Shown here: piece after piece, positions 1-64,000 of the stretch | Layout: each line of letters begins with the position of its first letter | How positions within the stretch are numbered: position 1 is the first letter of the stretch | DNA from: Pseudomonas promysalinigenes | GTDB lineage: Bacteria; Pseudomonadota; Gammaproteobacteria; Pseudomonadales; Pseudomonadaceae | NCBI RefSeq assembly: GCF_014269025.2 | Contig: NZ_CP077094.1 | Location: forward strand, 4,154,001-4,218,000 | Direction of reading: 5' to 3' | Length of the DNA: 64,000 bases | The notes under the pieces: generated by a model | Database searches by the model: none | Seen by the model: the letters and a program-made list of their open reading frames with translations, nothing else | What the model was told of the DNA's origin: nothing | Program-made: the position numbers and the translations under genes

Positions 1-14
1 AATTTACCGAACAT
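1..14 (-). CDS. cyoB: Cytochrome o ubiquinol oxidase subunit I, first codons only
   Basis: Only the first codons (ATG then Phe-Gly-Lys) are inside the window. The ATG lies three bases after the cyoA stop codon, the normal position of cyoB, the haem-copper subunit I of the bo3 ubiquinol oxidase. Identity rests on the tight spacing behind cyoA and the start MFGK; the rest of the gene lies to the left. Confidence 0.75.
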
Positions 15-17
15 CTC

Positions 18-953
18 TTACTCCTCTGCACCGGCAGCTGGTTGCGCACTCGACTCGGTGGTGGCCAGATCTTTGCTGCCTGCTTCTTCGTGGCTCGGAC
101 GACCGCGGTTCATGCCTTCGTACTTGTCGACGATCAGCTGGAACTGGTCAGGCGAGGCCTCGCCATACAGCGCGACTGGGTTGTTTTCGCTTGGTTTGGC
201 CAAGGCGTCGTAGGTGGCCTTGTCCAGCTTCTTCGGCGACTGCTTGACCTCGGCGACCCACTTGTCGAAGTCTTCCTGAGAGGTGGCAGTGGCCTTGAAT
301 TTCATGCCGGTGAAGCCGGCGCCGCTGTAGTTGGCGCTGATACCGTCGAATTCGCCGTTCTCGTTGGCGATCAGGTGCAGCTTGGTGGTCATGCCCGCCA
401 TGGCGTAGATCTGACCGCCCAGGCCCGGGATGAAGAACGAGTTCATCACGGCGTCGGAGGTGACGCGGAAGTTGACCGGGGTGTTAGCCGGGAAGACGAT
501 CTTGTTGACCGTAGCGATGCCCTGCTCCGGGTAGATGAACAGCCACTTCCAGTCCAGCGCGACCACGTCGATCTGCAATGGCTTCACATCGGAATCCAGT
601 GGGCGATACGGGTCCAGCTTGTGGGTGGACTTGTAGGTCACGTAGCCCAGGGCAATGATGATGATGATCGGGATGATCCACACCGCAGCTTCGATCTTGG
701 TCGAGTGCGACCAGTCGGGGGTGTAGGTGGCGGCCTTGTTCGAAGCACGGTACTTCCAGGCGAACGCCACGGTCATGATGATGACCGGAATCACCACCAG
801 CAGCATCAGGCCAGTAGCGATCAGGATCAGGTTCTTTTGCTCAATGCCGACCTGACCTTTCGGGTCGAGCAGGGTCCAGTTGCACCCACTGAGTAAAAGC
901 ATGCCTAAAAAGGGCAATATGCCAAACAGTCTGGGGTAACGCTTTTTACTCAT
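18..953 (-). CDS. cyoA: Cytochrome o ubiquinol oxidase subunit II (lipoprotein)
   Basis: Subunit II of the bo3-type ubiquinol oxidase, a proton-pumping terminal oxidase of the inner membrane. The 311-residue product starts [10 protein letters not shown] and has a lipoprotein signal with lipobox LSGC (Cys24). Two membrane segments follow (about 42-64 and 88-107), then a periplasmic cupredoxin-like domain (about 125-230, with the [13 protein letters not shown] stretch). As expected for quinol rather than cytochrome c oxidases, the CuA ligands are not evident. A Ser/Pro/Ala-rich C-terminal tail extends past the conserved COX_ARM region. It is the first gene of the cyo operon and is followed after three bases by cyoB. 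The family assignment is secure. Confidence 0.96.
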
Positions 954-1482
954 CTCACGACCTCTAGATCAGCTTGCTTCAATGCAATTTGTGTTTTGGT
1001 AGCCAACACTTCGTCCTGCCAAGTGCGGCATGTAGCGCCCGAACTCGCTCCCGCCCCGGCCTGACTGCAAGACCTTGGCGTGAAGCGTGATAGCGGTGCT
1101 TATGGTTTCTTAGGCAACAGGCCTGTACTTCAGACCAAGTCCATTTGGTGCGGGAAAACGCGGAGGGGGGTCCGCCCGGTATCGCCGTTTGGCGAAACTT
1201 GACGAAGTCAGCAAAAAGAAGCGCTGAGGGCTTCCTTCAATCCTGCGACTCGCAAGCAGTGCCGAACGGGAATTGGGGGCGATTGTAGATAGGTCGCCAA
1301 CCCTTGACTATGACTTATTGAGCAACAGTCCTTTACAGGATCTGTAACAATCCGAGCGAGAAATTCAACTTCGCGACAGTTTGTCGCACCCCGCTTGCTA
1401 GCCCTCCAGCCCTTGCCCGACAAGGGCTGTAGGTTGATCTGGATCAAGCGGGAGAGGACTTTTCACTCATCTCATGCCGTGC
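954..1482. other. Intergenic region upstream of cyoA
   Basis: About 530 bases between the dsbB terminator and cyoA without a convincing gene; the short ORFs here have no good ribosome sites. It must hold the cyo promoter (minus strand), which I could not place with confidence. Visible elements are an ANR-type box at 1434-1447, an 8-bp hairpin (1408-1415 with 1421-1428) beside it, a TTACAG/CTGTAA palindrome at 1333-1347, and a GCGGA/TCCGC hairpin near 1160-1175 that is followed on the minus strand by GTTTT. Confidence 0.6.
1434..1447. promoter_or_regulatory. ANR/FNR-type box
   Basis: TTGATCTGGATCAA matches the palindromic FNR/ANR consensus TTGAT-N4-ATCAA exactly. It lies about 480 bp upstream of cyoA and 66 bp beyond the 3' end of dsbB. 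ANR is known to adjust terminal oxidase use in P. putida, so control of cyo is the natural inference. However, no good -10 element stands at the class II distance in either direction, so its mode of action is open. Confidence 0.7.
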
Positions 1483-1510
1483 AAAAGCCCGCTGAGAATT
1501 CGGGACTTTT
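1483..1510 (-). terminator. Terminator after dsbB
   Basis: On the minus strand AAAAGTCCCG and CGGGCTTTT form a stem of about 9 bp with one bulge, ending in a short T run. It begins directly after the dsbB stop codon. The T run is short, so strength is uncertain. Confidence 0.5.
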
Positions 1511-1512
1511 GT

Positions 1513-2019
1513 CTAAGCCTGACGCCGGTTGCGCCAGATGCCCAGCGGGACCAGGATGGCTGTCAGCACGAACGCCAACAGTGCCCACTGCGCCAGCGAC
1601 AAACCGAGGATCGGCGGGTACGGCGTACTGCAGAAACCGTCTACCTGGAACGCCAGTGGCCAGAGCTTGGCCAGGGGCAAGTCGTCAACGATCGGCTGCA
1701 AGGTATCGATACCGCAACTGACCATCGGGTTGGCGAGTATATACACATGGTTGCCCGCTGCAATGATTCCGCCAATGGCACTGAGCACGACCAGGCCCTC
1801 GAGCAGCGTCAGGCTGCGGCGCCCAGGCATGGCGGCACCGATGAACGCGAAGATGGCGATAAAGAGCAAGGCATACCGTTGCAGGATGCACAGCGGGCAA
1901 GGCGCCTCGCCCAGCACCACCTGCATGTACAAGGCACCGCCGATCAGGGCGAGGCAGATCACCCCCAGCAGTACCAGAAAGCGCCGTTCGCGGTTCAGGC
2001 GCAGGGTTTGTTCGTTCAT
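1513..2019 (-). CDS. dsbB: Disulfide bond formation protein DsbB
   Basis: Inner-membrane quinone reductase that reoxidises periplasmic DsbA. The 168-residue product has four membrane helices and both essential cysteine pairs: CPLC at 41-44 in the first periplasmic loop, and Cys102 and Cys130 in the second. The quinone-site arginine follows the first pair (LQRYA). I chose the ATG at 2019 (MNEQTLRLN) because GAAGGAA precedes it and the longer frame upstream adds non-conserved residues. The gene stands alone between cyo and hmp and ends in a hairpin. Confidence 0.93.
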   Translation of the reverse strand: MNEQTLRLNRERRFLVLLGVICLALIGGALYMQVVLGEAPCPLCILQRYALLFIAIFAFIGAAMPGRRSLTLLEGLVVLSAIGGIIAAGNHVYILANPMVSCGIDTLQPIVDDLPLAKLWPLAFQVDGFCSTPYPPILGLSLAQWALLAFVLTAILVPLGIWRNRRQA

Positions 2020-2350
2020 TGCCGATTCCTTCGATGGATAGATGGCAGCGTGGTCCGCCCGCCTGGGTGCGATTCTACACACAGGCATGGCCCCATAGCG
2101 TATCGAGGCGGCGAGACAGCACGGCGCTGGGCTATCCGCAGGTGCTAAGACCGAGTAGTGCGACAGCGGTTCAACGACAGCCGGTTAAAAACGGCCCCCC
2201 AGGTGCCGCGATAGGGCAAGCCCCTCGACACCCGGCAGTGAAGGATACAGCGATTAAAAGAGGATTAAAGATGAAAGGTGCCCATTTTACCTTTCATCTT
2301 CCTTATATAGAGGTTGCATCAAAACAACCGCGTATAGAGCGATTGGTGAT
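2020..2350. other. Intergenic region between dsbB and hmp
   Basis: Holds the dsbB promoter (a possible minus-strand -10, TAGAAT, at 2072-2077, without a clear -35) and an AT-rich hairpin at 2268-2300. I see no supported gene; the small ORFs here have no ribosome site and poor coding character. Confidence 0.5.
2268..2300 (-). terminator. AT-rich hairpin downstream of hmp, probable terminator
   Basis: A perfect 12-bp inverted repeat (AAGATGAAAGGT with ACCTTTCATCTT) with a 9-base loop lies about 50 bases after the hmp stop. On the minus strand it is followed by a T-rich stretch (TTTAATCCTCTTTTAA). The stem is poor in GC for a terminator, so this could also be a regulatory palindrome. Confidence 0.5.
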
Positions 2351-3529
2351 CTACTCGAGCGCAGCCGCAGGGCCAAAAAATTCATAGCGGCTCTGCTGCT
2401 CAGGCACGCCCAAGCCTTTCAAATGCCGCTTGATAGCCCCCATGAACCCCTTGGGCCCCAGGAAGTAAACATCGACATCACGCTCGTGCCCCAACCATTG
2501 GCCTAGCAGGTCCTGATTGAGCAGGCCAACCGCATCGGCATGGTGCGCGTCCTGCCCTTCGCCATAGCAATAAAAACGCTGAAGCTGCGGGTGTCGCTCG
2601 GCCAGCCCATCGACCCACGCGCGGAACGCATGAACCGAGGCATTGCGTGCGCAGTGAATGAAGCGTACCGGCCGCTGAGTCTGCAGAGCTGCTTCGAGCA
2701 TCGCCAATGTTGGGGTAATGCCTACCCCGCCGCTGATCAGCACCAAGGGCTTGTCGCTGGCCGCCAGGGTGAATTCTCCCGATGGCGGGAACAGTTGCAA
2801 GGTATCCCCTACGACCAGTTGATCATGCAGATAATTGGAGACTTTACCGCCCTGCTCCCGCTTGACGCTGATGCGATATCCCAGGCCATCGCACAGCGCC
2901 GACAGCGAGTAATTGCGCCGCTGCTCGGCACCGTCGATGAACAGCCTAAGGCCGATGTACTGACCTGGTTCAGCCTTGAGTACCGGCAAGCCATCGACGG
3001 GGACGAAATAGAACGAGGTGATTTCGCAGCTTTCCTGCTCGCGGCGTGCCAGGCGAAATTCACGGGTGCCGCGCCAACCGCCTGCGGCTTGCGCTTTTTG
3101 TTGGTAGAGGCTTTCTTCTGCGCCGATCAGGATGTCCGCCAGTTGGCCATAGGCGCCAGCCCAGGCGGCTATGACCTCGGGCGTGGCGATGTCGCTGCCC
3201 AGTACCTCCTCGATTGCCCGCAACAGGCACTTACCGACGATAGGGTAATGCTCCGGCAGAATCTGCAGGGCAACATGTTTGTTGATGATCTGCCCGACTA
3301 GCCCACCGAGTTGTTCGAGCTGGTCTATGTGCCGTGCGTACATCAGCACCCCGTTGGCCAAGGCACGAGGCTGGTCTCCGCTGGCCTGATGAGCCTGGTT
3401 GAAAAGTGGCCGTACCTCGGGATACTCATTGAGCATCATGCGGTAGAAATGGGTAGTGAGCGCTTCACCGCCGGTTTCCAGCAATGGGACGGTGGCTTTG
3501 ATGATTGCGCGTTGTTCGACACTGAGCAT
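2351..3529 (-). CDS. hmp: Flavohaemoprotein nitric oxide dioxygenase
   Basis: Cytoplasmic enzyme that oxidises nitric oxide to nitrate using O2 and NAD(P)H. The 392-residue product has a globin domain (1 to about 138) with distal Tyr29 and proximal His85. It is followed by an FAD-binding ferredoxin reductase domain (RRNYSLS motif, about 205) and an NAD-binding domain (LISGGVGITPTLAML, about 265-280). Length is typical. The ATG at 3529 is preferred over a TTG six bases upstream because AGGAG lies six bases before it. hmp diverges from norR, and the shared region has NorR-type sites and a sigma54-like promoter, so NO-induced expression is expected. P. aeruginosa calls this pair fhp/fhpR. Confidence 0.96.
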   Translation of the reverse strand: MLSVEQRAIIKATVPLLETGGEALTTHFYRMMLNEYPEVRPLFNQAHQASGDQPRALANGVLMYARHIDQLEQLGGLVGQIINKHVALQILPEHYPIVGKCLLRAIEEVLGSDIATPEVIAAWAGAYGQLADILIGAEESLYQQKAQAAGGWRGTREFRLARREQESCEITSFYFVPVDGLPVLKAEPGQYIGLRLFIDGAEQRRNYSLSALCDGLGYRISVKREQGGKVSNYLHDQLVVGDTLQLFPPSGEFTLAASDKPLVLISGGVGITPTLAMLEAALQTQRPVRFIHCARNASVHAFRAWVDGLAERHPQLQRFYCYGEGQDAHHADAVGLLNQDLLGQWLGHERDVDVYFLGPKGFMGAIKRHLKGLGVPEQQSRYEFFGPAAALE

Positions 3530-3573
3530 TTGCAACTCCTAAGCCTCAGGCTTGATAAGGTTGCGCTAACAGT

Positions 3574-3589
3574 TACAGCAATCATGCCA
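3574..3589 (-). promoter_or_regulatory. Candidate sigma54 promoter of hmp
   Basis: On the minus strand TGGCATGATTGCTGTA has a good -24 element (TGGCATG) and a -12 element (CTGTA) at the right spacing. The usually invariant GC at -12 is GT. It lies about 45 bases before the hmp start and 45-80 bases downstream of the two NorR-type sites, as expected for an enhancer-dependent promoter. Confidence 0.45.
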
Positions 3590-3630
3590 AGTAATAATTC
3601 CATTTAAATCAATATCTTATAAGTGAAAGT

Positions 3631-3641
3631 GTCAAATTGAC
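3631..3641. promoter_or_regulatory. NorR-type operator 1
   Basis: GTCAAATTGAC is a perfect GTCA-N3-TGAC palindrome, the core recognised by NorR. It stands about 100 bp upstream of hmp and 41 bp before norR. Confidence 0.75.
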
Positions 3642-3656
3642 CTGGCTCCACGTATA

Positions 3657-3667
3657 GTCACTTTGAC
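3657..3667. promoter_or_regulatory. NorR-type operator 2
   Basis: GTCACTTTGAC is a second perfect GTCA-N3-TGAC site, 26 bp (centre to centre) from the first. It ends 14 bases before the norR ATG, so bound NorR could also limit its own transcription. Confidence 0.75.
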
Positions 3668-3681
3668 TAAAGGGAGTCCTT

Positions 3682-5235
3682 ATGACTAATACTCCGCTAC
3701 TTACCACGCTGCTGCCCTTGGTCAGCGATCTGTCCCGGGATTTGCCCGACCAGGAACGCTATCGTCGTCTTCTGCAGGCCATGCGCGGGTTGTTGCCCTG
3801 CGATGCCGCTGCATTGCTGCGGCTGGAAGGCGAATGGCTGGTGCCGCTGGCGGTGGATGGGCTTTCCCCCGACACGCTTGGCCGCCGCTTCAAAGTCAGT
3901 GAGCACCCGCGCTTTGAGCTGCTGCTAAGCCGCCCGCAACCCACACGCTTTGCCAGCGATTCAAGCCTTCCCGACCCCTACGATGGGTTGGTCAACACCC
4001 CTGGGGCCACGCTTGAGGTGCATGACTGCATGGGCTGCCCACTGATGGTGGACGAACGCCCCTGGGGCTTGCTGACCCTCGACGCCCTCACCCCAGGCCA
4101 GTTCCAGAGCCTGGAGCTGGACGCCTTGCAAGCCTTTGCCAGCCTGGCGGCCGCCACCGTGACCGTAGCCGAGCGCATCGAGCAATTGGCGCTGCGCGCC
4201 GAGGACGAGCATCACCGGGCCGAGGTCTATCGTCAGGCCAGCGGCCAGGACCGGGCATTGATCGGCCAGAGCGCCGCGCACAAGCGCCTGCTGGAAGAAA
4301 TACGCCTGGTCGGTGGCAGCGAGCTCACCGTACTGATCAACGGCGAAACCGGCGTAGGCAAGGAGCTGGTGGCCATGGCCTTGCATCAGGCCAGCCAACG
4401 CGCCGCCAAACCAATGGTCAGCCTCAATTGTGCCGCTCTGCCCGACACCCTGGTGGAGAGCGAACTGTTCGGCCATGTGCGCGGGGCATTCACCGGCGCC
4501 CATGGCGAACGCCGTGGCAAATTCGAACTGGCCAATGGCGGCACCCTGTTTCTCGATGAAGTTGGTGAGCTGCCGCTGGCCGTGCAGGCCAAGTTGCTAC
4601 GTGTGCTGCAAAGCGGCCAACTGCAAAGGCTGGGTTCGGATCGCGAACACCGCGTCGATGTTCGCCTGATCGCCGCCACCAACCGCGACCTGGCGGCAGA
4701 AGTGCGGGCAGGTAACTTGCGCGCTGACTTTTATCACCGCCTGAGTGTGTACCCGTTGCATGTGCCGCCGCTTCGCGAGCGTGGCCGCGACGTACTGTTG
4801 CTCGCTGGCTACTTCCTCGAACAGAACCGATCACGCCTGGGCTTGAACAGCCTGCGGCTTAGCAGCGCCGCGCAAGCGGCATTGTTGGCGTATGACTGGC
4901 CGGGCAACGTGCGCGAACTGGAGCACCTGATCGGCCGCTGCTCGCTCAAGGCTCTAGGCCAGCACGCGCAACGCCCACGTATCCTCACCCTGGAGGCAAG
5001 CGACCTGGGCTTGCATCCCACTGAGCCGGTTGCGCCGGGCGCTTCGGCCGAGACACCTCAGGCCGCTATGCCTCTGCCGACAGGCGGTCTGCGCGAAGCG
5101 GTGGATGATTACCAACGCCAGCTCATCGCCGCCTGCCTGCAAAGCCATCAGCAAAACTGGGCAGCAGCAGCGCGCGAGCTGGGGCTGGACCGCGCCAACC
5201 TCAACCGACTGGCCCGTCGCCTGGGGCTTCGCTGA
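3682..5235 (+). CDS. norR: NO-responsive sigma54-dependent activator (NorR/FhpR)
   Basis: Transcription activator that senses nitric oxide through a mononuclear iron in its GAF domain and drives sigma54 promoters. The 517-residue product has an N-terminal GAF domain with D98, D101, H114, C116 and D134, which line up in spacing with the known E. coli NorR iron-site residues. An AAA+ domain follows, with Walker A GETGVGKE (221-228) and the sigma54-contact motif GAFTGA (268-273). A Fis-type helix-turn-helix ends the protein (NWAAAARELGLDRANLNRLARRLG). AAAGGGAG precedes the ATG. It diverges from hmp, its likely main target. Confidence 0.94.
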   Translation: MTNTPLLTTLLPLVSDLSRDLPDQERYRRLLQAMRGLLPCDAAALLRLEGEWLVPLAVDGLSPDTLGRRFKVSEHPRFELLLSRPQPTRFASDSSLPDPYDGLVNTPGATLEVHDCMGCPLMVDERPWGLLTLDALTPGQFQSLELDALQAFASLAAATVTVAERIEQLALRAEDEHHRAEVYRQASGQDRALIGQSAAHKRLLEEIRLVGGSELTVLINGETGVGKELVAMALHQASQRAAKPMVSLNCAALPDTLVESELFGHVRGAFTGAHGERRGKFELANGGTLFLDEVGELPLAVQAKLLRVLQSGQLQRLGSDREHRVDVRLIAATNRDLAAEVRAGNLRADFYHRLSVYPLHVPPLRERGRDVLLLAGYFLEQNRSRLGLNSLRLSSAAQAALLAYDWPGNVRELEHLIGRCSLKALGQHAQRPRILTLEASDLGLHPTEPVAPGASAETPQAAMPLPTGGLREAVDDYQRQLIAACLQSHQQNWAAAARELGLDRANLNRLARRLGLR

Positions 5236-5293
5236 GATGGATTTCTACTAAAGGACTAGGCGCAAAGCCATCTGGTGGCGATCTGATGGGCTG

Positions 5294-5299
5294 CTATAT
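5294..5299 (+). promoter_or_regulatory. Candidate -10 element of lapF
   Basis: CTATAT within TGCTATATCT resembles an RpoS-type extended -10, with no clear -35. It lies about 70 bases before the lapF start. lapF of P. putida is reported to be RpoS-dependent, which fits. The start site is inferred. Confidence 0.4.
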
Positions 5300-5311
5300 C
5301 TCCCTAACACA

Positions 5312-5350
5312 CGGTACACGGCCCTCACACGGCCACCTGTGCGTGTACCG
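5312..5350 (+). promoter_or_regulatory. Inverted repeat in the lapF leader
   Basis: CGGTACAC (5312-5319) and GTGTACCG (5343-5350) are perfect complements. They enclose two direct copies of ACACGGCC. The stem ends about ten bases before the GGGAG ribosome site of lapF, so it could affect translation or be an operator. Confidence 0.5.
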
Positions 5351-5370
5351 AAAGCCAGCAGGGAGCACTC

Positions 5371-8300
5371 ATGGACAACATCGTAGTCGCTGACAAGCAA
5401 TCCGCCGTGGCCACCCAGAATGCCTGGGGCGATATCAACCTCAACAGCCCTGGCGTAGTGCAGATGCCGGTAGCCCCCGACCAGGTGGCCACCGTCACCC
5501 GGCGCGGGCAAGATCTGATTGTCACGCTCAAATCCGGTGAAAAGGTCACCATCGGCAACTTCTTCGCCGTGGATCAGGCCGGTGTTGGCAGCGACATGGT
5601 GTTCGTCGGCGAAGATGGCACCTTGTGGCATGCCAACTACGATGCGGCAGCGTTCACCGGCTTCACGTTCGACGAAGTGGCATCGCTGGATCAGCTGGTG
5701 GCCGGTATTGGTGTTGCGGGTGAAGGCACTTCAACCTTCGCCATTGCCGCCCTTGGCCTGCTCGGTGCCGGTGGCGTTGCGGCTGCGGCGGGCGGCGGTG
5801 GGGGCGGTGGCGGTGGCGGCCAGCCGGGCGACACTACCCCGCCAGCGACGCCCATCGACTTGCTGGTTTCCCCAGATGGCTTGCGCGTGTCAGGTCGCGG
5901 TGAAGCGGGCTCGACGGTCAACGTATTCGACCCGGCTGGCAACCTCATCGGCACAGGCACCGTTGGCAGTGATGGTAGCTTCACAGTCGACCTGGGCAGC
6001 CAACAAAATAACGGCCAGGGGCTGACCGTCACGATCACCGACCCCGCTGGCAACACCTCTACGGGCGGCACGGTAACCGCACCTGACACTACCGCCCCCA
6101 CGCCGCCAAGCGAGTTGGCAGTCGACAGCCAAGGCACCACCCTCACCGGCCGCGCCGAGCCGGGCTCCACGGTACAAGTACGCGGCGCCGACGGCACTCT
6201 TTTAGGCACTGCCACTGCGGGCGCGGACGGCCAGTTCAGCGTCACGCTGCAACCGCCGCAGACCAATGGCCAGGCCTTGAGCGTCACCGCTACCGATGCC
6301 GCTGGCAACACCTCGCAAAGCGGAACGCTGAGCGCACCGGACACTACCGCCCCCACGCCGCCAAGCGAATTGGCAGTCAACAGCCAAGGCACCACCCTCA
6401 CCGGCCGCGCCGAGCCGGGCGCCACCGTGCAAGTACGTGGCCCCGGCGGCACCTTGCTGGGCACTGCCACCGCGGGCGCCGATGGGCTGTTCAGCGTCAC
6501 CTTGCAACCGCCGCAGACCAGTGGCCAGGCCTTGAGCGTCACCGCTACCGATGCCGCTGGCAACACCTCGCAAAGCGGAACGCTGAGCGCACCGGACACT
6601 ACCGCCCCCACGCCGCCAAGCGAATTGGCAGTCAACAGCCAAGGCACCACCCTCACCGGCCGCGCCGAGCCGGGCGCCACCGTGCAAGTACGTGGCCCCG
6701 GCGGGACCTTGCTGGGCACTGCCACCGCGGGGGCCGATGGGCTGTTCAGCGTCACCTTGCAACCGCCGCAGACCAATGGCCAGGCCTTGAGCGTCACCGC
6801 TACCGATGCCGCTGGCAACACCTCGCAAGGCGGATCGCTGAACGCACCGGACACTACCGCCCCCACGCCGCCAAGCGAATTGGCAGTCAACAGCCAAGGC
6901 ACCACCCTCACCGGCCGCGCCGAGCCGGGCGCCACCGTGCAAGTACGTGGCCCCGGCGGCACCTTGCTGGGCACTGCCACCGCGGGCGCCGATGGGCTGT
7001 TCAGCGTCACCTTGCAACCGCCGCAGACCAATGGCCAGGCCTTGAGCGTCACCGCTACCGATGCCGCTGGCAACACCTCGCAAAGCGGATCGCTGAGCGC
7101 ACCGGACACTACCGCCCCCACGCCGCCAAGCGAATTGGCAGTCAACAGCCAAGGCACCACCCTCACCGGCCGCGCCGAGCCGGGCGCCACCGTGCAAGTA
7201 CGTGGCCCCGGCGGCACCTTGCTGGGCACTGCCACCGCGGGGGCCGATGGGCTGTTCAGCGTCACCTTGCAACCGCCGCAGACCAATGGCCAGGCCTTGA
7301 GCGTCACCGCCACCGATGCCGCTGGTAACACCTCTGGGGCTGCGGCGATCAGCGCGCCTGACGACGGCACTCCACCCGATACCACACCTCCCGAGGCACC
7401 GACCAACCTGGTGATCGGCGTTGCTGGCCAACAACTGAGCGGAAGGGGGGAAGCCGGCACAACCGTGCAGGTGCGCGATGCCAGCGGCAACCTGATTGCC
7501 AGCGGCACGGTAGGTGCCGATGGCACGTTCCTACTCACCTTGTCGCCAGCCGTGAAAGACGGCAGCACCCTGCAGGTAACCCTCACCGATGCTGCCGGCA
7601 ATGTGTCAGCCCCAGGCTCGGTGACCTCCGCCGATCTGCAACCTCCAGCGCAACCCACTGACCTTACCCTTGCCGACGGCGTTACCCTGACCGGGCGCGG
7701 TGAGCCTGGCACGACGGTGCAGGTGCGTGACGCCGCCGGTAACCTGGTTGGCAGCGGCCAAGTGGGGACCGATGGCACCTTCAGCCTCACCCTGTCGCCG
7801 GCCCAGGCCAATGGCCAAGCACTGGACGTGCGCCTGGTCGACGCCGCTGGCAACACCTCGGCGCCGCTGCAATTCGACGCTCCGGATATCACTGCACCTG
7901 CCGCCGTCACCAACCTGGCGGTAGGGCCGGACGGGCTGCAATTGGCCGGCCGTGGCGAAGCCGGGGCCACGGTGCAAGTGCGCGATGCCGATGGCAACCT
8001 GCTGGGCAGTGCAATAGTCAGCGCCAACGGCACCTTCATCGTCGACCTGGCCCCTGCCGTGGCACCGGGCGCGCAACTGAGCGTGGTGCAAACCGATGCT
8101 GCCGGCAATGCATCGCCCGTCGTCGACTACGATGTGCCCCTGACCGGCGTCCCAACCAGTCCAACCGACCTGAATATCGCAGCCGATGGCACCAGCATCA
8201 GTGGCAGCGCCCAGCCCGGCACGCGGGTGGAGGTGCGTGGCGCCGACGGCACGTTGCTAGGCAGCGTGGTGGTAGGGGCCGAAGGCACCTTCACCGTGCC

Positions 8301-11300
8301 GCTGAACCCGGCGCAGGCCAACGGCCAGCTGCTGGACGTCACCGCCGTCGACAGCCTCGGCACATCGTCGCTGCCCACGCAGATCGGCGCACCCGACATC
8401 ACCGCCCCCACAGCGCCAAGCGAGCTTGAGGTCAGCGCAGACGGCACCCTCGTCACCGGCCGGGCCGAGCCTGGCAGCACCGTGCGGGTCCTGGCTGCTG
8501 ACGGCACCACCGTGCTGGGTTCCGCCGTGGTGGGCCCGACCGGTGTATTCAGCATCAGCCTCGCGCCCCCGCAGGTGGACGGCGAGTCTTTACAGGTCAC
8601 GGCTACCGATGCGGCTGGCAATGCCTCTGCGGCCAGCACCGTCACTGCGCCGGACATCGACGGCGGCACCGATACCACTCCACCACAACCTGCCAGCGAC
8701 CTGGCCATCAGCGGCGACGGCCGCCTGGTATCGGGCCGTGGCGAAGTGGGCGCGACGGTCAAAGTGCTGGATGACCAAGGCCAGGTGATCGGCACCGGCA
8801 CCGTTCAGGCCGATGGCACGTTCAATGTGGTGTTGACCGAACCTGTCACCAACGGCTCGTCTCTGCAGGTCACCCTTACCGATGCTGCTGGCAACGTGTC
8901 GACGCCAAGCCTGCTGACTGCCCCCGATCTGCAACCCCCAGCGCAACCCACTGACCTTACCCTTGCCGACGGCGTTACCCTGACCGGGCGCGGTGAGCCT
9001 GGCACTACGGTGCAGGTGCGTGACGCCGCCGGTAACCTGGTTGGCAGCGGCCAAGTGGGGACCGATGGCAACTTCAGCCTCACCCTGTCGCCGGCCCAGG
9101 CCAATGGCCAAGCACTGGACGTGCGCCTGGTCGACGCCGCTGGCAACACCTCGGCGCCGCTGCAATTCGACGCTCCGGATATCACTGCACCTGCCGCTGT
9201 CACCAACCTGGCGGTAGGGCCGGACGGGCTGCAATTGGCCGGCCGTGGCGAAGCCGGGGCCACGGTGCAAGTGCGCGATGCCGATGGCAACCTGCTGGGC
9301 AGTGCAATAGTCAGCGCCAACGGCACCTTCATCGTCGACCTGGCCCCTGCCGTGGCACCGGGCGCGCAACTGAGCGTGGTGCAGACCGATGCTGCCGGCA
9401 ATGCATCGCCCGTCGTCGACTATGATGTGCCCCTGACCGGCGTCCCAACCAGCCCAACCGACCTGAATATCGCAGCCGATGGCACCAGCATCAGTGGCAG
9501 CGCCCAGCCCGGCACGCGGGTGGAGGTGCGTGGCGCCGACGGCACGCTACTGGGCAGCGTGGTGGTAGGGGCCGAGGGCACCTTCACCGTGCCACTGAAC
9601 CCGGCGCAAGCCAACGGCCAGCTGCTGGACGTGACCGCCGTCGACAGTCTCGGCACATCGTCGCTGCCCACGCAGATCGGCGCACCCGACATCACCGCCC
9701 CCACAGCGCCAAGCGAGCTTGAGGTCAGCGCAGACGGCACCCTCGTCACCGGCCGGGCCGAGCCTGGCAGCACCGTGCGGGTTCTGGCTGCTGACGGCAC
9801 CACCGTGCTGGGTTCCGCCCTGGTGGGCCCGACCGGTGTATTCAGCATCAGCCTCGCGCCCCCGCAGGTGGACGGCGAGTCTTTACAGGTCACGGCTACC
9901 GATGCGGCTGGCAATGCCTCTGCGGCCAGCACCGTCACTGCGCCGGACATCGACGGCGGCACCGATACCACACCACCACAACCTGCCAGCGACCTGGCCA
10001 TCAGCGGCGACGGCCGCCTGGTATCGGGCCGTGGCGAAGTGGGCGCGACGGTCAAAGTGCTGGATGACCAAGGCCAGGTGATCGGCACCGGTAGCGTTCA
10101 GGCCGATGGCACGTTCAATGTGGTGCTGACCGCACCTGTCACCGACGGCTCGTCCCTGCAGATCACCCTTACCGATGCGGCTGGCAACGTGTCGACGCCA
10201 ACTCCACTGACCTCTCCAGACTTGCAGGCCCCAGCACAGCCCACGGGCCTGAGCCTGAGCGATGCGGTGACATTGACCGGCAGCGGCGAAGCGGGTACGC
10301 GGGTGGAGGTGCGTGATGCCAGCGGTAATCTGATCGGAACCGGCATCGTCGCCGCCAATGGCAGCTTCAGTGTGACCCTAGATGCCCCGCAGGCCAACGG
10401 TGAGCAACTGTCCATAACGCTTACCGATGCGACGGGCAACCGCTCGATCCCGTTGGCCTACACCGCGCCCGACACAACCCCACCCGCGCAGATCACCGAC
10501 ATTACGCTAGGCGCTGGCAGCCTGGCGGTTTCGGGCCGCGGCGAACCGGGCGCAACGGTCGAGGTTCGCGATGGCGCAGGTGCGTTGCTTGGAAGCGGCG
10601 TTGTCAGCGCAAACGGCACCTTCCTGGTCAATCTGGACGCGGCACTGACTACCGGCCAGTCCATCGAGCTGGTACAGACCGATGCGGCAGGCAATCCGTC
10701 TACCGCCGTAACCGTGATCGTGCCAGCCGCCCCCCTGCCGGACAGCCCCACCGGGCTGGCAGTCAGCGCCGACGGCACCACGCTCAGCGGTAACGCACCT
10801 GCTGGCACGCAGGTGCAGGTGCGCGATGGCAACGGGAATGTGCTTGGCAGCGTGCAAGTTGGCAACGAGGGCACCTTCACCCTCACCCTCGACCCGGCGC
10901 AGGCCAATGGCGAGCTGCTTGATGTGGTGGCTGTCGATGCCGGCGGCAACAGCTCACTGCCGACTCAAATCAGCGCTCCGGATATTACCCCCCCCAACGA
11001 GGCCACCGATCTGCAAGTCAGCGCCGACGGCGTGACGCTGACGGGCCGGGGCGAACCTGGCGCCACGGTACAGGTCACCAACGCCCAAGGCACGCTGCTG
11101 GGCACCGCCGTGATAGGCGCCAACGGCCAGTTCGCGGTGACACTGGACCCGGCGCAGAACGACGGCCAACAGCTGGATGTCGCCCTGCGCGACGGTGCCG
11201 GCAACACTTCCACTACGACGGTAACCGCACCTGACTTGGACGGCCCGCTGCAACCCTCTGGCCTGGCGATCGACATCACCGGCCTACACCTGACCGGTAC

Positions 11301-14300
11301 GGGCCAGGCCGGCTCGCTGGTCACAGTGCGCGCTGCCGATGGTACGGTGCTCGGTACAGCCACGGTGGGTGCCGACGGCCGCTTCGACGTAACCCTTGGC
11401 CAGCCACAACTAAATGGCCAGAGCCTGACCGTGGAAGCCACCGACAGCCTGGGCAACAGTGCAGGGCCGGTCGGTTTCATCGCGCCTGACAGCACCCCAC
11501 CACAAGTGGTCGGTACGCCGAGTGTCGATGGCGCCGGCGCTACTGTCAGCGGTACTGGCGAAGCCGGCGCCACGGTCACCGTGCGCGGCCCCAATGGCGC
11601 GGTGCTGGGCAGCGCCGTGGTGGGCAACGACGGTAATTTCCAAGTCACCCTCGCACCCCCTCAGACCAACGGCCAGGCATTGACCGTTGAACAACGCGAC
11701 CCTGCCGGCAACGTTTCGCCTTCGGTGGGCTTGAATGCACCCGATACTACCGCGCCGGCCATCACCACCGGCCTTACATTGTCCGCCAATGGCGCGCAAT
11801 TGACCGGTTTCGGCGAGCCTGGTGCGCAGGTGCGAGTAACCGGCACTGGGGGTGCTGTGCTGGGCAATGCTACGGTGCAGGCCGATGGTAGCTTCAGCGT
11901 CACCCTCACCCCAGCGCAGCTCAATGGTCAGACCCTGACCGTCATCCAAACCGATGGCGGCGGCAACCCCTCCCCTGCCAACACCCTGATCGCCAGTGAC
12001 TTGCAAGCACCTGAGGCAGCGCAAGGGCTTGCGTTGAGCGCCGATGGCACGCTGCTTACTGGCCAAGGTGAGCCTGGCGCGACCGTGCAAGTGCGCGACA
12101 CTGCCGGGCAGTTGCTTGGCAGCGGCGTCGTGGGGCAGAACGGTAGTTTCAGCGTGACCCTCTCGCCCGCGCAAATCAGCGGCGAAACGGTGTCGGTGGT
12201 GTTGACCGACGCCGCTGGCAACGCCTCGCCGTCGGTGCCCTTCACGGCTGACGATAGCAGTGGCCCGGCGGTGCCTGGCGGGGTACAAGTGAATGCCGAT
12301 GGCACCTTGGTGACAGGCACAGGTCAGGCCGGCGCAACGGTTGAAGTGCGCAACGCCGCAGGTGACCTGCTGGGCAGTGTCGTGGTGCCTGCCAGTGGCA
12401 CATTCAGCGTGTCGCTGACCCCAGCTCAGCTCGATGGCCAGACACTCGACGTCGTGCAAATCAATGGCCAGGGCACAGCATCGGCCGCTGCCCAGGCCAT
12501 CGCACCCGATCTGACCCCACCGCAACTGCCGACAGACCTTGCCATTACCCCTGATGGCCTGGCCCTGACCGGCAATGCACCCGGTGCGGCGTCGGTCACC
12601 GTGCTCAGCCCCAGTGGTGTAGAAACCACCGTAGCGGTCAACCCTGACGGCAGTTTCAGCGTGCCATTGGCCACAGCCCTGCTCAACGGCGAGACGGTGA
12701 CCGTGGTGGTCACTGATGCTGCCGGCAATAGCACCGCGCCGACCCCGGTGATCGCTGCCGACACCACCCCCCCTGCTGCGGCTTCGGACATTGCTGTCAG
12801 CCCGGATGGCGGCACGATCAGTGGTAGCGCTGAGCCCGGCACCACGGTTATCGTGCGCGACGGCAACACCCAGCTGGGCAGTGCTACAGTTGGGCCCGAT
12901 GGCACCTTCGCGGTTCAGGTCAACCCACCGTTGGCCACTGGCGACAGCGTGCAACTGGTAGTACAAGACGGCGGCAACAATGAAACCGCAGTCACCGTCA
13001 ACGGCCCGGACGGTACCGAACTGGCCGCGCCGAGCAACCTTGCGCTGAGCGCTGATGGTTTCCTGCTGACTGGTGAAGGTACAGTCGGCTCGCTGATCAC
13101 CGTCACTTCTGGCGGCACCACGCTCGGCACCGGCACGGTCGGCAGCGATGGGATCTTCCGCATCTTCTTCGCCAATTCCCAGCTCAATGCGCAAGTGCTG
13201 AGCGTCAGTGCGCGGGCTTCAGCCGGTGGCGCACCTTCGGTACCCGCTACGCTGCAGGCACCGGACACCACGGCGCCCGATGCGCCTACTCAGGTTGCCA
13301 TCAACCGCAGCGGCACCACCCTCAGCGGCCGCGGCGAAGTGGGTGCGACCGTCAGCGTCACAGACGCCAACGGCGCCGTCGTCGGCTCTGGCACAGTCGG
13401 TAGCAATGGCCTGTTCAACATCACCCTGACGCCTGCGCAAAGCGATGCGCAAAACCTCACCATCACCCAAGCCGATGCGGCCGGCAATGTATCGTTGGCG
13501 GCCACCTTGCAGGCGCCTGACCTGCAGGCACCGGATGCTGCGAGCGGCCTGAGCCTCAACAGCGCGGCCACTGTGGTCAGCGGCCAAGGTGAAGCTGGCG
13601 CCACCGTAACCGTGCGTGATGCCAGCGGCGTCATCCTGGCTACCGGCACGGTGAACCAGAGCGGGCAGTTCCAGATCACCTTGCCCAGCGCCCAGACCAC
13701 TGGCAGCCCTCTGCAGGTGACCCTGGCTGATGCTGCCGGCAACGTGTCCAGCCCCGCCAGCCTGGCGACCCCTGACCGCACGCCGCCGGCGGCCGTCACC
13801 AATGCGCTGCTCAGTGCCGATGGCCGGCAGTTGTCTGGCAGTGGTGAGGTCGGCGCCACCGTGCAGGTGCGCAATGCCGCCGGCACCTTGTTGGGCACCG
13901 CCACCGTGGGGGCCGATGGGCGTTTCACGGTGATCTTCGACACACCGCAGAACAGCGGCCAGGCAATTGGCGTCAGCCAAGTGGACGCAGCTGGCAATGT
14001 CTCACCAGCCGTCAGCCTGACCACACCGGACCTCACCGCACCAAGCCCATTGACCAATGTGGTGCTCAACAACAATGGCCTCACCCTGACCGGGCTGGGC
14101 GAAGCCGGGGCCACCGTCACCGTGCGCGGCGCCGATGGCACTATCGTCGGTACCGGGGTAGTAAGCGCCAACGGCAGCTTCACTCTCGACCTGGACACTG
14201 CTCAGCTCAACGCCCAGCGATTGAGCATCACCCAGACCGACGCAGGCAACAATACTTCGGCCGCTGTCAACATCATTGCCCCCGACTTCACGCCGCCAGC

Positions 14301-17300
14301 CGCACCCAGCGACCTAGCGCTGTCCAGCAGCGGCCTGCAGTTAAGCGGTAGTGCAGAGGCAGGCAGCACGGTCACCGTGCGCGATGCATCGGGTGCGGTG
14401 CTCGGCACCGCTGTGGCTGCCGCCAACGGCACCTTCCAGGTGACCCTGAACAGCGCCCAGACCAACGGCCAGGCCCTGCAGGTCACCGCTACCGATGCGG
14501 CGGGCAATGTCTCGCCAGCAGCGCCCTACACCGCCCCCGATACCACACCGCCCGCAGCGGTTGCCAACCTGGCGGTATCGGCGGATGGCACGACCTTGAC
14601 CGGTACCGGCGAGGCCGGTGCCACGGTGACCGTCCGCGCTGCCGATGGCACTGCGCTGGGCAATGCCATCGTCGCGGCCAACGGCCAGTTCAGCGTCACC
14701 CTGAGCCCTGCCGCCAACACGGGCGCGGTGCTCAGTGTGGTGCAGACAGATGCCGCACTCAACGCCTCACCCGAACAGCAAGTCACGGCACCCGGCGCTG
14801 CAGCGCCAGCGTCGCCCAGCAACCTGGTGCTGTCGGCCGATGGCCTGACCATCACCGGCACCGCCACGCCTGGCATCATGGTCAAGGTCTACGGGCCCAA
14901 TGGGGTGCTACTGGGCATGGCCCCGGTCGGTAGCGACGGTAGTTTCACCGTGGCCCTTGGCTCAGCCCAGGCCAACGGTGAAGTGCTGCAAGTGAGCGCC
15001 ATCGGCAGCGATGGCACCAGCTCCCTGCCCACACTGCTGCAGGCGCCTGATACCACCGCACCGCAGCCTTTGACCAACCTGATGCTGTCCAGTGATGGGC
15101 TGGTGGTCACGGGCCGTGGTGAGGCTGGCGCTACAGTCACCATCACCGGCGCAGGCGGCGCCAGCCTTGGCAGCGCCGTCGTCGATGCGAGCGGCAATTT
15201 CAGCGTCACACTGGCTGCTGCGCAGATCAATGGCCAACAACTCAGTGCCGCGCAAACCGATGCTGCAGGCAACGAGTCCAATAGTGTGAGCCTCACCGCG
15301 CCCGACCGGGTGGCACCCGATGCGCCGGCCAATCTGGCCTTCGCTGGGGGTGGTAGCCTGCTCAACGGCACCGGCGAGGCCAACGCCAACATCAAGGTGC
15401 TGGCTGCCGATGGCAGCGTGATCGGTACCGGTGTAGTAGCTGCCAACGGCACATTCCAAGTCACCCTCACCCCCTCCCAAGCCAATGGCCAGCAGGTTCA
15501 GGTGGTGCTGACCGATGCCGCAGGCAACCAGTCGGCGCCCACTGCCATCACGGCACCTGACACCACGGCGCCAACACCACCCACCGAGCTTGCGATTTCC
15601 AGCGACGGCGTGACCATCACTGGCCGCGGTGAAGCTGGGGCAACGGTGACCGTTACCAATGCCGGTGGCCAGCAGGTGGGTACGACTACCGTCGACGCCA
15701 GTGGCAACTTCACCGTCACCCTGAACCCGGCCCTGAGCAACGCCGAGGTCCTGAGCTTCACCCAGACCGACGCAGCCGGGAACGTGTCGGCCGCAGCCAC
15801 CTTGACCACGCCGGACTTCACCCCGCCCGACCAGCTCACCAATGTGCTGATCAATGCCGATGGCAGCGTGGTGACAGGCGCGGGCGAACCAGGCGCCACG
15901 GTCACCGTGACCAATGCCGCCGGTGTTCTGCTGGGCACCACCACAGTGCTTGCCGATGGCAGCTTCCGCGTCGAACTGACCCCAGCGCAGATCAACCTGC
16001 AGGTGCTGTCGGTGCAGCAGGCTGATCCACCCGGCAACATCAGCGAACCGGTCACGGTCACCGCACCAGACCTCACCCCACCGGCCGCGGCCACCGCGTT
16101 GCAGCTCAATGCCGCTGGCGACCAGCTTGGCGGTGTCGGCGAAGCGGGCGCGACGGTACGGGTGTTCGTTGGCAACGTGCAAATTGGCACCGCCACGGTA
16201 GCTGCCAACGGCACCTTCCTGGTCAACCTCGACACCCCGCAATTGAATGGGCAGTTACTGCAGGTCACGCTGCAGGACAACGCCAACAACATCTCGGCGA
16301 TCAGTAGCCTCACCGCTGCCGACGTCACGCCACCTGCCACGGTCGTCGCTTCGCTCAACCCAAGCGGCACCCAGATCAGCGGCACCGGTGAGGTCGGTGC
16401 GCAGGTCACTGTGATCAACAACCTGGGCAACCTCATCGGCCAGGGCGTCATCGCCGTCGACGGCACCTTCGTGATTACCCTGACCACCGCGCAGGTCAAC
16501 GGCCAGCAGTTGACCGTCATTGCCCAGGACCCTACTGGCAACCCGTCGCTGCCGCTGCTACTGACCGCCCCAGACCTGACCCCGCCGGTACAGCCGGGCA
16601 GCCTGAACGTGACCGGCAACGGCACATTGCTCAGCGGCACGGGTGAGGTAGGCAGCGTTATCACTGTGCGCAACCCAGCCGGCACGGTGGTCGGCACCGT
16701 GACGGTGCCCGATGGCGGCAATTTCGTCGTCACGCTGAGCCCCGCTCAGAACAACGGGCAGTTGCTCACCGTAACCTCCACCGACGCCGCTGGTAACGTC
16801 TCGCTGCCTGGCACCTACCAAACCGCCGATACCTCGCCGCCAGCCATCGTCACCAACTTGGCCATCAACCCCGACTACAACGTGCTCACCGGGCGTGGCG
16901 AAGCGGGTGCCACTGTAACCGTAAGCTTCGGTGGCCAAGAGATCGGCACCGGCCAGGTCGACAGTGCTGGCAACTTCTCGGTCAGCCTGTCACCAACGCC
17001 TGGCTCGTCGGCGATCCTGACCGTGACCCAGGCCGACGCCGCCAATAACATTTCGCCAGTGGCCAGCTATACCACCCCGCTGGTTCCACCGGCCGAGCCC
17101 CCAGTCAGTGCAGTATTGGCCGCCGATGGCCTGACGCTGACAGGTGTAGCAACTGCGGCCGCGGCGATCCGTGTCTACGATGCTGATGGCAACCTGATCG
17201 GTAGCGGTTTGGCCAATCCAGTCACCGGCGCCTTCACCGTCACGCTCGACAGTGCCCAACTCAACGGGCAACACCTGTCGGTGACGGCGGTGTCGGCGCT

Positions 17301-20300
17301 AGGCGGCGAATCGCAGCCAGTGTTTATAACGGCTGCAGATATCACCCCACCGGCCAACCCGGTGGTCACTGCGCTGTCGGCCAATGGCCTGCTGCTGACC
17401 GGTACCGGGGAAGCAGGTGCCACCGTCACCGTGCGTGATGCCGGGGGGGCCGTGCTTGGGACGGGGCTGGTCAACGGCGCAGGGGGGTTCGCCATCAACC
17501 TCAGCAGCGCCCAGCTCAACGGCCAGGTGCTGAGCCTGAGCCAAGCCGATGCTGCGCTCAACGTATCCGCCACCACTACCTTCACCGCACCCGACACCCA
17601 GGCACCGCTGGCGCCAACCAGCCTTGCGATCAGCGCGAACGGCACCGTGCTCACCGGCATCGGCGAACCCGGTGCCACCGTCACGGTGCTAAGCCTGACG
17701 GGCGGTTCGCTAGGCACCGCGGTGGTGCAGGCCAACGGCACCTTCAGCGTAACCCTCAACACCGCGCAAAACGACGGCCAGGCCCTGGTAGTGCGCCAGG
17801 CAGATGCCGCCGGCAACCTTTCGGCCTGGGCCGCCATCACGGCACCAGATACCACACCGCCCACCGCTCCTGTGGCCACGATCAACGCCAATGGCACCTT
17901 GATCAGCGGTTCGGGCCAGGTCGGCAGCACGGTGACGGTACGCAATAGTGCAGGCACTGTGCTCGGCACTGCCACGGTCGGCACCAACGGGCTGTTCGTG
18001 GTCAGCCTCAGCGCTGCGCAAATCGACAACCAGGCGCTGACCGTCACCCTGACCGATGCCGCAGGCAATGTGTCCACCGGCACCGCGCTTACCGCTCCTG
18101 ATCTCACCCCGCCCGCCCTGCCCGGCAGCCTGGTGATCAGTGCCGACGGCACGACCTTGACCGGCACCGGCGAGGTGGGCGCCACGGTCACCGTACGCAA
18201 CGCCAGCGGCACGGTACTGCAGACTGCCACCGTGCAGCCAAATGGTAGCTTCACCGTTACCCTGAGCCCCGCGCAGGACAACGGCCAGATCCTCTCTGTG
18301 ACACTGACCGACCCGCGTAACAACGTATCCGGCGCAGCAATCGTCACAGCGCCTGACCTGGATGCGAACCTGCCACTGGTCGCCAGCGACAACTTGGCCA
18401 CGGCGAATGTGACGCTCTCGCCCGTAACCACCTCGCAAACCTTCAACGACAGCTTCACAACGCTGCTGTCAGGGTTCAGCAAGACCTTCACCTGGACGGT
18501 GGGCGCCGGTACCACTGCCGACCCCACCTTGCTGCTGTCAACCAACAGCGTGCTGGCCCTGCTGAACAACGCCAACTTCACCTTGCAGGTCAAGGACGCC
18601 AGCGGTGCATGGGTGACAATCGCTACCGGCAATACTCAGGGCCTGCTGGACCTGATCGTGCTGCCGATAGGGCTGCAGGTAGACATCGGCGTGCTAAAAG
18701 CCGGTGACTATCGCCTGACCGTAGCCAGCGGCGGCATAGGCTTGGTCACCAACGTCGCCACCACGCTGGAAGTCGATATCACCAGCCTCACCCAGTTCAC
18801 CGGCAGCGGTACTGCAACCTCGGGCAACGTCATCACCGATCCGGGTACTACCGGCGTCATCGACTCGCTGGGGCCAGACAACGCCGCCGTACTGCAGGTG
18901 CTCAAAAACGGCAGCTTCGTTGCCGCCGCCAGTGGCGCAGGCACCACGGTGCAAGGCCTGTACGGCAGCCTGGTGATTCATGCCGACGGTAGCTACACCT
19001 ACACCCCCAACGGCACCCCCGCCAGCGTGGGCAAGGTCGACGTATTCAGCTACCAGCTCGTGCATCCGAACGGCCAGGCCGCTGCGGCCAGCCTCTATGT
19101 GCGCATCGACAGCCCACAGGCCACTGAGGTCTGGAGCGACACCAACCTTGGCGCGCCAGCCACCGTGGTGGACGCCGTCAACGACATCGATAGCACCAAC
19201 ATCACCCTGGCCAACCGGGTCGACACCAGCAGCACAACCCTAGGCACGCTCAGCCTGCCGGTAATCGGCGCACGCCAGGCCACCTACACTACCACCGTAG
19301 CCGCCGACACCAGCGCCGACCTGCAAGTGGTGATCAACTCGGCCAACCTGCTGACCTTGCTGGGCAATACCACCATCGCGCTGTACAAACTCAACACCAG
19401 TACTGGCCAGTATGCTCTGGTGCAATCGGTACCTGGCAGTTCGCTGCTGACCCTGTTGGGTGGTGGCGCCGGTTATACCTTTAGTGGGCAAACGGCCGGC
19501 AGCTACCAGGTACGCGTGAACTCCAGCGGTATCGGTTTGCTTAGTTCGATTACCACCAGCCTCAATGCCACCACCACGCACCTCACCGAGTTCGTGGTCA
19601 GCAACTACACCGCGGTGAGCGGTAACCTGATCACCGACGCGGCGGGGGCAGACACGCTTGGGTCGAGCCTTACCGTGCTAAGCATTCTGACCGCAGCCAA
19701 CACCTTCACCGTACCTGGCTACAACGGCGTGAGCGTGGTGGGCACCTACGGCACGCTGCTGGTACAAGCCGATGGCAGCTATACCTACACCCTCAAAAGC
19801 GGGCTGACCTCAGCGGTGATCGGCCAGCATGACACCTTCACCTACGAGCTGACCCACCCCAACGGCACCACCGACACGGCCACCCTGACCGTCAACCTAG
19901 ACAATGCTGCCGGCCTGACCACCTTCTCGGCACTGGCGGCCGATACCAGCGATGACAATGCGGTGGTTGCAAGCCTCGCGGCGGCCTCTGGTGAAGTGAT
20001 CGCCGGCACCGACGGCGATGACCACTTGGTGGGCAGCCAGGGTGGCCACATCACCCTGGAAGGCGGCGCCGGCAACGATACCCTCGAAGTGGTCGACCAG
20101 AACTTCGCCAGCGTCGACGGCGGCACCGGTACCGACACCCTGTTGTGGGGCGGTGGCGATGCCAGCATCGACCTGGCAAACCTGGCCGATCGTATCCACA
20201 ACATCGAGGTCATCGACCTCAACGACACCAGCGCGGTGGCGCTGACCCTGAACCTGGCGGACGTGGTAGCCATCACCGAAGCCAGCAACGACACGCTGAT

Positions 20301-20454
20301 CATCAAGGGGGACGGGCAAGACTCAGTGCACATGACGGACAACTGGACCTTGGTTGCAAACCAGACCGTCGATGGCATCGACTATAACCAATACACGGCC
20401 CAGGAAGATCCGAGCCATCACCTGTGGGTGCAGAACAGCATCCATGTCGTCTGA
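5371..20454 (+). CDS. lapF: Giant repeat adhesin LapF (type I secreted)
   Basis: A 5027-residue secreted surface adhesin. LapF of P. putida mediates cell-cell contact in biofilms and on roots. Residues 1-120 form a BapA-prefix-like N-terminal domain. A hydrophobic Ala/Gly stretch (121-140) and ten consecutive glycines (141-150) follow. From about 153 to 4330 there are roughly 48 Ig-like repeats of about 85 residues (PDTTAP start, GxGEPGxTVxV, DAAGN end). Residues 4330-4860 hold two copies of a larger module with DGSYTYT. The end has an RTX-like patch (DGDDHLVG, GGAGNDTLE, about 4879-4905) and a C-terminal type I secretion region. Genes for a type I exporter follow at once. It is shorter than the 6310 residues I recall for strain KT2440, consistent with repeat loss or gain. 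Confidence 0.95.
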   Translation: MDNIVVADKQSAVATQNAWGDINLNSPGVVQMPVAPDQVATVTRRGQDLIVTLKSGEKVTIGNFFAVDQAGVGSDMVFVGEDGTLWHANYDAAAFTGFTFDEVASLDQLVAGIGVAGEGTSTFAIAALGLLGAGGVAAAAGGGGGGGGGGQPGDTTPPATPIDLLVSPDGLRVSGRGEAGSTVNVFDPAGNLIGTGTVGSDGSFTVDLGSQQNNGQGLTVTITDPAGNTSTGGTVTAPDTTAPTPPSELAVDSQGTTLTGRAEPGSTVQVRGADGTLLGTATAGADGQFSVTLQPPQTNGQALSVTATDAAGNTSQSGTLSAPDTTAPTPPSELAVNSQGTTLTGRAEPGATVQVRGPGGTLLGTATAGADGLFSVTLQPPQTSGQALSVTATDAAGNTSQSGTLSAPDTTAPTPPSELAVNSQGTTLTGRAEPGATVQVRGPGGTLLGTATAGADGLFSVTLQPPQTNGQALSVTATDAAGNTSQGGSLNAPDTTAPTPPSELAVNSQGTTLTGRAEPGATVQVRGPGGTLLGTATAGADGLFSVTLQPPQTNGQALSVTATDAAGNTSQSGSLSAPDTTAPTPPSELAVNSQGTTLTGRAEPGATVQVRGPGGTLLGTATAGADGLFSVTLQPPQTNGQALSVTATDAAGNTSGAAAISAPDDGTPPDTTPPEAPTNLVIGVAGQQLSGRGEAGTTVQVRDASGNLIASGTVGADGTFLLTLSPAVKDGSTLQVTLTDAAGNVSAPGSVTSADLQPPAQPTDLTLADGVTLTGRGEPGTTVQVRDAAGNLVGSGQVGTDGTFSLTLSPAQANGQALDVRLVDAAGNTSAPLQFDAPDITAPAAVTNLAVGPDGLQLAGRGEAGATVQVRDADGNLLGSAIVSANGTFIVDLAPAVAPGAQLSVVQTDAAGNASPVVDYDVPLTGVPTSPTDLNIAADGTSISGSAQPGTRVEVRGADGTLLGSVVVGAEGTFTVPLNPAQANGQLLDVTAVDSLGTSSLPTQIGAPDITAPTAPSELEVSADGTLVTGRAEPGSTVRVLAADGTTVLGSAVVGPTGVFSISLAPPQVDGESLQVTATDAAGNASAASTVTAPDIDGGTDTTPPQPASDLAISGDGRLVSGRGEVGATVKVLDDQGQVIGTGTVQADGTFNVVLTEPVTNGSSLQVTLTDAAGNVSTPSLLTAPDLQPPAQPTDLTLADGVTLTGRGEPGTTVQVRDAAGNLVGSGQVGTDGNFSLTLSPAQANGQALDVRLVDAAGNTSAPLQFDAPDITAPAAVTNLAVGPDGLQLAGRGEAGATVQVRDADGNLLGSAIVSANGTFIVDLAPAVAPGAQLSVVQTDAAGNASPVVDYDVPLTGVPTSPTDLNIAADGTSISGSAQPGTRVEVRGADGTLLGSVVVGAEGTFTVPLNPAQANGQLLDVTAVDSLGTSSLPTQIGAPDITAPTAPSELEVSADGTLVTGRAEPGSTVRVLAADGTTVLGSALVGPTGVFSISLAPPQVDGESLQVTATDAAGNASAASTVTAPDIDGGTDTTPPQPASDLAISGDGRLVSGRGEVGATVKVLDDQGQVIGTGSVQADGTFNVVLTAPVTDGSSLQITLTDAAGNVSTPTPLTSPDLQAPAQPTGLSLSDAVTLTGSGEAGTRVEVRDASGNLIGTGIVAANGSFSVTLDAPQANGEQLSITLTDATGNRSIPLAYTAPDTTPPAQITDITLGAGSLAVSGRGEPGATVEVRDGAGALLGSGVVSANGTFLVNLDAALTTGQSIELVQTDAAGNPSTAVTVIVPAAPLPDSPTGLAVSADGTTLSGNAPAGTQVQVRDGNGNVLGSVQVGNEGTFTLTLDPAQANGELLDVVAVDAGGNSSLPTQISAPDITPPNEATDLQVSADGVTLTGRGEPGATVQVTNAQGTLLGTAVIGANGQFAVTLDPAQNDGQQLDVALRDGAGNTSTTTVTAPDLDGPLQPSGLAIDITGLHLTGTGQAGSLVTVRAADGTVLGTATVGADGRFDVTLGQPQLNGQSLTVEATDSLGNSAGPVGFIAPDSTPPQVVGTPSVDGAGATVSGTGEAGATVTVRGPNGAVLGSAVVGNDGNFQVTLAPPQTNGQALTVEQRDPAGNVSPSVGLNAPDTTAPAITTGLTLSANGAQLTGFGEPGAQVRVTGTGGAVLGNATVQADGSFSVTLTPAQLNGQTLTVIQTDGGGNPSPANTLIASDLQAPEAAQGLALSADGTLLTGQGEPGATVQVRDTAGQLLGSGVVGQNGSFSVTLSPAQISGETVSVVLTDAAGNASPSVPFTADDSSGPAVPGGVQVNADGTLVTGTGQAGATVEVRNAAGDLLGSVVVPASGTFSVSLTPAQLDGQTLDVVQINGQGTASAAAQAIAPDLTPPQLPTDLAITPDGLALTGNAPGAASVTVLSPSGVETTVAVNPDGSFSVPLATALLNGETVTVVVTDAAGNSTAPTPVIAADTTPPAAASDIAVSPDGGTISGSAEPGTTVIVRDGNTQLGSATVGPDGTFAVQVNPPLATGDSVQLVVQDGGNNETAVTVNGPDGTELAAPSNLALSADGFLLTGEGTVGSLITVTSGGTTLGTGTVGSDGIFRIFFANSQLNAQVLSVSARASAGGAPSVPATLQAPDTTAPDAPTQVAINRSGTTLSGRGEVGATVSVTDANGAVVGSGTVGSNGLFNITLTPAQSDAQNLTITQADAAGNVSLAATLQAPDLQAPDAASGLSLNSAATVVSGQGEAGATVTVRDASGVILATGTVNQSGQFQITLPSAQTTGSPLQVTLADAAGNVSSPASLATPDRTPPAAVTNALLSADGRQLSGSGEVGATVQVRNAAGTLLGTATVGADGRFTVIFDTPQNSGQAIGVSQVDAAGNVSPAVSLTTPDLTAPSPLTNVVLNNNGLTLTGLGEAGATVTVRGADGTIVGTGVVSANGSFTLDLDTAQLNAQRLSITQTDAGNNTSAAVNIIAPDFTPPAAPSDLALSSSGLQLSGSAEAGSTVTVRDASGAVLGTAVAAANGTFQVTLNSAQTNGQALQVTATDAAGNVSPAAPYTAPDTTPPAAVANLAVSADGTTLTGTGEAGATVTVRAADGTALGNAIVAANGQFSVTLSPAANTGAVLSVVQTDAALNASPEQQVTAPGAAAPASPSNLVLSADGLTITGTATPGIMVKVYGPNGVLLGMAPVGSDGSFTVALGSAQANGEVLQVSAIGSDGTSSLPTLLQAPDTTAPQPLTNLMLSSDGLVVTGRGEAGATVTITGAGGASLGSAVVDASGNFSVTLAAAQINGQQLSAAQTDAAGNESNSVSLTAPDRVAPDAPANLAFAGGGSLLNGTGEANANIKVLAADGSVIGTGVVAANGTFQVTLTPSQANGQQVQVVLTDAAGNQSAPTAITAPDTTAPTPPTELAISSDGVTITGRGEAGATVTVTNAGGQQVGTTTVDASGNFTVTLNPALSNAEVLSFTQTDAAGNVSAAATLTTPDFTPPDQLTNVLINADGSVVTGAGEPGATVTVTNAAGVLLGTTTVLADGSFRVELTPAQINLQVLSVQQADPPGNISEPVTVTAPDLTPPAAATALQLNAAGDQLGGVGEAGATVRVFVGNVQIGTATVAANGTFLVNLDTPQLNGQLLQVTLQDNANNISAISSLTAADVTPPATVVASLNPSGTQISGTGEVGAQVTVINNLGNLIGQGVIAVDGTFVITLTTAQVNGQQLTVIAQDPTGNPSLPLLLTAPDLTPPVQPGSLNVTGNGTLLSGTGEVGSVITVRNPAGTVVGTVTVPDGGNFVVTLSPAQNNGQLLTVTSTDAAGNVSLPGTYQTADTSPPAIVTNLAINPDYNVLTGRGEAGATVTVSFGGQEIGTGQVDSAGNFSVSLSPTPGSSAILTVTQADAANNISPVASYTTPLVPPAEPPVSAVLAADGLTLTGVATAAAAIRVYDADGNLIGSGLANPVTGAFTVTLDSAQLNGQHLSVTAVSALGGESQPVFITAADITPPANPVVTALSANGLLLTGTGEAGATVTVRDAGGAVLGTGLVNGAGGFAINLSSAQLNGQVLSLSQADAALNVSATTTFTAPDTQAPLAPTSLAISANGTVLTGIGEPGATVTVLSLTGGSLGTAVVQANGTFSVTLNTAQNDGQALVVRQADAAGNLSAWAAITAPDTTPPTAPVATINANGTLISGSGQVGSTVTVRNSAGTVLGTATVGTNGLFVVSLSAAQIDNQALTVTLTDAAGNVSTGTALTAPDLTPPALPGSLVISADGTTLTGTGEVGATVTVRNASGTVLQTATVQPNGSFTVTLSPAQDNGQILSVTLTDPRNNVSGAAIVTAPDLDANLPLVASDNLATANVTLSPVTTSQTFNDSFTTLLSGFSKTFTWTVGAGTTADPTLLLSTNSVLALLNNANFTLQVKDASGAWVTIATGNTQGLLDLIVLPIGLQVDIGVLKAGDYRLTVASGGIGLVTNVATTLEVDITSLTQFTGSGTATSGNVITDPGTTGVIDSLGPDNAAVLQVLKNGSFVAAASGAGTTVQGLYGSLVIHADGSYTYTPNGTPASVGKVDVFSYQLVHPNGQAAAASLYVRIDSPQATEVWSDTNLGAPATVVDAVNDIDSTNITLANRVDTSSTTLGTLSLPVIGARQATYTTTVAADTSADLQVVINSANLLTLLGNTTIALYKLNTSTGQYALVQSVPGSSLLTLLGGGAGYTFSGQTAGSYQVRVNSSGIGLLSSITTSLNATTTHLTEFVVSNYTAVSGNLITDAAGADTLGSSLTVLSILTAANTFTVPGYNGVSVVGTYGTLLVQADGSYTYTLKSGLTSAVIGQHDTFTYELTHPNGTTDTATLTVNLDNAAGLTTFSALAADTSDDNAVVASLAAASGEVIAGTDGDDHLVGSQGGHITLEGGAGNDTLEVVDQNFASVDGGTGTDTLLWGGGDASIDLANLADRIHNIEVIDLNDTSAVALTLNLADVVAITEASNDTLIIKGDGQDSVHMTDNWTLVANQTVDGIDYNQYTAQEDPSHHLWVQNSIHVV
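6085..7359 (+). repeat. Five near-identical 255-bp repeats in lapF
   Basis: Units starting at 6085, 6340, 6595, 6850 and 7105 are exactly 255 bp (85 codons) and almost identical at DNA level, including synonymous positions. The first is the most divergent. Elsewhere in the gene, repeats are similar only at protein level. Confidence 0.95.
7633..10218 (+). repeat. 1293-bp tandem duplication in lapF
   Basis: Bases 7633-8925 are repeated at 8926-10218 with only scattered differences. The unit is 431 codons, equal to five Ig-like repeats, and keeps frame. It is a higher-order duplication on top of the basic repeat. Confidence 0.93.
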
Positions 20455-20468
20455 GGCCGCTGCAAACC

Positions 20469-20486
20469 GCCGGGCACATGCCCGGC
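20469..20486 (+). promoter_or_regulatory. GC-rich hairpin between lapF and lapH
   Basis: GCCGGGCA (20469-20476) and TGCCCGGC (20479-20486) form a perfect inverted repeat 14 bases after the lapF stop, without a T run. It may stabilise the lapF 3' end or reduce read-through into the exporter genes. Confidence 0.55.
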
Positions 20487-20516
20487 GACAAGGACGAACA
20501 GCAGTAAGGGAATTTC

Positions 20517-21950
20517 GTGAAGCGAAGCAGTCCGCTGTCACCGCTGTGGCTAGGAGCCCTCGGGCTCCTGGCGTTGAATCTGAACCCGGTTGCCCAGGCA
20601 GCCGATGACATAGACCCCAGACTGCGTACCATCGGGCCGTCGCTGATGCGTGACGCGCCCGATGCCGTGCCGGCTCGCCCACCGACCGGGCAGGCCAGCG
20701 CCCAAGGTGACCGCCTGGGCCTGGCTGAAGCGGTACTCACCGCCGCCCAGTGGCACCCCAGCATCGCCCAGGCCATTGGCAACCTTTACAAGCAAGGCGA
20801 AGGCATCAACGTGGCCCGCGCAGGATACTACCCGCAAATTTCTGGGGGCCTGCGCACCGGCTATGACACCGGCTACGGCGGCGACCGCAGCAGCCAGGCG
20901 GTGAACCTGTCGTTGAAGCAAATGCTGTACGACTTCGGCAAGGTCGACCATGCCGTCAGCGCCGCCCAGGCTGCGGCCAATCGCGCCCAGGCCAACATCC
21001 TGCTGGTGATCGACGACCTTGCCCGCGATACCGCCTACGCCTGGATCGAAACCCGCCGTTACGAGCAACTGATGCAGATCGCCCGCGATCAGATTCGCGG
21101 CGTGGGAGACATCGCCGGCATGGCCCGGCAACGCAGCGACATGGGCGCCAGCACGCGTTCCGATGTGGTCCAGGCCGAATCCAGGGTGGAGGGCGCCCGC
21201 GCTACCCTCGAAGAGTACCAAGCCCAATACCAACGCTGGCGCTCCACCCTGGCCGAACTGCTTGGGCGGGTGGCGCCGCCAGCCTTGGCCGAAGCGCCGC
21301 CACCTGAACTGAACCAGGCGTGCAAGCGCAGCAATGGCAGTAGCGACCGGTTGCCCGCCGTGCTGATGGCCCTGGCCCTGCGTGCCCAATCCCAGGCCGA
21401 ACTGGCCCAAGCCAAGGCCGAGGCCTACCCCACGCTGTCGCTGCAGCCGCAGGTCAATCACTACCTGGATAACGACTACAACCGCGACAACCGAAGCCTG
21501 GACCGCACTCAGGCAGGCATCTACCTGAATGTCGAAGTGCCCATCTATCAAGGTGGCGCCGTCAGCGCGCGCAGCCGCGCCGCCGGGCATGCCCTGAGCG
21601 CCGCCGACTCGGCTGAGGACGCCGCACGCCTGCAAGCCCGCCGAGGCCTTGCCGAAGCCATGGCACAGACTACAGGCCTGGGCCGGCGGCTCGACGCACT
21701 GCAATCACGCCAGTCCAGCATTCAGGAAGCCCGCCAACTGTATGGCCGGCAGTACCTGGACTTGGGCACCAGGCCCCTGCTCGACCTGCTCAATGCCGAG
21801 CAGGAGATCTACCAGTCCCGCTTCGAACTCGCCGGCACCCGCTCCGACCTGCTGCGCCTGGATGTCGACTGCCTGTACAACACCGGCGCCCTGCGTTCGG
21901 CCTTTGGGCTGGAAGGGCGCAACCTGCAAGGGGTGGAAATCGAGCCATGA
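20517..21950 (+). CDS. lapH: TolC-family outer-membrane channel of the LapF exporter
   Basis: Outer-membrane component of a type I secretion system. The 477-residue product has a cleavable signal peptide (about 28 residues, ending VAQA) and two outer-membrane-efflux repeats rich in coiled coil (for example 140-250 and 330-450). It starts with GTG at 20517 behind TAAGGG. It follows lapF by 62 bases and overlaps the next gene by ATGA (21947-21950), so the three exporter genes are translationally coupled. The symbol follows my recollection of lapFHIJ in P. putida; the family is certain, the letter less so. Confidence 0.88.
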   Translation: MKRSSPLSPLWLGALGLLALNLNPVAQAADDIDPRLRTIGPSLMRDAPDAVPARPPTGQASAQGDRLGLAEAVLTAAQWHPSIAQAIGNLYKQGEGINVARAGYYPQISGGLRTGYDTGYGGDRSSQAVNLSLKQMLYDFGKVDHAVSAAQAAANRAQANILLVIDDLARDTAYAWIETRRYEQLMQIARDQIRGVGDIAGMARQRSDMGASTRSDVVQAESRVEGARATLEEYQAQYQRWRSTLAELLGRVAPPALAEAPPPELNQACKRSNGSSDRLPAVLMALALRAQSQAELAQAKAEAYPTLSLQPQVNHYLDNDYNRDNRSLDRTQAGIYLNVEVPIYQGGAVSARSRAAGHALSAADSAEDAARLQARRGLAEAMAQTTGLGRRLDALQSRQSSIQEARQLYGRQYLDLGTRPLLDLLNAEQEIYQSRFELAGTRSDLLRLDVDCLYNTGALRSAFGLEGRNLQGVEIEP

Positions 21951-24115
21951 ACGATCCTGTGAAATTGACCCAATCCGGTCAGCAGCAGCCTGTGGAGCAG
22001 ATGCAGGAACAGCGCCCCGATCTGAGCCCCTGGCTGGAAGTGATGCTGCAGGTCGCGCACCATTACCGTCTCGACGTCTCGCCCCAGCGCATCCGCCTGG
22101 CTGCGGTCGAAGATGCACGCCCGCTGGATGAAATTCTGCGGCACATGGCACGCCAGGCCGGCCTGACCTTGCGCTTCGTGCGTTACGACGCCAAGGCCCT
22201 GCGCCAGTGGCGCACGCCATTGGTGCTGGAACTGGACGATGGTCAACTGGCCACGGTAGAGGCCGTGACCGAAGACAACGAGCTGGCAGTGGTGTTTGCC
22301 GGCGACCAGCGCCTGACCTCGCGCTTGCCCCGTGACGCCCTGGAGGGGCGTATCAACCGCGTGGCGCTGATGCGCCCGGCGCGGCCCCTGCGTGATGTGC
22401 GCACTGACGACTACACCGCCCCGTACGACCACCACTGGTTCGCCCGCATCGTGCTGCGCGACCTGCGCCCTTATAGCCAGGTGATGGTCGCCTCGCTGGT
22501 GGCCAACGTGATGGCGCTGGCCGGCGTGCTGTTTTCGATGCAGGTATACGACCGGGTGATTCCCGCCGAGTCGCTGCCCACCTTGTACGTACTGTTCGGC
22601 GGCGTGGTGCTGGCGTTGGTGTTCGACTTCAGCATGCGCCTGCTGCGCCTGAAGGTGACCGACCTGTTGGGCAAACGCGCTGACCTGCGGGTATCGGACC
22701 TGGTCTACGGGCATGCGCTGCGCCTGCGCAACTCGGCCCGGCCGAAATCCACCGGCTCGTTCATCTCACAGTTGCGCGAGCTGGAGTCGATCCGCGACTT
22801 GATCACCTCCAGCACGGCAACCGCGTTGGCAGACTTGCCGTTCTTCCTACTGTTCCTGTTCGTGTTCTGGCTGATTGGCGGGGTACTGGTGTTCATCCCG
22901 CTGGTGGCACTGCTGGCCATGGTCATCCCCGGCCTGCTGGCACAGAAGCGGCTGGCGGCCCTGGCCAATGCGTCGATGCGCGAATCCTCGCTGCGCAATG
23001 CCATGCTGGTGGAAAGCGTGCAGGGCCTGGACGAGATCAAAGCCTTGCAGGCCGAAGCCCGTTTCGAGCGGCAGTGGAATCAATACAACGCTGCCTGCGC
23101 GCACACCAATTTGCGCCTGCGCACATTGACCAACGGCTTGGTCACCTGGACCCAGAACGTCCAAGGTGCAGTGTTTGCGGTAGTGATCGTGATCGGCGCG
23201 CCAATGGTGATTGCAGGGGACCTCACTACCGGTAGCCTGGTGGCCGCCTCGATGCTGTCCTCACGGATGATGGCCCCACTTGCCCAGCTGACCCATGTAC
23301 TGACCCGCTGGCAACAGGCCAAAGTCGCGCTGGAGGGCCTGGACAAGCTGATGCAGGCACCGGTCGATCACCCCGAGGGCGAAGCCCGCGTCCATTTGCC
23401 GGCGATCCGCGGCGAATATCTGCTGCGCCAGGCGCACTTTCGCTACAGCCCAGAGGCACCACCCGTGCTGAGCATCGGCCAGCTGGCCATTCAACCCGGC
23501 GAGCGCATTGCAGTGCTGGGGCGCAACGGTGCCGGCAAATCGACCTTGCTGCAGGCCCTAGGCGGCGCCATGGACCTGGCCCAGGGCGAAGTCAGCCTCG
23601 ATGGCATCGCCATGGACCACCTAGACCCCGCCGACCTGCGCCGCGACGTGGGCCTGCTTGCTCAGTATTCCCGGCTGTTTCACGGCACCCTGCGGGAAAA
23701 CCTCACCCTCGGCGCCGGCCAGGCCAGCGACCAGGAGCTGGTCGCAGCGCTGGCCGCGACCGGGGCACTGGAGTTCGTAAGGCGCCTGCCCAAGGGGCTC
23801 GACCATCTGATCCTCGAAGGCGGCCTGGGGCTCTCCGGCGGCCAACGCCAAGCCCTGGTGCTGTCACGCCTGCTGGTGCGCCAACCGCAGGTGCTGCTGC
23901 TCGACGAGCCCACCGCCTCGCTGGACGACACCACCGAACGCAAGTTGCTGGATAACCTCGACCGCTTCTGCCAGGGCCGTACCTTGGTGATCGCAACCCA
24001 CCGCCTGAGCGTGTTGCAGCGGGTCGAACGCATCATCGTGCTGGACGGTGGGCGTATCGTCATCGACGACAAACGCGAAGCCGCCCTGGCCAAACTGCAA
24101 GGAGTGCAGGCATGA
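21947..24115 (+). CDS. lapI: Type I secretion ABC transporter, LapB-like
   Basis: Inner-membrane ATPase that would power LapF export. The 722-residue product has a degenerate C39-peptidase-like domain (about 20-140) lacking the catalytic Cys. Such a domain binds substrate in LapB/HlyB-type transporters. A six-helix membrane domain spans about 170-450. The nucleotide-binding domain has Walker A GRNGAGKST, signature LSGGQRQ, Walker B VLLLDEPTASLDD and switch histidine ATHRL. It overlaps lapH and lapJ by four bases each. Lack of a protease domain agrees with an adhesin that has a C-terminal secretion signal and no leader cleavage. Confidence 0.92.
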   Translation: MNDPVKLTQSGQQQPVEQMQEQRPDLSPWLEVMLQVAHHYRLDVSPQRIRLAAVEDARPLDEILRHMARQAGLTLRFVRYDAKALRQWRTPLVLELDDGQLATVEAVTEDNELAVVFAGDQRLTSRLPRDALEGRINRVALMRPARPLRDVRTDDYTAPYDHHWFARIVLRDLRPYSQVMVASLVANVMALAGVLFSMQVYDRVIPAESLPTLYVLFGGVVLALVFDFSMRLLRLKVTDLLGKRADLRVSDLVYGHALRLRNSARPKSTGSFISQLRELESIRDLITSSTATALADLPFFLLFLFVFWLIGGVLVFIPLVALLAMVIPGLLAQKRLAALANASMRESSLRNAMLVESVQGLDEIKALQAEARFERQWNQYNAACAHTNLRLRTLTNGLVTWTQNVQGAVFAVVIVIGAPMVIAGDLTTGSLVAASMLSSRMMAPLAQLTHVLTRWQQAKVALEGLDKLMQAPVDHPEGEARVHLPAIRGEYLLRQAHFRYSPEAPPVLSIGQLAIQPGERIAVLGRNGAGKSTLLQALGGAMDLAQGEVSLDGIAMDHLDPADLRRDVGLLAQYSRLFHGTLRENLTLGAGQASDQELVAALAATGALEFVRRLPKGLDHLILEGGLGLSGGQRQALVLSRLLVRQPQVLLLDEPTASLDDTTERKLLDNLDRFCQGRTLVIATHRLSVLQRVERIIVLDGGRIVIDDKREAALAKLQGVQA

Positions 24116-25296
24116 GCCAACATGAACTTCCCGCGTCCTACCTCGATGGCCAGGACGAGCAGGCGGTACTGCGTGCTGGCCGCCTCATCACAATTTGCGC
24201 GGTGATGCTCGGCGCCTTCCTGGCCTGGGCGGCCTGGTTCGAGGTAACCGAAGTGTCCACCGGCACCGGCAAGGTGATTCCCAGCTCACGGGAGCAGGTG
24301 ATTCAGTCGTTCGAGGGCGGCATCGTCGCCGAAATGAACGTCGCCGAAGGCGATCTGGTCGAGCGTGGCCAGGTGCTGGCGCAGCTCGACCCGACCAAGA
24401 CCGCCTCCAGCGTTGGCGAAAGCGAGGCCAAGTACCGCGCAGCACTGGCCAGCGTGGCACGCCTGCGCGCCGAGGTCACCGGCAAACCACTGCGCTTTCC
24501 TGCAAGCCTGAAAGACTCGCCCGAACTGATCGACGCCGAAACTGCGCTGTACGAAACCCGTCGAAAAGGCCTGGAGCAGACCCTGGCAGGCATCGAGGAT
24601 TCGTTGAGGCTGGTGCGCGCCGAACTGAAAATCACCGAGAACCTGGCCAAGATGGGTGCCTCCAGCCGAGTTGAGGTGATCCGCCTGAACCGTCAGCGCT
24701 CGGAGCTTGAACTCAAGGCCAACGAAGCGCGCTCCGACTACCTGGTGCGCTCGCGTGAAGAGCTGGCCAAGGCCAGTGCCGAAGCCGACAGCCTGGCGGA
24801 GGTGATTCGCGGGCGCAGCGACTCACTGACCCGCCTGACCCTGCGCTCGCCGGTACGCGGCATCGTCAAGGACATCGAGGTCAACACCCTGGGCGGTGTC
24901 GTGCAGCCGGGCGGGCAGGTGATGAAAATTGTGCCGATGGACGAGCGGCTGCTGATCGAAACACGCATCGCCCCAAGAGACATTGCCTTCATCCACCCCG
25001 ACCAGGCAGCCAAGGTCAAGATCACTGCCTACGACTACTCGGTGTATGGCGGCCTGGACGGTAAGGTAGTGGGCATTTCCCCAGACACCCTGCAGGATGA
25101 AGTGAAGCCCGAGATCTACTACTACCGAGTGTTCATCCGCACCGAACAGGACAGCCTGACCAACAAGGCCGGCAAGCATTTTGCGATCGTGCCGGGGATG
25201 ATCGCCACGGTGGATATTCGCACGGGTCAGAAGACCATACTCGATTACCTGGTCAAGCCGCTGAACCGCGCCCGGGAAGCGCTGCGCGAGCGTTGA
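24112..25296 (+). CDS. lapJ: HlyD-family membrane fusion protein of the LapF exporter
   Basis: Periplasmic adaptor joining the ABC ATPase to the outer-membrane channel. The 394-residue product has a short cytoplasmic tail, one membrane anchor (about 22-45, RLITICAVMLGAFLAWAAWF), a lipoyl/barrel-sandwich half (VIQSFEGGIVAEMNVAEGD), a long coiled coil (about 130-235) and the second half (LRSPVRGIVKDIEVNTLGGVV). The LapC/HlyD C-terminal region follows. ATGA overlap with lapI. It is the last gene of the exporter, and the next gene, cheV, has its own promoter. Confidence 0.92.
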   Translation: MSQHELPASYLDGQDEQAVLRAGRLITICAVMLGAFLAWAAWFEVTEVSTGTGKVIPSSREQVIQSFEGGIVAEMNVAEGDLVERGQVLAQLDPTKTASSVGESEAKYRAALASVARLRAEVTGKPLRFPASLKDSPELIDAETALYETRRKGLEQTLAGIEDSLRLVRAELKITENLAKMGASSRVEVIRLNRQRSELELKANEARSDYLVRSREELAKASAEADSLAEVIRGRSDSLTRLTLRSPVRGIVKDIEVNTLGGVVQPGGQVMKIVPMDERLLIETRIAPRDIAFIHPDQAAKVKITAYDYSVYGGLDGKVVGISPDTLQDEVKPEIYYYRVFIRTEQDSLTNKAGKHFAIVPGMIATVDIRTGQKTILDYLVKPLNRAREALRER

Positions 25297-25319
25297 TCGC
25301 TGCTTGACGCTGTCGGCAT

Positions 25320-25346
25320 TAAAGAGCCGTTGAATGAAGCCGATAA
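25320..25346 (+). promoter_or_regulatory. FliA (sigma28) promoter of cheV
   Basis: TAAA, exactly 15 bases, then GCCGATAA is the full sigma28 consensus. It starts 23 bases after lapJ and about 33 bases before the cheV ATG. It makes cheV part of the flagellar/chemotaxis regulon rather than the lap operon. Confidence 0.85.
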
Positions 25347-25379
25347 ACCGGCATCCCTAGTTCTTTCACGAAGGTCACC

Positions 25380-26279
25380 ATGGCCACGCAAAATGCCCGT
25401 GCAGATGCGCTGTCGCTACTGCTCTTCACCCTGCGCAGCGGCAAGCTGATGGCAATCAACCTGCTCAAGGTCAGCGAGATCATCCCTTGCCCGCCACTGA
25501 CCAAGCTGCCCGAGTCACACCCCCATGTGAAGGGCGTAGCGACACTGCGGGGCAATTCGCTGTCGGTCATCGACCTGTCCCGGGCCATTGGCGAACGGCC
25601 GCTGGAAGATCCGGCCGGCGGCTGCCTGATCGTCACCGAAATCAGCCGTTCGCGCCAAGGCTTGCACGTGCAGGCGGTTAGCCGCATCGTCCACTGCCTG
25701 AGCACCGACATCAAACCGCCGCCGTACGGCTCGGGCAACCGGTCGTTCATCACCGGGGTGACGCGGGTCGACAACACCCTGGTACAGGTGCTGGATATCG
25801 AGAAGGTCATTCACGGCATCGCCCCGCCAGAGCCCCAGGCCCATCCTGATCAACTGAGCGAAGAAGACGCAAGCCTGCTGGCAGCCGCCAACATTCTGGT
25901 GGTCGACGACAGCCAGGTGGCGCTGCAGCAGTCAGTGCATACCCTGCGCCATCTCGGCATCGAATGTCACACCGCACGCAGTGCCAAGGATGCGATCAAC
26001 GTATTGCTGGAACTGCAGGGCACTGCCCAGGAAATCAACATCATCGTTTCAGACATCGAAATGTCCGAGATGGACGGCTACGCCTTTACCCGCACCCTGC
26101 GCGAGACACCGGACTTCCAGCACCTGTACGTTCTACTGCACACCTCACTGGACAGCGCCATGAGCAGTGAAAAGGCCAATCGGGCCGGGGCCAATGCGAT
26201 TCTCACCAAGTTTTCTTCGCCTGATTTGACCGACTGCCTGGTGACGGCGGCGCGTGCTGTTGTGTTTGCCGAACGTTGA
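25380..26279 (+). CDS. cheV: Chemotaxis coupling protein CheV
   Basis: Links chemoreceptors to the kinase CheA and is itself phosphorylated. The 299-residue product has an N-terminal CheW domain (about 10-155) and a C-terminal receiver domain (about 170-299). The receiver has the acidic pair LVVDDS, phosphoacceptor Asp in IIVSDIEMSEMDGY, and Lys in LTKF. The ATG follows GAAGGTCACC. It is transcribed from the perfect FliA site upstream. It sits between the adhesin exporter and the accessory island and is not obviously co-transcribed with either. Confidence 0.94.
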   Translation: MATQNARADALSLLLFTLRSGKLMAINLLKVSEIIPCPPLTKLPESHPHVKGVATLRGNSLSVIDLSRAIGERPLEDPAGGCLIVTEISRSRQGLHVQAVSRIVHCLSTDIKPPPYGSGNRSFITGVTRVDNTLVQVLDIEKVIHGIAPPEPQAHPDQLSEEDASLLAAANILVVDDSQVALQQSVHTLRHLGIECHTARSAKDAINVLLELQGTAQEINIIVSDIEMSEMDGYAFTRTLRETPDFQHLYVLLHTSLDSAMSSEKANRAGANAILTKFSSPDLTDCLVTAARAVVFAER

Positions 26280-26282
26280 ATC

Positions 26283-26320
26283 AAAAAAGGGCAGGTGGCC
26301 TAGCGACCTCTCTGCCCTTG
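26283..26320 (-). terminator. Rho-independent terminator of the deaminase unit
   Basis: On the minus strand AAGGGCAG and CTGCCCTT form a stem with the internal pairs AGGT/ACCT, followed by six Ts. It starts about ten bases after the stop of the 52-residue ORF and so closes that two-gene unit. It may also serve cheV from the other side. Confidence 0.8.
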
Positions 26321-26328
26321 CCTGACCA

Positions 26329-26487
26329 TCAGCGCTTGCACTGAGCGCGAGTTTGGCAGCTTTCGTCAGCCTGAGCGCGCTCTCTTGCTGGTGCTTTCAA
26401 TGCCTCCTGTTTCCAGGCTGGCCATTGTTCGACTTTCTTTCTGCAATCATCCAGATAGCGAAGAAATTCCTGTTTAGCGCCACTCAT
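26329..26487 (-). CDS. Small 52-residue protein overlapping the deaminase gene
   Basis: I do not recognise this protein. It reads MSGAKQEFLRYLDDCRKK at the start and ends ESCQTRAQCKR. It is charged, mostly helical by composition, has a WPAWKQEAL segment (about 22-30) and three cysteines, and no membrane segment. A strong ribosome site AAGGAG stands eight bases before the ATG. The ORF begins 14 bases inside the 3' end of the deaminase gene, and a terminator follows its stop. So it is very probably translated and co-transcribed with the deaminase. A role as regulator or partner of the deaminase is inference from position only. Confidence 0.72.
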   Translation of the reverse strand: MSGAKQEFLRYLDDCRKKVEQWPAWKQEALKAPARERAQADESCQTRAQCKR

Positions 26488-28231
26488 CGGGTTTCTCCTT
26501 CAAGTATGTTGACAGCATAGTGCTTGCTATGGCTTCTCGCTCGATATACGAACATGGCAACATTTGGGTGCGCAATTTAGCATCTGCTTCACGCCAGTCA
26601 ACCACCTGCCCTTCCTCTGTTTTACGTATGACAGGATAGCCACTTCCAAGGTTCGTGGAGAAAAGATCAAAAAAACTGCGTGGTCCTACTCCCATGAATG
26701 GCTCGAAAAAAACACCGTGGTTCGCTTCACACGTAGTGATGGCATCTGAGTGAAACTGCAAAGCCTTACTCTTGGGATAAGGCTCGACATACACAACTCT
26801 TTTTATACCTGCGGCGATAATATGCTTAGCACAGTTATGGCACGGAAAAGTCGTGCAATAGAGTGTACTGCCCAATGGACTGACACCTGTTCGACTCGAA
26901 GATAAAAGAGCTTCCATCTCTGCGTGCACGACCCGACCGTATTCTGTAATGTCTTTAATAGCACTGCTTTTGATCAATGGCGCCAACTCTGCTTTGAGGT
27001 TCTCCGGCACAATCTTGATCAGATGCTCGATGATTGCCTTTTTTTGGGCAGCATTGGAGTCTTCACCTCGCTTGTAGTCCCTGCCGTCCTCAGCGTCAGC
27101 TATTTCATGGGCAGCGTTCTTTTCTGGCCAATAGAGTCCACCGCCAAAGCGAGGAACGTCATTTGCACCAGTGGCAACAATACAGTGATCCTTGGCAATC
27201 ACTGCTCCTACTTGACGAGATAGATCGGCCGAGCGCAACGAAGCAGAAAAGGCCATGAACATGGCGTACTCATCGAATGTAGGCGTGACGTACGGCTTCC
27301 CAAACAGAAGGTCCAATACTCGCCAAACCTGCTTCTTCAGCGCATCATGATTACCGTCATAGCTGACAAAAAAGTCAGATAGATGATACGTATCCCGAGT
27401 ATGCTGGCCGAATTCTTCTTTTTCGTTTTCGTCACGGGAAATAAGATTAGCGACCTGCGCCTCGCTCAACCGGAGGTCCTTGACCAAATACTCGTGCCGA
27501 CGATCATAATCGGCATGCACGCCGACCAGGAAGAACCCCCCAGCATAAATTTTCCTCAGTCGCTGAACTTCATGAGGGCTCTTTAGTGAATTAACAATGT
27601 AAGCATTACGCCGCGGCGCATGCTCAGCACGCAGTTTACCGATAACAGCAGCTGCCCCTAACGCTAGCACAGAATTATCGCGACATTCTTTCCTAAGCCT
27701 ATTACCTTCAGCCATGAACTTATCGATACGATCGTACTCATTATCGACGACCGGTTCCTCGCCCAACATGGCAATAACATCCGAAGAAATTTTTATCTGC
27801 CGTGCACTATAGGAAAAAGCCTTCAAACGTTCCTCAATCAACTGGCACACGGCCCGCAAATCAGTACCTATAGAACCGACCAAACCGATCACAAGTTCAG
27901 AATCCGAATAGGAATCATCCAGAAATGAAGAGTGTAAACCACCCACGTCCGTCGAAAGGTTTCTAATAGTATCACCTGCGGAGCTTGCCAACCCACCAGA
28001 GTAGGGAGCCTCGCTCTGGTTCAAAATACTCGAAATCAACCCTTCAAGTTCATCAGCAGCTGAGGGCTTACCTTGGAAAGTCATATTGCGTGTGCTTGGA
28101 TACCAATTCATCACCCCGCCGCTATTCGATTTGAACTGGTACTGATTAGGGTTCAGCGTTTTCCAGACTCCTGCAGAGTCAAGCCGTGTCAGTTTATCCC
28201 TGAGCTCCTGGTAACTCCCTTCGAAACGCAT
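26474..28231 (-). CDS. Antiphage dCTP/dCMP deaminase-type protein with extra N-terminal domain
   Basis: Likely a nucleotide-depleting defence enzyme of the AvcD/DcdV kind, which deaminates deoxycytidine nucleotides during phage infection. The 585-residue product has three parts. Residues 1-68 form a small domain (YQFKSNSGGVMNWYPS, TFQGKP) resembling TBP-like RNase HIII N-terminal folds by eye. Residues 112-320 form a P-loop kinase-like domain whose Walker A is replaced by GLVGSIGTD. Residues 320-585 form a zinc deaminase with HAE (436-438) and PCxxC (463-467). AAGGAG precedes the ATG. The DNA is visibly richer in AT than its neighbours, suggesting transfer. Deaminase membership is sure; defence function is inferred from the family. 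Confidence 0.85.
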   Translation of the reverse strand: MRFEGSYQELRDKLTRLDSAGVWKTLNPNQYQFKSNSGGVMNWYPSTRNMTFQGKPSAADELEGLISSILNQSEAPYSGGLASSAGDTIRNLSTDVGGLHSSFLDDSYSDSELVIGLVGSIGTDLRAVCQLIEERLKAFSYSARQIKISSDVIAMLGEEPVVDNEYDRIDKFMAEGNRLRKECRDNSVLALGAAAVIGKLRAEHAPRRNAYIVNSLKSPHEVQRLRKIYAGGFFLVGVHADYDRRHEYLVKDLRLSEAQVANLISRDENEKEEFGQHTRDTYHLSDFFVSYDGNHDALKKQVWRVLDLLFGKPYVTPTFDEYAMFMAFSASLRSADLSRQVGAVIAKDHCIVATGANDVPRFGGGLYWPEKNAAHEIADAEDGRDYKRGEDSNAAQKKAIIEHLIKIVPENLKAELAPLIKSSAIKDITEYGRVVHAEMEALLSSSRTGVSPLGSTLYCTTFPCHNCAKHIIAAGIKRVVYVEPYPKSKALQFHSDAITTCEANHGVFFEPFMGVGPRSFFDLFSTNLGSGYPVIRKTEEGQVVDWREADAKLRTQMLPCSYIEREAIASTMLSTYLKEKPDEWR

Positions 28232-28280
28232 TTTTCTCTCCTTGACGATTAAGCAGGGCCGTCAACAATACGCACCAATA

Positions 28281-28308
28281 GTTATAGCTCTGCCCGACCA
28301 TACTTCAA
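28281..28308 (-). promoter_or_regulatory. Candidate promoter of the deaminase unit
   Basis: On the minus strand TTGAAG and TATAAC are 16 bases apart, about 50 bases before the deaminase ATG. A reasonable sigma70 match, not more. Confidence 0.4.
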
Positions 28309-28446
28309 GCACTCAACTTAGACTGATTATTGCTATAGCTCTATATCGAAACAATGCGTAAAGATTCCGAAAGCAGTGTAGGAAATCTTCACTTGCACCA
28401 CGCGGTGGCAAAGGCATAATTTGCACATTTGTAGATGGAAGCAGTC

Positions 28447-28755
28447 ATGACTCGCCAGGCGTTCATACTTGTACTTGCCTTTATGCCCTTCACCGCCCAG
28501 GCCTCCAGCAGCCAAGCCTGGAACGAGCAGCGCCAGCAAATGCTCAAGGCGTGCCTGAACGCCAGTCAGTTCAAAGATGCCCATGCCCGGGGCAAGCCGG
28601 CGGAGTTCGATGACCGGACCGGTTTCAGCGCCCTGCTGATCGAGGGGGTTTACCCACAGAAGCACATGCGCCAACGCAGCGGCACCGAGCTGTGTTTGTA
28701 CGACCGTAAGCAGCAGCAGGCCTACGTCAGCGAATGGAACCCCGACGCCAAGTGA
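28447..28755 (+). CDS. Small secreted protein of unknown function
   Basis: A 102-residue product with a clear signal peptide (MTRQAFILVLAFMPFTAQA, cleavage before SSS). The mature part of about 83 residues has two cysteines (LKACLNAS, TELCLYD) that could form one disulfide, and ends YVSEWNPDAK. I do not recognise the family. The ATG at 28447 with GGAAG five bases before it is preferred over one 12 bases upstream, as it gives a standard signal peptide. The stop overlaps a possible GTG start of the next gene, suggesting coupled translation. Confidence 0.7.
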   Translation: MTRQAFILVLAFMPFTAQASSSQAWNEQRQQMLKACLNASQFKDAHARGKPAEFDDRTGFSALLIEGVYPQKHMRQRSGTELCLYDRKQQQAYVSEWNPDAK

Positions 28756-29486
28756 GCGGCAGCCTACGTTTTGCCTGTACCGGTTGTGGTAAGTGCTGTA
28801 CCGGCCACCATGTGCCGCTGACGTTGGATGAAACGCGCCGATGGGCGGCAGCGGGTGGCCAGGTGATCGTTTTGATCGAGGCCTTTGTGACCGATGGGCC
28901 TGGCATGCCGGTAGAGCAGCGCGAGCATGTGCTGCGCCGCTCCCATGCGGTGCGCTGTGGTGGTGGCCAAGCACGGGTTTCGGTGACCTTCGCGGCTTTC
29001 AATCCCGGGCGCTGTCGCTATTTGTCCGAGGGCGATCTTTGCACCATCTATGAAAGCCGGCCGTTGGTCTGCCGTATTTATCCGGTCGAAATCAACCCGC
29101 ATATCCCGCTGCGACCGCAGAACAAGGATTGCCCTCCCGAAGCGTGGCAACAGGGGCCTGAACTAATCCATGGCGCGCTGCCGGTCGACCGTGCGCTGTT
29201 GGCGCTGGTGGAAGCTTCGCGGCAAGCCGATCGCGAGGATATCGCCGCCAAGGTAGCGGTCTGCGAATGCCTAGGGATGACCACCAGCGCACTCAAAGGC
29301 AACGGTTTTACCGCCTGGTTGCCGGAGATGAAGGCCTTTGCAGCTGCGCTGGAGCAAGTGCCGGCGTTGGCTGATGCCAGTTGGGCACTGCATGTGGAGC
29401 AGCCTGAATTGATGAATGAGTTGCAGGTGTTGGGGCTTGAGACCACGGCCCAAGCGCCAGTCTACTATGCCTTCATTGGGTTCTAG
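28752..29486 (+). CDS. YkgJ-family cysteine cluster protein
   Basis: Cytoplasmic protein of the YkgJ/FliB-like zinc- or iron-chelating group, of unknown reaction. It has the cluster CTGCGKCC near the N-terminus, then CRYL, CTIYESRPLVCRIYP and DCPP, so about eight conserved cysteines fall within the first 130 residues. The GTG at 28752 (giving MSGSLRFACTGC) overlaps the stop of the upstream gene. An in-frame ATG at 28734 is the alternative and would overlap more. The C-terminal 120 residues have no recognised domain. Confidence 0.85.
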   Translation: MSGSLRFACTGCGKCCTGHHVPLTLDETRRWAAAGGQVIVLIEAFVTDGPGMPVEQREHVLRRSHAVRCGGGQARVSVTFAAFNPGRCRYLSEGDLCTIYESRPLVCRIYPVEINPHIPLRPQNKDCPPEAWQQGPELIHGALPVDRALLALVEASRQADREDIAAKVAVCECLGMTTSALKGNGFTAWLPEMKAFAAALEQVPALADASWALHVEQPELMNELQVLGLETTAQAPVYYAFIGF

Positions 29487-29543
29487 GTGAGCCCGTCGGG
29501 CGTCTTCGTGGGTGGGCCGCAAAGCGGCCCCACCCCCCCCGTT

Positions 29544-29795
29544 TCATGTGCGGTGATCGAGGCCGATTTCCATGTCATTGATCAGCGCCTTGGCCATGGC
29601 GCTGAGAATCCGCGCTGCACTGCCTGCGATCAAATTGCCCTCCATCTCCGCCTCTTCGCTCAAGTGGCGGATGCAACCTAACAAGACCGACAACTCATTG
29701 AACGCATGATCGAGCGGGATGCCCGGCTGGATGGCATACAAATCGAGAAAGGTTTCTTTACCGGCTGTGCTGCGCAACTTCAGTTCATTGCTCAT
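29544..29795 (-). CDS. DUF3077-family small protein
   Basis: An 83-residue protein of a family common in Pseudomonas and of unknown function. The FxVxxGxPLxxAxxxLSxLLxxxxHLxxE pattern is visible (DLYAIQPGIPLDHAFNELSV, then CIRHLSEEAEME). AGGAGGT stands five bases before the ATG. The start lies 11 bases inside the upstream DUF6124-like gene, and the two form one unit behind a structured leader. Confidence 0.82.
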   Translation of the reverse strand: MSNELKLRSTAGKETFLDLYAIQPGIPLDHAFNELSVLLGCIRHLSEEAEMEGNLIAGSAARILSAMAKALINDMEIGLDHRT

Positions 29796-30042
29796 GGGGC
29801 ACCTCCTGCAATGCCATATGGGCGAACAGGGTACGCAGCAATTCGGTGAGGATACCGATGTTCACCAACAGGACTTCGCGGTGGACCTCGGCCTCGGTTT
29901 CTAGCAGGAGTTGGATATTGCTCGATAGGCTGTCCATAAGAGCCGCAGCGTGGGGTTTGGCGTCTTCGAAGGTCAGGTCGGCGATGATTGTGATGTACGG
30001 GATAGGGGATGTGGGCGGGGGGTCGGGGACTATTTTTTTCAT
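29785..30042 (-). CDS. DUF6124-like small protein
   Basis: An 85-residue protein beginning MKKIVPDPPP, the proline-rich start typical of DUF6124, followed by helical segments (about 28-80). Function unknown. Members are usually somewhat longer and often sit beside DUF3077 genes, as here. AGGAAAG stands five bases before the ATG. Its 5' leader (about 150 bases) holds a strongly structured element, so regulation at RNA level is possible. Confidence 0.72.
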   Translation of the reverse strand: MKKIVPDPPPTSPIPYITIIADLTFEDAKPHAAALMDSLSSNIQLLLETEAEVHREVLLVNIGILTELLRTLFAHMALQEVPHEQ

Positions 30043-30085
30043 GACGACTTTCCTGAAATTGCTGATGGAAAGCGACCACCGGAGC

Positions 30086-30179
30086 TCTTCTCACGGATTG
30101 GGTGGCAGCCGTACGCGAGGTGAGAAGACCGCGTCCAGGAACCGCGGCCCGGACCAAAGTCCGCACGCGCACGGCTGCC
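30086..30179 (-). ncRNA. Structured leader RNA upstream of the DUF6124/DUF3077 genes
   Basis: On the minus strand, P1 pairs 30166-30179 with 30104-30117 (14 bp, GGCAGCCGT with ACGGCTGCC extended by CGCG). It closes P2 (CGGAC/GTCCG, 30150-30163, loop UUUG) and P3 (CCGCG/CGCGG, 30129-30147). The adjoining UCUUCUCAC (30128-30120) is fully complementary to GUGAGAAGA (30094-30086) beyond P1, giving pseudoknot topology. One P1 pair (30113/30170) is G-U on this strand but A-C on the other, so the minus-strand transcript is the likely folded form. I do not recognise the motif. Confidence 0.6.
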
Positions 30180-30199
30180 ATTAATGATGGCATTCCCGG

Positions 30200-30205
30200 A
30201 TATAG
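30200..30205 (-). promoter_or_regulatory. Candidate -10 for the structured leader
   Basis: CTATAT on the minus strand would start RNA near 30193, about 14 bases before helix P1, and give a leader of about 150 bases. No clear -35 is seen. A 10-bp sequence (CTTCTCACGG on the plus strand) occurs both here (30212-30221) and in the leader (30087-30096). Confidence 0.35.
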
Positions 30206-30299
30206 CCGCAGCTTCTCACGGCCGCTCGCCTTCTGTGGCGAACCGCGAAATTACCGCTGAAGCAGTTCCCCGACTATCAGACGCCATCCGACTCGGGGC

Positions 30300-30362
30300 G
30301 TAGGATAATTCGTCACCCCTGGACTACTGAAGCATTTGGTTTCAGATTCAGAATTCTCCTAC
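30300..30362. repeat. 63-bp inverted-repeat element
   Basis: GTAGGATAATTC (30300-30311) and GAATTCTCCTAC (30351-30362) are complementary at 11 of 12 positions. A separate CCCCGA/TCGGGG hairpin (30268-30298) adjoins it. I do not recognise it; it is non-coding and lies 21 bases before the left target repeat of the fold-back element. Confidence 0.5.
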
Positions 30363-30435
30363 AACCAATCGCAAAAAAGCCCCAATCTGTCACTAGTGCT
30401 GTTCACTTGAGCATTTGAGTCCAGGCTTGGGGTCG

Positions 30436-30471
30436 AAAAATCCGATACCAATGATTTGATGTCGGATTTTT
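30436..30471. terminator. Bidirectional terminator-like hairpin inside the element
   Basis: AAAAATCCGA (30436-30445) pairs with TCGGATTTTT (30462-30471) around a 16-base loop, with a further T run. It would stop transcription in either direction. Confidence 0.65.
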
Positions 30472-30505
30472 TTGGGGTTCAATTTGAGCCTTTTAGCGCC
30501 TGTGA

Positions 30506-30726
30506 GATCGAGCGCCGCCCGCGGCGCATCGCGAGCTGCGCTCGCTCCTACGTTTGTTTCGGGCCAGTAACGCCTGTGGCAGGTGCGCGCGACCGCCTTG
30601 TTTGTACGACGCGATATTGCGTCATGCGCCAAGGCGTTCGCGCGCAAATCCCGCAGGCATAATTGGCCCGAAACAAACGTAGGAGCGAGCAAAGCTCGCG
30701 ATGCGCCGCGCGGGCGGCGCTCGATC
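30506..30726. repeat. Pair of inverted REP-like units
   Basis: A unit of about 61 bp (30506-30566) recurs inverted at 30664-30726, differing by a 2-base indel and a few substitutions. It contains the Pseudomonas-type GCTCGCTCCTACG motif. The inverted symmetry continues weakly inward to a central hairpin (CGCCTTG 30594-30600 with CAAGGCG 30630-30636), so the whole element is close to one large palindrome. Confidence 0.85.
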
Positions 30727-30882
30727 TACGCTCCACCGAAAAACTCACGCCGAGCCTCTAGGCTTAAGTGAACAGCATTACAATCTGTCACCGCTGTCAG
30801 CCAGCCGTCACGCTGCCGACCCGCTCTGCGCGCTATAACTCCACTACAACTCTTCGTCCCCCTGGCCCAGGTGCCCGCGCCG

Positions 30883-32046
30883 ATGCGACGTCCCTCTCGC
30901 GCTGTCCTTATCGCCACGTTGGCACTGCTTGCCCTTGCAGCCCTCGGCCTCTGGTACACCCAGCGCCCGCTCGGCCCTACACCGCACGCGCAAGCGGCGG
31001 TGCCGGTGCGTGTGATCAGCGTCGCCCAGCAGGATGTGCCGCGCTACACCAGCGCCATCGGCTCGGTGCTGTCCTTGCACAGCGTCGAGATCCGCCCCCA
31101 GGTCGAGGGCGTGCTGACCCAAGTGCTGGTCAAAGAAGGCCAGTGGGTAAAGGAAGGCGACCTGCTTGCCACCCTGGACGACCGGGCGATCCGTGCCAGC
31201 CTCGAGCAGGCCCGTGCCCAGCTCGGCCAGAGCCAGGCGCAGATCCAGGGGGCCGACGTCGACCTCAAGCGTTACCGCCTGCTCAGCACCGATAACAGCG
31301 TGTCCAAGCAAACACTCGACCAGCAACAAGCTCTGGTCAACCAGCTGCAGGCCACGGTCAAAGGCAATCAGGCAGCCATCGCCAATGCCCAAGTGCAACT
31401 GTCGTACACCCAGATCCGCTCGCCGGTGACCGGGCGCGTGGGTATCCGCAACGTCGACCCAGGCAACCTGGTGCGCAGCAGCGATACCCAAGGCCTGTTC
31501 AGCGTCACCCAGATCGACCCGATTGCCGTCGAGTTCGCCCTGCCACAACAAATGCTGCCAACGCTGCAAACGTTGCTCAAGGCCCCCACTGCGGCGTTGG
31601 TCGAGGCCTACATGGACGCTGACGGCGAGCGCAGCCTGCTGGGCGAAGGCCACCTGGCCCTGATCGACAACCAGATATCGGCCAACACCGGCACAGTGCG
31701 AGCCAAAGCCGAATTCGACAACAAGGACGGCCGCCTATGGCCCGGGCAACTGGTGACCGTGCGCCTGCGCACCGCAGTCGAGCAGAACGCGTTGGTGGTG
31801 CCGCCGCCAGTGGTGCAACGCGGCATCGATGGGCACTTCGTTTACCGCCTGGACGGTGACAAGGTAACCAGCGTGCCGGTCAAGGTGCTCTATCAGGACA
31901 GCACCCTGAATATCATCGCCGGGGTCAAGCCGGGCGAGCGCCTGGTGCTCGACGGCCAATCGCGGCTCAAGCCCGGATCACGGGTCGAGGTGACTACCGA
32001 CGCACCGCCCCCTGCCGAAATGGCTGACCGCAGGAGCCAGCCATGA
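30883..32046 (+). CDS. RND efflux periplasmic adaptor
   Basis: Membrane fusion protein of a tripartite RND pump, MdtA/MexE-like. The 387-residue product has an N-terminal anchor (about 5-24), a barrel-sandwich domain (VEIRPQVEGVLTQVLVKEGQWVKEGDLLATLD), a coiled-coil hairpin (about 95-150), the return lipoyl half (IRSPVTGRVGIRNVDPGNLV) and beta-barrel domains. The ATG at 30883, with AGGTG nine bases before it, is preferred over a GTG 12 bases upstream. It overlaps the pump gene by four bases. The fold-back element lies about 100 bp upstream. Confidence 0.92.
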   Translation: MRRPSRAVLIATLALLALAALGLWYTQRPLGPTPHAQAAVPVRVISVAQQDVPRYTSAIGSVLSLHSVEIRPQVEGVLTQVLVKEGQWVKEGDLLATLDDRAIRASLEQARAQLGQSQAQIQGADVDLKRYRLLSTDNSVSKQTLDQQQALVNQLQATVKGNQAAIANAQVQLSYTQIRSPVTGRVGIRNVDPGNLVRSSDTQGLFSVTQIDPIAVEFALPQQMLPTLQTLLKAPTAALVEAYMDADGERSLLGEGHLALIDNQISANTGTVRAKAEFDNKDGRLWPGQLVTVRLRTAVEQNALVVPPPVVQRGIDGHFVYRLDGDKVTSVPVKVLYQDSTLNIIAGVKPGERLVLDGQSRLKPGSRVEVTTDAPPPAEMADRRSQP

Positions 32047-35000
32047 ATACCCGCAACGGTATTTCGGCCTGGTGCATCGACCACCCCATCGCAACCCTGC
32101 TGCTGACCTTCGCCTTGGTGCTGCTGGGCGCCATCGCCTTCCCACGGCTGCCGGTAGCCCCTTTGCCTGAAGCAGACTTCCCGACCATTCAGGTCACCAC
32201 CCAGCTCCCCGGTGCCAGCCCGCAGACCATGGCGTCTTCGGTGGCTACCCCGCTTGAAGTGCAGTTCAGCGCCATACCCGGCATGACCCAGATGACCAGC
32301 AGCAGTGCGCTAGGCTCAACTACCCTGATCCTGCAGTTCACCCTGGACAAGAACATCGACACCGCCGCCCAGGAAGTCCAGGCAGCGATCAACACCGCCA
32401 CCGCCCGTTTGCCCCAGGACCTGCCCAACCCGCCAACCTGGCGCAAGGTCAACCCGGCCGACAGCCCGGTACTGGTGCTGACCGTGAGTTCGGCACAAAT
32501 GCCCGGCAGTGATCTGAGCGACTACGCAGAAACCCTACTGGCGCGCCAGCTCAGCCAGATCGAGGGGGTTGGCCTGATCAACATCACCGGCCAACTGCGC
32601 CCGGCTATCCGTGTGCAGGCGCAACCGGAAAAGCTCGCCGCCATTGGCCTGACCCTGTCCGATGTACGCCAGGCCATCCAGCAGACCAGCCTGAACCTGG
32701 CCAAGGGCGCGTTGTACGGCGAGCACAGCGTCTCTACCATCGCGGCCAATGACCAGCTGTTTCACCCCCAGGACTACGCCAGGCTCATCGTGTCCTACCG
32801 CAATGGCGCGCCAGTGCACCTGCAGGATGTCGCCAACGTGGTCAACGGCGCCGAGAATGCCTACGTCAAAGCGTGGTCCGGCGAGCAGCCAGGGCTGAAC
32901 CTGGTAGTGTTCCGCCAGCCCGGGGCGAACATCGTCGACACGGTCGACCGGGTATTGGCCGCCTTGCCCAAACTCGAACAAATGCTGCCGGCGTCGGTCG
33001 AGGTGTCGGTGCTGCAGGACCGCACCCAGACCATCCGCGCTTCCCTGCACGAAGTCGAGCTGACCCTGATGATCGCCGTGGCGCTGGTGATCGGGGTAAT
33101 GGCGCTGTTCCTGCGCCAATGGTCGGCGACCTTGGTGGTATCCAGCGTGCTGGGCGTATCCCTGATCGCCAGCTGCGCGCTGATGTACGCGCTGGGCTTT
33201 AGCCTGAACAACCTCACGCTGGTGGCCATCGTGATCTCGGTAGGCTTTGTGGTCGACGACGCCATCGTCGTGGTGGAAAACATCCACCGCCATCTCGAAG
33301 CCGGAGACGACAGCCGCACCGCCGCGCTCAAAGGCGCGGGGGAGATTGGCTTCACCGTGATATCGATCAGCTTCTCGCTGATCGCGGCGTTCATCCCGCT
33401 GCTGTTCATGGGCGGCGCAGTCGGCAGGTTGTTCAAGGAATTCGCCCTGACCGCCACCTCTACCATTTTGATTTCGGTGCTGGTGTCGCTGACCCTGGCC
33501 CCCACTCTGTGCGCGCTGTTCATGCGTCGCCCGCCAGGCGAGCACCGTGGCGGTTTCGGCGAGCGGCTGTTGGGGTGGTACGAAAAAGGCCTGGACCGTG
33601 CCCTGGCTCATCAACGCCTGACGCTTGGGGTGTTCGGCGTGACCTTGGCCTTGGCGGTGATCGGCTATGTGGGTATCCCCAAGGGCTTTTTCCCGCTGCA
33701 GGACACAGGCTTCATCCTCGGCACGACAGAGGCGGCGGCCGACGTGTCGTATCCAACGATGGTCGAGAAACATTTGGCGCTGGCCAAGATCATTAGCGAC
33801 GACTCTGCCGTGCAGGCGTACTCCCATTCGGTGGGGGTCACCGGCAGCAACCAGACCATCGCCAACGGCCGCTTCTGGATCGCCCTCAAACCACGCGGTG
33901 AACGCGATGTGTCAGCCAGCGAGTTCATCGACCGGCTGCGGCCTAAACTCGCCAAGGTGCCGGGCATCGTCCTGTACATGCGCGCAGGCCAGGACATCAA
34001 CCTCAGCTCTGGCCCGTCGCGCACGCAATATCAGTACGTGCTCAAGAGCAATGACGGGGTGGCGCTGAACCTGTGGACCCAACGCCTGACCGAACGCCTG
34101 CGGGAAAACCCGATGCTGCGCGACTTGTCCAACGACCTGCAGTTGGGCGCCAGCGTGACCCGCATCGACATCGACCGCCAGGCCGCAGCGCGCTTCGGCC
34201 TGACCACCACCGATGTCGACCAGGCGCTGTACGATGCCTTTGGCCAGCGGCAGATCAGCGAGTTTCAGACCGAAACCAACCAGTACAAAGTCATCCTGGA
34301 GCTGGACGCACAGCAGCGCGGCAAGGCCGAGAGCCTGAACTTCTTCTACCTGCGCTCGCCGCTGACCAACGAAATGGTGCCGCTGTCGGCCCTGGCACAT
34401 GTGGCGCCACCGAGCACTGGCCCACTGTCTATCAGCCACGACGGGCTGTTCCCGGCTGCCAACCTGTCGTTCAACCTGGCACCGAGCGTAGCCCTGGGCG
34501 ATGCAGTGAACGTCCTGGAGCGCACCCAGCGCGAACTGGGCATGCCTGACTCGATCAGCGGCAACTTCCAGGGCGCGGCCCAGGCATTCCAGAGTTCGCT
34601 GTCGAGCCAACCGTGGCTGATCCTCGCCGCAGTGGTTGCGGTGTACATCATCCTGGGCGTGCTCTACGAGAGCTTGGTCCACCCGCTGACCATCATTTCC
34701 ACCCTGCCCTCGGCTGGGCTGGGTGCGTTGATACTGCTCTGGGCCATGGGCCAGGACTTCAGCATCATGGGCTTGATCGGGGTGGTGCTGCTGATTGGGA
34801 TCGTCAAGAAAAACGGCATCCTGCTGATCGATTTTGCCCTTCAGGCCCAGCGCCACCACGGCATGCCCCCTGAGCAGGCGATTCACCAGGCGTGCCTGAC
34901 GCGCTTTCGGCCGATCATCATGACCACCCTCGCCGCCCTGCTCGGCGCGGTGCCGCTGATGTTCGGCTTCGGCGCCGGCGCTGAATTGCGCCAGCCGCTG

Positions 35001-35135
35001 GGTATCGCGGTAGTTGGCGGGTTGCTGGTGAGCCAGGCGCTGACGCTGTTCACCACCCCGGTCATATACTTGGCCCTGGAGCGCCTGTTCCATCGCCGTA
35101 AGGCCGCCGGCGCGGCGGCGACAAGTGCCAGCTAG
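32043..35135 (+). CDS. RND efflux pump permease
   Basis: Inner-membrane proton-driven transporter of the AcrB/MdtB/MuxB class, 1030 residues with the usual twelve membrane helices and two large periplasmic loops. The transmembrane Asp pair needed for proton relay is present (FVVDDAIVVVENIHRHLE). The second half has the typical ILLIGIVKKNGILLIDFAL. ATGA overlap with the adaptor gene. No outer-membrane factor gene is nearby, so the pump presumably shares a TolC-type protein encoded elsewhere. Substrate cannot be told from sequence. Confidence 0.93.
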   Translation: MNTRNGISAWCIDHPIATLLLTFALVLLGAIAFPRLPVAPLPEADFPTIQVTTQLPGASPQTMASSVATPLEVQFSAIPGMTQMTSSSALGSTTLILQFTLDKNIDTAAQEVQAAINTATARLPQDLPNPPTWRKVNPADSPVLVLTVSSAQMPGSDLSDYAETLLARQLSQIEGVGLINITGQLRPAIRVQAQPEKLAAIGLTLSDVRQAIQQTSLNLAKGALYGEHSVSTIAANDQLFHPQDYARLIVSYRNGAPVHLQDVANVVNGAENAYVKAWSGEQPGLNLVVFRQPGANIVDTVDRVLAALPKLEQMLPASVEVSVLQDRTQTIRASLHEVELTLMIAVALVIGVMALFLRQWSATLVVSSVLGVSLIASCALMYALGFSLNNLTLVAIVISVGFVVDDAIVVVENIHRHLEAGDDSRTAALKGAGEIGFTVISISFSLIAAFIPLLFMGGAVGRLFKEFALTATSTILISVLVSLTLAPTLCALFMRRPPGEHRGGFGERLLGWYEKGLDRALAHQRLTLGVFGVTLALAVIGYVGIPKGFFPLQDTGFILGTTEAAADVSYPTMVEKHLALAKIISDDSAVQAYSHSVGVTGSNQTIANGRFWIALKPRGERDVSASEFIDRLRPKLAKVPGIVLYMRAGQDINLSSGPSRTQYQYVLKSNDGVALNLWTQRLTERLRENPMLRDLSNDLQLGASVTRIDIDRQAAARFGLTTTDVDQALYDAFGQRQISEFQTETNQYKVILELDAQQRGKAESLNFFYLRSPLTNEMVPLSALAHVAPPSTGPLSISHDGLFPAANLSFNLAPSVALGDAVNVLERTQRELGMPDSISGNFQGAAQAFQSSLSSQPWLILAAVVAVYIILGVLYESLVHPLTIISTLPSAGLGALILLWAMGQDFSIMGLIGVVLLIGIVKKNGILLIDFALQAQRHHGMPPEQAIHQACLTRFRPIIMTTLAALLGAVPLMFGFGAGAELRQPLGIAVVGGLLVSQALTLFTTPVIYLALERLFHRRKAAGAAATSAS

Positions 35136-35144
35136 GACTCAAGC

Positions 35145-35819
35145 ATGCGTGTACTGATCATCGAAGATGAAGAAAAAACCGCCGATTACCTGCACCGCGG
35201 CCTGACTGAGCAGGGCTTTACCGTGGACCTTGCCCGCGATGGTATCGATGGGCTGCACCTGGCCCTGGAAAACGACTACGCGGTGATCGTGCTCGATGTG
35301 ATGCTGCCGGGCATGGATGGTTATGGTGTGCTGCGTGCGTTGCGCGCGCGCAAACAGACGCCGGTGATCATGCTCACTGCCCGCGAGCGGGTCGAAGACC
35401 GCATCCACGGCTTGCGCGAGGGCGCCGACGACTACCTGGGCAAGCCATTTTCGTTCCTGGAACTGGTCGCACGGCTGCAGGCGCTGACCCGGCGCAGCAG
35501 CAGCCACGAGCCGTTGCAGATCCAGGTAGGTGACCTGTGGATCGACCTGATGGCACGTAAGGCCAGCCGTGCCGGCCAGCGCCTGGAGCTGACTGCCAAG
35601 GAGTTTTCGCTGCTCAGCGTACTGGCCCGGCGTCAGGGTGAGATCCTCTCGAAAACCGCTATCGCCGAGCTGGTCTGGGACATCAACTTCGATAGCGACG
35701 CCAATGTTGTGGAAGTCGCCATCAAACGCTTGCGCGCAAAACTCGACGGGCCGTTCGACAACAAGCTGCTGCATACCATTCGAGGCATGGGCTATGTGCT
35801 TGAAAACCGTGCCGCTTAA
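35145..35819 (+). CDS. OmpR-family response regulator
   Basis: DNA-binding response regulator, 224 residues. The receiver domain (1-115) has the acidic pair EDEE, phosphoacceptor Asp in VIVLDVMLPGMDG, Thr in MLTAR and Lys in LGKPF. It is followed by a winged-helix domain (about 125-222, ending HTIRGMGYVLENR). It is of the CopR/CzcR/IrlR type often called heavy-metal regulators. It starts nine bases after the pump gene and overlaps the sensor kinase gene, so pump and two-component system are one operon. Confidence 0.93.
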   Translation: MRVLIIEDEEKTADYLHRGLTEQGFTVDLARDGIDGLHLALENDYAVIVLDVMLPGMDGYGVLRALRARKQTPVIMLTARERVEDRIHGLREGADDYLGKPFSFLELVARLQALTRRSSSHEPLQIQVGDLWIDLMARKASRAGQRLELTAKEFSLLSVLARRQGEILSKTAIAELVWDINFDSDANVVEVAIKRLRAKLDGPFDNKLLHTIRGMGYVLENRAA

Positions 35820-37197
35820 CTCGATCGCTCTGCGCCTGTCGACCCTGTTCATTCTGGTGGCGCTGGGGGTGTTCGTGCTGATCGGCTGGGCGTTATATCG
35901 CCAGGTCGACCGCAGCCTGGACCTGCTACCGGCCGCGGAGCTGGATGCGCGGTTCAGTGTGCTCGAATCCACCCTGAACCGCTATGGCACGCGTGAACAC
36001 TGGGCCAAGATCAACAACAAGCTCGACCTGCTGAGCGAAGAAGACAAGCGCATCCGCTTTTGGGTCATCAGTGGCGACCCGGCGTTCGAGTATGGCCACC
36101 CCAGCCAGCCAGTACGCGCGTTCAGTGAAGGCCCAACGGGTATGCGCGAATTGCACCTGCCCGAGCATCGCTACCCGTACAAGGTGCTGGTCAGCGAGCT
36201 ACCGGCACTGGGCGGGCGGCCACCCCTGCGGTTTATGATCGGCATCGACACCGAAACCTTCTGGCAGGCGCAACACAGTCTTTTGGTGGCCATCGTCGGC
36301 TTGGCCGTGCTGGGTGTGCTGCTGGCTTCGGTGCTGGGGTACTGGGTCGCGCGCATTGGCCTGCGCCCGCTGCTGGCACTATCGGTCGAAGCTCAGGCCC
36401 TGGCGCCGCCACGCCTGAATGGGCGCTTGCAAACAGCCAACCTGGCACCGGAACTGGCGCAATTGGCCAGCGCGTTCAATGCCGCACTGGACCGGGTCAG
36501 CCAGGCTTATACGCAGCTTGAAGCCTTCAACGCCGACGTCGCCCACGAACTGCGCTCGCCTTTGACCAACCTGATTGGCCAGACTCAGGTCGCCCTCACC
36601 CGTGGGCGCAGCGCCGAGCATTATTTCGAAGTGCTGCAATCGAACCTGGAAGAGCTGGAGCGCCTGCGCAGCATCATCAACGACATGCTGTTCCTGGCCA
36701 GCGCCGACCAAGGTAGCAAGGCCACCGCCCTGACCTGCGCCTCGCTGGCCGAAGAGGTCGCCACCACCCTCGACTACCTGGATTACATTCTCGAAGACGC
36801 CCAGGTGAGTGTCAGCGTACACGGCGATGCCCAGGCGCCCATCGAAAAGGCGCAACTGCGCCGGGCGCTGATCAACCTGCTCAACAACGCCGTGCAGCAT
36901 ACGGCGCCCCATCAGATGATTCAGGTACAAATCGAGGCGGGGCCAGAGCAGGCCTGCATCGCCGTGAGCAACCCGGGGCCTGCCATCGAAGACGCTCACC
37001 TGCCGCTGTTGTTCGAACGCTTCTACCGGGTGGATGCGGCACGCAGCAACCGCGGTGGCAGCAACCACGGTTTAGGCTTGGCCATCGTCAAGGCCATTGC
37101 ATTGATGCATGGCGGCGAAGTGTTCGTGCGCAGTGAAGAAGGGACCAATACCTTCGGGATTCGACTACCGATTCAGGGGATGGCGAAGCCGTCCTAG
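35794..37197 (+). CDS. Sensor histidine kinase
   Basis: Membrane histidine kinase partnering the regulator just upstream. It has a first membrane helix (about 12-33), a periplasmic sensor of about 130 residues, a second helix (about 165-187), HAMP, phosphoacceptor His in DVAHELRSPLTNL, N-box NLLNNAVQH and G-box NHGLGLAIVKAI. Two starts are possible: ATG 35794 (467 residues) or GTG 35809, both overlapping the regulator gene. The periplasmic region is of the heavy-metal-sensor type, but no obvious His/Cys metal cluster stands out, so the signal is unknown. Confidence 0.9.
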   Translation: MCLKTVPLNSIALRLSTLFILVALGVFVLIGWALYRQVDRSLDLLPAAELDARFSVLESTLNRYGTREHWAKINNKLDLLSEEDKRIRFWVISGDPAFEYGHPSQPVRAFSEGPTGMRELHLPEHRYPYKVLVSELPALGGRPPLRFMIGIDTETFWQAQHSLLVAIVGLAVLGVLLASVLGYWVARIGLRPLLALSVEAQALAPPRLNGRLQTANLAPELAQLASAFNAALDRVSQAYTQLEAFNADVAHELRSPLTNLIGQTQVALTRGRSAEHYFEVLQSNLEELERLRSIINDMLFLASADQGSKATALTCASLAEEVATTLDYLDYILEDAQVSVSVHGDAQAPIEKAQLRRALINLLNNAVQHTAPHQMIQVQIEAGPEQACIAVSNPGPAIEDAHLPLLFERFYRVDAARSNRGGSNHGLGLAIVKAIALMHGGEVFVRSEEGTNTFGIRLPIQGMAKPS

Positions 37198-37347
37198 CAG
37201 CGCGGGCTGTCTAACTCAACTTCTTTAATGATCGTTACTTTTTGCGCAATAGTGCTTATCGATAAACATGCTGTTTCCACGGCAGTTTAAGGACTAACTT
37301 TACCCCTGTCCTCATAGCACTTGCACCGCAAGAAGGTAGTTACAATC

Positions 37348-37569
37348 ATGTCCAACAGTATGGGTATTGCCAGCGTTTTCATTCTGTCGTCCCTGTTGTT
37401 GTCGCCCCTGGCCATGGCTGAAGAATCCCCGGCCTTCGTCGCCCGCACTGCACAACTTGCCGCCAGCCACCAAGACTCCCGCGAAGCCTTGGCGCACAAG
37501 GCAGATGCCGCAGAAGGCTCAGAACAGACGGCCTCCAAAGTTTCCGACAGTGCCAACGCCGATAGCTGA
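37348..37569 (+). CDS. Small periplasmic protein of unknown function
   Basis: A 73-residue product with a signal peptide (MSNSMGIASVFILSSLLLSPLAMA) and a mature part of about 49 charged, Ala/Ser-rich residues (EESPAFVARTAQLAA, then HQDSREALAHK). I do not recognise it; short exported proteins of similar make-up occur beside metal- or stress-responsive two-component systems in Pseudomonas. AAGG stands about ten bases before the ATG. It lies 150 bases after the kinase gene on the same strand and is followed by a strong terminator at 37646. Confidence 0.6.
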   Translation: MSNSMGIASVFILSSLLLSPLAMAEESPAFVARTAQLAASHQDSREALAHKADAAEGSEQTASKVSDSANADS

Positions 37570-37645
37570 TCGCTCGTCGAACCTGCTCCCGTTCTCCCTT
37601 GGCTACGCCATGGGCACCGCCGGTGCCGATATGTTAGCCTTTTGA

Positions 37646-37672
37646 AGCCGCTGCCGATCAGCGGCTTTTTTT
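37646..37672 (+). terminator. Rho-independent terminator
   Basis: AGCCGCTG and CAGCGGCT form a perfect 8-bp stem around a five-base loop, followed by a run of seven Ts. It closes the small periplasmic gene and possibly the RND/two-component operon. Confidence 0.88.
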
Positions 37673-37773
37673 ATGTGCTTCAACCATCAGCCCCGACGTA
37701 TCCACACTTATAAAACGTTGCACATCGAAAAAATAAAAACTGCCCCACCGTCAGACCAAAGGAGCTATTACCG

Positions 37774-39105
37774 GTGCCTTCCGCGTTTCGCTTTACCCCG
37801 ATTTTCATTGCGTTGACTGCAACGATCCCTTACGCCGCCCAAGCAGATGAAGACAAGGCTGATGGCTTCATCGAAGGTTCGTCCCTCAACCTGCATTTTC
37901 GTAACGCCTACTTCAACCGCAATAACCACAATGCCGGTGTACGCGACACCCGCGAGTGGGGCCAGGGTGCAGTTGCCCGCTTCGAATCTGGCTACACGCC
38001 GGGCACCGTCGGCTTCGGCCTCGATGCCCACGCCATGCTGGGCCTGAAACTTGACGGGGGTGGCGGCCACGCTGGCACCAGCATTCTGCCAGAGCACATC
38101 AAAGACAACGGTGAGCTGGGGGCCGCACCGCACTCGTTTTCCACAGCCGGTGCTGCGGTCAAACTCAAGGCCTTCGACACCGAGTTGAAGGCAGGTGACC
38201 TGTTCATCACCAATCCGGTGATCGCAGGGGGTGAAACCCGCATGCTGCCGCAGACCTTTCGCGGTGTGAGCCTGACCAACCACAGCGTCGACGGCCTGCT
38301 GCTCGAAGGCGGTCAGGTCAGCTTCACCCACCCGTACAACCAGAGTGGCCACCGCCGTATCGACACCTACTACGGCGACATGGACGGCCAGACCAGCAAG
38401 CACCTGAACTGGGCCGGTGCATCTTGGAGTGGCAGCGAGCAGGTCACGGCCAACCTGTACGCGGCCGAGTTGAAGGACGTGTGGAACCAGTATTACGCTG
38501 ACCTGGACTACACCTACGTGGTCAACGACCTGGTCAGCCTCAACCCGGGCGTGCACTTCTACCACACCCAGGACACCGGCCAGGCACTGCTGGGCAAGAT
38601 CGACAACAACACCTATAGCATGCACTTTACGGTGGCCGCCGGTTACCACAGCGTTACCGCCGCCTATCAGCGGGTCAACGGCAACACTCCGTTCGATTAC
38701 ATCAATCTGGGTGACAGCGTTTACCTGGATAACTCGCGGATGTACTCGGACTTCAACGCTCCCAATGAGCGCTCCTGGAAGCTGCAGTACGATTTCAACT
38801 TCGCCGGGTTGGGCATTCCAGGCCTGAGCACTTCACTGTCCTACTCTCGCGGCGAGGCGGACCTGACCAAGGCCGCGCAGAACAGCAGCCATTACGACTA
38901 CTACCGCGCCGATGGCAAGAACGCCATGCACTGGGAGCGGGACCTGGACGTGAAATATGTATTCCAGGAAGGTGACCTGAAGGATCTGGCAGTGCAAGTG
39001 CGCTACGCCACGCACCGTGGTAGCCAGGGGTACGCTTCAATCGACAGCAACAGCGACAACGACGAACTGCGGGTGATCGTCGATTACCCACTGAATATTT
39101 TCTGA
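37774..39105 (+). CDS. OprD-family outer-membrane porin
   Basis: Substrate-specific 18-strand porin, 443 residues. It has a signal peptide (about 24 residues, PYAAQA), the OprD-type start of the mature chain ([20 protein letters not shown]), a central [13 protein letters not shown] region and a terminal Phe (YPLNIF) as expected for barrel assembly. GTG start behind AAAGGAG. OprD porins take up amino acids, peptides or aromatic acids; the substrate cannot be assigned, and no catabolic genes adjoin to help. Confidence 0.9.
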
Positions 39106-39117
39106 ATGCTGTTCGCC

Positions 39118-39139
39118 GACGGGGGCAGTTGCCCTCGTC
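39118..39139 (+). terminator. Hairpin after the porin gene
   Basis: GACGGGGGCA and TGCCCTCGTC pair over about 8-10 bp (one G-U) shortly after the porin stop. There is no T run, so it may act as an mRNA end stabiliser rather than a true terminator. Confidence 0.45.
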
Positions 39140-39273
39140 TGGCATCACGACTCAACTTCTAAACGACCCTAAATACCTCGACATGCATTTCCGTCGGACA
39201 AATCTTGTCCGACAATCCGCGCTTGCCTACACTGTCGCCCGCCAAAAATGGCCTCGCCCCAGCAGTAGCGCGC

Positions 39274-40770
39274 ATGCCCACTCGATCCCCGCCGTTCGCA
39301 CTCAACCGGTCGCAACCCGAGCTGATCCTCAACCTGGGCAGCTGCTTTGCCGTGCTGGCTATCGTTGCCATCGTCAGCTATCTGCTGGCACGCGAGCGCG
39401 ACAGCGTCGAGCAATCGGCCATTCGCGCCTCCAACAATGTCGTGCAGCTGATCGAGAGCGACATCCTACGCAATGCCGAACTCTACGATCAGTCGCTGAA
39501 AAACCTGATTTGGGCAGTTGGGCGCAGTGAGCTGCCCACGATCCCAGCCCCTATGCGCCAGCGCCTGCTGTTCAATGAAGCCTTCGTGGACCGCACCCGC
39601 GGGGATGTTCTGTGGCTGGACAAGCAGGGTAATGTGGTGGGGGACTCCAACAGCCTTGCCCCCCGCCAGGCGAACTTTGGCCATACTGGGGTCTTCCAGG
39701 CCCACCAGCAGCACGCCAACCTCGGCTTGCTGGTAGGGCCGTTGTTCAAGGCCAAACTGGGCGACATGGGCTGGTGCATCAGTTTCAGCCGCCGCATCGA
39801 CGGGCCACACGGTGAGTTCGCCGGGCTCGCCGCAGGCGCTTTGCGCTTGTCCTATTTCAGCGAACTGTTCCGCCGCCTGGATATCGGTGCCCAGAGCAGC
39901 ATCAACTTGCTCAACACCGATGGCCAACTATTGGCGCGCGAACCTGCTCGCCCTGAAGATCCGCAAATTGGCAGCGATTACAGTGAGCGGCCCAACTTCA
40001 AGCGCATCATCAGCGAACGAAGCGGTAGTTTCACCGCGCGCTCCGGCAGCACCCACGCCAAGCGCATTTATACCTTCGCCCGAGTCGCTGATTTGCCGCT
40101 GGTCGTGTTGGTGATGCATTCCACGGATGAAGTATTCCAGTCCTGGCGACGCACAGCGACCCTGGTGAGTGTCGCCACCGGCGTGTTGTGTATCGGTATT
40201 CTCTGGCTAACCCTGCTACTGGGCCGGGAGCTGCGCCGTCGACATGAAGCCGAGCAAAGCCTGGCTACATTGGCTGCCACCGACAGCCTGACTGGGCTTG
40301 CCAACCGTCGCAGGCTCGATCAGGTCCTGCGCCACGAATGGCTACACGCTCAACATAAGCGCCAGCCGCTGGCTGTGCTGATGGTGGACGTCGATCACTT
40401 CCGGGCATTCAATCAGCGCCATGGGCATGCTGGGGGCGACCATGCTCTGCGCGAAGTGGCCAACGCATTGAAATACTGCATTCGTAGGCCAGCAGACTTG
40501 GCGGCACGGTATGGAGGCGAGGAATTTCAGGTGATTTTGCCGGGCACGGATATGCCAGGCGCAATGATGCTGGCCGAGCGGGTGCGGGCCAAGGTGCAAG
40601 CGCTTGCACCGTTCGCTGGGGATGAAGATTCGGTGACGGTAAGCGTTGGTGTCAGCGTTTACACCCCCGGCACCCAGCAAAGCCTTGCTCAGGTGCTGAG
40701 TGCCGCGGATGTAGCCCTCTACCGGGCCAAGGCCAATGGCCGAAACCGGGTCGAGGGCCCTATCACTTAG
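39274..40770 (+). CDS. Membrane diguanylate cyclase (GGDEF)
   Basis: Predicted to make cyclic di-GMP. It has a first membrane helix (about 20-40), a periplasmic Cache-like sensor (about 45-290), a second helix (about 295-318) and a GGDEF domain with active-site GGEEF at about 414-418. An RPAD inhibitory I-site stands exactly five residues before it, so it should be active and product-inhibited. The ATG at 39274 is chosen; a TTG at 39205 would add 23 residues, and neither has a strong ribosome site. Its stop overlaps the stop of the convergent gene. Confidence 0.88.
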   Translation: MPTRSPPFALNRSQPELILNLGSCFAVLAIVAIVSYLLARERDSVEQSAIRASNNVVQLIESDILRNAELYDQSLKNLIWAVGRSELPTIPAPMRQRLLFNEAFVDRTRGDVLWLDKQGNVVGDSNSLAPRQANFGHTGVFQAHQQHANLGLLVGPLFKAKLGDMGWCISFSRRIDGPHGEFAGLAAGALRLSYFSELFRRLDIGAQSSINLLNTDGQLLAREPARPEDPQIGSDYSERPNFKRIISERSGSFTARSGSTHAKRIYTFARVADLPLVVLVMHSTDEVFQSWRRTATLVSVATGVLCIGILWLTLLLGRELRRRHEAEQSLATLAATDSLTGLANRRRLDQVLRHEWLHAQHKRQPLAVLMVDVDHFRAFNQRHGHAGGDHALREVANALKYCIRRPADLAARYGGEEFQVILPGTDMPGAMMLAERVRAKVQALAPFAGDEDSVTVSVGVSVYTPGTQQSLAQVLSAADVALYRAKANGRNRVEGPIT

Positions 40771-41243
40771 GAGCGAGCGCGGGCAGCGTCGCGCAGAGCT
40801 TTGACTTGGTCATGATTGGCCTGCACGCCCTGCAGCTGGCGTTCGACCAGGCTATAGCTTTCGTCGGTGGCACCACGGCCCAACTTGGCCAGCTTCTCGC
40901 GGGCTTCTTTATAAGCCTTCAGCGCATGATCTTCACCGCGCTCGACCTCGTTGAGCACCGCTTCTTCATCTTTGCCGGTAACCATCGACTTGAGGTTGAC
41001 CCAGCCACGGTGCAGGTCACCGCTGAAGCTGGTGGAGGTTTCCGGGTCGCCACCCAGGCGGCGGACTTCGCTTTGCAGCTCACCTGCAGCGTTGGCGCAC
41101 TCACCGGCCCGCTGAACGAAGAACGCTTTGAGCTCTGGGTTCTTCACATCATCGGCCGACTCTCTGAAGCCTTTTTCGCCATCCTTGCTGTACTCGATCA
41201 GGTCGTTCAGTACGTCGATAACGTCTTTGTTAGGGTTGCTCAT
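40767..41243 (-). CDS. PA2169-family four-helix-bundle protein
   Basis: A 158-residue cytoplasmic protein of the DUF2383/PA2169 family, ferritin-like helical bundles of unknown function often linked to stress or stationary phase. The pattern DVLNDLIEYSKDGEKGFRESADDV and the central GDLHRGWVNLKS region are characteristic. AAGGAG precedes the ATG. Its stop codon overlaps the stop of the convergent diguanylate cyclase gene by three bases, with no terminator between them. Confidence 0.88.
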   Translation of the reverse strand: MSNPNKDVIDVLNDLIEYSKDGEKGFRESADDVKNPELKAFFVQRAGECANAAGELQSEVRRLGGDPETSTSFSGDLHRGWVNLKSMVTGKDEEAVLNEVERGEDHALKAYKEAREKLAKLGRGATDESYSLVERQLQGVQANHDQVKALRDAARARS

Positions 41244-41443
41244 GGCATAACTCCTTGGCAGGTGATAGTCATCATTACTAGAGCAGCCTTCATGCCAACC
41301 GAAGACAATCTTATAAAGCCTTGAAAATCAGATACTTATAAAAACTACTAGCCCGCCTGAAAACGGCGTTATGCATGATTGCCGCTTGGGCGCTCGTGCA
41401 GTTTGCAGTATGGTCGGTGCTTCCCCTTAGTCAGGCCTCATCG

Positions 41444-41665
41444 ATGAAACCAGAAATGCTCGAACTGCTGGTTACCCGCACCATGCCTTTCGGAAAATAT
41501 CAGGGGCGGCTCATTGCCGATCTGCCCGGTGATTATCTGGCTTGGTTTGCACGAAAGGGTTTTCCAGCAGGAGAACTGGGCGGGTTGCTGGCATTGATGC
41601 ACGAGGTCGACCATAACGGCCTTGCAGATCTATTGCTGCCATTGCGCCAGAAGCACGGGCGCTAA
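41444..41665 (+). CDS. DUF3820-family protein
   Basis: A 73-residue protein with the DUF3820 signature MPFGKYQGRLIADLPGDYLAWFARKGFP, a fold also found in exonuclease-linked helicase-like proteins. Its function is unknown. The ATG at 41444 (MKPEMLELL) gives the usual family length. The longer frame upstream adds a hydrophobic stretch that the family lacks. The ribosome site is weak. Confidence 0.8.
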   Translation: MKPEMLELLVTRTMPFGKYQGRLIADLPGDYLAWFARKGFPAGELGGLLALMHEVDHNGLADLLLPLRQKHGR

Positions 41666-41691
41666 ACGACCATGGCCGCTTTATGGCTGGA

Positions 41692-41740
41692 GCCGCTCCT
41701 ACCAGGGCAGCGCTAAACCGGTAGGAGCGGCTTTAGCCGC
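41692..41740. repeat. REP palindrome pair
   Basis: GCCGCTCCTACC (41692-41703) and GGTAGGAGCGGC (41720-41731) are perfect inverted copies. The second runs into the REP hairpin GCGGCT/AGCCGC (41727-41740). This is the usual P. putida REP motif, lying between the DUF3820 gene and the 3' end of fruA. Confidence 0.85.
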
Positions 41741-41769
41741 GAAGAGGCCGGCGATGCCAGCCAATTGCT

Positions 41770-43500
41770 TTAGCCTTTCACGGGCGCAACGGCCAACTCT
41801 ACCCGCTCGCTCTTCTTGATCACGGCATACACAACCGCCGTCACCAGGCTACCGGCCACGATCGCCAGCAGGTACAACAGCGCATGGTTGATCGCATTGG
41901 GGATCAGCAGCACGAACAGCCCACCATGGGGCGCCATCAGCTTGCAGCCGAAGTACATCGACAGCGCGCCGGTCAAAGCGCCGCCGGCAATGCTCGCAGG
42001 GATCACTCGCAGCGGGTCTTTGGCGGCAAACGGGATCGCCCCTTCGGAAATGAAGCAAAGCCCCAGCGCCAGCGCTGCCTTGCCCGCTTCACGCTCACTC
42101 TGGGCGAACTTGCGGCGGGCCAGGAAAGTGGCGATGCCCAGGCCAATGGGCGGCACCATGCCAGCGGCCATGGTCGCCGCCATTGGCGCATAGCTGGAGG
42201 AGGCCAGCAGCCCCACCGAGAACGCGTAAGCCGCTTTGTTGATGGGCCCGCCGAGGTCGACACACATCATGCCGCCCAGCAGCAGCCCGAGCAGGATGGC
42301 GTTGGTGGTGCCCATGCTGTCGAGGAAATGGGTCAGCCCTTCGAGCATCGCTGCCACCGGTTGGCCAACCACGTAGATCATCACCAAGCCGGTGAACAGG
42401 CTGGCCAGCAAAGGGATGATCAGGATTGGTTTGAGCGCCTCCAAGCTGCTCGGCAGGCGTGCCCAGCGAGCGATGGCCTTGGCGCTGTAGCCTGCGAGAA
42501 AACCGGCGACGATGCCGCCGATGAACCCGGCCCCCAGGGTGCTGGCCAGCAAACCACCGATCATGCCTGGCGCAAGGCCGGGGCGGTCGGCGATCGACCA
42601 GGCGATATAACCTGCCAGCAAGGGCACCATCAGTTTGAATGCAGCCTCGCCACCGATCTGCATCAGTGCTGCCGGCAAAGTGCCCGGCTGCTTGTAGGCC
42701 TCGATGCCGAACACGAATGACAAGGCAATCAGCAAGCCGCCAGCCACCACCATCGGCAACATGAACGACACACCGGTCAGCAGATGCTTGTAGACGCCGG
42801 TTTTCTCGGCCTTGGCAGGCGCCGCCGCAGACGCCTCTGCGCTACCTTCGACCTTGGCTTCGGCCAGGGCCTTGTCCAGGGTGGCGCGTGCCTGCTTCAG
42901 AGCGATACCCGTGCCGCAACGGTAGATGCGCTTGCCGGCAAAGCGGGCCGTGGGCACCTCGATGTCGGCAGCCAGCAGCACCACATCGGCTTCGGCGATA
43001 GCCTGGGCCGATAGCGGGTTACGCGCGCCCACCGAGCCCTGGGTTTCGACCGTGAACGTATAACCCAATTGTTGCGCCGCCTGCTGCAAGGCTTCGGCAG
43101 CCATGAAGGTATGTGCCACGCCGGTTGGGCAGGCTGTCACCGCGACGATTTTCGCAGTGGCCGTAGGCGTTGCAGCGGGTGCTTGGGCGGTGAGCACCTG
43201 AGCCTTGCCCGCTGCCTCGTCGAGAAAGCCCTCACGGTCGGCCAGGGCTTGCGCTGGCGTGCTCTGGTACACGCGCTTGCCGGCAAAGCGCGCAAGGTCT
43301 ACCGGCCCGGTGCTGACCACCAGCACCCAATCGGCTTGGGCGATTTCGGCTGCTGTCAGCTGGCGCTCGGGATGTTCGCTGTCCTGCACCTCAACACAGG
43401 TGCTCCAGCCTCGGCGCTGGGCGGCAGCCGCCAACAGGCGGGCGCTGAGCACGCTGGACACCTGCCCATTGGGGCAGGCAGTGACAATGGCAATATTCAT
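41770..43500 (-). CDS. fruA: Fructose PTS EIIBC transporter
   Basis: Inner-membrane permease that imports fructose and phosphorylates it to fructose 1-phosphate. The 576-residue product has a first, degenerate EIIB-like domain (1-100, VTACPNG but without HTFMA). An active EIIB domain follows (about 120-215, phospho-Cys in VTACPTGVAHTFMAAEAL). The EIIC membrane domain spans about 240-565. The ATG at 43500 overlaps the fruK stop as ATGA. It is the last gene of fruBKA, the main PTS sugar system of P. putida. Confidence 0.96.
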   Translation of the reverse strand: MNIAIVTACPNGQVSSVLSARLLAAAAQRRGWSTCVEVQDSEHPERQLTAAEIAQADWVLVVSTGPVDLARFAGKRVYQSTPAQALADREGFLDEAAGKAQVLTAQAPAATPTATAKIVAVTACPTGVAHTFMAAEALQQAAQQLGYTFTVETQGSVGARNPLSAQAIAEADVVLLAADIEVPTARFAGKRIYRCGTGIALKQARATLDKALAEAKVEGSAEASAAAPAKAEKTGVYKHLLTGVSFMLPMVVAGGLLIALSFVFGIEAYKQPGTLPAALMQIGGEAAFKLMVPLLAGYIAWSIADRPGLAPGMIGGLLASTLGAGFIGGIVAGFLAGYSAKAIARWARLPSSLEALKPILIIPLLASLFTGLVMIYVVGQPVAAMLEGLTHFLDSMGTTNAILLGLLLGGMMCVDLGGPINKAAYAFSVGLLASSSYAPMAATMAAGMVPPIGLGIATFLARRKFAQSEREAGKAALALGLCFISEGAIPFAAKDPLRVIPASIAGGALTGALSMYFGCKLMAPHGGLFVLLIPNAINHALLYLLAIVAGSLVTAVVYAVIKKSERVELAVAPVKG

Positions 43501-44444
43501 CGGCAACCCTCTTGTTGTTCTTTCAGTTGCACGCCGGCTTCCAGTTGTGCGAGCTGGGCGCGGTCGTGGATGCCGAAGCCAACCTGAGTCACCGCCTGCG
43601 CGGCGATGGCGGTGGCAGCGCGCAGGGTCTGCTGCGGGCTCTGTGCGCTGAGCAGGCCGTGGACCATGCCAGCGACCAGCGAATCACCCGCGCCTACGGT
43701 GCTGGCAACCTGCACTTTCGGCGGTTGCGCATGCAGCGCCAGCCCAGCGGTGAACCAACTGACGCCCTGCTCACCGGCCGACACCACCACATGCTCGACA
43801 CCTTTTGCCAACAACTGTTGGGCAGCAGCACGCTGTTCGTCGGCAGTGTGCACCGCAGTACCCAGCACTTCGCCGAGCTCCTCGGTATTGGGTTTGACCA
43901 GCCACGGCGCACTGGCAAAGCCTGCACGCAAGGCATCGCCGCTGCTGTCCAAGGCCACCTTGAGCCCCTGCTTGCGCAATTGCTCCAGTAACTGGCTGAA
44001 CCACGCAGGGCTGATGCCTCGGGGCAGGCTACCTGCCACCACCACGGCGTCATGTCCTGGCGCTACTTGGGCCAACAGGCGCAGTAGTTCGTTGCGGGCC
44101 GCTTCATCGACGTGCGGCCCTTGGCCATTGATGTCGGTAACCCGGCCATCGGCCTCGACTAGCTTGAGGTTGCTGCGGGTTTCACCGGGCACGCGAACGA
44201 AACAATCGGTGAAACCGCGCCGGGCGATCAGCGCTTCGAACGGCTGCAGGTTGTCACTGCCCAGAAAACCACCGACGGTGACCTGGTGGCCCAGATCGGC
44301 GAGCACCTGAGCCACATTCAGGCCTTTGCCAGCGGCGTGACTCTGCTGAGCCTGGGCGCGGTTGACGTGCCCAGGGCGCAAGGTGTCGAGGCTGACGGTC
44401 AGGTCCAGCGCAGGGTTCAGGGTCAGGGTTAGGATCTTGGCCAT
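43497..44444 (-). CDS. fruK: 1-phosphofructokinase
   Basis: Converts fructose 1-phosphate to fructose 1,6-bisphosphate with ATP. The 315-residue PfkB-family product has the N-terminal LNPALDLTV, the glycine-rich sugar site (AAGKGLNVA) and the C-terminal ATP/anion-hole motif GAGDSLVAGM with catalytic Asp. The start codon directly follows the fruB stop, and the stop overlaps fruA. By consuming fructose 1-phosphate it lowers the effector level of Cra. Confidence 0.96.
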   Translation of the reverse strand: MAKILTLTLNPALDLTVSLDTLRPGHVNRAQAQQSHAAGKGLNVAQVLADLGHQVTVGGFLGSDNLQPFEALIARRGFTDCFVRVPGETRSNLKLVEADGRVTDINGQGPHVDEAARNELLRLLAQVAPGHDAVVVAGSLPRGISPAWFSQLLEQLRKQGLKVALDSSGDALRAGFASAPWLVKPNTEELGEVLGTAVHTADEQRAAAQQLLAKGVEHVVVSAGEQGVSWFTAGLALHAQPPKVQVASTVGAGDSLVAGMVHGLLSAQSPQQTLRAATAIAAQAVTQVGFGIHDRAQLAQLEAGVQLKEQQEGCR

Positions 44445-47297
44445 TCAGTAACGCTCCACCAGCGCGCGAACCGCCGCGGCGCTGTCTTGTTGCAGGGCCT
44501 CGCGCGCCAGGGCGCGGGCCGTTTGGTAATCAGCCTGGCGCACCAAGGCTTTGACTTCGGCAATGCTGCGAGCGGCTACGCTGAGCTCGTCCACCTCAAG
44601 GCCCAGCAGCACAGCCACCGCCTGCGGGTCTGCGGCCAATTCGCCGCAGATACCCACCCACTTGCCTTCGGCATGGGCGGCGCGCACGGTCATGTCGATC
44701 AGGCTCAACACCGCTGGGTGCAGGCCGTCGGCTTGGGCTGAAAGGCTGGGGTGGCCACGGTCGATGGCCAGGGTGTATTGCGTCAGGTCATTGGTACCGA
44801 TGCTGAAGAAGTCCACTTCACGGGCCAGCTGCGGCGCCAGCAAGGCGGCCGAAGGCACTTCGACCATGATCCCGACCTGCAGGTCGGCGACCGGGATTTC
44901 CTGGCGCAGGCGCTCGACCATGGCGCGCGCCTCGCGCCACTCGTGAATCTGCCCGACCATTGGGAACATGATGCGCAACGGTCGCTGGTCGGCGGCGCGC
45001 AGCAAGGCACGCAACTGGTCTTCCATGATTTGCGGGCGTTGCAGGGTCAGGCGCACGCCACGCACGCCCAGGAACGGGTTTTCCTCGGCAGCGATGGGCC
45101 AGTACGGCAAAGGCTTGTCGCCGCCAACATCCAGGGTGCGCACCACCAGCGGCCGACCCTCCAGGCCGTCGAACACCCGCCGATATTCCGCTTCCTGGGT
45201 GGCGACATCCGGAGCCTGCGAGTGGGCCATGAAGATCAGTTCGGTGCGCAGCAGGCCAACGCCCTCGGCACCCTGCTCCACCACCTTGTCGATGCCGCTG
45301 CTTTGGCCAATGTTGGCGAACACCTCGACAGCATGCCCATCGCGGGTCACCGCCGGCTCGTGGCGCTTGGCCCAAGCGGCTTGCAGGCGTCGTTCACGCG
45401 CGTCGCGCTCGGCCAGCGCGCGTTGCAGTTCGTCAGCCGGCGGGGCCACGCTGACCATACCGCGCTGGCCATCGAGCAACAGTGTGGTGCCCGCTTCAAG
45501 CAGCAGGATCGCAGCACCTGCGCCCACCACTGCCGGAATGCCCAAGGCGCGGGCAACAATCGCACTGTGCGCGGTAGCACCGCCGTGGGCGGTGACGATA
45601 CCGGCAACACGGGCCGGGTCCAGGCGCGCGACATCGGACGGGCCAACCTCGCCCATGACCAACACGTAGGGCTGCTCGGGCTCGACCGGCGCCTGCACCC
45701 CGCACAGCTGGGCCAGCACCCGGCGGCCAACGTCTCGCAGATCGGCAGCGCGCTCGGCCAGCAGAGCATCCTGCAAGGCTTCCTGCTGGCGCGCAGCCGC
45801 TTCGATCACCGCCATCCACGCGGCAGCTGCGCTTTCGCCTTGGGCCAGGCGGGCGTCGACCTCGTCGGTCAGATCCGGGTCGGCAAGCATTTCCTGATGG
45901 GTGACGAAGATTTCGCCAATCGACGCGCCGCTGCGCTGCACCAGCGCTTGCAGCTCGCCATGCACCACCTCTAGTGCACCGCGCAGCTTCTGGCGCTCCA
46001 GGGTGGGTGACTCGCCGCGCAGCGGGTAATCGATATCACGCTCGACGCAGACATGCGCAGGGCCACAGGCGATTCCGGGGGACGCACTGACCCCTTGGAT
46101 GTGGCTGCCCGCAGCGGGCGCCTGAAGTACAACCACCTCTTCGACCTCTGGCGCTGCAGGGGCGAGCGTAATCGGCTCGACGTCTTCGCCAAGGCCTTGC
46201 TCGATCGCCGCCAGCAGGGCCGGCAGTGCATCGCCGGCAATCGACGGCTCAGCGCTCAATTCCAGCTCCTGCCCCCGACGAGCGCCGAGGCTCAGCAGCT
46301 TGCTCAAGCTCTTGATCGATACGGCAGCTTGCGCGCTATCGAGCACCCGCAGACGAATGTCACCTTCGAAGCTTTTGGCCAGTTGTGCCAATACCTTCGC
46401 CGGGCGGGCATGCAGCCCGTGGGGGTTGGCCAACACGACACGCGCTGTTGGCCAGTCCGCCGGGGCCTCGCCCCCCAACACCTGCAACACCGCCCGGCTA
46501 CTGGTGGCCTGGTACAGCGTTTGCCCACGGCCTTCGATCAGCACTTCGCAAAGGCGCTCGAGCAGCGCTTGGTGGGCCGCGCCAAGGCTGGCCAGGCAGA
46601 ACAGGCCGTTGAGCGGCTGGTCACGATAACGCAGCGGCTGCTGTGGGGTGATGAAGGCCAGGCCAGGCTGGCGCACCTGACGCTCGCTGTGCAACCACCA
46701 AAGGCCCTCGCCCAACGGCAGGGGCTCGGACTGTTGCAGGACGGCAGCAAAGCCGCTGTCGACACAACCGGCGCGCTGCAGCAGCCGGGCGCCACGCCAG
46801 GCCAGCTCATCGAAGTCTTCGGCGGGCAGGTTCAGCCCCACCAACTGAGCATCCAGGGCCAACTCCTGGGGCGCACCTTGCAGCAGCTTGAGCAGCGCCT
46901 CGGCAGAGCTGGCGCGGCGCAGTGCTTCTGCCAGGTCCGTCTCACCTAAGGCACGGGTGAGCAGTTGCAGCAGACGCAGGTGTTCGTCGGAACGGGCAGC
47001 AATACCGATTGCAAGGTACACCCGTTGCCCATCGCCCCAGTCCACCCCGTCGGGGAACTGCAGCAAACGTACACCGGTAGCGAATACCAGGTCGCGGGTC
47101 TGTGGCGTACCGTGCGGGATGGCGATGCCCTGCCCCAGAAATGTCGAGCCTTGCGCCTCGCGCGCCTGCAGGCCGTCCAGATACCCTTCGGCGACCAGGC
47201 CGTCCGCTACCAGTTGGTCGGCCAGCAGGCGCAGGGCCTCGGCCTTGTCGGTGGCCTTTTGGCCCATGGCTATCTGCTCTTTGGCGAGCTCGAGCAT
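44445..47297 (-). CDS. fruB: Fructose PTS multiphosphoryl transfer protein (EIIA-HPr-EI)
   Basis: Cytoplasmic phosphorelay protein, 950 residues. It has an EIIA-Fru domain (1 to about 145, phospho-His in GIAIPHGT), an HPr domain (about 275-365, phospho-His in NPHGLHARP) and an enzyme I domain (about 400-950). The enzyme I part has phospho-His in GGATAHSAIVA, PEP-site GTNDLTQYTLAIDRG and CGELAAD. The ATG at 47297 has AAGGAG before it; the frame extends 24 residues further but without conservation. It is first in fruBKA and sits behind a Cra operator about 130 bp upstream. Confidence 0.96.
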   Translation of the reverse strand: MLELAKEQIAMGQKATDKAEALRLLADQLVADGLVAEGYLDGLQAREAQGSTFLGQGIAIPHGTPQTRDLVFATGVRLLQFPDGVDWGDGQRVYLAIGIAARSDEHLRLLQLLTRALGETDLAEALRRASSAEALLKLLQGAPQELALDAQLVGLNLPAEDFDELAWRGARLLQRAGCVDSGFAAVLQQSEPLPLGEGLWWLHSERQVRQPGLAFITPQQPLRYRDQPLNGLFCLASLGAAHQALLERLCEVLIEGRGQTLYQATSSRAVLQVLGGEAPADWPTARVVLANPHGLHARPAKVLAQLAKSFEGDIRLRVLDSAQAAVSIKSLSKLLSLGARRGQELELSAEPSIAGDALPALLAAIEQGLGEDVEPITLAPAAPEVEEVVVLQAPAAGSHIQGVSASPGIACGPAHVCVERDIDYPLRGESPTLERQKLRGALEVVHGELQALVQRSGASIGEIFVTHQEMLADPDLTDEVDARLAQGESAAAAWMAVIEAAARQQEALQDALLAERAADLRDVGRRVLAQLCGVQAPVEPEQPYVLVMGEVGPSDVARLDPARVAGIVTAHGGATAHSAIVARALGIPAVVGAGAAILLLEAGTTLLLDGQRGMVSVAPPADELQRALAERDARERRLQAAWAKRHEPAVTRDGHAVEVFANIGQSSGIDKVVEQGAEGVGLLRTELIFMAHSQAPDVATQEAEYRRVFDGLEGRPLVVRTLDVGGDKPLPYWPIAAEENPFLGVRGVRLTLQRPQIMEDQLRALLRAADQRPLRIMFPMVGQIHEWREARAMVERLRQEIPVADLQVGIMVEVPSAALLAPQLAREVDFFSIGTNDLTQYTLAIDRGHPSLSAQADGLHPAVLSLIDMTVRAAHAEGKWVGICGELAADPQAVAVLLGLEVDELSVAARSIAEVKALVRQADYQTARALAREALQQDSAAAVRALVERY

Positions 47298-47425
47298 GAC
47301 CTTCTCCTTTTGCAGCCCAGGCTTGGTTTTAGTGCCAGGTACTGAGGTATTGTTGTGATATTCACGCAATCAGCCAGTTCGACTGCCATGAAAGCACGGC
47401 GGACGAGGCAGAAAAAATTGATAGC

Positions 47426-47437
47426 TGAAACGTTTAA
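47426..47437. promoter_or_regulatory. Cra (FruR) operator of the fru operon
   Basis: TGAAACGTTTAA, which reads TTAAACGTTTCA on the minus strand, equals the Cra operator reported for the P. putida fruB promoter. It lies in the 298-bp region between the divergent fruB and cra genes, 129 bp before fruB and 159 bp before cra. Fructose 1-phosphate releases Cra. Confidence 0.88.
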
Positions 47438-47595
47438 TCTGACCAGGCGGCCACGTTACTCGATAATCTGCCGAGGAAAAAGCCCCATCCTGTCGGACAA
47501 TTGCAACAATGGTCGCCTGCGCAAAGCGGCCTACCCGGGTCAAACTCTCCGGTCCTGGCCCCGTAGCCAGTCCCGGTAATAACAAGGAAAATTCG

Positions 47596-48591
47596 GTGAA
47601 ACTCAGCGATATCGCCCGCCTGGCCGGTGTGTCAGTGACCACTGCAAGCTATGTCATCAATGGCAAGGCCGAACAACAGCGCATCAGCAATAGCACTGTA
47701 GAACGGGTGCGTGCAGTGGTCGAAGCTCACGGCTTTACCCCCAACCCTCAGGCTGCTGGCCTGCGCAGCCGGCATACCCGCACGTTGGGCTTCATTCTCC
47801 CGGACTTGGAGAACCCCAGCTATGCCCGCATCGCCAAACAGCTCGAGCAAGGCGCGCGCGCCCGCGGTTACCAGCTGCTGATCGCCAGCAGCGATGACCA
47901 GCCCGAAAGCGAGCGCCAACTGCAGCAGCTATTTCGTGCGCGCCGCTGCGATGCGCTGTTCGTGGCCAGCTGCCTGCCGCCGGAGGACGACAGCTACCGC
48001 ACGCTGCAAGAAAAAGGCTTGCCGGTGATAGCCATCGACCGGCGACTGAACCCCGCCTACTTCTGTTCAGTGATCAGCGACGACCGTGATGCCAGCCGCC
48101 AACTGGCCGACAGCCTACTGGCGACCACCCCTGGTAGCATAGCGCTGATCGGCGCGCGGCCGGAGCTGTCGGTCAGCCAGGCCCGTGCCGGCGGGTTCGA
48201 CGAAGCCATGCAGACCTTCGACGGTGTAGTGCGCCGCTATCAGGGCGAGGCCTTCAGCCGTGAATGCGGCCAACGCCTGATGCAGCAACTGATCGACGAC
48301 CATGGTGGCCTTCCCGATGCCCTGGTCACCACATCCTACGTGCTGCTACAGGGTGTGTTCGATACCTTGCAGGCACGCCCGGCCAATTCGCGCCAGCTGC
48401 AGCTGGGCACCTTCGGCGACAATCAGTTGCTCGACTTTTTGCCGCTGCCGGTCAATGCCATGGCTCAGCAGCACGGCCAGATCGCCGCTACTGCATTGCA
48501 ACTGGCCTTGGCCGCGATCGAGGATAAACGCTACGAACCTGGGGTGCACGCCATCGGCCGTACCTTCAAGCAACGCATCCCAGCGGCCTGA
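47596..48591 (+). CDS. cra: Catabolite repressor/activator Cra (FruR)
   Basis: LacI-family regulator of the fructose operon, 331 residues. An N-terminal helix-turn-helix (MKLSDIARLAGVSVTTASYVINGKA) and hinge are followed by a periplasmic-binding-like effector domain (about 62-325) that binds fructose 1-phosphate. The GTG at 47596, with AAGGA seven bases before it, gives the family start; the ORF extends upstream without conservation. It is divergent from fruB and followed after two bases by the TatD-family gene. Confidence 0.95.
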   Translation: MKLSDIARLAGVSVTTASYVINGKAEQQRISNSTVERVRAVVEAHGFTPNPQAAGLRSRHTRTLGFILPDLENPSYARIAKQLEQGARARGYQLLIASSDDQPESERQLQQLFRARRCDALFVASCLPPEDDSYRTLQEKGLPVIAIDRRLNPAYFCSVISDDRDASRQLADSLLATTPGSIALIGARPELSVSQARAGGFDEAMQTFDGVVRRYQGEAFSRECGQRLMQQLIDDHGGLPDALVTTSYVLLQGVFDTLQARPANSRQLQLGTFGDNQLLDFLPLPVNAMAQQHGQIAATALQLALAAIEDKRYEPGVHAIGRTFKQRIPAA

Positions 48592-48593
48592 GC

Positions 48594-49370
48594 ATGCGCC
48601 TGATCGACACCCATACCCATCTCGACTTTCCCGACTTCGACGCCGACCGCTCGCAGCTGCTCGCCAATGCGGCAGCCCGAGGGGTACAGCGCATGGTGGT
48701 GCTGGGGGTGTATCAGGCCAATTTCCAGCGGGTGTGGGACCTGGCCTGCGCTGAGGGCGGCGTGTACGCGGCCTTGGGGCTGCACCCGGTGTATCTCGAC
48801 CAGCACCGCCCGGAACACTTGCAGCAGCTGCGCGAGTGGCTGACGCGCCTGCAGGGCGATCCGCGGCTGTGCGCAGTGGGCGAGTTCGGCCTGGACTACT
48901 ACCTTGAAGGGCTGGACAAACAGCGCCAGCAGGCGCTGTTCGAAGCGCAATTGCAATTGGCATGCGACTTCGCTTTGCCTGCATTGCTGCACGTGCGCCG
49001 CAGCCACGCCCAGGTGATCGCCACGCTCAAGCGCTACAAGCCGTCGCGAGGGGGAGTGATCCATGCCTTTGCCGGCAGTTACGAAGAGGCCCGTGAGTAC
49101 ATCAAACTCGGTTTCTGCCTGGGCCTGGGCGGCGCAGCGACCTGGCCCCAGGCGCTGCGCCTGCGCAAGACCGTGGCGCGCTTGCCGCTGGACAGCATCG
49201 TGCTGGAAACCGACTCGCCCGACATGGCCCCGGCCATGTTTGCCGGGCAACGCAACAGCCCCGAGCACCTGCCGGAAATTGCCCAGGCGCTGGCCGAACT
49301 GATCGGCATCGCGCCAGAGGCATTGGCCGAGGCCAGCAGCCGCAATGCTTACGAGCTGTTTAGCTGGTAA
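48594..49370 (+). CDS. TatD-family metal-dependent hydrolase
   Basis: Likely a DNase or hydrolase of the TatD/YcfH/YjjV superfamily, 258 residues. The metal motif DTHTHLDF stands at residues 4-11, with later ligands in GEFGLDYYL, PALLHVRRSH, HAFAGS and ETDSPDMAP. It begins two bases after the cra stop, so it is probably translated from the cra transcript. Closest in feel to YjjV, but the exact subgroup is not resolved. Confidence 0.9.
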   Translation: MRLIDTHTHLDFPDFDADRSQLLANAAARGVQRMVVLGVYQANFQRVWDLACAEGGVYAALGLHPVYLDQHRPEHLQQLREWLTRLQGDPRLCAVGEFGLDYYLEGLDKQRQQALFEAQLQLACDFALPALLHVRRSHAQVIATLKRYKPSRGGVIHAFAGSYEEAREYIKLGFCLGLGGAATWPQALRLRKTVARLPLDSIVLETDSPDMAPAMFAGQRNSPEHLPEIAQALAELIGIAPEALAEASSRNAYELFSW

Positions 49371-49382
49371 CTCACGCCGCGC

Positions 49383-51395
49383 TCAGACTTTGAAAGTACC
49401 GATAAGGCGCTTGAGCTCTACAACTTGGCTCGACAGCACACGGCTGGCATCTTCGGTCTGGCAGGCGCCCTGCGTGGTGTCCTGGGCTGCGCGGTTGATC
49501 GCGACGATGTTGCGGTCAATGTCGTGGGCCACCGCTGTCTGCTGCTCTACAGCAGCAGCGATTTGCTGGTTTTGCTCAACGATACCGCCGACGGCGGCCA
49601 GAATATTGCCCAGCGCCTGCTGCACCTGCCGCGCTTCATCGACGGTGCCCGCCGTCATCTGATGGCTGCTGCCCATCGCCTGCACGGCCTGCGCTACGCC
49701 CTCGCGCAGGCGCGCGATCATCTGTGCGATCTGCGCCGTGGAGTCCTGGGTACGGCGTGCCAAGGTTCGCACTTCGTCGGCGACCACGGCAAAACCACGG
49801 CCCTGCTCGCCGGCACGGGCCGCTTCGATGGCGGCATTCAATGCCAACAGGTTGGTCTGCTCAGCGATGCCGCGGATCACTTCCAGCACCTGGCCGATGG
49901 CCTGGCTATCGTCAGCCAGGCGGTTGATGGCCAGCACGGTCTGATCGATCTCTTCAGCCAGGCGGCCGATGCTCGCTTGCTGGCTGGCCACCAGGGAGCG
50001 ACCGTTGGCACCTTCAAGGTTGACCTGCTGAGCGCCGTCAGCGGCCAGTGTGGCGCTGCGTGCCACTTCCTGAGCGGTGGCGCTCATCTGGTTCATCGCC
50101 GTGGCCACCTGCTCGATCTGCTGACGCTGGCCACTGACCGCCTGATTGCTTCGCGTTGACACCGCCAGTACCTGCCCGGCCTGTTCTTCCACGGCCACCA
50201 CGGTGCGCCCGACCTGATCGATCAGCGCGCGAATTCGCTGCACGGTTTCGCTGAAGCCCTGGCCCAGCTCGCCCAACTCATCGCGGCTCTGGGCTTTGAA
50301 GCTGACGGTCATATCGCCGGCTGCGACCTTGTCCATTGCCCCGCCAAGCTGGCGCAACGTGGCCCGGGTGGACACATAGAAGCCGCCATACAGGTACAGA
50401 ATCAGCACGAAGACGCCGCCTAGCAGGGCCCCCAGCGCCACCATGCGCAAGCGTTGCTCGCCCAGGCGCTGCTGCAACTGCTCCTGCAGTTGGCCGATTA
50501 CCGCATCGTTCAGCCGGTAGGTCTGGGCCATCAAGTCGCTGACCTGTTGATAAAAGGCCTGCCATGGCGCGTCGAGCGTTTCGGCCACCACCACCTGTGC
50601 CTCGAACAAAGACGCGGCCTGCCTGACCGTCGCCTGGCTGCTGCCAGCCACTTGCGCCAACGCAGGCTTTGCGCCCAGGTCCGAAGCAAGGGCCTGGTCA
50701 AGCCGCAGTGCATAGTCGCCGGCAAGGCGATCGAGGCGTTGTAACAGGTCTTCGAAGCGCGCACTGCCAGAGGAATCCATAAACCCCCGGCCCAGCGCGA
50801 TGGCGCCCATGGCCCGGCCTTCGCCCAGGGCTTGGGTGACTTGAGCGGTGGCGCCGCCAATCAGCTCGCTCAACTGGCGCACCGAGGCGTCGCTATCCTG
50901 GCTCAGGCCGCTGTGGCTGGCCACCTGCTTGCCGAGCATCTGGGCCATGGTCAACAGTTTGTCGAACAGCGCGACCTTGCTTTGCAGCGATGACTCGGCC
51001 TGGGCATTGGCAAATGCTTTGGCCAGTTCCTCAAGGGTGCCCTGGGCCAAGGTGGCTTGATCCTGCAGGCTGCGCACCTGCGCCTGAACCTTGTCCTGCA
51101 ACGCCGTGATACGTGTATCTAGATCGCCTGCCTGGCCCGATTGGCCCAGTACTGCATTGATCTGCACCAAGTTGCCAAGCGACTCCAGGTCGGCGCGCAG
51201 GCCCAGGCTTGCCGCGAGGGGCGCAATGCCCTGCAACTCTGCTCGGGTTGCATGAAACTGCTGATAGGCATCGCGCACCAGGTAAAAGCTGGTGGCCAGC
51301 ATGGGCAGGAAGAACAAAACGCTGATCAGGCTGAACTTCTGGCCGAAGCTCAGCCTGTTCATCAGCGCAACGGCTGGATATAGCAAAGGCGTCAC
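49383..51395 (-). CDS. Methyl-accepting chemotaxis protein
   Basis: Transmembrane chemoreceptor, 670 residues. It has a first helix (about 20-38), a long periplasmic helical sensor (about 39-315) without an obvious Cache pattern, a second helix ([21 protein letters not shown]), HAMP and a signalling domain. The signalling domain has the invariant hairpin [24 protein letters not shown] tip (here [11 protein letters not shown]) and [15 protein letters not shown]. There is no C-terminal CheR pentapeptide. The GTG at 51395, with GGAGGT five bases before it, is preferred over a longer frame. It converges on the TatD-family gene. Ligand unknown. Confidence 0.92.
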
Positions 51396-51497
51396 AGGGC
51401 ACCTCCATCGATTCTTGTTGTTCTGCAGAGATAGCACTAGGCCACTTGTATACCGCAGATCGAATCGGAGGTTTGTAACTTAAGGTTAACCGCTCAG

Positions 51498-52325
51498 CTA
51501 CATCAGCACTGTCCACAACGCAAACATTGAGTACCACAGCACAGCGCATCGCAGCAGGAGGTCCCACACGCTATCGAGCCGACTCAAGCCCCGCTGGGCA
51601 TCCTCGGTGGGCGCGCTGTCATCGGCTACACACCCAACCTTGGCCACCAGGTGCGCAGCGCTGATATGCCAGTTGAGCAACTCGTGCAGCATCACCCGCA
51701 TCACTGCGACGAAATTGCCGACCAGTGCAAAACTCAAGGCAAGCGCCCGCACAGGCAGCCAGTCCAAGGCATGGCGCAGCCCTTGCGCCCGTGCACTGAG
51801 GCCAGGCTGGCGGCTGTGCTCGGCGGTCAGGGCGAGCAGCCGGTAGGCCAGCGCCGCACCTGGGCCGAGCACGAAATACCAGAAGATTACCGCAAAGAAG
51901 CTTTGGTAGGCCTGCCACAACAGATAGCCCTGTACCCGCACCAGCAAACTGTGCGGCTCGTCGGCCGCCAAGCCCAGGTCGCGTTCGGCCACATGCAGCG
52001 CAGCCTGGTCATCGCCACGGCGCCAGGCGTCACGAAACGGCCCAAGAGCGCCCTTGGCATCACCGCGCCCCAAGCTGTAGATCAGCACCAGCAAGTGCAC
52101 CGGCAAAGCCAGCAGGCCATAGGCCACCGGCTCAAGCACATGCAGCAACAGCACCAGCACGGCCACCGGGGCCAGCAGGGCCGCCAGCGTCCACCAGGGG
52201 TGCACTTTGCCGCTGCGCTCAAGGCGCATCAGCTCGCCCAGAAAGACACCGTCTCGTTGTAGCCGATGGCGCAGCGCAGAAAACTTCTCTACCCACAGCA
52301 CCACTATCAGCACCAGAAAACTCAT
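51498..52325 (-). CDS. ampE: Regulatory inner-membrane protein AmpE
   Basis: Membrane protein of the ampDE operon linked to beta-lactamase induction and peptidoglycan recycling; its exact action is unknown. The 275-residue product has about four to five hydrophobic segments (1-15, 44-62, 66-85, 145-170, 250-275) and the family start MSFLVLIVVLWVEKFSALRHRLQRDG. It overlaps the ampD stop by four bases (ATGA), confirming the operon. Confidence 0.92.
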   Translation of the reverse strand: MSFLVLIVVLWVEKFSALRHRLQRDGVFLGELMRLERSGKVHPWWTLAALLAPVAVLVLLLHVLEPVAYGLLALPVHLLVLIYSLGRGDAKGALGPFRDAWRRGDDQAALHVAERDLGLAADEPHSLLVRVQGYLLWQAYQSFFAVIFWYFVLGPGAALAYRLLALTAEHSRQPGLSARAQGLRHALDWLPVRALALSFALVGNFVAVMRVMLHELLNWHISAAHLVAKVGCVADDSAPTEDAQRGLSRLDSVWDLLLRCAVLWYSMFALWTVLM

Positions 52326-52894
52326 GCGCAGTCCTCGTTGCCACTCAGGGCCTTGCGGTAACGCGCCCAGTCGAACGCTGGGCCAGGGTCGGTCTTGCGC
52401 ACAGGGGCGATGTCGCTGTGGCCCTGAATACGCTCGAAGTCGATCACAGGCCAGGCCGCCTGGATCTGCCGCGTCAGTTGCTCGAGCACGGCATATTGGC
52501 TATCGGTATACGGCAGATCATCAGTGCCTTCCAACTCGATGCCGATGGAAAAGTCGTTGCAGCCTTCACGCCCGTTAAAACACGACACCCCAGCATGCCA
52601 GGCCCGGTCGAGCAGCGACACGAACTGGGTCACCGCGCCGTCGCGCTCGACGAACAGGTGGGCCGAGACCGTCAGGTGACTGATGCTGGTGAAATACGGA
52701 TGTTCGTTGGGGTCCAGCCGATTCTGGAAAAACTGCTGCACCTTGCCGCTACCAAAGCAGGCTGGCGGCAGGCTGATATTGTGAATCACCAGCAGGGAGA
52801 TCGCTTCGCCTTCGGGGCGAGCATTGAAGTTCGGCGAGGGGCAGTGGGTGATTCCGCTTCCGTGAAACCAGCCAGTGGCACGGTCCAATTGCAT
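52322..52894 (-). CDS. ampD: 1,6-anhydro-N-acetylmuramyl-L-alanine amidase AmpD
   Basis: Cytoplasmic zinc amidase that cleaves anhydromuropeptides during peptidoglycan recycling and thereby keeps ampC beta-lactamase repressed. The 190-residue product has His38 in LLVIHNISLP, Glu in SIGIELEG, and the C-terminal GHSDIAPVRKTDPGPAFDW with the zinc His/Asp and catalytic Lys. The ATG at 52894 (MQLDRATGWFHGSG) is the family start; the frame extends a few codons further. Operon with ampE. Confidence 0.95.
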   Translation of the reverse strand: MQLDRATGWFHGSGITHCPSPNFNARPEGEAISLLVIHNISLPPACFGSGKVQQFFQNRLDPNEHPYFTSISHLTVSAHLFVERDGAVTQFVSLLDRAWHAGVSCFNGREGCNDFSIGIELEGTDDLPYTDSQYAVLEQLTRQIQAAWPVIDFERIQGHSDIAPVRKTDPGPAFDWARYRKALSGNEDCA

Positions 52895-52983
52895 GGGGCA
52901 GATCCTGAAAAGCACCAGTACAGAGCTGCAGTATGCCCTGCCCGTGGGCCGCTTTGCATGTGAATGATTGTAAGGCCAAACGC

Positions 52984-55125
52984 TCAGCGCGCCTGTTGCT
53001 GGCGCAGCCCGTCGAGCACGGCATCCAGTGCTCGCTCGAACAGTGGGCCATCATCCAGCAGGCGCACTGCACCCCGGTGCAGGGCTTGAGCCAGGCCCGC
53101 CTGGCTCCACTCGCGCACTTTCATGCCGGTGCGGTTGACGAACACCAGACGGTCGCTGCCGTCGACACGCGCGACCAGTTTGCAGCGCAGTGGCTCGTCG
53201 TCGTCGAGCGCCTCCACCCAGTTACCGACCCGCAAGCGCTGGACCGTGCGCATTTGCTCCACTGGCTCGTCATGTTGCAACGGCGCACATGCGGCCTCTT
53301 CGGCGATGGCCAGCACGATGTCCTCTGCCACCAGCACCTGTGCCAGGTCATCGCCGCCAGTAAGCGACGCCGCGCCCTGGCACGCGCGTAAATGCAGTTG
53401 CTCAAGCTGCTGGAAGAAATCGCGCGTGGCTGCCGCATCCAGTGCCACACTGGCTAAGCCTTCGCGCAGGGCCTTGAGCAGGCCGGGGACCTGTTCCAGC
53501 AACGATTGCGGTTGCTGCCCCGGGACGATGCTGGCAAGCAGAGTGTCCATGGTCGCCAGTGCCTGCCGCCAAGCCTGGGAGGGCTCGCCCTGTTTGAGCC
53601 ATGCCAGCAACAGCACCTGGCTCCAGCCCTGAACCAGCATGTTGACCACCGCCTCAGGCAGGGTGCGGCCTCGCAGACGCTGGTTGAGTTCTTGCTGAAC
53701 CTGCAGGCGGGCCTGCAAGGCGCGGGCACGGCCTTCTTCGGCATCGCGCGTGCGCTGCTCGAGCAGGTCGTTACGACGACGCTCGCCCTGGCTGAACGTC
53801 AGAAAATCTTGAAGAAGGTCGACGAAAATCGCCATATCGTCAGTGAAGTCACCGAGCAGACGCTGGACAGTCCGCTCGATGCGCAAATGCAGGCTGTCGC
53901 GCAGGCATTCGTTCCTGCCTTCGCAGCCCATCGCAGCTGCGGCTAACTCGTTGAGCAGGCGCCGCGCCGGGTGGCTGGTACGGCTGAACAGGCTTTTGTC
54001 TAACAGTGCCACCTTCAGCAACGGAATATGCAGGCGGACGATGACTGCGCGAAGGCTCGAAGGCAGGTTGGGGTCGGCTGCGATGTACTCGAACAGCAGC
54101 CCGACCAAGTTGATCATGTCTTCGTCGGCGCAGGGGATTCGGCGCCGGGTGCCACTGCGTACACTGACCCTGAGCAGCAGTTGTTCGAGCTGCTGCCCTA
54201 GGTCGAAGTCATCATCGTCAACTGAAGCTGGCACATAGTGTTGCAGATGTGAAAGCAAGCGCAGCAAGTCGGCGGTGCTGATTGGCTGGCTGGCGGCAGT
54301 GGCTTGCAAACGTGGGGCAAAGCGGCCGCGGCATGGCGCCAGTAGGGCTTGCAAGTCATCCATGAAGGCATGCCCGGCATCCGCTGGCCCCAGGGTGTGC
54401 TCCGGCAGGCGGGTCGACACGTGCCGCGCACTCAAGCGCCGGTCGTCGGCGCGCCGTCGCGGTGCCGGTTGCAGTTCTGGCATCACGCCAGCAGCGGCCA
54501 GTAGGTGGTTAGCCTCTGCATAGACGCTGTCGATATCACGCAGCACATAGCGCTCGAACAGTTTGAGCACGATCAACTTGACCCGCAGGCCCACCCCCAG
54601 GTTGCGCCCGGCGTCGAGGAAGTAGGCACAAAGCGCTGCCGGCCCAAGTGGATTCTGCTGTTGGTCCAAGTGCCGCGCCACCAGGCACTGCAAGCGTGCC
54701 CCTAATTGCTCGAGGGCATGGCCATCGCGTGACAGCACCCGTGCAACCATGCCGTCGACGGCTACGGTACGTTCTTTTTGGAGCTTATTGCCCTGCTCAT
54801 GCCGGCCCAAGGGATCGGGCTGGCCAATGCGGGAGAAAGCATCGTAGAAGATATCGAGAAAGCCGCGTTCGATGCTTTTGCGCTTCAGGCGCAGGTCGCG
54901 CATAGCCTCGAAATAGAGGTTCTGGTTGACGCGATCGACCGCGCGGTCGGCCATTTCGAAGAGCATGTCGTCAGCATTGTCGAACAACGCCTGTAGGCCC
55001 TCGCGCAACTGCATCGCGGCCTTGTCACGCACTTGCAGAAGCAAAACCGGAAGGCAAGGCAAAGGCGTGTTTGCGCCTTTGTCGATGGCAGCCGCGAGGG
55101 GCACCACCTTGCCTTGTTTCTGCAT
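52984..55125 (-). CDS. DUF1631-family protein
   Basis: A 713-residue cytoplasmic protein of the DUF1631 family, of unknown function and sometimes mislabelled thymidine phosphorylase. It is largely helical (DNADDMLFEMADRAVDRVNQN, a long coiled coil around 455-490). The last 90 residues (VGNWVEALDDDEPLRCKLVARVDGSDRLVFVNRTGMKV) have the look of a PilZ-like barrel, but lack a clear RxxxR c-di-GMP motif. AAGGAG seven bases before the ATG. It lies upstream of ampD on the same strand with a 90-base gap and diverges from nadC. Confidence 0.82.
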   Translation of the reverse strand: MQKQGKVVPLAAAIDKGANTPLPCLPVLLLQVRDKAAMQLREGLQALFDNADDMLFEMADRAVDRVNQNLYFEAMRDLRLKRKSIERGFLDIFYDAFSRIGQPDPLGRHEQGNKLQKERTVAVDGMVARVLSRDGHALEQLGARLQCLVARHLDQQQNPLGPAALCAYFLDAGRNLGVGLRVKLIVLKLFERYVLRDIDSVYAEANHLLAAAGVMPELQPAPRRRADDRRLSARHVSTRLPEHTLGPADAGHAFMDDLQALLAPCRGRFAPRLQATAASQPISTADLLRLLSHLQHYVPASVDDDDFDLGQQLEQLLLRVSVRSGTRRRIPCADEDMINLVGLLFEYIAADPNLPSSLRAVIVRLHIPLLKVALLDKSLFSRTSHPARRLLNELAAAAMGCEGRNECLRDSLHLRIERTVQRLLGDFTDDMAIFVDLLQDFLTFSQGERRRNDLLEQRTRDAEEGRARALQARLQVQQELNQRLRGRTLPEAVVNMLVQGWSQVLLLAWLKQGEPSQAWRQALATMDTLLASIVPGQQPQSLLEQVPGLLKALREGLASVALDAAATRDFFQQLEQLHLRACQGAASLTGGDDLAQVLVAEDIVLAIAEEAACAPLQHDEPVEQMRTVQRLRVGNWVEALDDDEPLRCKLVARVDGSDRLVFVNRTGMKVREWSQAGLAQALHRGAVRLLDDGPLFERALDAVLDGLRQQQAR

Positions 55126-55321
55126 CCCCGACTCCTTGTTAGGTGACGTGTAGGTTGAGGCGACTAATCGTCAAAGCTATGACGCCAAATGTTGGGCGCA
55201 TTATCGATAAAAAATCGGTGCGCTGCCAGCCCCGTTCGTTATGGGTAGAGACTGCGCATCTGCAAACGTGCTCAGCTGACCTGACCAAAGGTTGCCTGCC
55301 GGGCTGCTGTACACGACGTAG

Positions 55322-56215
<894 letters not shown>

Positions 56216-56231
56216 GCGAATCGCAGGCATG

Positions 56232-56385
56232 AAAAAACCGGCCAGGTAGCTAACTGCAGTCAGTCAAGGGGTTATCGATTGGCGGCCGCGTTGCAGCCTT
56301 ACGCGGGTTCACCCGTGAAAGGCTGCAAAACAGCCAGCCTAATCGGCCTTGGCTGACCGGCGTTATACCAGCTGGCCGGTTTTTT
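56232..56385. repeat. 154-bp nested palindrome between nadC and trxB
   Basis: AAAAAACCGGCCAG (56232-56245) and CTGGCCGGTTTTTT (56372-56385) are perfect 14-bp complements 126 bases apart. Inside is a second strong hairpin, TTGCAGCCTT with AAGGCTGCAA, around a REP-like CGGGT/ACCCG tip. The outer arms end in A and T runs, so transcripts from either convergent gene would meet a terminator-like stem. Confidence 0.75.
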
Positions 56386-56394
56386 AGATGCGAA

Positions 56395-57667
<1,273 letters not shown>

Positions 57668-58396
57668 ATGCAAGCCCCTGTCCTGTCCGGCCCCCAGTAT
57701 CTTCGCGAAGGCCTGAAACTGGTGCTGAGCCCCAACCTGCGGATGTTCGTGCTGCTGCCGCTGGCCATCAACCTGCTGCTGTTCGGTGGCCTGATCTATT
57801 TCGCCGGGCACGAATTCAGCCTGTGGCTCGATGCGCTGATGCCGACGCTGCCAAGTTGGCTGAGCTTCCTTTCCTACATTCTCTGGCCACTGTTCGTCGC
57901 CTTGTTGGTACTGATGGTGTTCTTCACCTTCACCTTGGTGGCCAACGTCATCGCCGCGCCGTTCAACGGCTTTCTCGCCGAAAAGGTCGAAGTAGTGGTA
58001 CGTGGCAAAGACCCGTTCCCGGCGTTCAGTTGGGGTGAGCTGGTAGCCATGGTGCCGCGCACCTTTGGCCGCGAAATGCGCAAGCTGGCTTACTTTCTGC
58101 CGCGGGCGATCGGCCTGTTCATCTTGTCGCTGATCCCGGTGGTCAATGTGGTGGCCGCACCCCTGTGGCTGATCTTCGGCGTATGGATGATGGCCATCCA
58201 GTACATCGACTACCCGGCAGACAACAACAAAATGAGCTGGCAGGACATGCTCGCCTGGCTGCGCAGCAAGCGCTGGCAGTCGCTGGGTTTTGGCGGCATC
58301 ACTTACCTGGCCCTGCTGATACCAGGGGTAAACGTGCTGATGATGCCAGCGGCGGTGGCTGGGGCTACATTGTTCTGGGTGCGTGAGCGGGACTGA
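57668..58396 (+). CDS. cysZ: Sulfate transporter CysZ
   Basis: Inner-membrane protein for sulfate uptake feeding cysteine synthesis. The 242-residue product has several hydrophobic segments (about 22-45, 60-90, 135-160, 195-225) and the family pattern ([72 protein letters not shown]). ATG at 57668 with GGAG eight bases before it, preferred over a TTG 15 bases upstream. It commonly lies beside trxB in Pseudomonas. Confidence 0.93.
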
Positions 58397-58461
58397 GCGC
58401 GCACGCCTGGCCCCGACCATCTGACGATGGTTGGACCTGCTCGATAACTGCGGCCATCCCT

Positions 58462-59364
58462 ATGCATCGTCGAGATTTTTTCACAAAGACTGCCGCAGTA
58501 TTGCTTGCGCTGCGCCTGGGCAGCGGGCATACGGCAACGCTGCCAGTGCAGAGCGAGACGCTCACGCTGTGGCCAGGCGCAGCGCCGGGCGCCGATGGGC
58601 CAACCGGTGCCGAGCATTTGTCGGCAAAGGGGGCATTGACCAATATTGCAGTGCCTTCGCTGCGGGTTTTCAAACCCCAGCGTCCCAATGGGCGGGCTGT
58701 GCTGGTGGCAGGCGGCGGTGGCTACAAACGGATCGAGATGGCCAGCGAAGCATGGCCTGCCGCCCAGTGGCTAGTGAGCCTGGGGTACACGGCCTACGTG
58801 TTGAGCTACCGGCTGCCTGCCGAGGGCTGGCAGCAGGGCGCGATGGCGCCCTTGCAGGACGCGCAACGTGCCCTGCGTATCATTCGTAGCCGAGAACAGC
58901 ATGTGCAGGTATTAGGCTTCTCAGCGGGTGGGCATCTGATGGGCATGGCGGCAACACGCGCCGACTTTCAGTCCTATCCTGCCGTCGACCACCTTGACCA
59001 TGCGCCTGCTTATGCTGATCGGGCAGCATTGATTTACCCAGTCATTACGCTTGAAGCGCCCTACTCCCACACCTCGACCCACAAGGTACTGGTAGGCGCC
59101 CACGCCAGCCCGGCCGAGAATGCCCGATGGTCGGTTGAGCGTTACGTAACAGCGCACACGCCCCCGATGTTTCTGGTGCAGGCCGAGGATGATCCCATAG
59201 CCGATCCGCACAACACGCTCATCATGGCGGCGGCCTGCGAGGCCGCTCATGTGCCGGTGCAGAGGTATCTGTACGCCAGCGGTGGCCATGGTTTCGGTAT
59301 GGGTAGGCCGGGCACGCCAACCATGCAGTGGCCCGAGCGGTACAGGCAGTGGCTGATGACCTGA
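58462..59364 (+). CDS. Alpha/beta hydrolase, Tat-exported, acetylxylan-esterase-like
   Basis: Probable exported esterase, 300 residues. The N-terminus (MHRRDFFTKTAAVLLALRLG) has a twin-arginine motif followed by a hydrophobic stretch. The fold shows an oxyanion GGGGYKR, nucleophile elbow GFSAGGH and a C-terminal ASGGHGFGMG for the catalytic His, with Asp in AEDDPIADP. It resembles the family of xylanase-operon esterases and pectin acetylesterases. Substrate is unknown, and no polysaccharide genes adjoin. Converges on the PAS chemoreceptor gene. Confidence 0.87.
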   Translation: MHRRDFFTKTAAVLLALRLGSGHTATLPVQSETLTLWPGAAPGADGPTGAEHLSAKGALTNIAVPSLRVFKPQRPNGRAVLVAGGGGYKRIEMASEAWPAAQWLVSLGYTAYVLSYRLPAEGWQQGAMAPLQDAQRALRIIRSREQHVQVLGFSAGGHLMGMAATRADFQSYPAVDHLDHAPAYADRAALIYPVITLEAPYSHTSTHKVLVGAHASPAENARWSVERYVTAHTPPMFLVQAEDDPIADPHNTLIMAAACEAAHVPVQRYLYASGGHGFGMGRPGTPTMQWPERYRQWLMT

Positions 59365-59393
59365 AGGTTGTCGTTACCGGCGGGTTGCCGTGA

Positions 59394-60710
59394 TCACTGC
59401 ACCAGGTGACTGGAAAACTGCCCTACCGCATCCACCACCTTCTTCGCACCTTCCTGAATTTCGACGATCACCCCACCGGTATCGGCTGCCAGGGCCAACC
59501 CCTGCTCGGCCTGGCGCTTGCTGGTATCGATGATGTCCACCGCCGCCTGGGCCAACTGCTCATTCTGCTGCACAACCCTGGCGATTTCCTCGGTGGCGCT
59601 GCTGGTACGAGATGCCAACTGTCGCACTTCATCGGCCACGACGGCGAAACCCCGGCCCTGCTCACCCGCGCGCGCAGCTTCGATGGCGGCATTGAGCGCC
59701 AGCAGGTTGGTCTGCCCGGCAATGTCGCTGATGGTCTTGATGATTGCGCCGATCACCTTGGACTGCTTGTCCAACGCCTCGATGCCGTTGGCAGCGTTTT
59801 GCATGGAGCCTTCCAGGCCGCGCATAACTTCGACGGTCTGGGTGACCACCTCGGTAGCCTTGCGGGCGCTGCTATCGGTCTCAAGCGAGGTGTTGTAGGC
59901 AATGTCGGCGGCGTGCGCCACAGCCTGCTCCTGATTGACCTGGTCGGTGATCACGGTGGCGAACTTGACCACCTTGTACAGCACATCGTGGGCATCGAAG
60001 ATCGGGTTGTAGGAGGCTTCCAGCCAGACCGTACGCCCGTGGGCGTCAATACGCTTGAAACGATCAGCCACGTATTCGCCGCGGCGCAGCTTATCCCAGA
60101 ACGCCTGATAATCGGCAGAGTTGGCCTGCGCTGGTTCGCAGAACATCCGGTGATGTTTGCCTCGGACCTGGTCCAGGCTGTAGCCCACCGTTTGCAGAAA
60201 GCGATCATTGGCCGTGAGCACTTCACCGTCGAGGTTGAACTCGATGACCGCAGTGGAGCGCATCAGCGCCTTGATCAGGCTTTCATGCTCTCGGGAAGCT
60301 TCGATGGTGCGAGTCAGATCACTGGAGTGCATAGTGAAATATCTGAGCCGCCCATCGGTACTTTTCACCGGCTGCAGGATCGAACGTAGCCATGCCTCCT
60401 GGCCGTTGCCGCGCAGCAGGCGGAAAGCGCCGTTGAGATGTTCGCCACGGCTGATGGCCTGTTTCATGCGCTGGTAGAAATCCAGCTGTTTCACATGCGC
60501 CGGCACGATATCCTCGATGTTGCGGCCAATCAGTTGCTCGGCGCGGTAGAGCATCTCGCTCTCGAAGTTGCCGTTGACCTGCTCGATGCGCCCCTGCGGG
60601 TCGAGGTGCAGCACCAGCATTTCACTGTCGAGGCTATTCTTGACCTGCTCGATAGCCTTCAGCTCTTCGCGCAGTTGCTGGATTTCATTCTTGAGCTTGC
60701 TGTTGAACAT
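59394..60710 (-). CDS. Soluble PAS-domain chemoreceptor, BdlA-like
   Basis: Cytoplasmic methyl-accepting protein, 438 residues, without membrane helices. It has an N-terminal coiled coil (1-25), two PAS domains (about 25-130 and 148-262; second with [24 protein letters not shown]) and a chemoreceptor signalling domain (about 270-438, with TNLLALNAA and [12 protein letters not shown]). The layout matches BdlA, which controls biofilm dispersion in P. aeruginosa, or Aer-2-like sensors. ATG at 60710. A FliA-type promoter lies about 45 bases upstream, linking it to motility. Confidence 0.9.
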
Positions 60711-60752
60711 CACCGCTCTCCCGGAGCGCATCTGACCGATTAGGATGCAACT

Positions 60753-60779
60753 TCATCGGCTGCGCCAGGCTGCCCTTGA
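60753..60779 (-). promoter_or_regulatory. FliA-type promoter of the BdlA-like receptor
   Basis: On the minus strand TCAA, 15 bases, then GCCGATGA closely matches the Pseudomonas sigma28 pattern (TCAAG to GCCGATA). It ends 42 bases before the ATG. Confidence 0.65.
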
Positions 60780-60888
60780 GCACTCCAAAAAGAAATATTC
60801 TGAGGGCCTCGCCCGCCGACAATCCGGCGTCACATGCGCGTCACACGCCTGTCATTCGAGCGCAATGCAGCGGGCACAGACTTTTGCC

Positions 60889-62094
60889 ATGAATACACGC
60901 GCACTACGCATCGCACTGGTCAGCGAAACCTTCCCGCCCGAAATCAACGGCGTGGCCAACACACTCGGCCACCTCAGTGAAGGCTTGCGACAGCGCGGCC
61001 ACCACGTTCAGATCGTTCGTCCGCGGCAAGCGAACGAGCCATGGACCGGCGATATGCAAAGCCTGTTGCTGTGCCGTGGCTGGGCGCTGCCGGGTTACCC
61101 CGGCCTGCAATGGGGTGAAGTGTCGATGCACAAGCTGATCCGCCATTGGCGCAGGCAACGCCCTGACGTGCTTTACATCGCTACAGAAGGGCCATTGGGC
61201 CTGAGCGCCCTGCGCGCGGCAAGGCGCCTGGGGGTGGCGGTGGTCAGCGGTTTTCACACCAATTTTGCGCAATATTGCAGCAAGTACGGCCTTGGCCTGC
61301 TGGCACGGCTGCTCACACATTACCTACGCTGGTTTCACCGCCGCACCGCTACCACGCTCGTACCCAGCGTGAGCCAGTGCCTGGCCCTGCAACGCCGTGG
61401 CTTCGAACGCCTGGCTCTGCTGACCCGTGGGGTGGACGCTGGCCTGTTCAACCCAGCACGCCGTAGCCAGGCGCTACGTGAGCGCTGGGGCCTTGGGAGC
61501 GACGACATTGCCGTACTGCACGTTGGGCGCCTGGCTGCGGAGAAGAACCTGGCGCTATTGGGCCCGTGCCTGCAAAAGATGCAAAACGCTCACCCACAAC
61601 GGCATCTACGGCTTGTGGTGGTCGGCGACGGCCCGCAACGGGCCAGCCTCGAGCAGCAGCTTCCAGGTGCGGTGTTCTGCGGTGCCCAGCGCGGGGAGGC
61701 CCTGGCCGAGCATTACGCCAGTGGTGATGTGTTTCTGTTTCCGAGCCTGACCGAAACCTTCGGCAATGTGGTGCTCGAGGCCATGGCCTCGGGCCTGGCA
61801 GTCGTCGCCTACGACGAAGCCGCCGCCGCCCAGCATATCCGCCACGGCCACAGTGGCACGCTGGCCATGCCTGGTGACCAAGCGGCGTTCATCGAGGCCG
61901 CCTGCTGGCTGCTGGAAGAAGATGAAACGCTGCGCCGAATCCGTCTCAATGCACGCCAGCACGCCAGCCGGCAAGGTTGGCCGGCAGTCGTCGAGCAGTT
62001 CGAAGCCCACCTGATGGACGCCTGCCTGTCGTCGCCAGCCGGCGCCCACGTCACGCTGGGGGTCAAGCCAGAGTCGTCAACGCCTCACGGCTGA
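60889..62094 (+). CDS. GT4-family glycosyltransferase
   Basis: Retaining glycosyltransferase of family GT4 (GT-B fold), 401 residues. It has the N-terminal VSETFPPEINGVANTLGHLSEGLRQRGH, linker LLTRGVDAGLFNP, nucleotide-sugar site VLHVGRLAAEKNLALL and the EX7E-type TETFGNVVLEAMASG. It resembles mannosyltransferases of the PimB/MgtA type that act on glycolipids. Donor and acceptor are not determinable here. ATG at 60889 chosen by homology; ATG 60865 is possible and neither has a strong ribosome site. The 3' end overlaps the convergent oxidoreductase gene by 32 bp. Confidence 0.87.
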   Translation: MNTRALRIALVSETFPPEINGVANTLGHLSEGLRQRGHHVQIVRPRQANEPWTGDMQSLLLCRGWALPGYPGLQWGEVSMHKLIRHWRRQRPDVLYIATEGPLGLSALRAARRLGVAVVSGFHTNFAQYCSKYGLGLLARLLTHYLRWFHRRTATTLVPSVSQCLALQRRGFERLALLTRGVDAGLFNPARRSQALRERWGLGSDDIAVLHVGRLAAEKNLALLGPCLQKMQNAHPQRHLRLVVVGDGPQRASLEQQLPGAVFCGAQRGEALAEHYASGDVFLFPSLTETFGNVVLEAMASGLAVVAYDEAAAAQHIRHGHSGTLAMPGDQAAFIEAACWLLEEDETLRRIRLNARQHASRQGWPAVVEQFEAHLMDACLSSPAGAHVTLGVKPESSTPHG

Positions 62095-63166
62095 AGGGCA
62101 GCACATCCGCTTCACGCCCTTCTCGCACCTTGAGGGCCCACTCGGCATCCACCAGCAAGGCACGCCCGACCGCAACCAAGTCGAACTCCTCATCGCCCAG
62201 CCGCCGCAGCAGGCCCTCAAGGCTGGCAGGTTTGGCCACTTTATCGGTGTCGACCATGAACTGCAGGAACTCGCCATCGAGCCCCACGCTACCGACGGTG
62301 ATGGTTGGTTTGCCGGTCAGGGCACGTGTCCACCCGGCCAGGTTCAGCTCGCTGCCTTCGAACTCAGGCTCCCAAAAGCGTCGGGTCGAGCAGTGGAAGA
62401 TATCCACACCCGCCGCCGACAGCGGCTCGAGAAACGCAGCGAGGGCTTGAGGCGTATCCACCAGGCGAGCACTGTAGTCTTGCTGCTTCCACTGCGAGAA
62501 ACGGAAGATGATCGGGAAATCTGGCCCGACGGCCGCACGCACGGCCTGAATCAGTTCTATGGCAAAACGCGAGCGGCCAGCCAGGTCGCCACCATAGGCG
62601 TCGGTGCGACGGTTGCTGACCTCCCAGAAGAACTGGTCGATCAGATAGCCGTGGGCACCATGAATCTCGACGCCATCCATCCCAATGGCTTTGGCATTGC
62701 GCGCCGCTTGGGCGAAAGCGTCGATCACTTCGCGAATATCAGCTTCGCTCATACCCTGCACCAGCACCTGGCCGTCTTTGGTTTTCTCGCTGGGCCCGTA
62801 ACCGGGCACACTGGCATCCGGCTCGCATCCCAGGCGCCGAACCATGCCCACATGCCATAACTGCGGCACTATACGGCCACCTTCGGCATGCACGGCATCG
62901 ACCACCTGCTGCCAGCCGGCCAGGGCATCTTCACCATGAAAGCGCGGCACATTCGGGTAGCCGTTGGCTGCCTTGTGGTCCACCGTGGTGCCTTCTGTGA
63001 TGATCAGGCCAACGTTCGCGGCAGCGCGGCGCCGGTAGTACTCGACCACGCCTGCATGTGGTACTCCACCAGGGCAAAACGTACGGGTCATCGGCGCCAT
63101 GACGACACGAGTCGGCAGCTCGAGTGCGCCAAGGGTGAAGGGCTGGAACAAAGGATTGCTGGACAT
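62063..63166 (-). CDS. Old Yellow Enzyme-family NADH:flavin oxidoreductase
   Basis: FMN-dependent ene-reductase or related oxidoreductase, 367 residues, TIM barrel. It has the N-terminal VVMAPMTRTFC, the substrate-anion pair in VEIHGAHGYLIDQFFWEVSNRRTDAYGG, and the FMN phosphate site (VGSVGLDG, VAVGRALLVD). Substrate unknown; related enzymes reduce enones or nitro compounds. It follows the glutathione peroxidase gene on the same strand with a 141-base gap and overlaps the convergent glycosyltransferase gene by 32 bp at its 3' end. Confidence 0.9.
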   Translation of the reverse strand: MSSNPLFQPFTLGALELPTRVVMAPMTRTFCPGGVPHAGVVEYYRRRAAANVGLIITEGTTVDHKAANGYPNVPRFHGEDALAGWQQVVDAVHAEGGRIVPQLWHVGMVRRLGCEPDASVPGYGPSEKTKDGQVLVQGMSEADIREVIDAFAQAARNAKAIGMDGVEIHGAHGYLIDQFFWEVSNRRTDAYGGDLAGRSRFAIELIQAVRAAVGPDFPIIFRFSQWKQQDYSARLVDTPQALAAFLEPLSAAGVDIFHCSTRRFWEPEFEGSELNLAGWTRALTGKPTITVGSVGLDGEFLQFMVDTDKVAKPASLEGLLRRLGDEEFDLVAVGRALLVDAEWALKVREGREADVLPFSREALTTLA

Positions 63167-63307
63167 GGGGGCGCTTGCGTCTGTGTGAGGAACTACACCA
63201 GAGGTTATGGGCCCCGCACAGCCTGGCCAAGCATCATTGATCGGAGTGATTCGCCGGTATCGAGGGCACGAGCGTGCAAGCTGAATCAGCCGCGAACTCG
63301 AATGCAG

Positions 63308-63790
63308 TCAGCCCAGGGCCTTTTCGATAGCCTGGACCACGCAAGGGTCATCCGGGGCAGTGCGTGGAGCGAAGCGCGCCAGCACCCGGCCATCTTTACC
63401 CACCAGGAACTTTTCGAAATTCCAGCTGATATCCCCAGGGAATTCAGCACCCTCGCCTGCCAGTAGGCGATACAACGAATGACGCTGCGGCCCATTGACC
63501 TCGAGTTTGGCAGCCAGCGGGAAACTCACGCCATAGTTCAGGCTGCAGAACTCCAGAATCTCCTTGTCGCTGCCAGGCTCCTGCCCGGCGAACTGGTTGC
63601 ACGGCAAACCCAGCACGTTGAAACCTTTGCCTTTGAATTGCTGCTGGAGCTTTTCCAGCGAGGCGTATTGCGGCGTCAAACCACATTTGGAGGCCACATT
63701 GACCACCAGCACGACCTGGCCTTTGAACGGTGCCAGGGGCAGGTCCTCGCCGGTCAGCGCTTTCAACGTCAGGTCGTGAAATGCACTCAT
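63308..63790 (-). CDS. Glutathione peroxidase family protein
   Basis: Thiol peroxidase of the GPx/BtuE family, 160 residues, cytoplasmic. The peroxidatic Cys is in NVASKCGLTPQY, the Gln in GLPCNQFAGQEPG and the Trp-Asn in ISWNFEKFLV, giving the full catalytic tetrad. As in most bacteria the active residue is Cys, not selenocysteine, and many such enzymes use thioredoxin. ATG at 63790 with GAGGGG seven bases before it. It lies downstream of slyD on the same strand. Confidence 0.94.
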   Translation of the reverse strand: MSAFHDLTLKALTGEDLPLAPFKGQVVLVVNVASKCGLTPQYASLEKLQQQFKGKGFNVLGLPCNQFAGQEPGSDKEILEFCSLNYGVSFPLAAKLEVNGPQRHSLYRLLAGEGAEFPGDISWNFEKFLVGKDGRVLARFAPRTAPDDPCVVQAIEKALG

Positions 63791-63935
63791 GATCAATCCC
63801 CTCTGAGGTTGCAGGTTGCCGCTGGGGGCGAATTGCGCCCACTAAAAAGGCGCTCTTGCAAGCCGCGCACCTTCCGTTTGGAAGCATGCCGGCTCGTCCG
63901 AGCGCCTGGCGACTTTCTGAGCTTAGCGCAGAAAA

Positions 63936-64000
63936 TCAGTGGTGATGGCCACCTTCACCGTGGATGTGGCGGTGAGCGATTTCTTCATCGCTGGCGTCAC
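63936..64000 (-). CDS. slyD: SlyD-type peptidyl-prolyl isomerase, C-terminal end
   Basis: Only the last 20 or so codons lie inside the window, ending DASDEEIAHRHIHGEGGHHH. The histidine-rich tail is characteristic of SlyD, an FKBP-type prolyl isomerase and metal (nickel) binding chaperone. The body of the gene is beyond the right edge. Confidence 0.8.
   Translation of the reverse strand, partial: DASDEEIAHRHIHGEGGHHH

Follow-up and report, generated by a model that had tools for sequence, protein, structure and literature searches.

The 64,000-nucleotide stretch of the Pseudomonas promysalinigenes chromosome analysed here (hereafter the window) carries on its minus strand two small overlapping genes behind a structured leader, and the question raised by this locus is what RNA the leader encodes and how that RNA could act on the two genes. 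An earlier note, made from the letters alone, had taken the leader for a regulatory or compact RNA of the two-gene transcript, with the minus strand as the functional one, and knew no named family that fitted. The first part of this reading was right, but a family does fit: an Rfam scan of the whole 64-kb window at gathering scores returned a single match, the C4 antisense RNA (RF01695), at 30098-30185 of the minus strand, which spans the full model (1-87) and scores 63.2 bits against a gathering score of 45 (E = 6.8e-10 for the whole window). The minus-strand fold contained a helix around two hairpins, as the note had described. The helix, P1, measures 15 bp rather than the 14 bp counted earlier; its 5' arm UGGCAGCCGUGCGCG (30166-30180) pairs with its 3' arm CGCGUACGGCUGCCA (30103-30117), and one pair is indeed the G-U pair that had been pointed out on this strand. 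Inside P1 lie the hairpins P2 (30150-30163) and P3 (30129-30147), the latter with the antisense segment b' in its loop. The predicted fold energy was -53.3 kcal/mol, compared with -42.3 +/- 3.7 kcal/mol for dinucleotide shuffles (z = -2.95), and 1 of 200 shuffles was at least as stable. A putative processing context, read from the sequence only, consists of GGC at the 5' end of P1 and ACCC past its 3' end. Taken singly, the window locus is an ordinary representative of C4, an RNA family already known.

We searched the leader for the target sites of this RNA, and all elements found lie on the minus strand. The a' segment UCUUCUCAC (30120-30128), located between P3 and the 3' arm of P1, is complementary at 9/9 positions to the a2 site GUGAGAAGA (30086-30094), with an 8-mer duplex of -10.1 kcal/mol, and at 8/8 positions to an upstream copy, a1 (GUGAGAAG, 30212-30219). 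The b' segment UUCCUGGA (30134-30141) in the P3 loop forms eight pairs, one of them G-U, with the b2 site UUCAGGAA (30050-30057), which overlaps the Shine-Dalgarno region of ORF1 (isolated duplex about -10.0 kcal/mol), and likewise eight pairs with one G-U with an upstream copy, b1 (UCCGGGAA, 30193-30200). The b'/b2 match of the window is short, with six perfect pairs and eight when the G-U pair is counted. The leader thus reads a1-b1-C4-a2-b2-ORF1-ORF2. The a2 site is the 9-base segment outside the helix whose perfect complementarity, in the order a-b-a'-b', the earlier note had reported correctly; the complementarity of the P3 loop to the Shine-Dalgarno region and the second set of targets upstream had been overlooked. 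The complementarity behind the deduced pseudoknot topology holds; since a' also matches a1 upstream, as in phage P1, a'/a2 is more likely an antisense-target pair than a cis pseudoknot. Folding prediction also places the window's Shine-Dalgarno region within a local hairpin, whether the C4 part is present or absent, so the C4 RNA is perhaps not its sole mask.

In phages P1 and P7, C4 is known as an antisense RNA by which synthesis of the antirepressor is blocked (available passages of PMC12197685, PMC8546580 and PMC5320573). Weinberg et al. (2010) described the c4 antisense RNA in Proteobacteria and phages and the c4-a1b1 element in gamma-Proteobacteria and phages (PMC2864571, in part), and are quoted in a passage of PMC5320573 as having predicted C4 in Pseudomonadales. 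The P1 record is annotated in the order a1, b1, c4, a2, b2, icd, ant1, with ant1 and icd overlapping by 4 nt, and the script used for the window recovered the a' and b' pairings of P1 when run on the P1 C4. The window resembles the immI region of P1, the only phage compared, in its covariance model, three-helix fold and a'/b' positions, in the a1/b1 and a2/b2 sites flanking the RNA, in b2 at the ribosome-binding region, and in two overlapping ORFs. Unlike P1 immI, it lies on a bacterial chromosome, and its targets are DUF6124-like and DUF3077 genes rather than icd and ant. It shares with c4-a1b1 (RF03163) the upstream a1/b1 target set; no part of window 29950-30500 matched RF03163 itself at E up to 1, even though a1 and b1 there are complementary to a' and b', and of the 60 DUF6124-like loci scanned three exceeded its cut-off (L051, L078 and L093).

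ORF1 (29785-30042, minus strand, 85 aa), at the icd position of P1, has its start codon 7 nt past b2, and ORF2 (29544-29795, minus strand, 83 aa), at the ant position, overlaps it by 11 bases. The earlier note had named the two genes DUF6124 and DUF3077. Pfam bore out DUF3077 for ORF2 (PF11275, 35.6 bits versus 21); ORF1 had no Pfam match at E up to 0.1, and its DUF6124 relationship comes from profile comparison of its family with DUF6124-type targets (98.1%, E = 7.5e-14; comparison set A7, 19 sequences chosen by eye among C4 targets). The two protein families also show a distant relationship by hhalign (91.9%, E = 7e-7). The dN/dS ratio was 0.11-0.15 for ORF1 against three near relatives and 0.08-0.12 for ORF2 against two relatives; by this measure both ORFs are under purifying selection. 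Both proteins were predicted as helical hairpins (mean pLDDT 85.0 for ORF1; model pLDDT 92.9 for ORF2), and neither model had a PDB match at E <= 0.001. ORF2 matched phrog_36471 (E = 2.7e-9), a family of phage proteins without an assigned function. In the phage collection, two DUF3077 proteins had no match, and one phage record contained a DUF6124-type gene, at the record's edge. No antirepressor family was matched by the DUF6124-like and DUF3077 proteins in the libraries searched.

The pairings were examined in paralogous C4 loci by comparing each C4 with its own leader and with swapped leaders. Of the 52 C4s over cut-off in a same-genus genome with many copies (G049), 47 had perfect 7-mer complementarity for a'/a2, where swapped leaders would give 1.9; the figure was 48 for a'/a1 (2.4 expected), 37 for b'/b2 (0.9 expected) and 23 for b'/b1 (1.5 expected). 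Similar results were obtained with 28 loci from other same-genus genomes, one per genome (30 fetched, minus one cut by a contig end and one already counted in G049): 27, 27, 23 and 16 of 28 loci matched for a'/a2, a'/a1, b'/b2 and b'/b1, against 5.1, 3.9, 2.7 and 2.0 expected. Among the six loci of the window's own genome (G000), a'/a2 and a'/a1 each matched in 5/6, b'/b2 in 3/6 and b'/b1 in 2/6, with swapped expectations of 0.8, 0.6, 0.0 and 0.4. For the window plus 60 DUF6124-like loci, b'/b2 matched in 29/61 versus 1.3, and a'/a2 in 59/61 versus 38.3, a' being near uniform in this set. Outside the genus, the excess held for all four pairings in 18 loci plus P1, and for each pairing 0 of 2000 permutations, which ignore the relatedness of loci, reached the observed mean. 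The narrowed target windows were taken from positions found in an unrestricted search and are therefore post hoc, and the swapped controls share them. Two close relatives of the window locus (L038 and L039; ORF1 identity 81% and 78%) have b' and b2 recoded together, as we read the alignment.

Compensatory changes among homologous leaders, which the earlier note had named as the check on its fold, were present in an alignment of 57 loci. Over the whole structure, 89.8% of cells paired, compared with at most 41.3% when registers were slid by 1-3 columns. Pairing reached 96.9% of cells in P1, with both-sided changes in 10 of 15 pairs, and 97.0% in P2, with both-sided changes in 5/5 pairs, one of which changed in only 2 of 57 sequences. 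P3, whose columns align poorly, had 66.0% of cells paired and both-sided changes in 2/5 pairs. The a'/a2 helix, in a register picked after viewing the alignment, had 87.4% of cells paired and both-sided changes in 6/7 pairs; the row of the window itself is one column out in this alignment and was scored as mismatched. Shuffles reached the observed value in 1 of 500 cases for the both-sided-change measure and in 0 of 500 for the other four measures. These comparisons at the sequence level indicate that the pairings of a' and b' with their target sites are selected.

Where the transcript begins bears on how the RNA would arise. The -10-like CTATAT that had been noted just before the fold is present at 30200-30205, and as a promoter candidate it was rejected, not being conserved in an alignment of nine related leaders. 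A promoter-like element, GAATTATCCTAC (30300-30311, minus strand), conserved in leaders, is the likely -10 region. When up to one mismatch was allowed, its segment TATCCTAC (30300-30307) was recovered from 59 of the 61 leaders in the window's set, at about -111 to -140 from C4, and from ~6% of shuffled leaders; in G049 it was found in only 2 of 51 leaders, several of which have another common sequence there. A further conserved block at 30328-30364 (minus strand), seen in the alignment of nine leaders, is a possible -35 or operator region. Because CTATAT is unconserved and TATCCTAC is conserved, we do not expect transcription to begin near 30193, and the 5' end of the C4 RNA should come from processing.

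We conclude that the window locus is very probably a chromosomal C4 module of the same type as immI in phage P1, in which C4 would be cut from the leader and block the translation of its own operon. By analogy with P1, a promoter about 120 nt upstream would produce a single transcript, a1-b1-C4-a2-b2-ORF1-ORF2, from which the C4 part, once folded, would be excised, with RNase P acting at its 5' end as in P1 and Acinetobacter baumannii. On the mRNA of its own operon, the freed C4 would pair by its a' segment with a2 and by its b' segment with b2 and mask the Shine-Dalgarno region of ORF1. Translation of ORF1 would be blocked and, since the ORFs overlap, that of ORF2 (DUF3077) probably as well, through translational coupling. 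Transcription of the operon would thus itself supply, as a by-product, the RNA that keeps it off, and in most loci the P3 loop carries an address specific to the locus.

We investigated how widely this arrangement occurs. C4 was detected in 54 of the 59 same-genus genomes, the window's included, 53 of which had a match over the cut-off. Up to 54 copies were found per genome, and a closer search of G049 gave 55, with 52 over cut-off. Across the class, C4 was found in 18 of 274 genomes, with at most 15 candidates scored per genome, so that the counts are lower bounds, and DUF3077 and DUF6124 were each found in 1 of 274, the window's own genome. The 61 loci with ORF1 relatives are all titled Pseudomonas, and a C4 lies directly upstream in all 60 DUF6124-like loci scanned with Rfam models (L097 fell outside the scan). 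In G000, all six C4s have on their own strand a DUF3077 gene that by comparison of coordinates lies 350-480 nt further downstream, and a C4 stood at 6 of the 7 DUF3077 matches. In G049, C4 was located within 900 nt upstream of 35 of 41 DUF6124 and 5 of 6 DUF3077 matches, and 40 of the 55 C4s were followed by a DUF6124 or DUF3077 gene. At E up to 0.5, no C4 was found in five of the six C4-less DUF6124 places of G049 or at the seventh DUF3077 of G000. Among the C4 targets scanned in same-genus genomes, 31 of 50 and 9 of 24 matched Pfam DUF6124, and 3 of 50 and 3 of 24 were Bro-N antirepressor-like; these scans exclude 11 of 55 targets in G049 and 5 of 29 in other same-genus genomes, which had no clean or full ORF or lay on a cut contig. 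The Bro-N-like targets link the chromosomal C4 set to phage immunity regions.

In contrast to P1 and P7, several to many paralogous C4 copies with differing addresses stand here in one genome. The Group 1 sRNAs of A. baumannii (21 C4-like RNAs) are likewise multi-copy and chromosomal, and RNA-seq shows their processing at the GG motif, GG motifs marking the C4 cut in both P1/P7 and A. baumannii (PMC5320573, in the passages available). Their targets are unnamed in those passages, whereas every C4 examined here has a candidate target within the leader it belongs to and a defined family of genes downstream. For the C4-like RNAs of Acinetobacter, the leader downstream of each RNA itself is accordingly a suggested place to look for targets. 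Among literature titles and abstract openings, with subscription journals mostly outside the search, none dealt with C4 together with DUF6124 or DUF3077 or with private Pseudomonas C4 codes; the portions of text searched contained no mention of DUF6124 and one of DUF3077, and an excerpt of PMC9630843 mentions C4 or DUF3077. The linkage to DUF6124-like genes, the multi-copy C4s in Pseudomonas and the matching to the own leader look new.

What the two proteins do bears on a second reading, which is compatible with the C4 mechanism: the locus could be an addiction module resembling type I toxin-antitoxin systems, with C4 as an RNA antitoxin against small proteins that do harm when made. Small ORFs under an antisense RNA would suit such a module, the annotation of P1 describes its first ORF as a cell-division inhibitor, the multi-copy distribution is uneven, and anti-phage genes lie near two loci. 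In classical type I systems, the RNA and its target have separate promoters, whereas C4 and its target are on one transcript, the RNA being inside the leader of its target, and PADLOC gave no match for the eight target proteins scanned. We consider this reading doubtful, though it deserves to be kept in mind.

A leader acting only in cis, as the earlier note had it, would use the a'/a2 pseudoknot to control access to ORF1 in the manner of a riboswitch or attenuator and release no free antisense RNA. The a' and a2 segments are perfectly complementary, near each other in sequence and covarying, and complementarity of this kind is compatible with a cis structure. Against it stand the second set of sites, a1/b1, upstream, as one molecule cannot use both sets at once; the 8 nt from the end of the P1 helix to a2, which we estimate to be short for spanning a 15-bp helix; and the founding C4, which is a processed, trans-acting RNA (available passages of PMC5320573 and PMC8546580). 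A cis-only leader is improbable.

If each C4 acts on its own operon, as the C4 mechanism proposes, the codes of paralogs should be considered against each other. When the a'/a2 and b'/b2 scores were summed, the own leader was the unique best in 45/52 cases in G049 and in 6/6 in G000. Off-target combinations of C4 and leader scored at least as high as the own one in 50 of 2652 cases in G049, and the locus-ordered listing implies that ~40 of these 50 come from one weak locus, L148. An unrestricted target search (anywhere in 75 nt, downstream sum), which placed the own leader first in 17/52 cases in G049 and 4/6 in G000, was set aside. All 52 loop segments of G049 are distinct, and there are 41 different a' segments. 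In 42 paralog pairs with protein identity of at least 85%, the identity of the b' loop was 0.53, compared with 0.51 in 300 random pairs; in the same 42 pairs it was 0.69 for a', 0.67 for four-fold sites and 0.76 for the stems. The identity of b' was below that of four-fold sites in 33 of these 42 pairs and in 41 of 57 pairs at >= 70%, with the caveats that the pairs are non-independent, the loops were gap-aligned, and such a pattern would also arise from gene conversion within the coding sequence. Among similar duplicates, the b' code thus appears to diverge faster than synonymous sites, as if selected against cross-talk.

These figures bear directly on a network in trans, in which C4s would mainly repress paralogous operons or other bacterial or phage mRNAs, an action on such targets having been suggested for A. 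baumannii (PMC5320573, in part). The 50 off-target combinations of G049, mostly from L148, would fit such a network, as would a DUF6124 gene without C4 (L172) that keeps an a1/b1-like element at 1201-1254 (RF03163, 41.8 bits, below the 46.7 cut-off) and is possibly a trans target of another C4. The own leader was uniquely best for 45/52 and 6/6 C4s, in a comparison covering leaders only, and the network reading seems to us slightly more improbable still. The least probable reading, that the loci are decayed remnants of P1-like immunity regions in prophages with no present role, would account for the phage origin of C4, the Bro-N-like targets at some loci, the phrog_36471 match of ORF2 and the ORF1 copies that are truncated, as in L003 (47 aa) and L087 (46 aa), and is hard to reconcile with the low dN/dS of both ORFs, the strong covariation, the 60/60 linkage and the lack of any match for the window's ORF1 among 50,697 phage and 72,556 plasmid records.

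A further element of the leader, c2 (GGUGGUCG, 30073-30080, minus strand), located between a2 and b2, is tentatively proposed, from a family-level test, to pair with CGGCUGCC of the P1 3' arm. In 18 outgroup loci plus P1, the own score was 21.0, compared with 14.4 for shuffled and 17.75 for swapped leaders, and 0/2000 permutations reached it. In G049 (51 loci), the own score was 18.45 versus 17.19 for swapped leaders (0/2000), and in the DUF6124-like set (61 loci) it was 18.57 versus 18.04 (14/2000). The six G000 loci had no such excess (17.83 versus 18.04; 1241/2000). The fold predicted for the whole window leader contains an intact C4; when the leader was cut before a', the fold predicted was a' onto a2, and the c2 hairpin was not predicted. 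Pairing of c2 with the P1 3' arm may give an alternative hairpin incompatible with the C4 fold; since the excess is absent in the six G000 loci and the hairpin is not predicted in the shortened window leader, we keep it as a lead only. In phage P1 (L177), too, the leader has a c2-like element, whose sequence complements the P1 3' arm of the phage's C4.

The part worth following is the chromosome-wide, gene-linked, individually coded C4 family rather than the window locus by itself. For the broadest account, we see the chances as evenly balanced: a phage immunity RNA may have turned into a large addressable family in Pseudomonas, with up to ~50 C4 modules per genome, each over a mostly Pseudomonas-restricted small-protein operon, a nearly orthogonal two-part code of a shared or group a' and a private, fast-diverging b' loop, and c2 as a possible third pairing. 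C4, classic in phages P1 and P7, appears here in the role of a control unit widespread on Pseudomonas chromosomes, its link to DUF6124 and DUF3077, both of unknown function, is a first functional handle on them, and the roughly 50 antisense-target pairs in one cell constitute a natural set for studying the orthogonality of RNA codes.

We also recorded the surroundings of the C4 loci. Downstream of the window's two genes, at 26474-28231 (minus strand) and ~1.3 kb from ORF2, is a gene for an anti-phage dCTP deaminase (PADLOC dCTPase, E = 1.6e-174). Two C4-DUF3077 loci of G000, L003 and L005 (659358 and 669633), are 10 kb apart, and L005 adjoins a retron-type nucleoside deoxyribosyltransferase gene (PADLOC NDT_II-A, E = 1.8e-81). 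C4 loci may favour defence islands. Genes for tmRNA or tRNA, which are common at integration hot spots, lie within ~2 kb of nine C4-DUF6124-like loci (L048, L063-L066, L073, L077, L079 and L090). On the other side of the leader, at 30394-30780, the window contains a 387-bp inverted-repeat element that is MITE- or REP-like, with arms of 81 nt at 88% and outer arms of 19 nt; inside it, at 30436-30471, is a short inverted repeat with A/T runs at its ends that looks terminator-like. By our own count, with 40 of 68 candidates scored, the 387-bp element occurs at more than 200 nt in at least 20 places in the genome. It lies within ~1.2 kb of three C4 loci, namely the window, L003 (657869) and L004 (4687059), where we estimate ~0.1 expected for six loci. 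At L174, a G049 reading frame has DUF6124 and DUF3077 matches at nearly one place, and a PrrF sRNA (289-437, minus strand, 161.6 bits) is located downstream of this frame.
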